From an uncultured Bacteroidota bacterium (GTDB lineage: Bacteria > Bacteroidota > Bacteroidia > AKYH767-A > JABDAW01), in the NCBI GenBank assembly GCA_903844645.1, contig CAIMUP010000065.1, positions 1 through 41,612 on the forward strand: a stretch of 41,612 nucleotides of DNA. The letters run 5' to 3'. Under the pieces are notes generated by a model, which saw only the letters and a list, made by a program, of their open reading frames with translations, was not told where the DNA came from and did no database searches. This document shows positions 1 to 41,612 of this stretch, one piece after another. Both the position numbers and the translations under genes were made by a program. Each line of letters starts with the position of its first letter. The stretch's first letter is position 1.

Positions 1-1
1 C

Positions 2-151
2 GAATTTACCGATATGAGCGCATTGCCAGCCGTAGGAACCTCTGCTGTTTGGAGCTACAAAGCCTTTTATCTTTTCGGGGGAGAAGAAGTAGGCACCATC
101 AGCAAAGATACCACCATCACCGTGATGGGATTGGTCGTACCATCGGTGTAA
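2..151 (+). CDS. C-terminal fragment of an unidentified protein (5' end outside window)
   Basis: An open frame runs from the left edge to a TAA at 149-151 and encodes the last 49 residues of a protein whose start lies outside the window. The tail is rich in Gly, Val and Thr, with alternating hydrophobic residues such as GTISKDTTITVMG, which suggests a beta-rich extracellular or surface domain. An intrinsic terminator follows 25 bp after the stop, so this is the end of a transcription unit. The fragment is too short to assign to a family, and it does not show a clear type IX sorting domain. Confidence 0.6.
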   Translation, partial: EFTDMSALPAVGTSAVWSYKAFYLFGGEEVGTISKDTTITVMGLVVPSV

Positions 152-175
152 GGGTTTAAAGTTTAAAGATTAATG

Positions 176-206
176 TCCTCTCGGCGCAAGTCGGGAGGAT
201 TTTTTT
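176..206 (+). terminator. Intrinsic terminator
   Basis: The arms TCCTCTCG (176-183) and CGGGAGGA (192-199) form an 8-bp stem with one G-T wobble and an 8-nt loop, followed by seven T residues at 200-206. It lies just after the stop of the truncated gene and ends its transcript. Confidence 0.85.
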
Positions 207-220
207 AAATAAGTTTTTAG

Positions 221-228
221 TAATTTCG
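221..228 (+). promoter_or_regulatory. Bacteroidota -7 box (TAATTTCG)
   Basis: TAATTTCG resembles the TAnnTTTG -7 box of the Bacteroidota housekeeping sigma factor and lies 26 bp before the ATG of the leucine-rich-repeat gene. No good TTG -33 box is visible at the usual distance, so this is a weak call. Confidence 0.4.
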
Positions 229-254
229 TGCCTTTATAATTAAATTCTAAAGAC

Positions 255-2843
255 ATGAATAAAATTAAATCCTTCACCAAAGTTTTTGTAATCGCAGTTT
301 CGTTTTTCTTCTCTGCCAATGCCGCAAAGGCGCAGTATGTAACGATTCCTGATGCTGGTTTCGTAACCTGGTTGCAAAGTCATTATCCTGGATGTATGGT
401 CGGGAATCAGATGGATACGACGTGTGCGGGGCTTATGACTGTAACTAATTTAAGTATTCAGCCAAGTGGTACCATCCATGATTTGACGGGAATTCAATAT
501 TTCGCTGCATTGCATTCATTAGCTTTAACGCATATACCATTGACTTCTTTTCCACAATTTCCTCCTAACCTTGATACATTTTCAATTAACAATACCAACT
601 TTGCTTCTATTACCTCGATTCCGGTATTGCCTAATTCAATTCGATATTTGAATATTTGGGATGATAGCATACATTCTATTACTTCGTTTCCAAATTCTCT
701 GACATATTTCTTTTTTGTAGGTTCATCATTAACTAGTCTTCCGGCTTTGACTAGTAATATAGTTACTTTTGATTGTCAGCATGCGCCCATAACATCAGTT
801 CCTACATTACCTTCTAACTTAAAAGAATTGATGCTTCGTGATGGACACTTAACTTCATTACCATCACTGCCATCTACTTTGAAATCATTGGAAGTAGATG
901 TCAATGCGATAACCTCATTACCTTCATTACCTGATTCACTTCAATACTTAATTTGTGGATACAACCAACTAACTTCCTTGCCTACTTTACCGAATACAAT
1001 TGGAATATTGCAATGCGATTCAAACCACTTAACTTCCTTGCCAACATTACCAAATGGGCTTGGAAATTTGGATTGTTCGAGCAATTTATTAACAGCATTG
1101 CCACCTTTGCCATATACTTTGTCTAATCTCTATTGTCAAAACAATCAATTGACAAGTATTCCCCCATTATCCAATATCTTGCAATCGCTTTATTGCGGTA
1201 ATAATTTATTGACATCCCTACCTGAATTTCCACAAAGCCTTTGGGAAATTTATATTGGAAATAATCCAAATTTAACATGTATTCCTTTTTTGCCTGATTA
1301 TACGGGATGGCTTGATTATACGAATATAGGGATAGCTTGTTTGCCTAATTATCCTAATGTATATCAATCGTGCAGCCCCGCATTGACAAACTATCCGTTA
1401 TGTATTACAAGCAATCCAAATAATTGTGATTATCTGTATCTAAGTGGGACAATATATTTGGATTCAAATGCAAATTGTATGCTTGATACGATGGAAGCCG
1501 GGCTGCATAATATCAGGGTATGGATGCTCGATTCGGCAAATACTATTTTACATACATCCTATACCGATTCCAGTGGGATGTTTGTATTTCATCCAAATGC
1601 TTTGGGTACTTATTATTTGAGAATTGCGGATACTACTTTGCCCTTTATTTTTCCTGCATGTATGCAACCATCGGATACTACAGTTATTGTTACCAATCTG
1701 ACTAATAGTATAGTTAAAAATATTCCTTTCGTTTGTCGGACAGGATTTGATGTTGGAGTTTTTGCATTAACTCAGCATCCTCGATTTGTTCCCGGGCATA
1801 CCTCAATATTTAATATGCCATCAGGAGATTATTCTTCTTACTATAGTCATTACCATTGCGGAGGATCATTAGCTGGAACAGTAACTTGTGTTATTACCGG
1901 GGATGTTTTTTACACAGGGTACAATGGAATACCTCCAAGTACTGTAGATTCAACGAATAGTATCTATACTATTACTTGGAATATTGCAGATTATTCAACG
2001 ATTGTCCCGGATAGTTTTTCTTTGAAATTATATACCAAGACCACTGCAATTATTGGTCAACATATTTGTGTGAATGTAACAGTAACCCCCACCAATGGTG
2101 ATATTGATACTACTAATAATACCCGCTCGGATTGTTTTACGATCTATGGAAGTTATGACCCGAATGAAAAACAAGTATCACCGGAAGGCGACATCAATCC
2201 TTCGCAGCAATGGCTTACTTATACCATAAATTATCAGAACACAGGAACGGCACAAGCCAATAATATTTTTATCATAGATACCTTGGATAGTCATTTAGAT
2301 CCTTTCAGTCTTCAGGTCATTGCATACAATCATTTGCCCATGACGCAGGTTTATGATAATGGTGTGGTGAAGTTTAATTTCCCTAATATTAACCTTCCTG
2401 ATAGCAACAGCAACGAACCAGCAAGTCACGGCTATGTGCAATACAAAGTGAAGTTAAGACAGCAATATCCGATAGGGACGCACATTAGTAATACTGGTTA
2501 TATCTACTTCGATTATAATGCGCCAGTGGTTACGAATACTACGATGAGTACAGTGAATATTTCGACTGGAATCAAGGGGAATACTAAAAATGTGAACTCG
2601 GTTTATGTTTATCCCAACCCCGCCAAGAATAAGCTGACGATTACTTTTTCATCTAATAAAAAACAAAGCTATACGCTTCGGTTGATAGATGTGATGGGGA
2701 GGGTTGTTGTGAATCAAAGCCATACTGCGGTCATTGGGGATAATCACTGTGAATTGAATCTGTCTTCGATAGCGAAGGGGCTTTACATGGTCTTGTTGCA
2801 GAATGGGGATGGGGTGATGGAGCGGAAGGTGGTGGTGGAGTAA
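255..2843 (+). CDS. Secreted leucine-rich-repeat protein with type IX sorting domain
   Basis: The 862-residue protein begins with a signal peptide (basic MNKIK, hydrophobic core, cleavage near AKAQ at residue 27). Residues of about 57-385 form leucine-rich repeats of about 20 residues with the LTSLPxLPxxLxxLxC pattern, the LPX subtype known from YopM and IpaH. Residues of about 395-465 resemble a Cna-B/SdrD-like beta domain (GTIYLDSNANCMLD). Residues of about 640-760 form a DUF11/DUF7619-like domain (YDPNEKQVSP, YTINYQNTGT), common in Bacteroidota surface proteins. The last 80 residues form a type A sorting domain (VYVYPNPAKNKLTI to KVVVE) that directs export by the type IX system and anchoring at the cell surface. 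The binding partner is unknown; adhesion or protein binding is an inference from the repeats. Confidence 0.9.
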   Translation: MNKIKSFTKVFVIAVSFFFSANAAKAQYVTIPDAGFVTWLQSHYPGCMVGNQMDTTCAGLMTVTNLSIQPSGTIHDLTGIQYFAALHSLALTHIPLTSFPQFPPNLDTFSINNTNFASITSIPVLPNSIRYLNIWDDSIHSITSFPNSLTYFFFVGSSLTSLPALTSNIVTFDCQHAPITSVPTLPSNLKELMLRDGHLTSLPSLPSTLKSLEVDVNAITSLPSLPDSLQYLICGYNQLTSLPTLPNTIGILQCDSNHLTSLPTLPNGLGNLDCSSNLLTALPPLPYTLSNLYCQNNQLTSIPPLSNILQSLYCGNNLLTSLPEFPQSLWEIYIGNNPNLTCIPFLPDYTGWLDYTNIGIACLPNYPNVYQSCSPALTNYPLCITSNPNNCDYLYLSGTIYLDSNANCMLDTMEAGLHNIRVWMLDSANTILHTSYTDSSGMFVFHPNALGTYYLRIADTTLPFIFPACMQPSDTTVIVTNLTNSIVKNIPFVCRTGFDVGVFALTQHPRFVPGHTSIFNMPSGDYSSYYSHYHCGGSLAGTVTCVITGDVFYTGYNGIPPSTVDSTNSIYTITWNIADYSTIVPDSFSLKLYTKTTAIIGQHICVNVTVTPTNGDIDTTNNTRSDCFTIYGSYDPNEKQVSPEGDINPSQQWLTYTINYQNTGTAQANNIFIIDTLDSHLDPFSLQVIAYNHLPMTQVYDNGVVKFNFPNINLPDSNSNEPASHGYVQYKVKLRQQYPIGTHISNTGYIYFDYNAPVVTNTTMSTVNISTGIKGNTKNVNSVYVYPNPAKNKLTITFSSNKKQSYTLRLIDVMGRVVVNQSHTAVIGDNHCELNLSSIAKGLYMVLLQNGDGVMERKVVVE

Positions 2844-2863
2844 GGGGTTTAAGGTATCAAAAT

Positions 2864-2988
2864 GCAGAACTTTTTCAGACAAAAACAGCGTTCAAACCTC
2901 CAAATACAGCGTTGATTCACACAGATATACCTTTAAAACCTATGAATACAACGTTCAGGGAACAAAAGACAGAACCTATCCCTCCTCC
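2864..2988. repeat. Degenerate 21-bp tandem array (array J)
   Basis: The motif ACAGCGTT starts at 2885 and 2906, ACAACGTT at 2948 and ACAGAAC at 2969, which are steps of 21, 42 and 21 bp. An intermediate unit at 2927 and an earlier one at 2864 are more diverged. The array fills the 144-bp spacer between two convergent genes. It is much more decayed than the other arrays and was recognised mainly from the exact spacing. Confidence 0.6.
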
Positions 2989-3626
2989 TACCTATCCCGA
3001 AATACCTTATTAATAGCCTCCGTCTTGGAACTTACCTGCAGCTTCCGGTAGATATTATTACAATGCTTCTTCACAGTAATCAACGCAATATTCAACTGGT
3101 CAGCGATCTCTTTATAAAATAAACCTTGCGACAATAATTGGAGCAATTCCTTCTCCCGCTCCGTAAGAATATCAGCATGTTTATTCATCCGAGGCTCGGC
3201 AGGAGTCTTGAATGAGGAAAGAATTTTCCTTGCAATAGCAGGCGACATAGGCGAGCCGCCATCATGCAATTCCCGAATGGCATTGAGCAATTTATCGGCA
3301 GGCGTTTTCTTAATGATATACCCCGTCGCTCCCGCCTTCAAAGCCTCGAAAATATTCTCATCATCCTGATAAACCGTACACATCAGAAACTGGGTTTGAG
3401 GAACCATTGGGAGAAGTTGTCGAACACATTCAATGCCAGTAATACCAGGCAGATGAATATCCATCAACACGACATCCATCGGGTCCTCCGCCAACACCTT
3501 CAGCGCATCCTCGGCAGAGGAAAACACATGGATAAAATCCATATCCTCGGCAGTAGAAATAATCAACTGCATCAGCTCGCTGATGTCTTTATTATCCTCC
3601 ACCATCGCCACTTTTATCATGTCCAT
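2988..3626 (-). CDS. NarL/LuxR-type response regulator
   Basis: This 212-residue protein has a receiver domain at about residues 3-122 and a LuxR-type helix-turn-helix at about 148-210. In the receiver, E10 and D11 form the acidic pocket, D56 in LMDIHLPG is the expected phosphoacceptor, and T84 and K106 are the switch residues. The output domain carries LTEREKELLQLLSQG and the recognition helix IALITVKKHCNNIYRKL. The gene lies 54 bp downstream of the propeller sensor kinase on the same strand, which makes it the likely partner. A Bacteroidota-type promoter lies within that gap, so it may also be transcribed alone. The regulated genes cannot be told from the sequence. Confidence 0.93.
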   Translation of the reverse strand: MDMIKVAMVEDNKDISELMQLIISTAEDMDFIHVFSSAEDALKVLAEDPMDVVLMDIHLPGITGIECVRQLLPMVPQTQFLMCTVYQDDENIFEALKAGATGYIIKKTPADKLLNAIRELHDGGSPMSPAIARKILSSFKTPAEPRMNKHADILTEREKELLQLLSQGLFYKEIADQLNIALITVKKHCNNIYRKLQVSSKTEAINKVFRDR

Positions 3627-3649
3627 AATTTGTCTATTAATTAAGGCTG

Positions 3650-3680
3650 CGAAATTAGTTTAAGCAATCACGCACAACAA
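3650..3680 (-). promoter_or_regulatory. Promoter of the response regulator gene
   Basis: Read on the minus strand there is a TTG (complement of 3675-3677 or 3678-3680) followed by 17 or 20 bp and then TAATTTCG (complement of 3650-3657), which fits the Bacteroidota -33/-7 arrangement. It lies between the kinase stop codon and the regulator start. Confidence 0.5.
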
Positions 3681-6600
3681 TTATACTTTTGTATAATACT
3701 TCAAAGGGATATTTATCGAGACCTTCGTTCCGCTGCCCATTTTCGATGCAATATCGAAGGCTCCGTCAATCTCCTCCATCCTCCTTTTCATGTTTAATAA
3801 ACCATTGCCCCCTTTCCGGCTAATCTCCCCTCGCTTTTGGAGAGGGGTCGGGGGTGAGGCATCGAAACCCTTCCCATTATCCTCAATAATAATCGTCAAT
3901 TCGTCGTTGATGAGTATCATGTTCACTATCGCTTGCGTGGCATCGGAATATTTCAACACATTATGCAAAGCCTCCTTGACGACAAGATAAATATTTCTCC
4001 TTGTTTCGCCATACACCGGTATTTCGGGGATGGATGCAGGGGTATTCCATAGTAGTTTAATAGTGGAATCCTCATACATCTCGAACACATTAATCTTGAT
4101 GAAGGAAAGAAGATTCGGCAGTGAGTCATTCTGCGAATTCATTGCCCAGATAATGCCATTCATCTTATCCACCATGTCCGATGACTCGGTCGTAATCTTA
4201 TCCAATGTTCCCTGTTGCTTCTCCCCCGATGTCTTCCCTGCAAGTTGGCTCATCATCGAGATCTTAGTAAGCCCCGAACCCAGATCATCATGCAATTCCG
4301 ATGCAATCCGAGAGCGTTCGTTCATAATGTTTTGCAGCTTCTCCAATTCAATCCTTTGTTTCATCAGTTTCCTGTTGGCATATATTTTAAAAGAGAGATA
4401 AATCAACCCGATGCAAACAACAACAACAAGTATCCTGAACCAAATTGTTTGCCACCAGGGCGGAGTAATAATAATTTTAATGCTCGTACCGATCTCATTC
4501 CAGAGCCCATCGTTGTTGCATGCTTTGACTCTGAAAACATAATCCCCAGGCGGCACACCCGTATAGCTTGCCCTGTCATTAATACCCGTCTTTATCCAAT
4601 CTTTATCCACACCTTCGAGCATATAAGCAAATTCATTCTTCGCAGAATGATAGAAACTCAAAGCCGCAAACTCAAACCCAAAAAAGTTCTGCTGATAATT
4701 CATCTTGATCCCCCTTGTCTGCGCAATATCTTTCGTTAATAGCTTCGTCGAATCATTGATACCAACACGATTATTGAATAAATAAAAGTCCGTAAGCACA
4801 ACCGGAGGCACAAACTTATTTTGCAGCAAAGAATCAGGCTGAAAATACATCAAACCCTCCGTCCCCCCAACATAGATTTTCCCACTTTTGCCACTACAAT
4901 ATGCACTCCCGACAAAGTTAGACACAGGCAGTTTATCTTGAGATGTATAAAAACTACAATGCAACGTAGTAGCCCTCATCGGGTACACAGGCGGTGCAAA
5001 TCGAATCAAACCATTGCTTCCCACCATCCACAAATCGCCATTCGCAACTTCCATAATACCATACAAAGTATTATCGGAAAGACCGTTCTTCTCGGTGAAT
5101 ATTTTGAATGATTTAGTAGTAGGGTCATAGTAGTTCAATCCTCCGCCGGCAGTAGTAATCCATGTCTGCCCCTTCCTCGTATGCACAATCCCAAATACAT
5201 CATTACTACTGATAGTTGTAGCATCTTTCGCATCATGCACAAATACTTTCATCGCCTTCGTCTTCGGATTAAATATCTGCACACCCGCACTGCTTGTAAT
5301 CCATATATTCCCTTCATCATCCTCCGCCATCGCCGATGCATGCAGATAAGAATTAAGTTTATCATGTGTATTGTCATACTTCAACAGATAATACCCAAAC
5401 TTCTTCTCCTTCACATCATAACTAATCAAACAATTCGCACCAAAATATAGCATCCCGCTCTTGCTTTCCAAAATACAATTAATCCTCCTCCTTGTTTGAT
5501 TGAAGATACTGTCATTAGCATCCAGATAAGTGGTGAACCGATCTTTTAAAGCATCGTAAATGCTCAATCCATCACTGCGTGTCCCAAAGAAATATAGCTT
5601 CCATCTCTCCGAATAATAACTTGCGAAAATAGCATTGCCACAAATAGAATTTGGATTATGTTCCTGATGTTTATAATTAATGATATTATGATCAGTATTG
5701 CGCAATTCATACAAACCATTCTGCAAACCCCCAATCCACACATTCTGAAAAGGATCCTCATACACACTCAAGACCATTTCATCATTGATATCGCCCTTGC
5801 TTTTCTTATCACAAGGAATAAAATTAAAGAGATTCTGCTTCGGCATACAATAATTCAAGCCCCCTGTCATCGTACCAATCCAGATACCACCAGTCTTATC
5901 CTGAAGCATACTATATACATCATTCCCACTCAATGATTCTTTACGTTTTTCATCATGAAGAAGATGAATAGTACTGTTGTCTTTTGTATAAATATAGATT
6001 CCATTGTTGGTAGTACCAAACCAGATGTTTCCATCCCTATCTTTCATCAAACAGTTTATTTCATCATCCGAACTTCCACCTTCTTTCCTCACAACAAGTG
6101 CGAATGTTTCTGTATTACTATCAAACCGTTCCAGCCCTGCATTGGTAGCTATCCAATACATGCCACCCCCTGCCTTTGTGATACTATAAACGATGTTTCC
6201 TGCAATGGAATGCTTGTTATCAGAAGTATGAAGATAGTGTTTAAACATCCCTGTCTTCAAATAATATCTGTTCAATCCTCCCTTAAACGTCCCTATGAAA
6301 ACAGACTCATCCCTATCATCCGATTCGACACAATATGTTTCATCCGAAGACAGCGAATTGGAAACATTTGCATCATGTTTCAAGGTTATAAAATGGAATG
6401 GTTCATCCGCCCTGCTAATACATATTCCACGAGAAGTAGCAATATAATAAGAGTTACCGATAAGCTTTATTTCTTTAATATCATTGGCTGCCAAAGTACC
6501 ATGAACATCTTTCTTATATTGATAAGAATGGGCAGTATTGGTGGTCAAATCAAGAATAGATAAGCCACCGAAAACAGTACCTACGAACAACTTATTCCGA

Positions 6601-6920
6601 TGCTCGAACAATGTCCAGATAGTGTTATTAGAAATAGAAGTAGTGTCGCCCGGTTCATTCCGAAACGTCTTGAAATGTTTGCCATCAAATCGTATTAACC
6701 CTGACTGCGAACCAAACCACAAGAACCCTGCACTGTCTTGAAGAATACACCGGATAGAGCTATTCGGAAGTCCCTCGTTTTGCCCGATATGTTCAAAGGA
6801 AAAAGTTTGTTCCTGCCCGAATAAATCGGGTATTAAACCATCAAATAATAGCACAAACAGAAGCAGCCCAGACGAGGAGGTTTTCAGAAATTTGAACAGC
6901 AGTTTCAGGAAATTCATCAT
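3681..6920 (-). CDS. Propeller sensor histidine kinase (Reg_prop, Y_Y_Y, HisKA_3, HATPase)
   Basis: The 1079-residue protein has a signal anchor at residues 8-30 and about 700 residues of two-component regulator propeller repeats (motifs such as DSAGFLWFGSQSGLIRFDG and GNIWFGTTNNGIYIY). A Y_Y_Y-type beta domain follows at about 705-790 (YTGVPPGDYVFRVKA), then one membrane helix at about 800-822. The cytoplasmic part carries a HisKA_3 dimerisation domain with the phospho-acceptor H877 in SELHDDLGSGL and a HATPase domain with DNGKGF. It lacks the receiver and AraC domains of hybrid regulators and instead pairs with the separate LuxR-type regulator downstream. An in-frame 12-codon repeat insertion (SPPTPLQKRGE, residues 1022-1032) sits between the DNGKGF and GNGL boxes. 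The periplasmic propeller probably senses a ligand such as a glycan, but the ligand is unknown. Confidence 0.93.
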   Translation of the reverse strand: MMNFLKLLFKFLKTSSSGLLLFVLLFDGLIPDLFGQEQTFSFEHIGQNEGLPNSSIRCILQDSAGFLWFGSQSGLIRFDGKHFKTFRNEPGDTTSISNNTIWTLFEHRNKLFVGTVFGGLSILDLTTNTAHSYQYKKDVHGTLAANDIKEIKLIGNSYYIATSRGICISRADEPFHFITLKHDANVSNSLSSDETYCVESDDRDESVFIGTFKGGLNRYYLKTGMFKHYLHTSDNKHSIAGNIVYSITKAGGGMYWIATNAGLERFDSNTETFALVVRKEGGSSDDEINCLMKDRDGNIWFGTTNNGIYIYTKDNSTIHLLHDEKRKESLSGNDVYSMLQDKTGGIWIGTMTGGLNYCMPKQNLFNFIPCDKKSKGDINDEMVLSVYEDPFQNVWIGGLQNGLYELRNTDHNIINYKHQEHNPNSICGNAIFASYYSERWKLYFFGTRSDGLSIYDALKDRFTTYLDANDSIFNQTRRRINCILESKSGMLYFGANCLISYDVKEKKFGYYLLKYDNTHDKLNSYLHASAMAEDDEGNIWITSSAGVQIFNPKTKAMKVFVHDAKDATTISSNDVFGIVHTRKGQTWITTAGGGLNYYDPTTKSFKIFTEKNGLSDNTLYGIMEVANGDLWMVGSNGLIRFAPPVYPMRATTLHCSFYTSQDKLPVSNFVGSAYCSGKSGKIYVGGTEGLMYFQPDSLLQNKFVPPVVLTDFYLFNNRVGINDSTKLLTKDIAQTRGIKMNYQQNFFGFEFAALSFYHSAKNEFAYMLEGVDKDWIKTGINDRASYTGVPPGDYVFRVKACNNDGLWNEIGTSIKIIITPPWWQTIWFRILVVVVCIGLIYLSFKIYANRKLMKQRIELEKLQNIMNERSRIASELHDDLGSGLTKISMMSQLAGKTSGEKQQGTLDKITTESSDMVDKMNGIIWAMNSQNDSLPNLLSFIKINVFEMYEDSTIKLLWNTPASIPEIPVYGETRRNIYLVVKEALHNVLKYSDATQAIVNMILINDELTIIIEDNGKGFDASPPTPLQKRGEISRKGGNGLLNMKRRMEEIDGAFDIASKMGSGTKVSINIPLKYYTKV
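3824..3859. repeat. Interspersed 36-bp hairpin repeat inserted in frame in a kinase gene
   Basis: The segment contains CTCCCCTC followed by GGAGAGGGG around a short loop, then GTCGGGGGTGAGG. It resembles the palindromic intergenic repeats found in many Bacteroidota genomes, whose translation gives peptides like SPPTPLQRRGE. It is exactly 36 bp, or 12 codons, so the kinase reading frame is kept. The family assignment rests on memory of such sequences; the in-frame position is seen directly. Confidence 0.65.
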
Positions 6921-7148
6921 GGCAAAAATAACTTTTGAATGGAACTAAGGAATCCCCTTGCACAGAAATTTTTATGGAAAGGGATGAATTGGATAAAAGA
7001 AGCCCAATAAATACTGATACGATCACCGAAAAGGCAATTGCCACACCTCGAATTTCGCTTGCTACTACTTGTATTAGACCTCATTCATAATTCAGTTTCT
7101 ATAGACTTTTATGCTGCTTTTTATTGAGTCATTATGAAAGATGTCAGA

Positions 7149-7370
7149 TATTTCATTCCATGATCCCAATTCGACATCACATAATCCTTATTCAACATCA
7201 CATGAGCCTTATTCAACATCACATGAGCCTTATTCGACATCACATGAACCTTATTCAACATCACATGAACCTTATTCAACATCATATTTACCTTATTCAA
7301 CATCATATTTACCCAATTCAACATCACATCAACCCAAGTCAATAACATATTAACCCAAGTCAACATCACT
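7149..7370. repeat. 21-bp tandem array A1
   Basis: Nine units of exactly 21 bp start at 7170 and repeat without any indel to 7358, with a diverged unit before and a partial unit after. Each unit carries an ACATCAC or related core followed by a variable half (ATGAGCC, ATGAACC, ATTTACC, ATCAACC). The array lies in the divergent spacer between the kinase and the barrel-protein gene. Because 21 is a multiple of 3, several frames stay open across it, but none looks like a real protein. Confidence 0.95.
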
Positions 7371-7376
7371 GCGAGG

Positions 7377-7544
7377 CTTGGGAACATCACCGAAAGGCTT
7401 GGGAACATCACCGAAAGGCTTCGGAACACCACCGAAAGGCTTCGGAACATCACCGAAAGGCTTCGGAGCATCACCGAAAGGCTTCGGAACACCACCGAAA
7501 GGCTTCGGAGCATCACCGAAAGGCTTCGGAACACACATACTGGC
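7377..7544. repeat. 21-bp tandem array A2 (GC-rich)
   Basis: Eight units of exactly 21 bp run from 7377 to 7544. The junction of consecutive units forms CCGAAAGGCTTCGG, a dyad with CCGAA and TTCGG arms around AGGC. The ACATCAC core is shared with array A1 and stays in the same 21-bp register (7174 + 21n in A1, 7384 + 21n in A2), although the rest of the unit is unrelated. Units vary by single substitutions only (AACATC, AACACC, AGCATC). Confidence 0.95.
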
Positions 7545-7730
7545 TAACATCGTATTAAAACAAGCTAAAACAGCCATCGAATTGGTGAATACCATGAAAG
7601 AGATCGCCAATACAGCATCCAAACTCGTCTTCATCATCACCGAATAAGCCTGCACAATGGTACATTTTATGAATACCGCTTCCCAATTCGCTACCATCAT
7701 CACCCACTCTGCATTCCCAAACATGCTATT
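7545..7730. repeat. Probable decayed tail of the 21-bp arrays
   Basis: No gene is visible here. Segments starting at 7609 and 7672, exactly 63 bp (3 x 21) apart, match at about 29 of 42 positions (AATACAGC versus AATACCGC, then CATCATCACC in both). This suggests an old, heavily mutated part of the array. The frame over it (7378-7647, plus) encodes a helix-like heptad pattern after the repeats, but there is no other support for coding. Confidence 0.4.
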
Positions 7731-7834
7731 CATTAGTATTAATGCAAGGTTATCGAAAAGGATTAACTTCACTCCCAATCAGAAACTTGTCATGAGCGTA
7801 CGACCGATGAACAAGGCATTTTGGGAATGATTTA

Positions 7835-7866
7835 TTTGCATATCTCGATTCATATTCCTAATTTTG
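7835..7866 (+). promoter_or_regulatory. Promoter of the barrel-protein gene
   Basis: TTTG at 7835-7838, a 20-bp spacer and TAATTTTG at 7859-7866 match the Bacteroidota -33/-7 consensus. The start codon lies about 32 bp downstream. Confidence 0.7.
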
Positions 7867-7898
7867 CCGCGACAGATATTTCTTATAACTAATAAATT

Positions 7899-8768
7899 AT
7901 GAACATGAAAACCGTAAAAGTTGTCCTCGCAATCCTGGTGATGTTTCTTTCCTTCACCCATCTTTTTTCTCAAGTTGCCAATGATACGATTTATAAGAAA
8001 AGCGGAAAGATATTGGTCGCAAAAGTTACCGAAGTGCTGCCCGATATGGTGAAATATATTTCTCCGAATGGCAAAGACAGTATCATCATGGGCATTGATA
8101 AAGACGATATTCAGAAAATCGTTTTTGCGAATGGTTTGACGCATCAGTTTGTTAGCGACATGGTGAATCCCGAACATTATGCAAGCCAGCATAAAAGTGA
8201 TTTGAAGATAGATTTTCTCGCTCCGGCACTGAATCATACAACGATGATTTATGAACGCAGTGTGGCACCAGGAGAAAGTTGGGAAACGAGTGCAACCATA
8301 GTCGGTCTTGGAATAAAATCAGATAATTACAGGACCGATGCAGGCGCGATTTTTGGCTTTGGATATAAGTTGATGCATGCACCCGATTTTTATGCACGAG
8401 GGCAACATTATGCCCACATTCTTAAAGGCGGATACATCCGTTTTCAAGGATATTTAGGATATTATACCGAGACCACAGCTAATTATTATTATTACAGTCC
8501 TTCGAGCAATGGAAAATATACGGATAGATATACGGTTGGTGGCTTGCATATTCAGTTGGGCAAGCAATTTGTTTTTGAGGATAGCTTTGTAATAGATATT
8601 TTTGGAGGCATCGGATATTCTATCGTAGATTATGGTACTGATCAACCGCAGTATAGTTCCTATAACAGTGATTATAAAGGGAATGCTTATAACTATGTTT
8701 TCGCGAGGTTCTCTGAAGATTCTTTTCTTGGCGTCAGTGGCGGCATACGGATAGGTTTTTTATTCTAA
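7899..8768 (+). CDS. Predicted outer-membrane beta-barrel protein of unknown function
   Basis: The 289-residue product has a signal peptide (hydrophobic VVLAILVMFLSFTHLFS, cleavage near FSQ at residue 25). Residues 28-75 form a small domain with the pattern DTIYKKSGKILVAKVTEVL and KDDIQKIVFANG, often seen at the start of Bacteroidota secreted proteins. From about residue 100 there are alternating aromatic and hydrophobic strands (YIRFQGYLGYY, GGLHIQLGKQF, FVIDIFGGIGYSI), and the chain ends in a phenylalanine (GGIRIGFLF), as expected for an outer-membrane barrel. The start could be ATG 7899 or ATG 7905. It has its own promoter, and a separate promoter follows for the next gene. A specific function cannot be assigned. 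Confidence 0.8.
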   Translation: MNMKTVKVVLAILVMFLSFTHLFSQVANDTIYKKSGKILVAKVTEVLPDMVKYISPNGKDSIIMGIDKDDIQKIVFANGLTHQFVSDMVNPEHYASQHKSDLKIDFLAPALNHTTMIYERSVAPGESWETSATIVGLGIKSDNYRTDAGAIFGFGYKLMHAPDFYARGQHYAHILKGGYIRFQGYLGYYTETTANYYYYSPSSNGKYTDRYTVGGLHIQLGKQFVFEDSFVIDIFGGIGYSIVDYGTDQPQYSSYNSDYKGNAYNYVFARFSEDSFLGVSGGIRIGFLF

Positions 8769-8782
8769 GTAGTACAGATTTA

Positions 8783-8814
8783 TTTGGGAGCTAAAGAACT
8801 ATTCCCTATTTTTG
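8783..8814 (+). promoter_or_regulatory. Promoter of the HYC_CC_PP gene and metal-efflux locus
   Basis: TTTG at 8783-8786, a 20-bp spacer and TATTTTTG at 8807-8814 form a very good Bacteroidota promoter. Transcription would start around 8819, which rules out the longer reading frame from ATG 8784 and predicts a leaderless or nearly leaderless message. It is the only clear promoter before the copper-efflux genes. Confidence 0.75.
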
Positions 8815-8819
8815 CACCC

Positions 8820-9215
8820 ATGAATAAGATGAAAAGGACTCCTATTATTTTAATAACAGCTATTTACTTTCTCTCCATTTGCGGAGTGAGCGGCAGTAAC
8901 TTCTATTGCTGCGGGAAGTACAAGGAGAGCTATTTCTTCGCTCATCTGAATGCCGGAAAAGGTTGCATGGATGATAAAAACACCAAGGATTGCTGTGTTA
9001 CCAAAGTGTTTTTCGTGAAGGTTAAAGACACGCATTCGCCCTCCATTCAAATAAAAGGAATCATAGCCGATGTGTCCACTCTTTATTATCCCACTTTCTC
9101 TGAACTATTTAATAATAGTATCGCTAACGATGCACCATCATTAGCATTGCTCCATCCGCCCCCGTTGATTCGTAAGCAACCTGTTTACTTGGCTTACGGG
9201 GTTTTCCTTATCTGA
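8820..9215 (+). CDS. HYC_CC_PP family small secreted protein
   Basis: The protein has about 131 residues from ATG 8820, or 128 from ATG 8829. It has a signal segment (TPIILITAIYFLSICG) and the cysteine layout of the HYC_CC_PP family: FYCCGKY near the N-terminus, a CMDD and DCC cluster, and a PPPLIRKQP tail. Such proteins commonly sit just upstream of CusA-type efflux pumps in Bacteroidota, and here the gene precedes the C-terminal half of CusA by 93 bp. A periplasmic metal-related role is inferred from cysteines and context. The frame extends upstream to ATG 8784, but the promoter lies inside that extension. The usual HYC motif reads FYC here. Confidence 0.75.
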   Translation: MNKMKRTPIILITAIYFLSICGVSGSNFYCCGKYKESYFFAHLNAGKGCMDDKNTKDCCVTKVFFVKVKDTHSPSIQIKGIIADVSTLYYPTFSELFNNSIANDAPSLALLHPPPLIRKQPVYLAYGVFLI

Positions 9216-9236
9216 TTTATTAATTACTTTATCGTT

Positions 9237-9263
9237 GCCGACATCATTTTATGATGCTTCGGC
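9237..9263 (+). other. Hairpin between the HYC_CC_PP gene and the CusA C-half
   Basis: GCCGACATCAT pairs with ATGATG-CT-TCGGC around a TTT loop, giving an 11-bp stem with a 2-nt bulge. There is no T-run directly after it, so a strong terminator is unlikely; it could attenuate transcription or stabilise an RNA end. It sits exactly where the N-terminal half of cusA would be expected. Confidence 0.55.
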
Positions 9264-9308
9264 TAAGTGCGTTTTGTTTAAAAAGTAAATTGATAAATCA
9301 AATAATTA

Positions 9309-11207
9309 ATGAATAAAAAAGAACGGTTAAAGATAATTGAAAAGTCCTCTCGTCAAGTCGGACCAGGCGTGTTTTATTCCACAATAGTGGTTATCGCGTC
9401 GTTCCTTCCTGTCTTTCTTTTGACCGGAATGGAAGGGAAATTATTCCATCCCCTTGCTTGGACAAAAACATTTATCTTAATCATTGATGCCTTCCTCGCG
9501 ATAACACTCACACCTGTTTTAATCTCCTATTTAATGAAAGGAAAACTGAAACCAGAGAGTGCAAATCCCATTACTCGGACTTTAGAAAAGATATACACTC
9601 CGATAATAACATGGTGCTTGGTTTGGCGCAAAACAGTCCTTGGAATTAATCTTATAGCATTGATTGTAGGCGCACTCATGATGTTCCAGATGGGTACCGA
9701 ATTCATGCCTCCTTTGGATGAAGGTTCGATATTATTCATGCCCGTAACATTACCCGATGTCTCCAATTCCGAAGTAAAAAGAATCCTGCAAGTACAAGAT
9801 AAAATCATCAAATCAATTCCCGAAGTAAAGAATGTTTTAGGCAAAGCAGGGCGAGCAAATACCGCGACTGATAATTCTCCAATCTCCATGATTGAAACGA
9901 TCATCCTATTAAAACCAAAAACAGAATGGCGAGCAGGATTAACCAAAGAAGATATCATTAATGAATTGAATGCAAAGCTCCAGATCCCCGGTGTAGTCAA
10001 TGGTTTCACGCAACCCATCATCAATAGAATCAACATGCTTTCGACAGGAATAAGAACCGATGTCGGCTTGAAAGTATATGGACAAAACCTCGATACCATC
10101 TATGCGCTCGCCACAAGAATGAAGAATGAATTAGCAGGAATTGATGGCATAAAAGATCTCTATGTAGAACCAATTACCGGAGGTCGTTATGTAGATATCA
10201 CCATCAAGAAAGATGAAATCGGAAAGTATGGTTTAAGCGTTGATGATGTCAATATGTATATCGAAACCGCATTAGGTGGAATGAACCTCACGACCACGAT
10301 TGAAGGCAGAGAACGCTTCCCCGTCAATGCTCGGTTTGCCCAGGATTCACGCAATAGTCTCGATGCGATTCGGCAGATGCCAATCAAAACAATGAACTAC
10401 GGAAGCATCCCGCTTTCATCCGTTGCAGACGTTTCCATTTCCGAAGGACCACCGATGATTAATTCTGAAAATGCGATGCTACGCGGCACAGTTTTATTCA
10501 ACGTCCGCGACCGCGATTTAGGAAGCACGGTGAAAGAAGCACAAACAAAATTAAACAAATTATTCTCCAAATTACCACGTGGCTACAACCTCGAATGGAG
10601 CGGCCAGTGGGAGAATCAGCTCCGTGCCAACAAAACATTAATGATGATAGTACCCATCGTTCTCCTCATAATTTTCATGGTACTCTATTTCACATACAAG
10701 TCCTTAAAAGAAGCATTACTCACCATGATAACCGTCCCATTCGCCCTGATAGGCGGCATTTACATGGTCTATTTTTATGGAGTAAATCTTTCCGTTGCAG
10801 TTGCAGTTGGCTTCATCGCATTGTTCGGCGTAGCGGTCGAAACAGCCATGCTCATGATGATTTATCTCAACGAATTCATGGAGAAATTAATTACCGACAA
10901 AGGCAATTCATCCACCACCATCACCAAAGAAGATTTGCGCAAATACATCACCGATGGCGCCACCCAACGCCTCCGTCCAAAACTCATGACTGTCTCCGTC
11001 TCGCTCTTCGGTTTAATCCCCATTTTGTGGGCGACAGGTACGGGCAGCGACATCATGCTCCCCATCACAATCCCATTAATTGGTGGAGTTATTTCTTCTA
11101 CAATTTATGTTTTGCTCATCACCCCTGTGGTTTATGAAATCGTAAAAGAAAGAGAACTGAAGAAACATGGAAAACTAATTATGCCAGGTAAAAATGAAGA
11201 AGTATAG
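9309..11207 (+). CDS. cusA: CusA/CzcA-type RND metal efflux pump, C-terminal part only
   Basis: The 632 residues correspond to the C-terminal 60% of a CusA-type pump. They start with the cytoplasmic segment after TM4 (KKERLKIIEKSSRQVGP), followed by TM5 and TM6 (FLPVFLLTGMEGKLFHP), TM7, the second periplasmic domain (NRINMLSTGIRTDVG) and TM8-12 (PFALIGGIYMVYFYGV, GATQRLRPKLMTVSVS). The N-terminal 420 residues are absent here but are encoded at 15384-16652. The two pieces are complementary and share only KKE, so joining them gives about 1049 residues, the normal length. Start ATG 9309 has AT-rich sequence before it and no clear promoter of its own. The pump should export Cu(I)/Ag(I) from the periplasm with TolC and CusB; whether the two parts assemble is unknown. 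Confidence 0.9.
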   Translation: MNKKERLKIIEKSSRQVGPGVFYSTIVVIASFLPVFLLTGMEGKLFHPLAWTKTFILIIDAFLAITLTPVLISYLMKGKLKPESANPITRTLEKIYTPIITWCLVWRKTVLGINLIALIVGALMMFQMGTEFMPPLDEGSILFMPVTLPDVSNSEVKRILQVQDKIIKSIPEVKNVLGKAGRANTATDNSPISMIETIILLKPKTEWRAGLTKEDIINELNAKLQIPGVVNGFTQPIINRINMLSTGIRTDVGLKVYGQNLDTIYALATRMKNELAGIDGIKDLYVEPITGGRYVDITIKKDEIGKYGLSVDDVNMYIETALGGMNLTTTIEGRERFPVNARFAQDSRNSLDAIRQMPIKTMNYGSIPLSSVADVSISEGPPMINSENAMLRGTVLFNVRDRDLGSTVKEAQTKLNKLFSKLPRGYNLEWSGQWENQLRANKTLMMIVPIVLLIIFMVLYFTYKSLKEALLTMITVPFALIGGIYMVYFYGVNLSVAVAVGFIALFGVAVETAMLMMIYLNEFMEKLITDKGNSSTTITKEDLRKYITDGATQRLRPKLMTVSVSLFGLIPILWATGTGSDIMLPITIPLIGGVISSTIYVLLITPVVYEIVKERELKKHGKLIMPGKNEEV

Positions 11208-11424
11208 CATCATATTACTATTTCTTTCTCTTTTTGAAGATCGAAAGAGTCATTTATTAAGTTCCCTAAATCTTTTAGGGAGTTCCCTAAATCTTTTCGG
11301 GGGTCCCCTAAATCTTTTAGGGAGTTCCCTAAATCTTTTCGGGAGTTCCCCAAATCTTTTAGGGAGTCCCCTAAATCTTTTAGGGAGTTCCCTAAAATGC
11401 TTAAAATTCAGTTTATTAGATTAA
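11194..11424 (+). other. Open frame: signal-peptide-like start fused to the 21-bp array
   Basis: An ATG at 11194 overlaps the end of the CusA C-half by 14 bp, as neighbouring genes in this locus also do. It begins with a typical export signal start (MKKYSIILLFLSLF). After about 20 residues the frame runs into the 21-bp array and becomes heptads of the LGSSLNL type, ending at a stop at 11422-11424. It may be the 5' remnant of a gene (for example an original tolC) cut by the array, or a small expressed repeat protein. The overlap and the signal-like start argue against pure chance, but coding is not proven. Confidence 0.35.
11260..11406. repeat. 21-bp tandem array B with hairpin units
   Basis: Seven units of exactly 21 bp run from 11260 to 11406, and the last is partly diverged. 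Each contains CCCTAAATCTTTTAGGG, a 7-bp dyad around TCT; some units have TCGGG or CCCC variants in one arm. It fills the spacer between the CusA C-half and tolC, inside what should be one operon, so a hairpin array would lie in the mRNA. Confidence 0.95.
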
Positions 11425-11427
11425 ATT

Positions 11428-12660
11428 ATGAATAAATTGAATAGTTACCTAATCCTATTACTTATTCTTATTGGAGAATACGCTATTTCCTTAGGGCAAG
11501 TCCTTCCATTGGATTCCATTTTGAATCGAATCGAAAGAAACAATCCGATGCTCAAGATGTATGACGAACAAATTAACGCCGCAACTAACTTTTCAGAGAT
11601 CACAAAAAGCTGGATGCCTCCAAAGATTTCGACGGGTCCCTGGCAAGTGCCTTACAAAAATTTTAGTGATGGTATGTGGATGATTTCTGCCGAACAAATG
11701 ATTCCAAATCCAAAGAAACAAAAAGCGAATTATAATTATATGCTTGGGTTGACGCACATGGAATGGCATGAGAAGGCGGCGAAACGGAATGAATTATTTG
11801 CAGCGGCGAAGAAAAATTATTACGAATGGGTGGTATTGGAAATGAAGAGGGGTTTGATTCTTCAGACAGATTCCTTGTTGAATTATATCATTCAGGTGGG
11901 GCAAATTCGATATACTTACAACAAAGAAAAACTCAATACTATTTATAAAGCCCAAGCCGAATTGTATGAATTACGAAATATGGAAACGATGTTGCAGGGC
12001 GATGTGAAGATGAAACATGTGGAACTCAATACGCTGATGGATGTTGATAAAACTCTTGAATTTTCTGTTGATACGAATTTTATTTCTCGCAATTATGATT
12101 TGCAATTGCCTGATACGGCAGCCATTGCTGCATCACGGAGCGATATCAAACACTTCGATGCAAGTATTAATTCGATTAAACTTCAGCAAGAATATGAGCG
12201 ATCAAAACGGTTCCCTGACTATGGGATTTCAGTAAGTCACATGCAAGCACTTGGGGCGATGCCAAATTCGTTTGCTGCGATGGGAATGGTTACAATTCCG
12301 ATTGTACCCTGGGCTTCCAAAGAATATAAATCGAACATTAAAGGACTGGAAAATTCTGCCAATGCAATCAGTTATCAAAAGCAGTCACTCATCAACGAAA
12401 CCGCCGGTATGCTTGCCTCTCTGCAATATCAAATAAAAACTACGAAGCAACAATTGACAAATTATAAAGAGAATATTCTCCCGGCATATTATAAAAGTTA
12501 TCAGACTTCATTGATAGCTTATGAACAAAATACTGAAGATTTATTTATGGTATTAGATGGTTTGAAAATGTATCGAATGGCGAAGATAAATGAGTTGGAG
12601 CAATTGAACACACTCCTTAAATTACAAGTGGAATATGAAAAGGAATTGGAGATACGGTAG
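11428..12660 (+). CDS. TolC-family outer-membrane efflux protein
   Basis: The 410-residue protein has a signal peptide (residues 1-24, LILIGEYAISLGQ) and the TolC-type layout of two long helical hairpins. The helical regions include the segments at about residues 30-60, 100-210 and 290-405, rich in Glu, Lys and Gln with regular hydrophobic spacing. It would form the outer-membrane channel of the tripartite metal efflux system. The following adaptor gene overlaps its 3' end by 26 bp, which points to translational coupling. It is a little shorter than many CusC homologues and shows no lipobox. A second TolC-type gene lies at 39986. Confidence 0.85.
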   Translation: MNKLNSYLILLLILIGEYAISLGQVLPLDSILNRIERNNPMLKMYDEQINAATNFSEITKSWMPPKISTGPWQVPYKNFSDGMWMISAEQMIPNPKKQKANYNYMLGLTHMEWHEKAAKRNELFAAAKKNYYEWVVLEMKRGLILQTDSLLNYIIQVGQIRYTYNKEKLNTIYKAQAELYELRNMETMLQGDVKMKHVELNTLMDVDKTLEFSVDTNFISRNYDLQLPDTAAIAASRSDIKHFDASINSIKLQQEYERSKRFPDYGISVSHMQALGAMPNSFAAMGMVTIPIVPWASKEYKSNIKGLENSANAISYQKQSLINETAGMLASLQYQIKTTKQQLTNYKENILPAYYKSYQTSLIAYEQNTEDLFMVLDGLKMYRMAKINELEQLNTLLKLQVEYEKELEIR

Positions 12661-13864
12661 ACAATTGATTAGCAGGATTCGGCTTCTCTCTATTTGCATT
12701 TTGTTGTTGGTAAATCTTTCCTGTAACAGGGATGAACACAAGCATATTACGACATCAAAGACCATTGATTTGAGTGGCTTGGAACAACCGACCAATCAAG
12801 TTGTGTTCAGTGATTTGAAAACAATTTCGCTTGTTCAAAAAACGATTACTCTAGTCATTACTGCAACAGGTTTAATAACTTATGATCCACGATTAATGAA
12901 TACAATCAGTGCAAGATTCAGTGGACGAATTGAGAAGCTTTACGTTAGATTTAATTTTGAAAATGTTGTCAAGGGGCAACGAATAATGGATATCTATAGC
13001 TCCGAAATTGTTACTGCACAAGAGGACTTTATCTTTCTTTTGAATAACTCCTCAAGTGATATTTCATTGGTTAATTCATCAAAACAAAAACTGCATTTCC
13101 TTGGCTTATCAGATGAACAAATCAAACAAATTGAAACAAGCAAGAAGCCGATAAACCCGCTACCAATCTATAGTTCATATACCGGACATATTCACGATAT
13201 CGGTAGTGGTAGTAATGGAGTTAATTCAAGTATGAATAGTGGTGGAAGTTCAGACATGAATACTACATCAAAATCAAATACTCAAGAGCAAATTAAAGAT
13301 ATACCTTCATCTCAAAATTCTGCTTTAACAATCAAGGAAGGGATGTATGTTCAAAGTGGACAAGCAATCTTTGCAGTCTATAATACGAGCCGGGTTTGGG
13401 CGGTTTTGAATATTTATCCAAAGGATGCAGCAATGATAAAACTTGGTGATAAAGTTACCTTGAATGTTGAAACAAATTCCACAAATTCCATACAAGCAAG
13501 CATCAATGTTATTGAACCAGTTTCTGGTCAAAATACTTCTTCGATTAAAGCAAGAGTTTATATACAGAGCATAGAAGCTCACCATTTGAAAATAGGGACT
13601 CTTGTTACAGCAAAGATTGCATCAAAAGAAATTACCGGACAGTGGCTACCAAAATCATCGGTAGTGTCATTAGGGCAAAATAAAGTTGTGTTTCTTAAAA
13701 CCAATAACCATTTTATAAGTAAGGCAATCCATGCTGGAATGACCACTGATTCATTAGTGCAAATCATTGATGGTTTGCAATTCAATGATCAAGTTTCGTT
13801 GAATGCACAATTCCTTGTGGATAGCGAAAGTTTTATTCAAACTGATACCAATGAACAGAAATAA
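12635..13864 (+). CDS. cusB: CusB-type periplasmic adaptor (first of two), lipoprotein
   Basis: The 409-residue protein has an N-terminal lipoprotein signal (LLSICILLLVNLSC, Cys at about 30) and a membrane-fusion-protein architecture. The barrel-sandwich half motif is near residues 90-120 (ISARFSGRIEKLYV, QRIMDIYSSEIVTAQED), followed by a helical hairpin, a second lipoyl half (EGMYVQSGQAIFAVYN) and beta-barrel domains. A Ser/Asn/Gly-rich insertion of about 45 residues (190-235) interrupts the lipoyl domain. It lacks the N-terminal heavy-metal-binding domain found in the next adaptor. It overlaps tolC by 26 bp and the second cusB by 14 bp. It should link the inner-membrane pump to TolC. Confidence 0.85.
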   Translation: MKRNWRYGRQLISRIRLLSICILLLVNLSCNRDEHKHITTSKTIDLSGLEQPTNQVVFSDLKTISLVQKTITLVITATGLITYDPRLMNTISARFSGRIEKLYVRFNFENVVKGQRIMDIYSSEIVTAQEDFIFLLNNSSSDISLVNSSKQKLHFLGLSDEQIKQIETSKKPINPLPIYSSYTGHIHDIGSGSNGVNSSMNSGGSSDMNTTSKSNTQEQIKDIPSSQNSALTIKEGMYVQSGQAIFAVYNTSRVWAVLNIYPKDAAMIKLGDKVTLNVETNSTNSIQASINVIEPVSGQNTSSIKARVYIQSIEAHHLKIGTLVTAKIASKEITGQWLPKSSVVSLGQNKVVFLKTNNHFISKAIHAGMTTDSLVQIIDGLQFNDQVSLNAQFLVDSESFIQTDTNEQK

Positions 13865-15104
13865 GAATATCTTAAACCGTTTATTCATCATGCTAACAAT
13901 GCTGCTATTGCTGATGAATGCTTCATGTATAAAGAAAACTAATCATGCTGATATGGCGGGACCTGATGAGTATTATACTTGCTCCATGGACCCGCAAGTT
14001 ATTGAGAACAAAGCCGGCAACTGTCCTATATGCCACATGAAATTGATTAAAGTAAAAAGGAATAATCTCAAGCCTGGACAAATTCAATTGAGTGAACAGC
14101 AAATAAAATTAGCCAACATAACATTCGATACCTTGCGAATACATGAGCTATCAAAAGAAATTACTCTTACAGGGAAAGTTACATTTGATCAAAATCTTTC
14201 GGAGGCGATTAGCTCAAGAGTTCAAGGACGGATTGAAAAGTTGTTGGTGAAGAACGTAGGTGATTATATTAGCGAAGGACAATTGCTTTATGAAATATAT
14301 AGCGAGGATTTGAATGCTGCTCAATCCGAATATCTTTATGTAATTCAAAAATCAAATGCATCAGAAAGCTTTGCAACCGCAGCAAAGAAAAAGTTATTGC
14401 TTTATGGAATGAGCGAAGAGCAAATCAATAGAATCAAAACTTCAAAGCATATCATTGAGTACATCTCTGTCTATTCATCAGCGGAAGGATTTGTCACTGA
14501 AACCAGCGTGGTAGAAGGGAATTATGTATCATCGGGTATGACACTTTTTCGATTGGCTTCGATGAGTTCTTTATGGGTTGAGGCGCAGGTTTATCTCCCT
14601 TATCTACCCTATTTAAAGGTTGGAACGGAAGCTAAGTTTCACGTTGCTTCCGCAAGTGATGAAGCATATACTGGCAAGGTTATTTTCATTGATCCACAAG
14701 TGCAATCGCCTGAAAGATTTGTCTTGGCGAGGTTTCAAATCATCAATCCTTCTCAACAAATTAAACCTGGTATGCTCGCCAACATTGTTCTTCAAACGGA
14801 GAAACACAAATCGTTCACTCTGCCTGATGACGCTGTAATTATTGACAGTAAAGGAGCCAATGTTTGGGTGAGAAATAAAGATGTCGTATTTGAAAACAAA
14901 ATGGTAACAATCGGCATGCAAAACAGCACCAGCATTGAAATCCTTGATGGCTTATCAGATGGTTATGTTGTAGTTGTTTCGGGTGCTTATCTGCTCAATA
15001 GCGAGTATGTCTTTAAGCGTGGTGCCAGCCCTATGGAAGGTCATCAGGATATCTATCATGATATGCCAGGAATGAAAATAAAATCTCTAATAATTAATAA
15101 ATAG
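13851..15104 (+). CDS. cusB: CusB-type adaptor (second), with heavy-metal-binding domain
   Basis: The best start is ATG 13851, which overlaps the previous stop by 14 bp and gives a 417-residue lipoprotein (LLLLMNASC); the frame extends upstream, but only inside the preceding gene. A heavy-metal-binding domain follows the lipid anchor (YYTCSMDP, GNCPICHMKL), typical of Cu(I)/Ag(I) efflux adaptors. Next come the lipoyl halves (ISSRVQGRIEKLLVK, VVEGNYVSSGMTLFRLA), a helical hairpin (SEDLNAAQSEYLYVIQKS) and the beta-barrel and membrane-proximal domains. Two adaptors in tandem suggest a heteromeric hexamer, or functional division with only one able to bind metal. The next small gene starts 5 bp after the stop. 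Confidence 0.9.
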   Translation: MNRNKNILNRLFIMLTMLLLLMNASCIKKTNHADMAGPDEYYTCSMDPQVIENKAGNCPICHMKLIKVKRNNLKPGQIQLSEQQIKLANITFDTLRIHELSKEITLTGKVTFDQNLSEAISSRVQGRIEKLLVKNVGDYISEGQLLYEIYSEDLNAAQSEYLYVIQKSNASESFATAAKKKLLLYGMSEEQINRIKTSKHIIEYISVYSSAEGFVTETSVVEGNYVSSGMTLFRLASMSSLWVEAQVYLPYLPYLKVGTEAKFHVASASDEAYTGKVIFIDPQVQSPERFVLARFQIINPSQQIKPGMLANIVLQTEKHKSFTLPDDAVIIDSKGANVWVRNKDVVFENKMVTIGMQNSTSIEILDGLSDGYVVVVSGAYLLNSEYVFKRGASPMEGHQDIYHDMPGMKIKSLIINK

Positions 15105-15108
15105 AAGT

Positions 15109-15378
15109 ATGAAAAAAGTAATCATTTTATCAGCAGCAGCACTCATCATGATATTGAGTGGGCACAACAGTTCAGCGACCATAGTTGGTCCAATCAATGC
15201 CAGTGATTCCACTAAAAAGAAAACGGAAATCACTAAACAAATCTTCAACATGGATACCACGAAGTTGAAGAGCGGAGAGAAGTTTTAGCAATGTGAAATG
15301 GATCTCAAAGTTATTTCTATCAAGCCGGGTAAATGTCCTAAATGCGGCATGAAATTAACCGAGATTAAAAAGAAATAA
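15109..15378 (+). pseudogene. Small secreted heavy-metal-binding protein interrupted by an amber codon
   Basis: ATG 15109 opens a 90-codon frame with a signal peptide (KKVIILSAAALIMILSG) and a C-terminal heavy-metal-binding module (QCEMDLKVIS, PGKCPKCGMKLTEIKKK). Codon 60 (15286-15288) is TAG, at the place where such modules have Tyr (YxCxM). A single change from TAT or TAC explains it. Everything after the TAG stays in frame and well conserved to TAA 15376-15378, so the damage is recent, the codon is read through, or it is a sequencing error. ATG 15298 could start a 26-residue peptide that keeps the CPKCGM motif. The next gene begins 5 bp later. Confidence 0.8.
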
Positions 15379-15383
15379 ACAAC

Positions 15384-16652
15384 ATGGTCGAGCGACTCAT
15401 CTCATTCTCGTTACGCAATCGCCTGCTGGTGCTGCTCCTTGCTGCATGTATGTTTGGTTGGGGCATTTACGAAGTCAGGCATAATTCCATTGATGCCATC
15501 CCCGATTTATCCGAGAACCAGGTGATTGTTTTTACGGAGTGGATGGGTCGCAGTCCGCAGGTGATTGAAGACCAGGTTACTTACCCGCTCGTTGCGAATC
15601 TTCAGGGCATTCCGAAGTTGAAAAACATTCGCGGTTCGTCTATGTTCGGAATGAGTTTTGTTTATCTTGTCTTCGAAGATAATGCGGACATCTATTGGGC
15701 AAGGACGCGGGTTTCGGAGCGATTGAACTTTGCACAGAAGCTGCTGCCCGAAGGCATTTCTCCGACCATCGGTCCTGATGGAACCGGTGTCGGACACATC
15801 TTTTGGTACACTTTGGATGCTAAAGGATATGACCTTGGCGAGCAGCGTGCTTTGCAGGATTGGTATATTAAATTTGCCTTGCAAACATTGCCCGGAGTGA
15901 GCGAAGTCGCATCTTTCGGTGGCTTCCAAAAGCAATATCAGATCATCATTGATCCCATTAAACTGACCTTCTATAATCTCTCGATGATGGATGTTTTGAA
16001 GTCCGTTGAATCCAACAACAATGATGTCGGTGGAAGGAAATTCGAGATGAGTGATAAGTCCTACATCGTCCGTGGATTGGGCTATATCAAGTCAATCAGC
16101 GAGATCGAAAACATCTCAATCAGCACATCAAACAATACACCGATAAGGATAAAAGACATCGGCTCTGTGCAGATGGGCGGCGACATTCGTTACGGTATCT
16201 TTGATGAAAACGGAGAAGGCGAAAAGGTCGGTGGCATCATCGTTATGCGATATAATGAAAACGCCGATGCAGTAATAAAGAGCATCAAAACAAAGGTGGC
16301 TGAAGTACAGAAAGGATTGCCCGAAGGCGTGAAATTCCAATTGGCATACGACCGCAGCGAACTCATCGAAGAAGCCATCAGTTCGGTCAAAAGAACGCTC
16401 CTCGAAGTCTTCATCAGCGTTTCGATCATCGTCCTGATTTTCCTTTTTCATTGGCGCAGCGCGCTTATCATTCTCATCCAAATCCCTATTTCGGTCGCCT
16501 CCAGTTTCATCTTTCTAAATGCCTTGGGATTCTCGTCCAACATTATGTCATTAACGGGCATCGCACTGGCTATTGGAGTGATCGTAGATGACGGCATCGT
16601 GATAGTTGAGAATGCTTACCGGCATTTAAGCGAAGCGCAAAAGAAAGAATAG
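15384..16652 (+). CDS. cusA: CusA/CzcA-type RND metal efflux pump, N-terminal part only
   Basis: These 422 residues match the first 40% of a CusA-type pump. TM1 is at about 12-32, the first periplasmic pore domain runs to about 335 (DAIPDLSENQVIV, SSMFGMSFVYLVFEDN, DGTGVGHIFWY), and TM2-TM4 follow. TM4 carries the proton-relay acids (D402, D403 and E409 in VDDGIVIVENAY). The protein stops in the cytoplasmic loop before TM5 (SEAQKKE, then TAG). The missing part is the gene at 9309-11207, which begins with KKERLKII, so the break point is shared. Coding quality looks intact, with no frameshift. It is the last gene of the locus and starts 5 bp after the interrupted metal-binding gene. It is either an independently expressed half-transporter or one product of a rearrangement. 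Confidence 0.9.
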   Translation: MVERLISFSLRNRLLVLLLAACMFGWGIYEVRHNSIDAIPDLSENQVIVFTEWMGRSPQVIEDQVTYPLVANLQGIPKLKNIRGSSMFGMSFVYLVFEDNADIYWARTRVSERLNFAQKLLPEGISPTIGPDGTGVGHIFWYTLDAKGYDLGEQRALQDWYIKFALQTLPGVSEVASFGGFQKQYQIIIDPIKLTFYNLSMMDVLKSVESNNNDVGGRKFEMSDKSYIVRGLGYIKSISEIENISISTSNNTPIRIKDIGSVQMGGDIRYGIFDENGEGEKVGGIIVMRYNENADAVIKSIKTKVAEVQKGLPEGVKFQLAYDRSELIEEAISSVKRTLLEVFISVSIIVLIFLFHWRSALIILIQIPISVASSFIFLNALGFSSNIMSLTGIALAIGVIVDDGIVIVENAYRHLSEAQKKE

Positions 16653-16716
16653 GTCGTTTTGTTTTAATTCAGGATGTTTTTCTTCTCCCCGTTTTTAATG
16701 GCTTTTTGATAAGATA

Positions 16717-16737
16717 TTTTGTGTATTTTATACAAAA
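16717..16737 (+). other. AT-rich hairpin after the CusA N-half
   Basis: TTTTGTGTA and TATACAAAA form a 9-bp stem (one G-T) with a TTT loop, 64 bp after the stop of the CusA N-half. No T-run follows, so it is at best a weak terminator. Confidence 0.4.
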
Positions 16738-16904
16738 TGCATCAATCCTATTTCTTCATTTTTTATTCCTGTTTTTTTTATTTTATTCAGCAAAAAAACC
16801 TCATTTTGCCCTATTTTGATGCTCTCAAATATAGCTAAAGTGCTGATTTGTATAAGCAAAACATGCATAGGAGGGTTTTCGATGAAAATAGTCTTGTTCA
16901 CGCA

Positions 16905-17030
16905 GAGAATCATCGCAGTGTCATCGAGAATCATCGCTGTGTCGCCGAGAATCATCGCAGTGGCACTGAAAATCGTTGCAGCGACACCGAAAATCATTGC
17001 AGTCGCGTCTTTATTGCTTGCAGTCACATC
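16905..17030. repeat. 21-bp tandem array C
   Basis: Six units of exactly 21 bp start at 16905 and share the core GAGAATCATCGCAGTG or close variants; the last, at 17010-17030, is decayed but still in register (TTGCAGTCACATC). It lies between convergent genes. No strong dyad is seen in this unit. Confidence 0.9.
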
Positions 17031-17051
17031 CTTTTTCCTCTTGTTAACATT

Positions 17052-17310
17052 TTTTATGTATGCAATTACCATTTAATATCGTTTAATCAGACCTTAATTT
17101 ATGGAAAAGTAGGTGTCCAAAAATAGCACCTTCGTGCCGCTAATCTTATCATTTTTTATAACATCATTAAAACAAATTCACAACGATTGAGAAATCATTT
17201 TTTTTATCGCTAAATCCGTGAACGAATAGGGCATCGCTGTCCATCAAACAGATTGCCTGGATACGGTTTCGCTTGTATAGAAATATGATTTGGAAGAGGT
17301 GTCGGACAAT
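17052..17310. other. Gene-free AT-rich spacer
   Basis: No open frame with coding character, RNA gene or clear repeat is seen here. It separates array C from the structured inverted repeat at 17311. Confidence 0.5.
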
Positions 17311-17371
17311 TTTTATTTCATCCTTTTATGACTGCATGCCCCTCTTGGGATGCAGCAATAATAGGATGAAA
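17311..17371. other. Nested inverted repeat (bidirectional terminator or small RNA candidate)
   Basis: The outer arms TTTCATCCT (17316-17324) and AGGATGAAA (17363-17371) enclose an inner stem CTGCAT (17332-17337) with ATGCAG (17350-17355), topped by CCC and GGG. T-runs and A-runs flank the outer arms. It lies just beyond the stop codon of the minus-strand membrane protein and between convergent genes, which suits a bidirectional terminator. Confidence 0.6.
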
Positions 17372-17391
17372 AATCTTATCCTAAAGTAGGT

Positions 17392-17865
17392 TTATTTTAT
17401 AAAAAAATCCTTGTTTCGGGATAAGTGGATGATGATATAAAGTGAAAATATGACGCCTAATAAAAACGATGCAAACATAGTGAATGATACATGAGATTCG
17501 GTATATAAATGGGTATGGATAGGGTCATTTCGTTGTTTTAATTTAATGACCGTTTCAATGTTCAAAGTGAAGATAATGAAGTTGAAAAACAGGATGACGA
17601 TGTTGATTTTATACCATCTAAAAATTGTTTTTAATACCCATCTTTTTCGTTTAATAATTCCATAAATACACGCAACAAGTATTACTAATATTAATGAAGA
17701 ATAAAGTATTGCTGAGAAACCTTCAAGTGTCCAAGAACCTATGATGACAAAGGGATTGAGGATGCCTAAGATAGCGGATAAAATTCCAAAACAGATGAAG
17801 ATTAAGGAATAAATTATCGGTTTAGGTATAGAAGTTTTAATATTATTGGGGATAAAAGTAGTCAA
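17392..17865 (-). CDS. Small four-helix membrane protein of unknown function
   Basis: The frame encodes 157 residues with four predicted membrane helices at about 17-38, 48-68, 84-106 and 128-148. A basic loop, KRKRWVLKTIFRWYK, lies between helices two and three. The start would be TTG at 17863-17865, directly after the TAA of the tryptophan 2,3-dioxygenase gene, because no early ATG exists; the true start is therefore uncertain. It is probably translated from the same mRNA as the dioxygenase. I do not recognise the family, and no catalytic motif is visible. Confidence 0.65.
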   Translation of the reverse strand: MTTFIPNNIKTSIPKPIIYSLIFICFGILSAILGILNPFVIIGSWTLEGFSAILYSSLILVILVACIYGIIKRKRWVLKTIFRWYKINIVILFFNFIIFTLNIETVIKLKQRNDPIHTHLYTESHVSFTMFASFLLGVIFSLYIIIHLSRNKDFFIK

Positions 17866-18831
17866 TTAAGCAAGTCCGAAAACAACTGATTCAACCCACT
17901 TCTTTCCCCAGTTATTTAAGTCATCATCAGTCCAAAGTTCGGGATAAAATATTCTCTTTTGGAAGCGAGGAGGCAAGTATTTCTGCCAATTGGTGCCACC
18001 TGTAGCTTTAATATCTTCAGGGTCTTTCTGCAAGTATTTAACAGCGGATTTATAATGAGAGAGGGGCCAGTTGATATTGACATTCACATCCAATTGTCTT
18101 AATGCGATGATAAGTTTTTCGTTCTTTTGTGCATCAGCATCGAGGCTTTTATACAGATGTAACAGATTTGTTTCTTTATATCTTTTGGCTAATGAAATAA
18201 GTTTGTCAGCATACTTTTCTTCAAACTGAATAAGTGTCAGGGTTTGCTTGCCAGTGGCGAGTTCGGTAGCTCCGGCACGCCAATAAATATGATTAAATAA
18301 CTCGTCTATACTTATGTTTCCTTTCTTGGAATAATCATCGCGAACATCTTTTGCAACGAGGTTAATAAATTCGGTAGAACAGATTTCTATCATTCGATAT
18401 TGCACCGATTGGAAGCCACTTGCGGGCAATAAAGACATTCGGAACTTGTGGAATTGGTCTGGCTCCATGCCTTCGATCATTACATCGAAGGACCTTGTGA
18501 GGTTTTCAAAATAACGATTGATACGGGTGATGCGAGCAATCATAAATTCAACAAGATTCTCTTTACGATTGGCGATTTGTTCGAATTCATTCAGCATCAT
18601 CTTGAAATATAATTCTGTAATTTGATGATACATGATAAAAATTTCTTCATCAGGGAAATGGGTCTTAGGATTTTGCATCGTAAGCAAAGTGTCTAAGTGA
18701 ATATAATCCCAGTAGGTAAGGTAATCGGAGTATAATAATCCATCGAGATAGGAGGAAATATCTTGCCCCATGGTACTATATTTCTCTTCGAGTAATTCTA
18801 TTTTCTTAATGATTTCAGGCTTGAGTTCCAT
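17866..18831 (-). CDS. kynA: Tryptophan 2,3-dioxygenase
   Basis: The 321-residue haem enzyme opens the indole ring of tryptophan to N-formylkynurenine, the first step of the kynurenine pathway. Family motifs are seen in order: SDYLTYWDYIHLDTLL, EEIFIMYHQITELYFKMML with the active-site H69, SGFQSVQYRMIE, and WPLSHYKSAVKYL with H259 as the likely proximal haem ligand. ATGGTNWQKYLPPRFQKR follows near the end. The length is close to other bacterial members. No other kynurenine-pathway gene is in the window. The gene lies 5 bp after the Ser/Asn-rich secreted protein on the same strand and directly before a small membrane protein. Confidence 0.95.
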   Translation of the reverse strand: MELKPEIIKKIELLEEKYSTMGQDISSYLDGLLYSDYLTYWDYIHLDTLLTMQNPKTHFPDEEIFIMYHQITELYFKMMLNEFEQIANRKENLVEFMIARITRINRYFENLTRSFDVMIEGMEPDQFHKFRMSLLPASGFQSVQYRMIEICSTEFINLVAKDVRDDYSKKGNISIDELFNHIYWRAGATELATGKQTLTLIQFEEKYADKLISLAKRYKETNLLHLYKSLDADAQKNEKLIIALRQLDVNVNINWPLSHYKSAVKYLQKDPEDIKATGGTNWQKYLPPRFQKRIFYPELWTDDDLNNWGKKWVESVVFGLA

Positions 18832-18836
18832 CTGTG

Positions 18837-19463
18837 TTATTGACTTGTTTTTGGTAAATTATAATAGTGCAAATTAGGGTTATAAGCCGGTTCGATTTTC
18901 TTTTCTGGTAAGAACTTATTATGCAACCTGCCTAAGGAAAATAATTTCACTTTTGCATATGACGAAGAGTTCTGGATAAAGGGTCCTCTCACACGCCGTT
19001 TATATAAGTTTTTACTATTGTTATTAGAAGGTGTATTAATGCCTGATCCAGAGGTCATGCTGTTGCTTTTATTTCCAAGTCCGGCAAAGGTCATCTTGCC
19101 AGATTGAGAGGTGTTGGCGTTCGGAAAGATACTATTCGTTTTATAATTCGTCATCATCGTAGAGAAGCTACTTTTGGTTTTCATATTAAAACTCATGTAA
19201 GGCTTGCTGCCTTTCATTTGCTCGGCGAAGGTAGGGAAGATGGAAGATGAATTAGCGTTTTTGGTTGATGCCTTATGTGCTCTTTTCTTCATGGCGTTAG
19301 CCGAACTTGATGAATGTGAAGACCCTGAAGACTTTGTATTCTTTGATGCACCCTTACTGTGATCAACCTTGGTCCCTTCCTTTACAGGCTTACTTGTTTG
19401 AGCAAATGCAGCAGAAACAACGGATATAAAAATGGCTACAATAACTACTATTTTCTTAATCAT
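18837..19463 (-). CDS. Secreted Ser/Asn/Lys-rich protein of unknown function
   Basis: The 208-residue product has a clear signal peptide (IVVIVAIFISVVSAAFAQ, cleavage at about 22). The mature part is basic and low in complexity, with Ser, Asn, Lys and Gly stretches (GSSHSSSSANAMKKRAHK) and no recognisable domain. It is likely disordered in the periplasm or outside the cell. A TAATTTTG promoter box lies 44 bp before its ATG. Its stop is 5 bp before the dioxygenase start, so the two are probably co-transcribed. No function can be assigned. Confidence 0.7.
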   Translation of the reverse strand: MIKKIVVIVAIFISVVSAAFAQTSKPVKEGTKVDHSKGASKNTKSSGSSHSSSSANAMKKRAHKASTKNANSSSIFPTFAEQMKGSKPYMSFNMKTKSSFSTMMTNYKTNSIFPNANTSQSGKMTFAGLGNKSNSMTSGSGINTPSNNNSKNLYKRRVRGPFIQNSSSYAKVKLFSLGRLHNKFLPEKKIEPAYNPNLHYYNLPKTSQ

Positions 19464-19506
19464 TTTTGAAGCATTAGCAACACCTATTTTTCATCTTTTA
19501 TAGCCG

Positions 19507-19514
19507 CAAAATTA
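19507..19514 (-). promoter_or_regulatory. -7 box TAATTTTG before the Ser/Asn-rich protein and kynA
   Basis: The complement of 19507-19514 reads TAATTTTG, a full match to TAnnTTTG, about 44 bp before the ATG at 19463. A matching -33 TTG is not obvious. Confidence 0.55.
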
Positions 19515-19638
19515 AGCAATTTTCAGGACATAATAGTGACATATATTATAAAATAAGACCTCAATCCTATTTTATGGGTCATCAATTCATCGTTCTATAT
19601 TTCAGCCAATTTCTTTTTTCTTGTAAATTACGTTCGTC

Positions 19639-19806
19639 AAAATGTTTCAGACTGTAGTCAAAATGGTCTTGACCGTAGTCAAAATGTTTCTGACTGTAGT
19701 TAAAATGGTTTTGACTGTAGTTAAAATGGTTTTGACTGTAGTCAAAATGTTTCTGACTGTAATCAAAATGGTTTTGACCGTAGGCAAAATGATTTTGACG
19801 AAGGTC
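19639..19806. repeat. 21-bp tandem array D with strong dyad
   Basis: Eight units of exactly 21 bp end 2 bp before the complement of the M1 aminopeptidase stop codon (19809-19811). The unit junction contains AGTCAAAATGGTTTTGACT, an 8-bp dyad around TGG, and also GACTGTAGTC. Variants alternate between ATGGTTTTG and ATGTTTCTG. The array lies in the 3' flank of the aminopeptidase gene and continues, decayed, for about one unit upstream of 19639. The remaining spacer to 19463 shows only the promoter. Confidence 0.95.
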
Positions 19807-19808
19807 AA

Positions 19809-22262
19809 TTATCTTCCGTATTTCTCCAGGATAGTCGTTTGCCAAGGCTCTAATTTTAATGCCTTGTAAAGCTTTTGAATCTTCGTTTTATTTTCCGATG
19901 TTTTATAATAAAAATCTAAGACACCCATTGCCGGATTCGCTAGACGCGAGTTGGTATATAGCGACGCATCGAACAAATTATTGATGAATTCATCATTGAT
20001 ATAATCCAATCGTTGCAAGGCGTTGAAGGAATTTACCCGAGTGCGGAATTCATATTTATTACTTGCCATCTCGACCAACTGTTTGTAGGAATCGCCCACA
20101 TTTTTGATGTTGTAATGACAGTTTATTTCTAACCATTTTATCTTGATGCTGTTGCCGATTCCATAAACATCCTTGGTGGCATCCAAATAGTCTTTTGCTT
20201 TGTCGGGATAGAGCGTAGAGAGCTTCTCCAATGTGGCTTCTACGACATTGTAGGAGGAATCTTTCAACAATTTCTCGACATCTTTTTGTAATTCATTCGG
20301 AATATCAAACAAGTTATTCACGGCAGCCAACCGAACATTGTTATCCTTGTCTTTCAACGCCATATCGAAGAGAGAAACCGTAACATCGGTGTTCAAATCG
20401 CCATTTAATTGTGCTAGAATCTCTGATTTTATCGCGTGGAAGGTTTCTTTCTTGAAGAGATTTAAGAGGGTCTCTCTTTTTTCATTCAAAGAGAAGGTCT
20501 TTAGCCCAAGAAGCGCGTCATATCTGTCAATCATCATTGGGGCTTTCAGAGCTTGTGCCTTCAATTCTTCTATCGTTTTCTTGAAATTCACCGTCTTTAA
20601 GACGATGCTTCCAGGATCGAACAAGACATAGTTTATTTTCTTGTGCATAGGATTAGGAATCCGTACTAAGGTGCTTTGCTTCTCGACCCATTCGCGTTTC
20701 GTATCGTTGCTTCCATCCTTATAATACACCGAAAACACGATGGGCATCTTAAATAATCCTGTTTGTTCATCCACGACTTGCGTTTGCAGAACCTGTATAT
20801 CTGTACTTTCAAGCGATTCACCGGTGGTTACATCCTGATAGGATACATCATAGACCGGTTCGCCACTTTTGTACAGCCATTCATCGAAAAACCAGTCATA
20901 ATTCAAGCCCATACCATCAAAAAATGCCCGAAACAAATCATTCGTTTCGACATTCGAGTATGGATGATGATCCAAGTAATATTTTATCCCGAATTTAAAC
21001 TGCTCATCCCCCGAAACATACCGCAACATATCCAATGTTGCCGAGCCTTTCTGATAACTCCTTGCCCCGCCACCAGCTGTATGAACGATAGGGTTTCGAT
21101 CCGTCTTCGATGCCGTTAATGCAGCGTTATGTTCGCCTCTCCGGTTCCATTGATATTGATCTTCGCCATAATAACTTCGCATAAATATCTTCGAGTAATA
21201 GGTCGCGAAGCTCTCTTGCAGCCAATTATGTTTCCCGTCAATGGCAGTAACGTAATCACCGAACCATTGATGCGTCATTTCGTGGGCATCCACACCCATA
21301 TAGCTTCTATCGAGGAAAGCTCGTTCATCCACATAGAGGAAATCGCCATAAACGGTAGCCGTGGTGTTCTCCATCGCTCCGAACATGAAGTCTTGCACGG
21401 GTATTTGCGAATAACTTTCCCAGGGATACCGCAATCCCGTTTCCATTTCCAGGAAATCCATCATCTTTTCTGCACCGCGATAGGTCGGAATTTCGCAATT
21501 TGCTTGGTCTTCGTAGTAATAATTATACATCTTCACACCATTCTTCGAGACGGTATTCTTAATGCCGTATTTTCCGATGCCGAGCATCACCAAATAACTC
21601 GAATGCGGATGTGTCATGCTATAATGCCAGGTCTTGGTACCGTTATTATTTGATGTTTCAGCCAGTTTAGTACCATTAGATAAGACTTTGTAATCCTTAT
21701 CGAAGGTTACGATGGTTTCGGTAATCAGTTTATCATCCATATCGTCGTAACTCGGTATCCAATAACGGTTATCAACGCCCTGCCCTTGTGTCCAGATCTG
21801 CTTTCTTGAGGTCGGGGAGTTTGCGTTCCATCCTATAAAATAAATCCCTCGACGCGGGATGCAATTATAGGTAATCGTGATGCTGTCTTTCGACTTCCAA
21901 TGCAGGGGCGAGGCAGGAAAAACAGTCATTCCGGCATCGTTCATCGAGAATTTTTCGACCTTATTATTAATTCTCACTTCGTCAATGGTAATCTTGGGGG
22001 CATCGAAAAAGATGCTATCCACATTCTCCCGGATAGGAGAGAAATAGTAGGTTACTTTTCCGATCACCATCCCTTTTTCGGGTTTAAAATTCACTTCCAA
22101 TTTCATCCGTTCCAAATCCAATTGGTGTTCTCGCGGCGTTCCCGTCGGGTCGGCGAGGTAGGCATTCATTTTTTGAGCCTCGGCATTCATCGAAATGAAG
22201 ATTAGGAGGATTGCGATGTTCCGAATTACGAAGCCAGAACCGTTTTTTATTACATTGTTCAT
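19809..22262 (-). CDS. M1 family zinc aminopeptidase, secreted
   Basis: The 817-residue protein has a signal peptide (IAILLIFISMNAEAQ, about residue 30) and an M1 N-terminal beta domain (residues about 45-230). The catalytic domain carries the exopeptidase motif GAMEN at 295-299, the zinc site HEMTH (H327, E328, H331) and the third ligand E350 in WLQESFATYY. The C-terminal third is helical and HEAT-like (VAVNNLFD and similar segments), as in aminopeptidase N relatives. It removes N-terminal residues from peptides in the periplasm or on the surface. It has its own -7 box (CAAATTTA complement at 22289). The gene end is directly followed by array D. The exact substrate preference is unknown. Confidence 0.93.
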   Translation of the reverse strand: MNNVIKNGSGFVIRNIAILLIFISMNAEAQKMNAYLADPTGTPREHQLDLERMKLEVNFKPEKGMVIGKVTYYFSPIRENVDSIFFDAPKITIDEVRINNKVEKFSMNDAGMTVFPASPLHWKSKDSITITYNCIPRRGIYFIGWNANSPTSRKQIWTQGQGVDNRYWIPSYDDMDDKLITETIVTFDKDYKVLSNGTKLAETSNNNGTKTWHYSMTHPHSSYLVMLGIGKYGIKNTVSKNGVKMYNYYYEDQANCEIPTYRGAEKMMDFLEMETGLRYPWESYSQIPVQDFMFGAMENTTATVYGDFLYVDERAFLDRSYMGVDAHEMTHQWFGDYVTAIDGKHNWLQESFATYYSKIFMRSYYGEDQYQWNRRGEHNAALTASKTDRNPIVHTAGGGARSYQKGSATLDMLRYVSGDEQFKFGIKYYLDHHPYSNVETNDLFRAFFDGMGLNYDWFFDEWLYKSGEPVYDVSYQDVTTGESLESTDIQVLQTQVVDEQTGLFKMPIVFSVYYKDGSNDTKREWVEKQSTLVRIPNPMHKKINYVLFDPGSIVLKTVNFKKTIEELKAQALKAPMMIDRYDALLGLKTFSLNEKRETLLNLFKKETFHAIKSEILAQLNGDLNTDVTVSLFDMALKDKDNNVRLAAVNNLFDIPNELQKDVEKLLKDSSYNVVEATLEKLSTLYPDKAKDYLDATKDVYGIGNSIKIKWLEINCHYNIKNVGDSYKQLVEMASNKYEFRTRVNSFNALQRLDYINDEFINNLFDASLYTNSRLANPAMGVLDFYYKTSENKTKIQKLYKALKLEPWQTTILEKYGR

Positions 22263-22288
22263 TCGTGTTGGTATTTAATTTAAGGCGG

Positions 22289-22296
22289 CAAATTTA
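22289..22296 (-). promoter_or_regulatory. -7 box TAAATTTG before the M1 aminopeptidase
   Basis: The complement of 22289-22296 is TAAATTTG, 26 bp before the ATG at 22262, and is followed by GCCGCC in the transcript direction. Confidence 0.55.
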
Positions 22297-22388
22297 GTTA
22301 TTAATAAATCACTGCCGCGGCATTTAAGAGAATATTAACCAAAAACAGAGATTCCGCAGGTTTTCGCGTTTCTGACCAATTTCAAAGT

Positions 22389-22682
22389 GACGATTGCTCC
22401 ATTGTTGGAACAATTGCCCAAATTCAAGGTGACGATTGCTCCATTGTTGGAACAATTGCCCAAATTCAAGGTGACAATTGCTCCATTGTTGGAACAATTG
22501 CCCAAATTCAAGGTGACGATTGCCCTATTGTTGGAACATTTGCCGAATCTTAAGGTGACGATTGCCCTATTGTTGGAACATTTGCCCAATCTCAAGGTGA
22601 CGATTGCTCCATTGTTGGAACTTTTGCCCAATCGTCACCTTAAGTCTGCTCCATTGTTGGAATTTTTGCCCAATCGTCACCT
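22389..22682. repeat. 42-bp tandem array E (two 21-bp halves), with an internal flip
   Basis: Seven units of exactly 42 bp run from 22389 to 22682. The two halves share an ACGATTGCTCC or ACAATTGCCCA core, so the unit is a dimer of about 21 bp. TTGCTCCATTGTTGGAACAA is an 8-bp dyad with one mismatch. In the last two units the segment between CAATC and GATTG appears as its reverse complement (GTCACCTTAA instead of TTAAGGTGAC), without change of register. The array lies immediately downstream of the flippase gene. Confidence 0.95.
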
Positions 22683-22776
22683 TAAGATTGCTCGGAAACT
22701 CCAGTTTCTACCCATCTGAACACGTTAATTTCATCGGGAAGAATGTTTCCCTCCCAAAAAGGGCTTGAAAGGGGTT

Positions 22777-24219
22777 TTACTTTTCGTTTAATAAAATGTG
22801 TTTGATATTGCGAATGCTGATTAACCGAATCAGAAACGCAAAACCAAATGCCGAGGCGACGGCAATGCCGAAACAGACCTTCCAATTCGGAGAAAGAAAG
22901 CGCGACGACCAATATATTAACGAGATACCGCCAATAAAAACGAGTAGCGACAAGAGGAATTTGTAATTCATCCTGAATTTGAATAATACTTGCACCATAA
23001 TCACCTGCGTAATGCCTGTCAATAGCTGCGTAATCAGGCTTGCCGAAGCACATCCCGTCGCCTTGAACCGCGGAATAAGGAATAAATTCAAGGAAATATT
23101 AATCACCATCCCAATGCTCGCCATGATGTTTAATTGTTTGAGGTTTCCATTCGCCGTCAGCAGCGTCCCGAAGATATAAGTGGACGACATCGCAACGAAA
23201 CAAAACATCAGAATACCGAATACATCGGCAGATTCGCCTGCATTGTTCTTATACAACAAACTCATCAGTTCTTCGCGATAAAAAAATGAGCCGAAAGCCA
23301 CGATCAAAGCCGGAATTATCAGTAATGATACGGCTAATTTCACCATTTCTTCTACGTTTTGCCGCAGTTTGATCATCCGCGCAAAGATGGGCATCAGCAA
23401 TCCCGAAAAAAGCAGGGCTATCATGTTCGAAGCATCGAGAAGGCGGTTAGCCGAGGCATATATTCCGGCTTGTATGCCTCCGTCTGGCAATAATCTTTCG
23501 ATCATCACCGTCCCGATGTAGGTATAAAAAGTCATCAGCAACGCCAAGACGGCATATGGGTAGCTTTGTTTGAGAATCATAATGAAAAAGACGGGTCTCC
23601 ATAGTAATTTTTTGAGCTTAATCCGGTCTATCACGATGATTAATGCAATGAAAGAAGTCAGCGCATACCCCGCGGTCTGTGCATAGAGGTACCATTCGAT
23701 TTTGAATTGCTCATGGGTGATGTTTCCCCATAAAAGAATGCCGCAAATGGCAATCATAATGAGTCTGTCGAGCACCGAAATCATACTGTCGGTCTTAAAA
23801 TGATGAAGTCCCGCAATATTCGACCTTAGATAGGCGGTCGTGGCAATAAAAACCTGGTTAATAGCCAGGAATAATAGCCATTTTATTTGAAATCCACGAT
23901 AACCAATTACCATCCCCACCAACAAACAGATAATAATAAACACAACAGCCAGCAACATCCTCAAAACAATGATGCTCGACACATGTTTATTCGCTAAGAA
24001 ATGGTGCTTGGCGATGTTTATGTTGTTGTAATTCGTAATCCCAAGGTCCAGCAAGATATTTAGGATAAAAGAAAAGGTAAAAAGGGCGTAATAATTCCCA
24101 AAACCTTCTGTTCCTACGGCATTTTGCACCGACCTATCCACCACCAACACCCAAAAGGGCTTCGTAAGGAGGTTCAGAACCAGAACCAGAGCAAGATTTG
24201 TTATGAATTTACGACGCAT
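22777..24219 (-). CDS. Polysaccharide/lipid-linked oligosaccharide flippase (Wzx-like, MOP superfamily)
   Basis: The 480-residue protein is almost entirely hydrophobic, with about 12-14 membrane helices and short polar loops. It fits the Wzx/RfbX-type flippases of the MOP superfamily (start KPFWVLVVDRSVQNAVG, GLGITNYNNI-like loop at about 60, ASANRLLDASNMIALLFSG near 270). Such proteins move undecaprenyl-linked sugar units across the inner membrane. No glycosyltransferases flank it, so its substrate is open. It has its own -7 box just upstream and may also be read from the operon ending with the HupE-like gene 48 bp upstream. Confidence 0.85.
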   Translation of the reverse strand: MRRKFITNLALVLVLNLLTKPFWVLVVDRSVQNAVGTEGFGNYYALFTFSFILNILLDLGITNYNNINIAKHHFLANKHVSSIIVLRMLLAVVFIIICLLVGMVIGYRGFQIKWLLFLAINQVFIATTAYLRSNIAGLHHFKTDSMISVLDRLIMIAICGILLWGNITHEQFKIEWYLYAQTAGYALTSFIALIIVIDRIKLKKLLWRPVFFIMILKQSYPYAVLALLMTFYTYIGTVMIERLLPDGGIQAGIYASANRLLDASNMIALLFSGLLMPIFARMIKLRQNVEEMVKLAVSLLIIPALIVAFGSFFYREELMSLLYKNNAGESADVFGILMFCFVAMSSTYIFGTLLTANGNLKQLNIMASIGMVINISLNLFLIPRFKATGCASASLITQLLTGITQVIMVQVLFKFRMNYKFLLSLLVFIGGISLIYWSSRFLSPNWKVCFGIAVASAFGFAFLIRLISIRNIKHILLNEK

Positions 24220-24239
24220 AGTATGATTTTATGAGGCTT

Positions 24240-24247
24240 CAAAATTA
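24240..24247 (-). promoter_or_regulatory. -7 box TAATTTTG before the flippase
   Basis: The complement of 24240-24247 is TAATTTTG, 20 bp before the flippase ATG, in the 48-bp gap after the HupE-like gene. Confidence 0.5.
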
Positions 24248-24267
24248 CATAAAGCCAAGAACATAAG

Positions 24268-25608
24268 TTAAAAGAGTTCAGGAAAGCAGATTCGTTGAAA
24301 TACTAAAGCTATTCCGGCAACACCAATTGCTATTGAAATAATCCTAACCATTAAATTGTAATAAATTTTCTTTCGGGCATACCACAGAAACGGAAACACG
24401 GCAGCAACAATCATTAATTGTCCGGCTTCCACCCCGAGATTGAACGAAAATAAGGAAATCGCTCTCGTTCCTTCCGGCATTCCTATCTCGCGCAACGCAG
24501 CCGAGAACCCAAATCCATGAATCAGTCCAAAGAAGAAAGTTAGTCTCCATCTTTTCTTTGCATCCCCAATAAAGTTGGAAAGGAATCCTTTGGCTTTATG
24601 GGCTGAATGTGTTTGCAATCTTTGTATGTAGATGTTCTCAAAAGCAATAAAGGATATGGAAAGTGCAATCATTGATTCGGTGAGGGCGGATGGGACGGCA
24701 TAGATTCCAAAGACTGCAATACCAAGGGTGATTGAATGAGCAATTGTGAATGCGGTAATCACTTTTAGCAAGTTTCCCATGCCGTTTATCATTAATAATA
24801 ACCCCATCAAGAACATGATGTGGTCGTAGCCGGTTAGAATATGTTCCACTCCAATTATAAAGAAGTCTAGGAATCTTTTCCAAGTGTCGTTTCCTTCAAA
24901 AGGCTTTGTATTTTCTTGAATAGAAGGAGGTAACATTGCAGATGTCATGCTGTCCTTACCTTTCTCCTTTTCGATGAACGTGTTGTCGGCTTTGCTTATA
25001 GATTTAATGGTATCGTTGGCAATAAAAATTATTGAATCGTTCTTTGGATTAATTTTATTAGAGAATGGTTGCAGACCATATTGAATCCTTAGTTCATTAA
25101 CAGAGAATGCAATTGAGTTCTTGTCTTTAGAGAAAATAAACTCGTTGTTTCTATTACCTATAATGAAGTTCGCAATGTTCTCATGGGTTGAGGAATACTC
25201 AAAAAACATATTATACAAGAAGGACAAATGATCGAAAGTAGCATCAGATATAATCTCGAAAGAGAAGGAGCATTCGCGAACATTCTTTAAGCATCTATTA
25301 GCAATAAGTTTTGTTTTGCAAGTCATACCTTCGTTAGTGATGATGAATTTTTTATTGAAATAATCAACGAATGAGCTTGCATCTTTCACAGGCTCATACC
25401 AGTCTTGATTCGGGAGGATGCTGGATAAGGCATCCATGGGTATGGTTATCTTCAAATTGACTTTGTTAGAGTCAATGGAAATCGTTGTGTAAGTGAGAGA
25501 TGCGTCATGGGCGATGCTGGAACTAAGCATCCATCCCATAATCAAAATCGGAATGAGAAATGTGCTTATAAAAGGCTTCTTATTAAATACGATACCGGAC
25601 AAATACAT
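24268..25608 (-). CDS. HupE/UreJ-like membrane protein with extended N-terminal domain
   Basis: The 446-residue protein has a membrane signal at about 12-33, an exported N-terminal domain of about 200 residues and a C-terminal HupE/UreJ_2-type membrane domain (about 245-445). The membrane domain has the family motifs GVEHILTGYDHIMFLMGLL, FTIAHSITLG, FFGLIHGFGFSAAL and FNLGVEAGQL. Conserved His and Asp residues in these helices suggest metal transport (Ni or Co in HupE relatives). It starts 9 bp after the KdsC-type phosphatase stop, so it is the last gene of that operon, though a functional link is not obvious. No hydrogenase or urease gene is in the window. Confidence 0.8.
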   Translation of the reverse strand: MYLSGIVFNKKPFISTFLIPILIMGWMLSSSIAHDASLTYTTISIDSNKVNLKITIPMDALSSILPNQDWYEPVKDASSFVDYFNKKFIITNEGMTCKTKLIANRCLKNVRECSFSFEIISDATFDHLSFLYNMFFEYSSTHENIANFIIGNRNNEFIFSKDKNSIAFSVNELRIQYGLQPFSNKINPKNDSIIFIANDTIKSISKADNTFIEKEKGKDSMTSAMLPPSIQENTKPFEGNDTWKRFLDFFIIGVEHILTGYDHIMFLMGLLLMINGMGNLLKVITAFTIAHSITLGIAVFGIYAVPSALTESMIALSISFIAFENIYIQRLQTHSAHKAKGFLSNFIGDAKKRWRLTFFFGLIHGFGFSAALREIGMPEGTRAISLFSFNLGVEAGQLMIVAAVFPFLWYARKKIYYNLMVRIISIAIGVAGIALVFQRICFPELF

Positions 25609-25617
25609 GCCCTTGTT

Positions 25618-26100
25618 TTAAAAAAAGTAAGTGTCAATAAATTCCCTTACACAACCTTCGCCGCCTTTAGTATTAAGGATGGTATTTGCCTTTTCTTTTA
25701 CTGCCTTAACAGCATCATTAGGGCAGGCAGAAAAGCCTACTTTATCTATAATCTCAAGGTCATTGATATCATCGCCAATGTAGGCAATCTGACTATAATC
25801 TAATTGTAATTCATGTATCCATTGTTCGAGGATAATAGTTTTTTTATCCAAGCCTACATAGACATATTGCACACCAAGGAGTTTCGCACGATTGCGGATT
25901 AATACATCATTAATTCCATTGCTGATGAACGCGACATTCATCCCTGATGCCACTAAGCGTTTGATGCCTAAGCCATCTTTAGTATTGAATTTCTTGAACT
26001 CATCACCCGAGTTGGAGTAATACATTCCGCCGTCAGTGAGCACTCCATCAACATCGAGGGCAAGGAATTTTATCTTTGATTTTACTTCTGATGGCTCCAT
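25618..26100 (-). CDS. KdsC-type HAD phosphatase (3-deoxy-octulosonate 8-phosphate phosphatase family)
   Basis: The 160-residue protein is a minimal C0-type HAD hydrolase with no cap domain. It has DVDGVLTDGG (nucleophile D16, acid D18), ISN at about 60, K86 or K87, and IGDDINDLEII (D110, D111, D114). The length and the GDEFKKFNTKDGLGI segment match KdsC, which dephosphorylates Kdo-8-phosphate for lipopolysaccharide, or close relatives acting on other 3-deoxy sugar acids. It lies 9 bp from both the DAHP synthase gene before it and the HupE-like gene after it. The exact substrate cannot be separated from relatives by sequence alone. Confidence 0.88.
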   Translation of the reverse strand: MEPSEVKSKIKFLALDVDGVLTDGGMYYSNSGDEFKKFNTKDGLGIKRLVASGMNVAFISNGINDVLIRNRAKLLGVQYVYVGLDKKTIILEQWIHELQLDYSQIAYIGDDINDLEIIDKVGFSACPNDAVKAVKEKANTILNTKGGEGCVREFIDTYFF

Positions 26101-26109
26101 AAAATACTA

Positions 26110-27111
26110 TTAAATCATTGTTCTTCCAACTGCATTTGCAACCGGAATCAACTCTTTATTTAATGTCCTGAATTGATCGAAATTAAGTTGCTGTGCTGCA
26201 TCAGATTTTGCAACAGCAGGGTTCGGATGGGTCTCTATTAGCAAGCCTTCAATACCCATTGCAACACAGGCTTTCGATAAATCAGAAACACCATAAGCAA
26301 AGCCGATAGCGTGGCTTGGATCGAGGATAATGGGTAGATTGGTATATTGTTTTAAATAAGCAACGCCACATAAATCCAAAGTAAATCGTGTTTTGGTTTC
26401 AAACGTCCGAATGCCGCGCTCACAGAGGATTACATGATCATTGCCACCTGATAAAATAAACTCTGCGGCTTGCACAAACTCTTGCAAAGTTGCACCGAAA
26501 CCACGCTTTAATAACACAGGTTTACCAGACTTTCCACAAGCTCTCAAAATACCATGATCATACATTGCCTTAGCTCCTATTTGCAGAATATCTGCATACT
26601 CGATAACTTCTGAAACATGTGTAGAATCGCGGATTTCGGTGATAATCTTTAGTCCGTATTTGCTGCGCATCTTATCCAAAAGCTTCAAGCCATCCAAGCC
26701 CATTCCTTGAAAGGAATAGGGTGTAGTTCGAGGCTTGTAAGCCCCTGCCCGTAGCACTTTCACGCCTTGTTCGATACATAGATTGGCACATTGTTCAATC
26801 TGTTCTTCGGACTCAACGGAGCATGGTCCGGTGATCATCAAAGTGTTTTTATGAGTGCCGCCGATGCTGATATTATCCACGATTTTTACCTCGCGAACGC
26901 CATGGATATAGCGCTTACTCGCCAATTGCATGTCATCATCAAATGGAAAAGTTTCCGCAACAAAGGCACTGAATTTATCCTCCAATTTCTTCAATTTGCT
27001 GGAAGTAATCAACGCATAAAAGCCATCGCGTGGCAATACGATACTCTCCAATTCCACACCCAATGCGAGTGCCTTGTCGTGGGTTACTTCCGGTTTAAGA
27101 TGTACTATCAT
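26110..27111 (-). CDS. aroF: 3-deoxy-7-phosphoheptulonate (DAHP) synthase, type I-beta
   Basis: The 333-residue enzyme condenses phosphoenolpyruvate and erythrose 4-phosphate in the first step of aromatic biosynthesis. Residues 1-75 form the ferredoxin-like N-terminal domain typical of type I-beta enzymes, which can carry feedback control. The barrel shows GPCSVES, RAGAYKPRTTPYSFQG, LLKRGFGATLQE, ILCERGIRTFE, TKTRFTLDL, ILDPSHAIGF and an ETHPNP metal-site segment. KPRTTPYSFQG marks it as a DAHP rather than a Kdo-8-phosphate synthase. It lies 2 bp after the Rpe-CBS gene and 9 bp before the KdsC-type phosphatase. Symbol aroF is used as the common name for this type. Confidence 0.93.
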   Translation of the reverse strand: MIVHLKPEVTHDKALALGVELESIVLPRDGFYALITSSKLKKLEDKFSAFVAETFPFDDDMQLASKRYIHGVREVKIVDNISIGGTHKNTLMITGPCSVESEEQIEQCANLCIEQGVKVLRAGAYKPRTTPYSFQGMGLDGLKLLDKMRSKYGLKIITEIRDSTHVSEVIEYADILQIGAKAMYDHGILRACGKSGKPVLLKRGFGATLQEFVQAAEFILSGGNDHVILCERGIRTFETKTRFTLDLCGVAYLKQYTNLPIILDPSHAIGFAYGVSDLSKACVAMGIEGLLIETHPNPAVAKSDAAQQLNFDQFRTLNKELIPVANAVGRTMI

Positions 27112-27113
27112 TT

Positions 27114-28115
27114 TTATTCTCCTTTTATTAAATTATTAAACGTCAAAGCACCTACCAACAGATCGCTGGAATCCACTACCGGCAGGTATAGTATGGGCAT
27201 CTTCAAATTCTTTATGAACGAAAGCATCTCCGAAATAGTGATGTCTTTATTGACCTTTATCGGATGATAATTGATGATATCCTTGACCGTGATTTCATCC
27301 AATTTCCCGATATGTTTTATTAAGCCCTTGCGGACATCAGCATTAGAAATGATACCCTCCAATTTTCCTGCATCATTCACCATCATCGTAAAGCCAAGGT
27401 TGTATTTTTCGATACTCTGCAAGGCGTCAATAAACTCCGATGTATGAATAGAAAGTATCGGCAATTCGTCATTCGTCATCATGAAATCGGAGATGGAAAT
27501 ATGCGATTTTATATTGTCGGTTCGCAAATTATGCAGCGCATCGCCAATGTCCGAATTCACGAGGTACGACCCCGATACAATCGAATAAACACCCATACTT
27601 CGCAGCACAAACGATACCTCATCATTCACACCGCCGTCCACATGGATTTTCTTATCAGGAAACAAATTTTTGAAGTCGCGAATCTTCTTAAAGTTCTCTT
27701 TATTAAACATGCCGCCGCTCTGTCCTGGCGTCGTGGTCATAAACAAAACAAAGTCCATAATGCCTTTATAATTCTCCAAAACAGCGAGCGGCGTATCGGT
27801 AGTGATGGCGATGCCGACCTTCGATTTCAGACAAAGAGGAAGCTGCAAATTCGACTTCAGATTCTCATGTTGAAACGTAACGTATTCCACAGGAATGTCC
27901 AGCAATTTTTCATAATATTTCTCCGGCTCTGATGAAATAATATGGAGGTCAATCGGCGTCTGGCTAATCTTTTTAATCGCAGCAATATCCTCAAATACTG
28001 CCAAATCGTCATTACAATCTATGTGCAGGAAATCCACATGGAAATCGTCCAATTCGCGAACCAAAGTCGCTAAACTTTTGTTCTTATTGGAATAAATGGA
28101 GGCGGAGATTTTCAT
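27114..28115 (-). CDS. Ribulose-phosphate 3-epimerase-like barrel fused to two CBS domains
   Basis: Residues 1-205 form an Rpe-type barrel. The metal ligands of the family are kept: H31 and D33 (LHIDCND), H58 (DLHII) and D160 (IHVDGGVN), together with the phosphate-loop region TTTPGQSGGMF and the end motif IVSGSYLV. The usual MDG after the first motif is replaced by CNDD. Residues of about 210-333 contain a CBS pair (MMTNDELPILSIHTSE, GKLEGIISNADVRKGL) closest to the C-terminal half of KdsD arabinose-5-phosphate isomerases. CBS domains usually bind adenosine nucleotides. It heads the operon with DAHP synthase, KdsC-type phosphatase and HupE-like protein. Rpe activity is likely but not certain. 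Confidence 0.85.
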   Translation of the reverse strand: MKISASIYSNKNKSLATLVRELDDFHVDFLHIDCNDDLAVFEDIAAIKKISQTPIDLHIISSEPEKYYEKLLDIPVEYVTFQHENLKSNLQLPLCLKSKVGIAITTDTPLAVLENYKGIMDFVLFMTTTPGQSGGMFNKENFKKIRDFKNLFPDKKIHVDGGVNDEVSFVLRSMGVYSIVSGSYLVNSDIGDALHNLRTDNIKSHISISDFMMTNDELPILSIHTSEFIDALQSIEKYNLGFTMMVNDAGKLEGIISNADVRKGLIKHIGKLDEITVKDIINYHPIKVNKDITISEMLSFIKNLKMPILYLPVVDSSDLLVGALTFNNLIKGE

Positions 28116-28141
28116 TGATTACCTATCTTTTCTATCGGCTG

Positions 28142-28149
28142 CAAAAGTA
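28142..28149 (-). promoter_or_regulatory. -7 box TACTTTTG before the Rpe-CBS operon
   Basis: The complement of 28142-28149 is TACTTTTG, 26 bp before the ATG at 28115, followed by GCAGCC. It is the only clear promoter for the four-gene operon. Confidence 0.55.
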
Positions 28150-28217
28150 GGATTCTTTGGGATAATAGGTTTCTCGGAATTCCAATTCATTGATTTATTC
28201 ACCAAAAAGCATTAGAA

Positions 28218-28458
28218 ATGGTACGCAATTGTGTACCGTTCCAAAGTGCAACATTTGGAATGGTACGCGTTGGTGTACTGCTCCAAATGTTGACATTTGG
28301 TATGGTACGCGTTGGTGTACTACTCCAAATGTTGACATTTGGTATGGTACGCGTTGGTGTACTACTCCAAATGTTGACATTTGGAATGGTACGCGTTGGT
28401 GTACTGCCCCAAATGTTGACATTTGGTATGGTACGCACTTGTGTACTGCTCCAAAGGA
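28218..28458. repeat. 42-bp tandem array F (two alternating dyads of 21 bp)
   Basis: Five full units of 42 bp start at 28218, 28260, 28302, 28344 and 28386, with a partial sixth to 28458. One half carries GTACGCGTTGGTGTAC (GTAC arms) and the other CCAAATGTTGACATTTGG, a 7-bp dyad around TTGA. It lies in the divergent spacer between the Rpe-CBS operon and hppD, between the two promoters. The rest of the spacer holds only the promoter boxes. Confidence 0.95.
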
Positions 28459-28569
28459 CATTATTTATTAAAAGCGATGATTTAACCTTTCTGCACTCCT
28501 TATTATATAGCATGATTCCGATTTTTGATGACAATGACGAGGATCATATTTCTTTAAAGCATATTTTTA

Positions 28570-28577
28570 TATCTTTG
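28570..28577 (+). promoter_or_regulatory. -7 box TATCTTTG before hppD
   Basis: TATCTTTG matches TAnnTTTG and lies 21 bp before the ATG of hppD. No clear -33 TTG is seen. Confidence 0.6.
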
Positions 28578-28598
28578 CGCCCTTAAATAATTAATAAA

Positions 28599-29693
28599 AT
28601 GGCAACAGATTTTCTTCCCCTCAACGGTACCGACCACATAGAATTCTATGTCGGCAATGCCAAGCAGGCATCCTATTTCTATCAACACGCTTTCGGTTTT
28701 GAATTAATCGCTTATGCAGGTCCCGAAACGGGCATCCGCGACCGCGCCAGTTACGTTATCAAACAAGGTAAAATAGTGCTCGTTTTCACCACCTCCATCC
28801 AGCCGGATACCGAAATTGCGAACCATGTTGCTTTGCATGGCGATGGGGTGAAGGTATTGGCTCTTTCAGTGGATGATGCCGAAAAATCATGGCTCGAAAC
28901 CATGGCTCGCGGAGCTAAAAGCCATGCCGAAACATTCACAAAATCGGATGCGTTTGGAGAGGTAAAAATGGCATCCATCCATACCTACGGCGATACCATC
29001 CACACCTTCGTGGAACGGAAGAATTATAAGGGTGTTTTTCTGCCTGGATATATGCCTGCCAAGAGTGGTTTCAAGACCGAATCAGTGGGCTTAGAGGTCA
29101 TTGACCATTGTGTAGGCAATGTCGAATTAGGCAAGATGAACGAGTGGGTAAAATTCTATGAAGATGTGATGGGATTTAAGCTCATCATCACCTTCGACGA
29201 TAACGATATTTCGACCGAATATTCATCGCTCATGAGCAAGGTAGTTTCCAACGGTAATGGCTTCGTGAAGTTCCCTATTAATGAGCCAGCATCAGGGAAG
29301 AAAAAGTCGCAGATTGAAGAATATTTAGACTTTTATAAGGGTGCCGGAGTGCAACATATTGCCATCCTTACGAATGATGTAATCAAAACAGTTACCGAAC
29401 TGCAACGACGCGGCATAGATTTTCTCCGCGTTCCCACGACGTATTATGAAGAACTCACGGCACGGGTCGGCAAGATAGATGAACCAATAGAAGAACTGCA
29501 AAAACTCGGTATTTTGGTGGATAGAGATGACGAAGGATACCTGTTGCAGATATTTACGAAACCCGTGGAAGATCGCCCTACTTTATTTTTTGAAATTATA
29601 CAAAGAAAGGGAGCTAAATCGTTTGGTAAAGGCAACTTCAAGGCTCTCTTTGAATCCATTGAGCGGGAGCAGGCGTTGCGGGGAAATCTTTAA
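28599..29693 (+). CDS. hppD: 4-hydroxyphenylpyruvate dioxygenase
   Basis: The 364-residue enzyme converts 4-hydroxyphenylpyruvate to homogentisate in tyrosine breakdown. Two VOC-type domains are visible. The C-terminal one carries the iron ligands H170 (VIDHCVGN), H253 (VQHIAILT) and E332 (LFFEIIQR). The typical RVPTTYYEEL and LQIFTKPVEDRPTLF segments and the end KGNFKALFESIEREQ are present. The OsmC-type gene follows 15 bp later and may share its transcript. No homogentisate dioxygenase is in the window. Confidence 0.97.
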   Translation: MATDFLPLNGTDHIEFYVGNAKQASYFYQHAFGFELIAYAGPETGIRDRASYVIKQGKIVLVFTTSIQPDTEIANHVALHGDGVKVLALSVDDAEKSWLETMARGAKSHAETFTKSDAFGEVKMASIHTYGDTIHTFVERKNYKGVFLPGYMPAKSGFKTESVGLEVIDHCVGNVELGKMNEWVKFYEDVMGFKLIITFDDNDISTEYSSLMSKVVSNGNGFVKFPINEPASGKKKSQIEEYLDFYKGAGVQHIAILTNDVIKTVTELQRRGIDFLRVPTTYYEELTARVGKIDEPIEELQKLGILVDRDDEGYLLQIFTKPVEDRPTLFFEIIQRKGAKSFGKGNFKALFESIEREQALRGNL

Positions 29694-29708
29694 ATATAAA
29701 CAGATATT

Positions 29709-30161
29709 ATGTCTGAACATAAAGCAACGATTTCTTGGAAACGAGAAACTGCTGATTTCACATATCAACACTACGACCGAACCCATCAATGGACCTTTGA
29801 AGGGGGCGTAACGATGAAGGCTTCGGGAGCAAAAGAATTTCTGGGTAATCCTGCTTTGCCAAACCCTGAAGATGCATTGGTGGCGGCACTTTCGAGTTGT
29901 CATGCCCTGACTTTTTTGGCTATCGCATCCAGAAAGAAAATCATTGTGGATAGCTACGAAGACCATGCTTTCGGAATTATGGAGAAGAATGAAAATGGAA
30001 TGCTGGCAGTTACGAAAACGTACCTTCATCCGAAGATAATTTTCAGTGGCGACATCATCCCTACCGAAGAACAGATTATACAGATGCACCATCTGGCTCA
30101 TGAAGGCTGCTTCATTGCAAATTCGGTGTTGACAAAGGTGTTTGTAGAGCCTATTATCTAA
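29709..30161 (+). CDS. OsmC-family thiol peroxidase
   Basis: The 150-residue protein is an OsmC/Ohr-type peroxidase. Both redox cysteines are present: C64 in ALSSCHALTF and C134 in HEGCFIANSV. The NPEDALVAALSSCH signature is intact. Such enzymes reduce organic hydroperoxides using a dithiol donor. The gene lies 15 bp after hppD. The sequence resembles the general OsmC-like group (TISWKRE start, IDSYED-like region) more than Ohr proper. The cytoplasm is the expected location, as no signal is seen. Confidence 0.92.
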   Translation: MSEHKATISWKRETADFTYQHYDRTHQWTFEGGVTMKASGAKEFLGNPALPNPEDALVAALSSCHALTFLAIASRKKIIVDSYEDHAFGIMEKNENGMLAVTKTYLHPKIIFSGDIIPTEEQIIQMHHLAHEGCFIANSVLTKVFVEPII

Positions 30162-30229
30162 TAAAAAATGGTGCTACCTTGATCGAGGATCGCATCGTGA
30201 TTGTTTACTAATTTAGCCGCCTTATAATT

Positions 30230-32716
30230 ATGATTTCGCCTACGCTTTTTATTGATGTTATTCTACCTTTGGCATTGCCTAAGTTATATACTTATCGCGT
30301 GCCGATGGAGTTAAATGATACTGTCGTTATCGGCAAACGAGTGGTGGTATCATTCAGAGGTAATAAACTTTATACCGGTTTAATAAAGACCATCAAAGAA
30401 ACGCCCCCGGTGGATTATGAAGCCAAATATATCCTTTCTGTTTTGGATGATGAACCGGTCGTTACCGAGAGACAATATGAACTTTGGGAATGGATGGCAT
30501 CATACTATATGTGTACACTAGGCGAGGTGATGAATGCGGCACTGCCAGGTGGTTTGAAGCTACAAAGCGAAACGAAAATAACCCTGACGGAAGGCTATAA
30601 AGACCATACAAAGATTATGAATGATAAAGAATTTCTGATAGTGGATGCTCTTGAAATAAACAATATCATTACCCTCGATGAAGTATCAAAAATATTAGAC
30701 CAGAAGACCGTTTTTCCCATCATTAAAGGAATGATGGATAGGGGGCTGTTATTAATTCATGAAGAAATGAATACAAAATACAAGCCCCGCAAAATGATTT
30801 ATGTAAGGCTTTCTGATGCTTATGCTGACAAGAATTTATTGAGCAAAGAGTTAGACTTATTAGGCAAGAAAGCACCTAAGCAAGCCGAGTTATTGATGTC
30901 TTTTTTGAAGCTCTTGATGGATAATAAAGACCTTCGGGAAGTGGCTCGCGAGGAGTTGATAAAATATGCCGATTCTTCTACAGCATTTGTGCAGGAATTG
31001 GTGAAGAAAGGCATCTTTGAATTAGAAGAAAAGGAAGTGTCAAGACTCTCCAACTCCTCCCAAGACGTGGAAGACAAGCTCGAACTGAATGAATTCCAAG
31101 TGCAAGCTTTTCAAGAGATTAAGGATCACTTCCAAGAGAAAGATATTCTTCTTTTGCATGGTATTACTTCGAGTGGAAAGACCGAAATATATATTCATAT
31201 GATAGAGGAAATGATTGCTCAAGGGAAGCAAGTTTTATATCTCTTGCCGGAGATCGCTTTGACGACCCAAATCATTAACCGATTGAAGAAACATTTTGGT
31301 AATTTGGTGCAGATATACCATTCCCGATTGAGCGAAAACGAACGGGTGGAAGTTTGGAAAAACATGTTGAATAAATCAACCGATAAATCCGTTACCAATA
31401 TCTCTGTAATCCTTGCGGCACGGTCTGGCATCTTCCTTCCGTATCACGATTTAGGATTGATAATTGTTGATGAAGAACATGAAAATTCTTTCAAGCAATA
31501 CGATCCTTCTCCCCGCTACCATGCGAGAGATTCGGCAATGGTTTTGGCAAAGTTATTTCATGCGAAAACCTTGCTGGGTTCGGCGACGCCATCTATCGAG
31601 AGTTATTATAATGCCACGAACAATAAATATGAAATGGTTACCTTGACCAAAAGGCATGGAGGGGTTCTTTTACCGGGAATATTGTTGGTAAATATCGCGG
31701 AAGAGAAGCGGAAAAAGCGAATGAAGTCGCACTTTTCCCAGCTATTATTGGATGAAATAAAAATCGCTTTGGATACGAAGGAACAGGTGATACTTTTTCA
31801 AAATCGTCGTGGGTTTGCACCCATTCTTGAATGCGTTACTTGCGGCTGGACACCGCATTGCATTAATTGCGATGTATCGCTTACTTACCATAAGGCGAAT
31901 GAAAGCCTTCGTTGCCATTATTGTGGATATGTGGGCAAGATTCCGAAGAGCTGCTCGGCATGTGGTAACAATGATATTAAGATGAAAGGTTTCGGGACGG
32001 AGAAAGTGGAGGAGGAGCTAAGTATTTTCTTCCCCGATGCCGTCATTGCAAGGCTTGATCTGGATTCTACTCGTAGTAAATATTCTTACCAACAAATCAT
32101 TGGCGACTTTGAAACGAATAAGATTAATGTATTGGTCGGAACGCAGATGGTTACTAAGGGGTTGGACTTTAATAATGTGACTATCGTAGGTATTCTTAAT
32201 GCCGATAGCATGCTTAATTTCCCCGACTTCCGGTCCTTTGAAAGGAGCTACCAACTGATGGCGCAAGTGAGCGGCAGGGCTGGCAGAAAGCAGAAGCGTG
32301 GTAAGGTTATTATTCAATGTCAAAACGAATTGCACCCGATCATTCAGCAGGTGCTGAATAATGATTATGAAAAGATGTATGCTCAAGAACTTTTGGAGCG
32401 AAACAAATTCCATTTCCCGCCCTATTTTCGTCTTATTAAATTAACCTTGAAGCATAAGGATTATAATGTCATAGATAATGGAGCACATCAACTTGCGAAG
32501 GACCTGAAGCAGGTGCTGGGCGCAAGGGTATTAGGTCCTGAAGCTCCTTTGGTAGCTCGGGTTCGCAACCTTTTCTTAAAAGATATTCTTATCAAAATAG
32601 AACGCGAAGCATCTATCAAGAATGCTAAAAAGATGATTATGGATGCCGTAACGAATTTCAAGGGATTGTCGGATTATAAAAGCGTTTCGGTGCATATTGA
32701 CGTTGATCCGTATTGA
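30230..32716 (+). CDS. priA: Primosomal protein N' (replication restart helicase PriA)
   Basis: The 828-residue protein has the PriA order of domains. The N-terminal DNA-binding part (1-105) is followed by a winged-helix-like region and helicase lobe 1 with Walker A GITSSGKT (311-318) and DEEH (414-417). A zinc region with four CxxC pairs follows (CVTCGW, CINCD, CHYCG, CSACG, about 536-570), then helicase lobe 2 with GTQMVTKGLDF and QVSGRAGR. It reloads the replisome at stalled forks. It is longer than the E. coli enzyme (732) owing to a lobed insertion at about 125-285. It starts 68 bp after the OsmC-type gene; no strong promoter is seen in that gap. Confidence 0.96.
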   Translation: MISPTLFIDVILPLALPKLYTYRVPMELNDTVVIGKRVVVSFRGNKLYTGLIKTIKETPPVDYEAKYILSVLDDEPVVTERQYELWEWMASYYMCTLGEVMNAALPGGLKLQSETKITLTEGYKDHTKIMNDKEFLIVDALEINNIITLDEVSKILDQKTVFPIIKGMMDRGLLLIHEEMNTKYKPRKMIYVRLSDAYADKNLLSKELDLLGKKAPKQAELLMSFLKLLMDNKDLREVAREELIKYADSSTAFVQELVKKGIFELEEKEVSRLSNSSQDVEDKLELNEFQVQAFQEIKDHFQEKDILLLHGITSSGKTEIYIHMIEEMIAQGKQVLYLLPEIALTTQIINRLKKHFGNLVQIYHSRLSENERVEVWKNMLNKSTDKSVTNISVILAARSGIFLPYHDLGLIIVDEEHENSFKQYDPSPRYHARDSAMVLAKLFHAKTLLGSATPSIESYYNATNNKYEMVTLTKRHGGVLLPGILLVNIAEEKRKKRMKSHFSQLLLDEIKIALDTKEQVILFQNRRGFAPILECVTCGWTPHCINCDVSLTYHKANESLRCHYCGYVGKIPKSCSACGNNDIKMKGFGTEKVEEELSIFFPDAVIARLDLDSTRSKYSYQQIIGDFETNKINVLVGTQMVTKGLDFNNVTIVGILNADSMLNFPDFRSFERSYQLMAQVSGRAGRKQKRGKVIIQCQNELHPIIQQVLNNDYEKMYAQELLERNKFHFPPYFRLIKLTLKHKDYNVIDNGAHQLAKDLKQVLGARVLGPEAPLVARVRNLFLKDILIKIEREASIKNAKKMIMDAVTNFKGLSDYKSVSVHIDVDPY

Positions 32717-32958
32717 TTTTTCGTCCCCAAAAAGAGGATTCAACTGACATTCCGAACAAGCAAATCTCGTCCCATCCGAACCTTTCTTGCATTCACGAAA
32801 TCTAGTTCATTTTCGGGGTTGTTTTTTTCTTGGGTAGGACGATTTTATTAGTTATTGTCTTATTAAATTTCCCAGGGCGTCCAATTACTTCTTTTGTCCA
32901 AGGATACTGACAGGTGCGAAGCTCGATAAACCTTAGTGGATTCATCTTCCTTTTTATC
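32717..32958. other. Gene-free spacer after priA
   Basis: No frame with coding character, no terminator with a clear T-run and no repeat is visible before the start of array G. Confidence 0.4.
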
Positions 32959-33125
32959 CTGTACAAAGGGACTTTTATTCTACCAGAGGGGGAGTTTATT
33001 CTACGAGAGAGGAGTTTTATCTTGCCAGAGGGGGAGTTTATTCTACCTGAGGGGTAGATTATTCTACCTGAGGGGAGTTTATCTTGCCAGAGGTGGAGAT
33101 TATGCTACCAGAGGTCGAGTTTATC
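32959..33125. repeat. 21-bp tandem array G
   Basis: About eight units, seven of 21 bp and one of 20 bp (33064-33083), share CTACCAGAGGGGGAG and a TTTATT or TTTATC end. One unit forms CTACCTGAGGGGTAG (5-bp arms). It lies between the convergent priA and lptE genes. This is the only array here with a visible indel. Confidence 0.9.
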
Positions 33126-33272
33126 GTACCTTTTCGAGAATGTGGGTTTTTAGTTAAAATTTTTAACCTCCCCAAAAAGGTTTTTAGCGACAGATTCACT
33201 GATTAAAAAAAATTTCACAGAGGGAAAAAGGAGATTCACAGAGGGGGTTGGGATTGCAAATCCTGACCAGCC

Positions 33273-33538
33273 GGGATACAACCTTACAGGAAATCGCGAA
33301 GGGGCGATTGCCTGTCAGGATGCTTGGGCATTATTTGTAGAATCCCGAAGGGATTTCATGTTTATAGAAATGGGTTGGGAATAGAAATTCGACCCCTTCG
33401 GGGTCGTAGCAAAGCAAAATCAATCATTTTTCTATAAACATTTGATGCCTTCGGCATCTGTTCGCAAGGGTTTCGTACAGTAATGGGATGCAACCTTACA
33501 GGAAATCGCGAAGGGGCGATTGCCTGTCAGGATGCTTG
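33273..33538. repeat. Composite hairpin repeat element between two 54-bp direct repeats
   Basis: Direct repeats at 33273-33326 and 33485-33538 differ at one base and each contain an AATCGC/GCGATT hairpin. Between them, perfect 13-bp inverted repeats ATGTTTATAGAAA (33358-33370) and TTTCTATAAACAT (33429-33441) flank the hairpin CGACCCCTTCGGGGTCG. Two more hairpins lie outside, AATCCCGAAGGGATT (33341-33355) and GATGCCTTCGGCATC (33444-33458). I recall similar CTTCGG-loop elements in other Bacteroidota, probably a non-coding interspersed repeat. No transposase is present. Confidence 0.8.
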
Positions 33539-33587
33539 ACGGGTTTATGGACTGGGTCGTCTGCGCGAGGGATGGTAGGGGCTTGGT

Positions 33588-33688
33588 GCCTGCCTTTTGG
33601 TGGGGTCTTTTCTGGTGGCAGGCAGGTACGGCACCCCCGAACAGCCCGACCGCTGCTGCCTTTGGTGGGGACTTTGGTGGGAGGCAGC
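33588..33688. repeat. Two related GC-rich hairpins
   Basis: GCCTGCC (33588-33594) pairs with GGCAGGC (33617-33623), and GCTGCC (33655-33660) with GGCAGC (33683-33688). The loops are similar (CTTTTGGTGGGG and CTTTGGTGGGG), so the two are diverged copies. The block is much more GC-rich than its surroundings. The frames across it look spurious. Confidence 0.55.
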
Positions 33689-33756
33689 TGGGGACGCGCC
33701 ATAATGGGAGTGAAAAGTGGTGTTAGGGATTTTATTGCCTTTTGTTGTCGGTTGTT

Positions 33757-34272
33757 TTACCAGTTCACGACGGCTTTGTTGAAGATGTCTTGGATAATTT
33801 GGTCCGTGATCTGGGCAATGAGTTGGGCTTCGACGGAGGTGAAGGATTTTGTCGAAGTATAGTCTGCGAAGCGTGTGAAAGAGGTTTCGTAGCTTGCTTT
33901 TTCTTCGAGCGTGTTGGTATATTTTACTTTGATGGTGATGGAGAGGCGGTTTTGTGCAGCCGTTTGATTGCCCTGAATGGCAGTCGGTTGGTTAGTGTAG
34001 TCCGTTATTTGTCCTTCAAATTGGAGGTCGCCATTTTTATCTTGGAAGGCGAGGTTTGTTTGGGAAGTGAATTTATCTTTCAGCTTTTGGGTAACAATTT
34101 GGCTAAGCGAAGAGTTGACAAGGGGCGCGTAATTGGGGAAATATTGGACCGTAATGGTCTTGATTTTTGGAGAAATAGATGCACCGGTGAAGGAATAATT
34201 TACTTTGCAGGCAGCGAGGGAGGTAATGATAACGATGATGCAAGTAAGGCTTATGGGAGTTCGTTTGTTCAT
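33757..34272 (-). CDS. lptE: LptE-family lipopolysaccharide assembly lipoprotein
   Basis: The 171-residue protein has a lipoprotein signal ending in LAAC (Cys22), followed by KVNYSFTGASISP and the alternating segment TITVQYFPNYAPLVNSSLSQ that marks Bacteroidota LptE-like proteins. LptE plugs the LptD barrel that places lipopolysaccharide in the outer membrane. The gene lies 12 bp after the sigma-54 activator, and miaB, sigma-54 activator and lptE commonly occur together in this phylum. It is the last gene of the operon; the downstream spacer is the repeat-rich region. Confidence 0.88.
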   Translation of the reverse strand: MNKRTPISLTCIIVIITSLAACKVNYSFTGASISPKIKTITVQYFPNYAPLVNSSLSQIVTQKLKDKFTSQTNLAFQDKNGDLQFEGQITDYTNQPTAIQGNQTAAQNRLSITIKVKYTNTLEEKASYETSFTRFADYTSTKSFTSVEAQLIAQITDQIIQDIFNKAVVNW

Positions 34273-34284
34273 AAGGGCGGGTGG

Positions 34285-35571
34285 TTAGATTTTCTTTTTG
34301 TGGTTCTTAATAATGTCCTCCATTTTATAATCTATAATGTATCTGTACAGAGTCCTTTCCGAGATGCCGAGTTCTCTTGCGGTAGTACGCTTTTCTCCTT
34401 TGTTTTTATCGAGTATTAGTCGGATGTATTCGGCAGCTTTATCCTCGAGGGTTGGGGTTTTTTCGATTACTTTTAGTTCTTTGAGCTCCTTCTTTTTCTT
34501 TACTATTTTATTAGGAATGATTGTTTGCTCGATAGGGATTGTTTTAGGAGTAATGTTCATGTATTCTTCTGCATTGCTATCCTTTTCATTGTGCATAATG
34601 AAATCAGGGATTGCGGCATTATAATCTGTATATGTTGCGCTTTTGTTTGATGATAGTTCGAGGACCATTGCCCGGAGGTCGTTGACATCTCTTTTCATAT
34701 CGAACAAGACTTTGTAGAGGAGGTCTCTTTCCGACATTCCATCGCCTCCTTTTGTGGGAGCATTAAAGAGAACAGGCAGGTTGCTGCTTGTTTCTTGCGG
34801 GAGGTATTTATCAACCGTTTTAGGGGATACCATTCTTTCTTTTTCAAGGATGGAAAGTTGTTCGGTAACATTCTTTAACTGGCGGATATTTCCGGGCCAA
34901 AAGTAGTTAGTAAGAACCTCGCGAGCATCTGGAGTTAGCTCCAAGGGAGGCATTCGGTACTTATCGCCAAAGTCCACAGCAAACTTTCGGAACAACAGAT
35001 AGATGTCGTCTTTGCGGTTTCGCAAAGGCGGGATATGAATAGGGACAGTGCTTAACCGATAATATAAATCCTCTCTGAACTTGCCATTGTGAATGGCTTC
35101 GAGGATGTTAATATTGGTGGCAGCAACAACACGGACATCGGTCTTTAATGCTTTTGATGAACCGACCTTAAAGAACTCCCCCGATTCTAAAACACGAAGC
35201 AACCGAACTTGTGTGGATAAAGGTAAATCGGCAACTTCATCGAGGAAGATAGTACCACCATTCGCCACTTCAAAGTATCCCTTCCTTGCCTCATGAGCAC
35301 CGGTAAAAGAACCTTTCTCGTGCCCGAATAACTCCGAATCAATAGTCCCTTCAGGGATAGCACCGCAGTTCACAGCGATATAGGTTCCGTGCTTCCTGGA
35401 ACTTAGGTGGTGAATAATCTGTGGAAATGCCTCCTTCCCGACACCGCTTTCCCCATTAATCAAAACAGTAATGTCTGTTGGCGCAACTTGCATAGCCGTC
35501 TTAATAGCTAATTCCATCAGGGGTGAATTGCCAATGATCTTGAAGCGTTGTTTTATTTCGTTGATGGTCAT
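34285..35571 (-). CDS. Sigma-54-dependent transcriptional activator without receiver domain
   Basis: The 428-residue protein has an AAA+ domain directly at the N-terminus (Walker A GESGVGKE at 40-47, sigma-54 contact loop GSFTGA at 87-92 in place of GAFTGA, Walker B GGTIFLDEVADLP, arginine-finger region near FREDLYYRLSTVPI). A linker of about 110 residues and a Fis-type helix-turn-helix at the end (TARELGISERTLYRYI) follow. With no receiver domain it is not a typical phosphorylation-controlled regulator. Its ATG overlaps the stop of the nucleotidyltransferase gene (TAATG), so translation is coupled. Members are regularly found between miaB and lptE in Bacteroidota. Confidence 0.92.
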   Translation of the reverse strand: MTINEIKQRFKIIGNSPLMELAIKTAMQVAPTDITVLINGESGVGKEAFPQIIHHLSSRKHGTYIAVNCGAIPEGTIDSELFGHEKGSFTGAHEARKGYFEVANGGTIFLDEVADLPLSTQVRLLRVLESGEFFKVGSSKALKTDVRVVAATNINILEAIHNGKFREDLYYRLSTVPIHIPPLRNRKDDIYLLFRKFAVDFGDKYRMPPLELTPDAREVLTNYFWPGNIRQLKNVTEQLSILEKERMVSPKTVDKYLPQETSSNLPVLFNAPTKGGDGMSERDLLYKVLFDMKRDVNDLRAMVLELSSNKSATYTDYNAAIPDFIMHNEKDSNAEEYMNITPKTIPIEQTIIPNKIVKKKKELKELKVIEKTPTLEDKAAEYIRLILDKNKGEKRTTARELGISERTLYRYIIDYKMEDIIKNHKKKI

Positions 35572-36014
35572 TATTTAGGTAAATTCTTTAAATCAAGTTT
35601 GTCTTTGTCGCGTCCGGTTGCCTCTTTGTTCAGTTTCAAGTGATGCAAACTTATAAAAGTGATCTCTTGCCCCTCAAAAACTACATCTTGTTTTACTTTC
35701 CAACATTCATCAAAATCTAATCCTGAAACACTTGTCATAATATCAATACGATACGGGGGAAAGCCTAATTGTACAACCCTATCTTCATTAGTAAAATCGT
35801 CTTCAATGATGTCCAAAGTGCCAAAACCAAAATCTAATAATGCTTGTATTATTCTTTTTGCATTATTACCTCCTGGTTTTACCCAAAAATCAATAGCTCC
35901 AGTTGCCCTTAGATAGCCATAATTATTTACGGCATATCCTCCAACTACCAAATATTCAACCTTGTGAGCGTTTAAAAGATCTATAAACTCTTTGAAATCC
36001 TGGCTTAACTCCAT
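35571..36014 (-). CDS. Nucleotidyltransferase-fold protein, possibly inactive
   Basis: The 147-residue protein resembles the DUF6036/MNT-like nucleotidyltransferases (YLVVGGYAVNNYGY, RIDIMTSVSG, FISLHHLKLNKEATGRDKDK). The catalytic pair normally reads DID; here it is A40-I-D42 (RATGAIDFWV), so one metal-binding Asp is missing. A single base change (GAT to GCT) would explain this. It overlaps its small partner gene by 59 bp, and its stop overlaps the start of the sigma-54 activator. Such pairs behave as toxin-antitoxin-like or accessory modules; in this compact operon it looks like an insertion between miaB and the activator. Function is unknown. Confidence 0.8.
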   Translation of the reverse strand: MELSQDFKEFIDLLNAHKVEYLVVGGYAVNNYGYLRATGAIDFWVKPGGNNAKRIIQALLDFGFGTLDIIEDDFTNEDRVVQLGFPPYRIDIMTSVSGLDFDECWKVKQDVVFEGQEITFISLHHLKLNKEATGRDKDKLDLKNLPK

Positions 36015-36150
36015 TGTATTGTAATCTTATCAATAAATCTCTTATTTCCTCTAATGCCGACAATCGTTCTTGGGGTGTCTTGGTTAACCAATACTCAAGA
36101 TCGTTATCGGGTTCTTCGCCTAACTTAAATTTCCTTACTACTTTTTCCAT
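35956..36150 (-). CDS. Small partner protein of the nucleotidyltransferase
   Basis: The 64-residue protein (KLGEEPDNDLEYWLTKTPQE, SALEEIRDLLIRLQYNG, FQRVYRSFKR) matches the small protein typically encoded just before DUF6036-type nucleotidyltransferases. It is helical and charged, with no membrane segment. Its start is 5 bp after the miaB stop, and its 3' end overlaps the nucleotidyltransferase start by 59 bp. The pairing suggests that the two proteins act together, perhaps as an antitoxin-like partner; this is an inference from gene order. Confidence 0.75.
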   Translation of the reverse strand: MEKVVRKFKLGEEPDNDLEYWLTKTPQERLSALEEIRDLLIRLQYNGVKPGFQRVYRSFKRSQG

Positions 36151-36155
36151 ATTTC

Positions 36156-37553
36156 TTATTTCTTCACAGCATTACCGAGCAGGGTGGCAGAGGTGCAGTC
36201 ATTCACTAACACGGTTACATAATCTCCAATCTTAAACTCCTCTTTCGGGAAGATAACAACCTTATTCTGGTCATTACGTCCTGATAAATGTTCCGTAGAT
36301 CGCTTTGAGATTGCCTCTACAAGTACCCGATGCTCCTTGCCAAGGTCTTTCTGGTTGCTTTCCATGGATAACTTCAATTGCAGCTTGATTATCTCCGCCA
36401 ATCTTCTCGATTTTGTTTCAGCGGGAATGTCATCAGGGTATTGCCGGGCGGCTAAGGTTCCTGGGCGTTCGGAATAGGAGTACATATACGCAAATTCATA
36501 GCCGACATATTCCATTAAACTCAAGGTATCCTGATGTTCTTCCTCGGTTTCGCTGCAAAAGCCGGAGATGGTATCGGTCGAGATGCCGCAGCCGGGAAGA
36601 ATCCTTCTGATAGCTTCTATTCTATTGATGTACCATGCCCTGTCATAGCCGCGATTCATCATTTCTAAAACGCGTGAATTGCCTGACTGAACAGGTAGGT
36701 GGATATAATTGCAGATATTATCATACTTCGCCATGGTTTCTAACACATCATCCGTCATATCCTTAGGATGCGAGGTCGAAAACCGTACTCTTAACTCGGG
36801 ATTCACCAAAGCGACACGCTCTAACAGGTTTCCAAACGTAATCCCTTCCCATTTGTACGAATCCACGTTCTGTCCGAGCAGGGTAACCTCTTTATATCCC
36901 CCATTTATCAACTCTTTTGCCTCCGCGACGATGCTTTCCTGGTCGCGGCTTCGTTCTCTGCCACGGGTAAAGGGCACGACACAAAAGGAACACATATTAT
37001 CACAGCCACGCATAATCGAAATGAATGCCGAAATCCCATTTCCTCCCAGCCGTACCGGCGAAATCTCCGCATAAGTTTCTTCGCGAGACAGCAAAACATT
37101 GACTGCTTTCTGTCCGCTTTCAACAATCTGAATAAGGTTGGGTAAATCGCGATACGCATCGGGTCCAACCACCAAATCTACCAACTTTTGTTCCTCCAGC
37201 AGCTTCGTTTTCAGCCGTTCTGCCATGCATCCGAGCACTCCTATTATTAAATCAGGATTATTTTTCTTAGCACTTTTAAAATCCCGCAACCGAGTCCAAA
37301 TCTTTGTTTCGGCATTATCCCGAATGGCACAAGTATTCAGAAAAATAACATCCGCTTCATCAATATTATTCGTCGTCGAAAACCCATTACCATTCATAAT
37401 CGAAGCCACTATCTCGGAATCAGAAAAATTCATCGCGCAACCGTAGCTCTCCAAATACAATTTGCGCAGATGCGGCTTGTCATCATCCAGCAACAGCACC
37501 TCGCCTTGCCGCGATTCTTCTAATAATTCATTAAAATCGTTATTTCTTTTCAT
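36156..37553 (-). CDS. miaB: tRNA-2-methylthio-N6-dimethylallyladenosine synthase
   Basis: The 465-residue radical-SAM enzyme adds a methylthio group to i6A37 of certain tRNAs. The UPF0004 domain has C39 (YGCAMN), C75 (NTCAIR) and C109 (GCMAE) for one iron-sulfur cluster. The radical-SAM motif C184-C188-C191 ([19 protein letters not shown]) binds the other. A TRAM domain follows at about 405-465. A promoter box lies 31 bp before the ATG. It heads the run with the nucleotidyltransferase pair, the sigma-54 activator and lptE, all with gaps of 12 bp or less. Confidence 0.96.
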
Positions 37554-37583
37554 GCTCTGCGATTAATCATTACGAATGAGCCG

Positions 37584-37615
37584 CAAAATTAGTCTTTTTT
37601 TGGGATAAGATTCAA
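37584..37615 (-). promoter_or_regulatory. Promoter of the miaB-lptE operon
   Basis: The complement of 37584-37591 is TAATTTTG, and a TTG (complement of 37613-37615) lies 21 bp upstream, close to the Bacteroidota -33/-7 spacing. Confidence 0.6.
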
Positions 37616-37698
37616 TCCGAAATCATGTGCATCACAAATTTTATGGAATTCTATGCCGAAGGCACGAATTTCTTTGAATAATAACCCCCTTTTTGTTA

Positions 37699-37887
37699 CC
37701 CCAAACCGACCTCTGCTTCAAAGTTTATGACCCCTGCTGCAAGGTTTGCCTTATCTACTGCAAAGTTTCTGGAATCTGCTGCAAAGTTAATGACATTTGC
37801 TTAAAAGTTTTTGACATTTGCTTAAAAGTTTTTGGCATTTACATAAAAGTTTTTGGCATTTGCATAAAAGTTTCAGGTTTCTGCTTC
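37699..37887. repeat. 21-bp tandem array H
   Basis: Nine units of exactly 21 bp run from 37699 to 37887. They share AAAGTTT at the start and TGC near the end; units change gradually from CCCCTGCTGC-type to GACATTTGCTTA-type ends. It lies in the divergent spacer between miaB and rpmB. The part at 37888-38031 shows no further feature, and the rpmB promoter follows. Confidence 0.92.
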
Positions 37888-38031
37888 GAGCTAAATCGCT
37901 GATAGTTAGTTTTTTATAAGCCAAAACGGATAAAATTGGGAATTTCCAGCCCAGATTCCCCAATCCAGCCCCATAAAATTCCAATTTGCCTCCTCAAAAA
38001 GAGCGTTTTTCGAGGAAGAAATCGAGGCAGA

Positions 38032-38062
38032 TTTGCGGTTAATAAAAATTTGTGTAGATTTG
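38032..38062 (+). promoter_or_regulatory. Promoter of rpmB
   Basis: TTTG at 38032-38035, a 19-bp spacer and TAGATTTG at 38055-38062 match the Bacteroidota consensus exactly. The ATG lies 34 bp downstream. Confidence 0.8.
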
Positions 38063-38096
38063 CAGCCTTAATCATAAAAAATAATACCATATTACG

Positions 38097-38333
38097 ATGT
38101 CAAATATCTGCGATTTAACAGGAAAAAAAGCCATGAAGGGCAACAAGGTTTCTCACTCGAACGCAAAGTCGTTGAGGAAGTTCAAACCGAATTTGAAGGT
38201 GAAACGATTTTTCCTTTCCGAGGAAGAAGGCTACATTACGCTGAAAGTTTCCACCTCCGCGTTGCGAACAATTAACAAAAAAGGGATCAACGCCTGCCTC
38301 GATTTGGTAGAAAAAAACGGTATCCTGAAATAA
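38097..38333 (+). CDS. rpmB: 50S ribosomal protein L28
   Basis: The 78-residue basic protein begins SNICDLTGKKAMKGNKVSHS and continues with KRFFLSEEEGYITLKVSTSALRTINKKGI (split here by the usual L28 landmarks), as in L28 of the 50S subunit. It has its own strong promoter and a terminator after the stop, so it is transcribed alone. In many Bacteroidota rpmB is followed by rpmG; none is seen here. The C-terminal NACLDLVEKNGILK is slightly different from common forms. Confidence 0.95.
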   Translation: MSNICDLTGKKAMKGNKVSHSNAKSLRKFKPNLKVKRFFLSEEEGYITLKVSTSALRTINKKGINACLDLVEKNGILK

Positions 38334-38369
38334 TTTAAGGAGCTAATCCTTAGTTATTCTATCATATTG

Positions 38370-38407
38370 AATTCCGGGTGAACTCCACAGTTTGCCCGGA
38401 ATTTTTT
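38370..38407 (+). terminator. Intrinsic terminator of rpmB
   Basis: AATTCCGGG (38370-38378) and CCCGGAATT (38395-38403) form a perfect 9-bp stem around a 16-nt loop, followed by a T-run. Confidence 0.85.
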
Positions 38408-38455
38408 ATTTGCAATAATTCCAAAAACGAAGCCTCTAATTAGTAATTTAATGTC

Positions 38456-39853
38456 ATGAAAAGATACTTTTATACCAGCCTCCTCATCTTCTTTACGAGC
38501 CTCGCCAGTAATGCACAAGAGGCAACGTATTATCGGTACGATACCGACTTGCTTTCCAAAGAATTTCATCGAAGTAGAAGGGACGAATTAAGGAAAATGA
38601 TGCCCGAAAAGTCCGTCGCGGTATTGTTTGCTGCCCCCGTTCGGAATCGGTCTGGCGATGATGACTATGTTTACCATCAGCAGCCCGATTTTTATTATCT
38701 TACAGGCTTTACCGAAGCCAATGCGATACTTATTTTATTCAAAGAAGAACAGATGATAGAAGGCACGAAAACGAATGAGGTTTTATTTGTAGAAGATAAG
38801 GATGCGAGTAGAGAAATATGGACAGGAAGGCGGCTTGGGAAGGACCATGTGGAGCCTGTTTTGGGGATTACGAAAGGAATGGCGAATACGGAGTTTGAGG
38901 GCATGAAGGTGGACTTTAAAAAGTTTGACAAGGTGCTGCATCTTGCCTTCCCGAAGGGAGTTGTGCATGAACGGGGGGAGAAGGCGGACTTATCTATTCT
39001 CGTAGATCAGTTCAAGAAGAAATACGACGGAGACAAAGAGGATGCTTTCGCATTATTTGAAGCCCTTGCCAAGCTCCGGATGGTGAAACAAAAGGAGGAA
39101 CTGACCCTTATGCGGAAGGCAATCGGCATTACTTGCGAGGCAGAGAAAGAAGTAATGCGTGCCCTGGAACCGAAGCAGTATGAATATCAAGTGCAGGCTA
39201 TCCTGGAGTATGAATTTAAGGCTCATGGCTCGGAATATGTGGGCTTTCCTTCGATATGCGGAGGCGGGGAGAACACTTGCATCCTTCATTATGAAACAAA
39301 CAGGAAGCAGTTGAAGGATAAGGACCTGATTGTGGTGGATATTGGGGCTGAATACCACGGTTACGCGGCAGATGTTACGAGAACTTTGCCTGTGAATGGG
39401 ACCTATAGTGTGGCGCAGAAAGCTATCTACAACTTGGTTTACAAAGCCCAAGCCGAGGGCATCAAAATGTGCAAACCGAATGGATCTTTTTGGGAACCGG
39501 GCAAGGCTGCCAAGAAGGTTATAGCAGCCGGATTGATAGAGCTGGGCATCATTAAGAGTGAGGACGAGGTCTCTAAATACTTTATGCACGGCACTTCGCA
39601 CCATCTGGGCTTGGATGTGCATGATGTGGAGATAAATTACGACCTTATTCCAGGAAATATCATCACGGTGGAGCCTGGCATCTACATTCCGGAAGGCTCT
39701 ATGTGTGATCCGAAGTGGTGGAACATAGGGGTTCGCATCGAGGATGATGTATTGATTACCGATACAGGCAACGAGGTGCTCTCTGCTACTGCCCCGCGAA
39801 CCATTGAGGAGATAGAGGCATTGATGAAGGAGGTAAGTATCTTTAATAAATAG
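38456..39853 (+). CDS. Xaa-Pro aminopeptidase (M24B, aminopeptidase P), secreted
   Basis: The 465-residue protein has a signal peptide (YTSLLIFFTSLASNAQ, residues 1-21), an N-terminal aminopeptidase P domain (FYYLTGFTEANAILIL) and an M24 pita-bread domain. All five metal ligands are present: D295 (VVDIGAEY), D306 (AADVTRTL), H382 (HGTSHHLGLDVHD), E406 (ITVEPGIYIP) and E429 (VRIEDDVLI). It removes an N-terminal residue followed by proline. The signal peptide places it in the periplasm, unlike the cytoplasmic E. coli PepP. A terminator separates it from rpmB, so it is read from its own promoter, which is not clear. Confidence 0.94.
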   Translation: MKRYFYTSLLIFFTSLASNAQEATYYRYDTDLLSKEFHRSRRDELRKMMPEKSVAVLFAAPVRNRSGDDDYVYHQQPDFYYLTGFTEANAILILFKEEQMIEGTKTNEVLFVEDKDASREIWTGRRLGKDHVEPVLGITKGMANTEFEGMKVDFKKFDKVLHLAFPKGVVHERGEKADLSILVDQFKKKYDGDKEDAFALFEALAKLRMVKQKEELTLMRKAIGITCEAEKEVMRALEPKQYEYQVQAILEYEFKAHGSEYVGFPSICGGGENTCILHYETNRKQLKDKDLIVVDIGAEYHGYAADVTRTLPVNGTYSVAQKAIYNLVYKAQAEGIKMCKPNGSFWEPGKAAKKVIAAGLIELGIIKSEDEVSKYFMHGTSHHLGLDVHDVEINYDLIPGNIITVEPGIYIPEGSMCDPKWWNIGVRIEDDVLITDTGNEVLSATAPRTIEEIEALMKEVSIFNK

Positions 39854-39985
39854 CATCCAACAGGAATCGGTATCCGTTGCGCTGTCGGCGGGGTGGTATT
39901 TAGGATTCTCTTAACACTTTTTCTTTAAACTTTCATCGTTTTCGGGGGTCTATGGTAGCGGTCAGGAGGCTGCGGGATAATCCTT

Positions 39986-41254
39986 ATGAATAAAAGTATA
40001 GTATTGTTAATAACACTCTTGTGTATTGCCGTTGTGGGTAATGCGCAAGGAACGATGGTTCAGCCCGACACGGTTTTTATGACTGTGTCGGAGGCTGAAA
40101 CACGCTTGGTGGCGGAGAATCTGACCCTCCTCGCGGCTCATTATGATATAGACCTCGCTAAGACGAAAGTGCTGGATGCGAAACTGTGGAATAATCCCAA
40201 TATTAACTATGCGCAAGGGCTATACACGCCTACAACGGGGAAGTATTTGGACAATACGAAGACCGGCACATACTCTATTCAGATTCAGCAATTGTTTTCT
40301 ATCGCGGGCAAGCATACGAACACGGTGAAGTTATCCAGAATTAATGAAAAGATGACCGAGATGCAGTTTAACGACATGGTGCGGAGCCTGAAATACCAGC
40401 TTTATACCGATATGAATACCTTAAATACCGACCAAATGATGGCGAAGGTGTTCGATTATCAGATGGAGAAGCTGGCGGTGTTGCTAACTTCGATGAATCA
40501 GGAGAAAACCCTCGGCGTAATTGCCGGAAACGAGGTATTAAGGGTGAGGGCGGAGCTGGAGGAGTTGAAAAACACGGCTGCCATGAACTTCAGCGAGATG
40601 ATGACGACCGAAAAAGACCTTAAAATCTTATTAAACCTGCCCTTTCACTCCTATATTATAGTGAAAGAACTACCGATTCCGACCAAAATAATCCCTTCGC
40701 TGCCAGAATTAATCGCGGTAGCAGCTACTAATAGAGCTGATTTGATGCTTACGAAGGCTACGGTGGAGTATCAGATGCAGAACATCAAATTGCAGAAGTC
40801 CTTAGCCGTGCCCGACCTCACGTTGGGGGTTTCGAGGGATGAATCGGGCAGTTTTGCTCCCAATATCGAGGAAATAAGCATTGGTTTCGACGTCCCGTTG
40901 TTCAATAGGAATCAACATCAGATAAAAATGGCGAAGCATTCAATGGCGCAAGCCATAATTAAGGACAGTTTGCAGCGAAATACCTTGGAAAACGAGGTCG
41001 CGGATGCCGTTATTCACTATCAAAATATGCAAAAACAGTTTAATACGATGGATTCGGACTTCGATACCATGTTGGAGGAGATGAATACCTCCGCGTTAGC
41101 GAATTATTCTAAGCATTTCATCAGCCTCGTGGACTTTTTAGACCAGATTCGTACCTTTTCTGCCTCCAAAACGAGCTTCTTGCAGCTTAAAAAGCAGAAA
41201 ATAGACGCAATCAACTACCTAAACTTCGTCGTCGGCATACCTATTATTAAGTAA
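39986..41254 (+). CDS. TolC-family outer-membrane efflux protein (second copy)
   Basis: The 422-residue protein has a signal peptide (IVLLITLLCIAVVGNAQG) and the repeated helical hairpins of TolC/CusC/CzcC-type channels (VSEAETRLVAENLTLLAAHY, TYSIQIQQLFSIAGKHTN, GSFAPNIEEISIGFDVPLFNRN). It is more similar to CzcC-type proteins than to the TolC at 11428, with which it shares only general layout. No pump or adaptor gene is visible before the window ends, so its partners may lie beyond 41612. No clear promoter is seen in the 132-bp gap before it. Confidence 0.9.
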   Translation: MNKSIVLLITLLCIAVVGNAQGTMVQPDTVFMTVSEAETRLVAENLTLLAAHYDIDLAKTKVLDAKLWNNPNINYAQGLYTPTTGKYLDNTKTGTYSIQIQQLFSIAGKHTNTVKLSRINEKMTEMQFNDMVRSLKYQLYTDMNTLNTDQMMAKVFDYQMEKLAVLLTSMNQEKTLGVIAGNEVLRVRAELEELKNTAAMNFSEMMTTEKDLKILLNLPFHSYIIVKELPIPTKIIPSLPELIAVAATNRADLMLTKATVEYQMQNIKLQKSLAVPDLTLGVSRDESGSFAPNIEEISIGFDVPLFNRNQHQIKMAKHSMAQAIIKDSLQRNTLENEVADAVIHYQNMQKQFNTMDSDFDTMLEEMNTSALANYSKHFISLVDFLDQIRTFSASKTSFLQLKKQKIDAINYLNFVVGIPIIK

Positions 41255-41349
41255 TGACCTGTTTTATTCACCCTCTTATCCACCAAAATCGTCAATACGA
41301 TGCTATTGAAAGCCGTGTAGATGGTTTTTTTCATCGGAAAGTACCCAAT

Positions 41350-41612
41350 TATAGCCTTCTCAATAGAAAAAGTAACCCTAACGATAGAAAAAGTAGTTTT
41401 CGCATACGTGAAAGTAGTTCAAACATATGTTTTAGTAGTACAAACATATGTTATTGTTGTACAAACATATGTTTTAGTAACAATAAGATATCTTTTAGTA
41501 ACAATAAGATATCTTTTAGTAACAATAAGATATCTTTTAGTAACAATAAGATATCTTTTAGTAACAAAAAGATATCTTTTAGCAACAAAAAGATACCTTT
41601 TAGTAACAATAA
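41350..41612. repeat. 21-bp tandem array I with changing palindromic core (continues past the window)
   Basis: Twelve units of exactly 21 bp run from 41350 to 41601, and a partial unit reaches the window end. Most start AGTA. The core changes along the array: irregular, then AACATATGTT (three units), then AAGATATCTT (five units), then AAGATACCTT. The register is never lost. The first 95 bp of the spacer (41255-41349) show no feature. Confidence 0.96.

Follow-up and report, generated by a model that had tools for sequence, protein, structure and literature searches.

A CusA-type efflux pump gene divided in two across a clade of Bacteroidota

The textbook RND pump protomer is a single chain of 12 TM. 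The window analysed here (the whole 41,612-nucleotide stretch of DNA, from an uncultured Bacteroidota bacterium) carries a CusA-type pump in two pieces, with the C-terminal piece lying upstream of the N-terminal one in the same operon. Is this arrangement an artefact or the relic of a broken gene, or does it encode a pump built from two chains?

Layout of the locus

The features of the locus are as follows.

8820..9215, + strand: gene for a small Cys-rich secreted protein, first gene of the operon
9309..11207, + strand: C-half of the split CusA pump, 632 aa, TM5-TM12 and second porter domain (Pfam ACR_tran 417-1020, model length 1021)
11260..11396, no strand: tandem array with a 21-bp period, between the C-half and tolC
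11428..12660, + strand: TolC-family outer-membrane channel (Pfam OEP, 1.1e-15)
12635..13864, + strand: CusB-type periplasmic adaptor 1 (Pfam HlyD_D23, 1.9e-43)
13803..15104 (ORF as listed), + strand: CusB-type periplasmic adaptor 2 with an N-terminal HMBD (Pfam HlyD_D23, 3.2e-61; HMBD, 1.6e-9)
15109..15378, + strand: gene for a small HMBD metal-binding protein (Pfam), interrupted by an in-frame TAG at 15286-15288 but intact in relatives
15384..16652, + strand: N-half of the split CusA pump, 422 aa, TM1-TM4 and first porter domain (Pfam ACR_tran 2-418)

The operon of the window runs C-tolC-cusB1-cusB2-HMBD-N, each pump half having its own start and stop, and the linked OEP channel and two HlyD_D23 adaptors provide the partners of an HME-RND tripartite system. 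The N-half aligns with residues 1-422 of E. coli CusA at about 43% identity and the C-half with residues 431-1038; laid end to end on CusA, the two lack only the short TM4-TM5 loop, and the break falls in this loop, after the TM4 Asp and ahead of TM5. A preliminary description of this DNA had reported two intact, complementary halves at these positions around tolC, two cusB genes and a metal-binding gene, with a break in a cytoplasmic loop, and had called assembly from two chains conceivable. The points on the halves, their positions and the break hold, and two-chain assembly is judged plausible. The KKE shared by the end of N and the start of C, which had been taken to mark the same point of breakage, is no junction signature, since relatives with the same split end in QLKEDSK, AEIEK or FQSEE.

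Distribution and separateness of the two genes

The N-half was searched against 84,980 species genomes, the best 80 loci were retained, and both halves were then mapped in each locus. Together with the window, two plasmids and regions from other genomes, this gave 82 loci in which N and C are separate genes; 73 have them in tandem (N then C) and 9, including the window, in permuted order. Five more loci have N only, all on short or clipped contigs; one of them (L044) starts inside tolC, with C expected further upstream. The search among relatives that the preliminary description had proposed thus returned the same split in 81 loci besides the window, which places it far beyond chance. Carriers include the cultured Cytophaga aurantiaca, Flavihumibacter, Lacibacter luteus, Segetibacter koreensis and Sediminibacterium magnilacihabitans, and the complete plasmids pRUNSL02 of Runella slithyformis and pHALHY01 of Haliscomenobacter hydrossis, on both of which RefSeq annotates two adjoining 'efflux RND transporter permease subunit' genes.

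When 395 Bacteroidota genomes were scanned, all matches of at least 60% identity had open frames of 425-475 aa, and those below 60% had frames of 1031-1177 aa (one of 1777), with few exceptions: two divergent split copies (G010, 59%; G256, 57%), a copy truncated at the edge of its contig (G231), and, in draft genomes, a few frames that were shorter, at 797-1023 aa. The number of N genes equalled that of C genes in all 24 genomes carrying the split family, including genomes with 3:3, 3:3 and 2:2. The split had been treated as a local event; it is instead family-wide, its 82 loci falling in one clade, and is an old, stable feature of this whole pump branch in Bacteroidota.

That a contiguous cusA was cut and misjoined during assembly might be suspected in a draft genome that comprises 143 contigs and contains many repeat arrays. 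However, the permuted order recurs in eight other assemblies, with 86-89% identical proteins in the independent assemblies L042, L043, L045-L047 and L049 and also in L050 and L125, and the split itself is found in isolates and complete plasmids (Segetibacter, Cytophaga and the Runella and Haliscomenobacter plasmids named above). The eight assemblies rule out the misassembly that the preliminary description had allowed for, and we give this explanation essentially no credence.

In the two congeners searched the locus was absent (best identity 37%), and a search of congeners and family gave no orthologue except an N copy from another genus, at the edge of a contig. Permuted copies also occur in two genomes placed outside the window's class (G195, G211). 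Horizontal transfer of the locus is likely, given its absence from the congeners and its presence outside the class.

Across the 73 tandem junctions, N and C stand in relative frames 0, 1 and 2 in 10, 11 and 52 cases, respectively; at 21 junctions the genes overlap, usually by 4 nt, the median spacing is 2 nt, and 8 gaps are longer than 100 nt. The C genes of tandem loci have their own start codons and the N genes their own stops, and in the Segetibacter koreensis isolate a complete gene for a 920-aa P-type ATPase lies between them. Most tandem pairs overlap by 4 nt or sit 2 nt apart, a spacing that could accommodate a single chain made after all through programmed frameshifting, stop read-through or protein ligation. 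Against this, frame and spacing vary freely, with gaps of up to 2.7 kb that contain another gene, C lies upstream of N in the permuted clade, and the few residues that make up the tails at the break leave no room for an intein; a single chain is very improbable. Because the frame varies, the ATPase gene intervenes in Segetibacter and C precedes N in the window's subclade, N and C are separate genes and not one gene in two frames.

Fission, re-fusion and gene order

Trees were computed from concatenated halves with FastTree (97 loci, 1052 columns) and with a mixture model in IQ-TREE (53 rows). An alignment mixing fused and half sequences was set aside because the internal RND repeat placed C-halves onto N. 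Both trees group the split loci into a single clade relative to fused outgroups, and inside it the permuted loci make up a clade of their own (support 1.00 and 100), requiring a single change of order. Separate N and C trees each recover the permuted clade (0.995 and 1.0). Three one-piece genes, all single open frames (L083, L099, L106), are nested at separate places in the split clade; the fused/split label changes 4 times on the tree, and holding all fused genes as one group was rejected (AU p 4.6e-5).

With fused outgroups, the shortest history (4 changes) is one fission in the ancestor of this Bacteroidota clade, after which three lineages would have become one-piece again, most simply through re-fusion, and we infer the direction of change on this basis. 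Parsimony counts alone do not fix that direction, and the single open frames of the three one-piece genes would also fit repeated independent fissions, a difference of history that leaves the mechanism untouched. This second history is unlikely, as it is longer than one fission with three fusions and as a leader on C, M-x-WFKRNKDPLT, common to many tandem loci suggests a common split ancestor.

The order of genes changed separately. Tandem loci such as L077 read Cys-rich gene, HMBD, N, C, tolC, cusB1, cusB2, and the permuted clade reads Cys-rich gene, C, tolC, cusB1, cusB2, HMBD, N. By tblastn, relatives of the Cys-rich gene, whose product matched no Pfam or NCBIfam family, lie immediately 5' of C in permuted loci L042 and L047 and 5' of N in many tandem loci, so that this gene keeps the front position in both arrangements. 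Comparison of the two orders indicates that HMBD and N travelled together, leaving the front of the operon for its end, and that the first gene kept its place. This relocation happened once, in the window's subclade. The simplest route would be a duplication of the operon in tandem followed by complementary losses, which would yield exactly the permuted order.

The single-event account of the preliminary description, in which split and permutation arose together, accordingly gives way to two events, first an ancient fission and later the move of a block; the permuted order is a separate single event common to the window and the eight other assemblies. Of the origins proposed there, translocation holds as the source of the order, although the HMBD-N pair moved and not N alone, and no circularised operon need be invoked, the upstream Cys-rich gene being still at the front.

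Short repeats and the 21-bp arrays were also considered as a cause of the rearrangement and rejected. No convincing repeat was found at the breakpoints, and the arrays, which characterise the whole host genus but are seldom present in other Bacteroidota loci, even the permuted ones, are not the cause; the array in the window is a feature of the host genome, outside the pump.

Conserved residues and the proposed two-chain pump

The roles of D405, the Met triad, E939 and K984 are established for CusA. The window has all three proton-relay residues, divided between the halves: D402 of N corresponds to CusA D405 (the TM4 Asp), and E511 and K558 of C correspond to E939 and K984. The D405 equivalent is kept in 82/82 loci, and M144, M194 and M243 of C, which match the triad M573/M623/M672, are kept in every split sequence covering the site. 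Among about 80 split sequences, 8 have lost the K984 equivalent and 4 have a changed E939, so the relay is imperfectly kept across the family. With the catalytic Asp in N and the copper-binding Met residues in C, neither half should work alone.

Selection was measured as pN/pS in place of dN/dS, dS being saturated. Within the permuted clade each half had a mean pN/pS of about 0.10 (pS was 0.8-0.9 when the window was one of the pair), and both halves are under strong purifying selection there. The adjoining HMBD gene carries its TAG at codon 60, a stop absent from all relatives whose copy spans that codon; the window's copy is damaged by it, and this operon may be somewhat weakened. The nonsense codon could be read as a sign that the pump halves, too, are remnants of a broken cusA. 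Their full open frames, invariant catalytic residues and low pN/pS over saturated synonymous divergence, together with the persistence of the split through a phylum-wide clade, make decay exceedingly improbable, and the purifying selection and equal N and C counts in 24 genomes likewise dispose of decay of one half in relatives, which the preliminary description had named as grounds for refutation.

The same genome encodes a fused homologue (C88:1469-4516), and the halves might act apart, for example by modulating this ordinary pump. The homologue is, however, only 34-36% identical, N and C are always equal in number and their trees agree, each half bears a different indispensable part of one mechanism, and the natural occurrence of one-piece forms within the clade suggests a single joint unit; separate action is improbable. 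Lone halves modelled with AlphaFold from 25-row alignments gave low pLDDT (61.3 and 63.9), and the best Foldseek matches of these low-confidence models were to CusA, at 13-18 Å rmsd; the models carry no weight for or against assembly.

We consider it very probable that the locus encodes a CusA-type HME-RND pump whose protomer is permanently made of two polypeptides, parted in the cytoplasmic TM4-TM5 loop. The N-chain would have 4 TM and supply the first porter domain and the TM4 relay Asp; the C-chain would have 8 TM and supply the second porter domain, the Cu(I)/Ag(I)-binding Met triad and the TM10/TM11 relay partners. Both termini of each chain would be cytoplasmic, and a break on this side of the membrane would let each insert in its usual topology; the new N-terminus of C contains several Lys/Arg, fitting the positive-inside rule. 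N and C are proposed to fold together in trans into one CusA-like unit, three of which would form a trimer that, with the CusB adaptors and TolC, would export copper or silver driven by the proton gradient. More broadly, the clade is probably a phylum-wide RND group that is obligately two-chain, split inside the first 6-TM repeat (TM1-4 + TM5-12) and re-fused about three times, its halves being free of adjacency and order, which the permuted operons indicate are dispensable.

E. coli CusA (CusCFBA) resembles the window's pump in sequence-inferred fold, TM4 Asp, Met triad, E939, K984 and CusB-like and TolC-like partners, but is one chain where the window has two genes broken in the TM4-TM5 loop; the window's operon also differs in having two adaptor genes and no linked CusF. 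The nearest outgroup, fused Bacteroidota CusA-like pumps (e.g. L130-L138; 52-59% identity over N), has the same kinds of partner genes, but each pump is one open frame of about 1050-1140 aa. SecD/SecF, an RND-superfamily protein known in two-gene and in fused form, is the closest known two-gene case in the superfamily, and weak SecF/SecDF profile matches were obtained; SecD and SecF part between the two 6-TM repeats, whereas the window's pump breaks inside the first. MdtBC is an RND pump requiring two gene products, but MdtB and MdtC are two complete paralogues, while N and C are two parts of one protomer. No report of a split, two-gene or fission RND/CusA pump was found in the open-access literature, which is weak evidence of absence.

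If the proposal is right, the clade is a series of split proteins that evolved naturally and bears on membrane-protein assembly, with matched tandem, permuted and one-piece forms for comparison, and a stable two-chain RND form broken within a repeat would make insertion and assembly directly testable.

The mechanism would be like that of CusA, but two curated HME-RND features are missed. In place of a single-chain 12-TM protomer there are genes of 422 and 632 aa, non-adjacent in the window. For the full-length model TIGR00914 (length 1051), N scores 473.5 bits (1-427) and C 617.5 bits (432-1043), neither reaching the cut-off of 701.45, and the natural fused relative L106 scores 1071.6. Metal-resistance surveys based on TIGR00914 would for this reason miss the clade; in RefSeq, nonetheless, each half goes under the name 'efflux RND transporter permease subunit'.

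Sequence variants and arrangement of split pump loci

In the C-half alignment columns of the compared loci (L042-L143), the position equivalent to the E. coli CusA proton-relay residue K984 is occupied by V, F or L in eight split loci, and that equivalent to E939 by Q in four. Because of these substitutions, judged from the alignment, the proton relay may be altered in part of the split CusA family. Within the window's pump operon, the HMBD metal-binding gene contains an in-frame TAG (15286-15288) that is not present in the examined relatives and may reflect either damage or a sequencing error.

In Segetibacter koreensis (L091 11296-14058), the N- and C-halves have an entire gene for a 920-aa P-type cation ATPase between them; this gene overlaps the N-half stop by 4 nt. 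Two N-C pairs occur in succession at L094 10001-19335, and on a Haliscomenobacter plasmid (L123) the split pump operon is immediately preceded by a fused pump operon.

Tandem arrays with a 21-bp period

Tandem arrays with a period of 21 bp (or 42/63), 21 bp being two helical turns of DNA, are abundant throughout the host genus (window and L144-L149). No earlier account of them was found in the literature searched. Those in the window are listed below.

Tandem arrays of 21-bp period (or 42/63) in the window
7169-7533, array
11260-11396, array
16905-17003, array
19636-19799, array
22376-22675, array
28210-28455, array
32974-33131, array
37708-37873, array
41413-41612, array at the window's end

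Across ~100 kb of the window's genome, TRF returned 35 period-21 rows, with units mostly unlike one another in sequence; the arrays make up 5% of bases, and long ORFs hold just 12% of array bases versus 82% expected. Two congeners show this same pattern; elsewhere in Bacteroidota only 4 were found in 283 kb.

A shared array unit at contig ends

The 21-bp unit of the array at window 41467-41612 is identical to that at positions 1-201 of C88 (L146), another contig of the same genome. The two contigs may adjoin in the genome. At 425-4516, C88 encodes a CusB-like protein together with a CusA homologue of the ordinary fused kind.

Follow-up and report, generated by a model that had tools for sequence, protein, structure and literature searches.

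The paired substitution in array I, a 21-bp tandem array that closes the window studied here, is real but ordinary. Array I is one of several hundred intergenic 21-bp minisatellites of its genus, and its switch between two palindromic cores probably took two ordinary steps through a mismatched unit and then spread as a block. The genus-wide lock on 21 bp is the more unusual fact and deserves attention over the paired change. The window is the 41,612 nucleotides that make up the whole of contig C65, from a Bacteroidota assembly of 3.84 Mb in 143 contigs.

Array I (41390..41612, no strand assigned) is as a tandem array certainly beyond chance. Three units carry the perfect dyad core AACATATGTT (41422..41473, starts at 41422, 41443 and 41464) and five the perfect dyad core AAGATATCTT (41485..41578, starts at 41485, 41506, 41527, 41548 and 41569). 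The sequence-only reading had described these three and then five units, each a perfect dyad and differing by a paired C/G swap, and the letters are confirmed. All eight perfect cores are spaced exactly 21 bp, so the register is unbroken across the core change, as it had claimed. Its description was exact for cores and register but incomplete, leaving out a core at 41590..41599, AAGATACCTT, in which an A.C mismatch breaks the dyad, and the units on contig C88. The window edge falls within the array, and the unit following the AAGATATCTT block is already AAGATACCTT; the array then resumes at G000:C88:1-201. The end of C65 and the start of C88 overlap by 146 bp with one mismatch, and the join is confirmed because the operon order in the sister species G001 matches. 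C88 opens with array I units, supplying AAGATACCTT twice more and then AAGATATGTT once. Completed in this way, the array has three units of AACATATGTT, five of AAGATATCTT, three of AAGATACCTT and one of AAGATATGTT, and the dyad is broken in 4 of the 12. The last unit, AAGATATGTT, is exactly one change away from each of the two perfect forms, and intermediates of this kind can go unseen when a window ends inside an array.

Half-changed cores also persist elsewhere in this genome. The unit family of array I comprises five arrays (C65/C88, C13, C6, C37 and C117) with 57 in-register cores, 15 of them perfect dyads and 42 imperfect. Besides its single copy in C88, AAGATATGTT occurs three times in C13, and C13 also has the other single-step intermediate, AACATATCTT. 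At the paired positions 3-8 all four combinations are present (C-G in 26 units, G-C in 19, C-C in 8 and G-G in 4) and the association is not significant (Fisher p=0.31, array-by-type cells). Next to it, the pair at positions 4-7 has A-T in just 20 of the 57 cores and is broken in most. With such half-changed, broken cores present both beyond the end of the window and in sister arrays, the paired change has the appearance of ordinary stepwise drift.

We compared array I with a rotation null in which its own mutation masks were moved to the 20 other registers, keeping unit relatedness. At least one compensated pair appeared in 10 of the 21 registers, or in 9 of 21 under the other assumed ancestor, and the coincidence in array I is therefore not improbable. 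Given how this array mutates, the odds of a compensated pair are roughly those of a coin flip, a caution that applies to tandem arrays with block-wise variants. The argument that two matching single changes were improbable does not survive this result together with the two extant intermediates, and the rotation null and surviving intermediates rule out the paired change as strong evidence of selection. The wider sample, from one genus, covered 0.68 Mb of this genome, 0.28 Mb of G001 and 0.15 Mb of G002, and contained 169 usable arrays with a 21-bp period and a length of at least 84 bp. Of these, 32 had a consensus dyad score of at least 6, against about 4 expected from shuffles, and 35 of the 169 had a significant dyad (p<=0.05), so that dyads above shuffles are a minority. 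Across 55 dyadic arrays we counted 14 compensated pairs against 12.4 in the neutral rotation null (P=0.35), which is no excess. Unit pairs at Hamming distance 2 had a weak on-axis excess in arrays scoring at least 5 (12 vs 6.7, p=0.046) that was not significant in the set with dyad p<=0.05. A first conditional test, giving a probability of compensation of 0.36 vs 0.25 when both columns vary, was superseded because it ignored unit relatedness.

The dyads are mildly protected, yet paired substitutions are not in excess. Single changes on dyad pairs numbered 229 in the 55 dyadic arrays, about 15% fewer than the 269 expected, and all 400 rotations gave equal or higher values. Among double changes in the same arrays the Watson-Crick share was 0.58 vs 0.37 in the null (P=0.005). 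Variability in dyadic arrays was 0.083 in dyad columns vs 0.152 elsewhere (p=5e-4). Dyad and other columns did not differ in weak-dyad arrays (0.101 vs 0.102) or in a rotated-mask simulation (0.094 vs 0.091). Array I has 4 broken dyad cells against a register mean of 12, the lowest among all 21 registers, a count that could also mean selection. Linker inversion could contribute to the deficit of pair-breaking changes.

The array lies between a tolC-like gene and MFP-RND efflux genes. The former (39986..41254, + strand) encodes an outer-membrane efflux protein of the OEP/TolC family (Pfam PF02321, E 1.2e-25; synteny with G001) and is the first gene of an OEP-MFP-RND efflux operon that continues on C88 with an MFP gene (C88:326-1435, 65% identity to its G001 homologue) and an RND gene (C88:1445-4561, 86.5%). 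G001 has the same order of OEP gene, 21-bp array, MFP gene and RND gene, and the array in its OEP-MFP gap has the 21-bp period with a sequence unrelated to array I. This orthologous array contains two perfect dyads, AACTGG..CCAGTT and AATCCA..TGGATT, that are unlike each other at several pairs, along with half-changed hybrids and one loop inversion of CT to AG, and its perfect cores are fewer than its broken ones. Mostly unpaired core changes in relatives had been named beforehand as the outcome that would speak against a selected or hairpin-copied dyad, and the sister arrays and the orthologous array largely conform to that outcome. Elsewhere in the window, two ORFs correspond to a single G001 RND efflux protein, 9309-11207 to its C-terminal and 15384-16652 to its N-terminal part. 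Their order around OEP and MFP genes is permuted, through either misassembly or an efflux operon that has been rearranged or broken.

Each unit of the 169 arrays was also compared with all others, forward and reflected, and a placement was counted when it was at least 2 letters better than any forward unit. In-register reverse-complement units were found at 21 placements in 10 arrays, while the reverse-only (mirror) and complement-only controls gave 0 placements each in the same scan. All 21 sit on the dyad axis, a location partly expected because low distance is possible only at a near-symmetric axis. In C37 the 11-nt linker ATGGCTACTAA and its exact inverse TTAGTAGCCAT are both present with the flanking AACATATGTT cores unchanged, and an inverted unit at L104:8748 matches at 21 of 21 letters. 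A further array (L037:565-827) combines a 4-nt loop inversion, GGTG/CACC, with an inverted repeat of ~49 bp. Inverted units near array edges may stem from the inverted flanks of an element and not from events within the array. In array I itself there is just a weak, possible partial linker inversion of 6 nt: ATTGTT (41453..41458) in the second linker is, as read from the sequence, the reverse complement of AACAAT in later linkers. Published effects of template switching at quasi-palindromes are arm homogenisation and spacer inversion (PMC8604942; PMC8794818), the latter reported where the arms of the inverted repeat are about 10 bp long (PMC8604942). The exact linker inversion between unchanged palindromic arms of ~10 bp resembles those reports. 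Unlike them, our cases are in tandem arrays, where each neighbouring pair of cores is an inverted repeat, and arm homogenisation is not in detectable excess. Arm rewriting that makes the arms more complementary, counted directly, came to 45 against a null of 50; systematic arm rewriting is therefore rejected, and the count does not demonstrate homogenisation by template switching.

These inversions, and the multi-pair-different dyads, hybrids and loop inversion of the orthologous array, speak for a single hairpin-templated correction, in which a core folds back during replication and one arm is copied from the other, making both changes, or the second, at once. Set against this are compensated pairs and arm rewriting at genome-wide background and the single-step intermediates persisting in the unit family, and we consider such an event an unlikely source of the switch in array I. 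Hairpin-templated events appear to occur in such arrays and may help to keep dyads, which the pair in array I does not show. The proposal that the dyad was either selected or hairpin-copied thus loses its central argument, and weaker versions of it keep some support from the mild protection and the sister-array inversions.

Selection on function appears less probable still. A symmetric DNA-binding protein with putative sites two helical turns apart would suit both the phasing of exactly 21 bp and the lower variation of dyad columns in dyadic arrays, but the units are wholly different between arrays, even at the equal operon position in the sister species, few arrays have a significant dyad and most family cores are imperfect, making this quite improbable. 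It seems just as doubtful that the array acts as RNA, with hairpins between the tolC-like and MFP-RND genes modulating efflux-mRNA stability or polarity, while selection preserves the potential to pair and not the sequence. The + strand of array I does fold much more stably than shuffled versions (z -7.6), neighbouring cores being joined in stems; pair-breaking changes are in deficit, and the sister species keeps an array of other sequence at the same place. Good folding is expected of any tandem palindrome, though, and arrays, which lie mostly outside ORFs, occupy gaps whatever the gene orientation (codirectional 35/82, convergent 22/39, divergent 15/34). The shared position can be chance because about 45% of gaps of at least 150 bp hold an array.

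We return to the two-step origin. Array I would have grown by unit duplication and turnover around an A+T-rich quasi-palindrome. The change from AACATATGTT to AAGATATCTT most likely passed through mismatched AAGATATGTT or AACATATCTT in two ordinary steps, and unit turnover would then have spread the changed core block-wise. In strongly dyadic arrays the dyads appear weakly protected against breaking changes, plausibly as neighbouring palindromic cores pair into a 10-bp stem with an 11-nt loop. Such core-core pairing may let the polymerase switch template, invert linkers and keep the arms complementary, and the dyad may have no dedicated function.

The setting is a real find, with hundreds of minisatellites of mostly unrelated sequence, one exact period and occasional in-register inversion of units. 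In this genome the lag spectrum of tandem repeats gave 210 raw tracts at 21 bp and 0-5 at each other lag from 14 to 30. Merged, these form 139 arrays in 675 kb, or 3.6% of sampled bases. Density within the genus is 14-21 arrays per 100 kb (14 in G001, 17 in G002), falling to 3.4 in G003, from another genus of the same family, and to 0.7 in other families of the order. A related unit turned up at another place in the sample for just 34 of the 169 arrays. The window itself contains eight further 21-/42-bp array regions, all intergenic and with different units (7148-7533, 11250-11403, 16887-17030, 19622-19808, 22363-22714, 28200-28470, 32952-33130 and 37708-37884). Tentatively, and as something we consider possible though still doubtful, about half of this genus's longer intergenic gaps may owe the making and upkeep of their 21-bp arrays to a sequence-independent process set to two helical turns of DNA. 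Such a process would copy units in either orientation around palindromic cores, passing on dyad and spacing as structure and leaving sequence free to change. The arrays form a natural setting in which to study the origin of tandem repeats, the reason for a 21-bp period and the extent to which template switching shapes palindromes.

Other sources for the arrays were considered. A coding 7-residue repeat is rejected as variation is not concentrated in one codon position (bias 0.526 vs 0.536 permuted), although open frames in arrays are slightly more numerous than expected (4.36 vs 3.88). For a phage or plasmid source of array I, we found no plasmid match and two single 20-mer matches to viral contigs that lack such an array. 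Ordinary bacterial VNTRs or minisatellites share unit duplication and loss, block-wise variants and contigs breaking within arrays; here, one fixed period of 21 holds across unrelated sequences genus-wide. Contigs C1, C6, C8, C13 and C88 start, and C65 ends, within 21-bp arrays; short-read assembly therefore breaks there and copy numbers are unreliable.

In the open-access literature on Bacteroidota we found nothing on 21-bp arrays beyond the 23-nt BrickBuilt element of Porphyromonas gingivalis, a minisatellite/MITE with one 23-nt unit at 19 loci and 0.44% of the genome (PMC4596501). Both systems are from Bacteroidota and have many intergenic loci of imperfect direct repeats predicted to form long stem-loops. 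The unit family of array I likewise forms dispersed intergenic copies of a common unit, at five loci. BrickBuilt also has a leader and tail with inverted ends, and comparable flanks surround the sister arrays C6, C13, C37, C117 and C1. The left flank of C13 is present in C6, whose two flanks are inverted copies; it has no match at the array I locus (C65/C88), where we found no leader and tail with inverted-repeat ends. BrickBuilt differs in its 23-nt unit, whereas the period here is always 21 bp with lags of 14-30 otherwise almost empty, and most array units here are unrelated and arrays make up about 3.6% of the sampled genome. About 10 of 145 arrays had inverted flanks, in some cases clearly MITE-like, and such flanks are rejected as a general feature.

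Several individual loci are of interest. The arrays at L035 (G000:C6) 5900-6350 and L093 (G000:C1) 1-190 have a common inverted flank, GGGCAAACAAGG...GGTTTTTCAATGG, around differing units, and one element type therefore hosts different minisatellites. At L047 (G001:C285) 12644-12898, the palindromic 21-bp array TGAGCCAAATGTACATTTGGA lies within inverted flanks of ~90 bp, the whole being a MITE-like element, and part of the flank also adjoins L055:145-296. The array at L039 (G000:C37) 5941-6230 fills a 480-bp gap whose G002 counterpart is 145 bp and empty, representing gain or loss of a whole array. The clearest non-21 family in the sample is a separate 53-bp repeat array, AAACCCCGAAGGGGTGGCAT..., at locus coordinates 14021-14644 of L042 (G000:C88).
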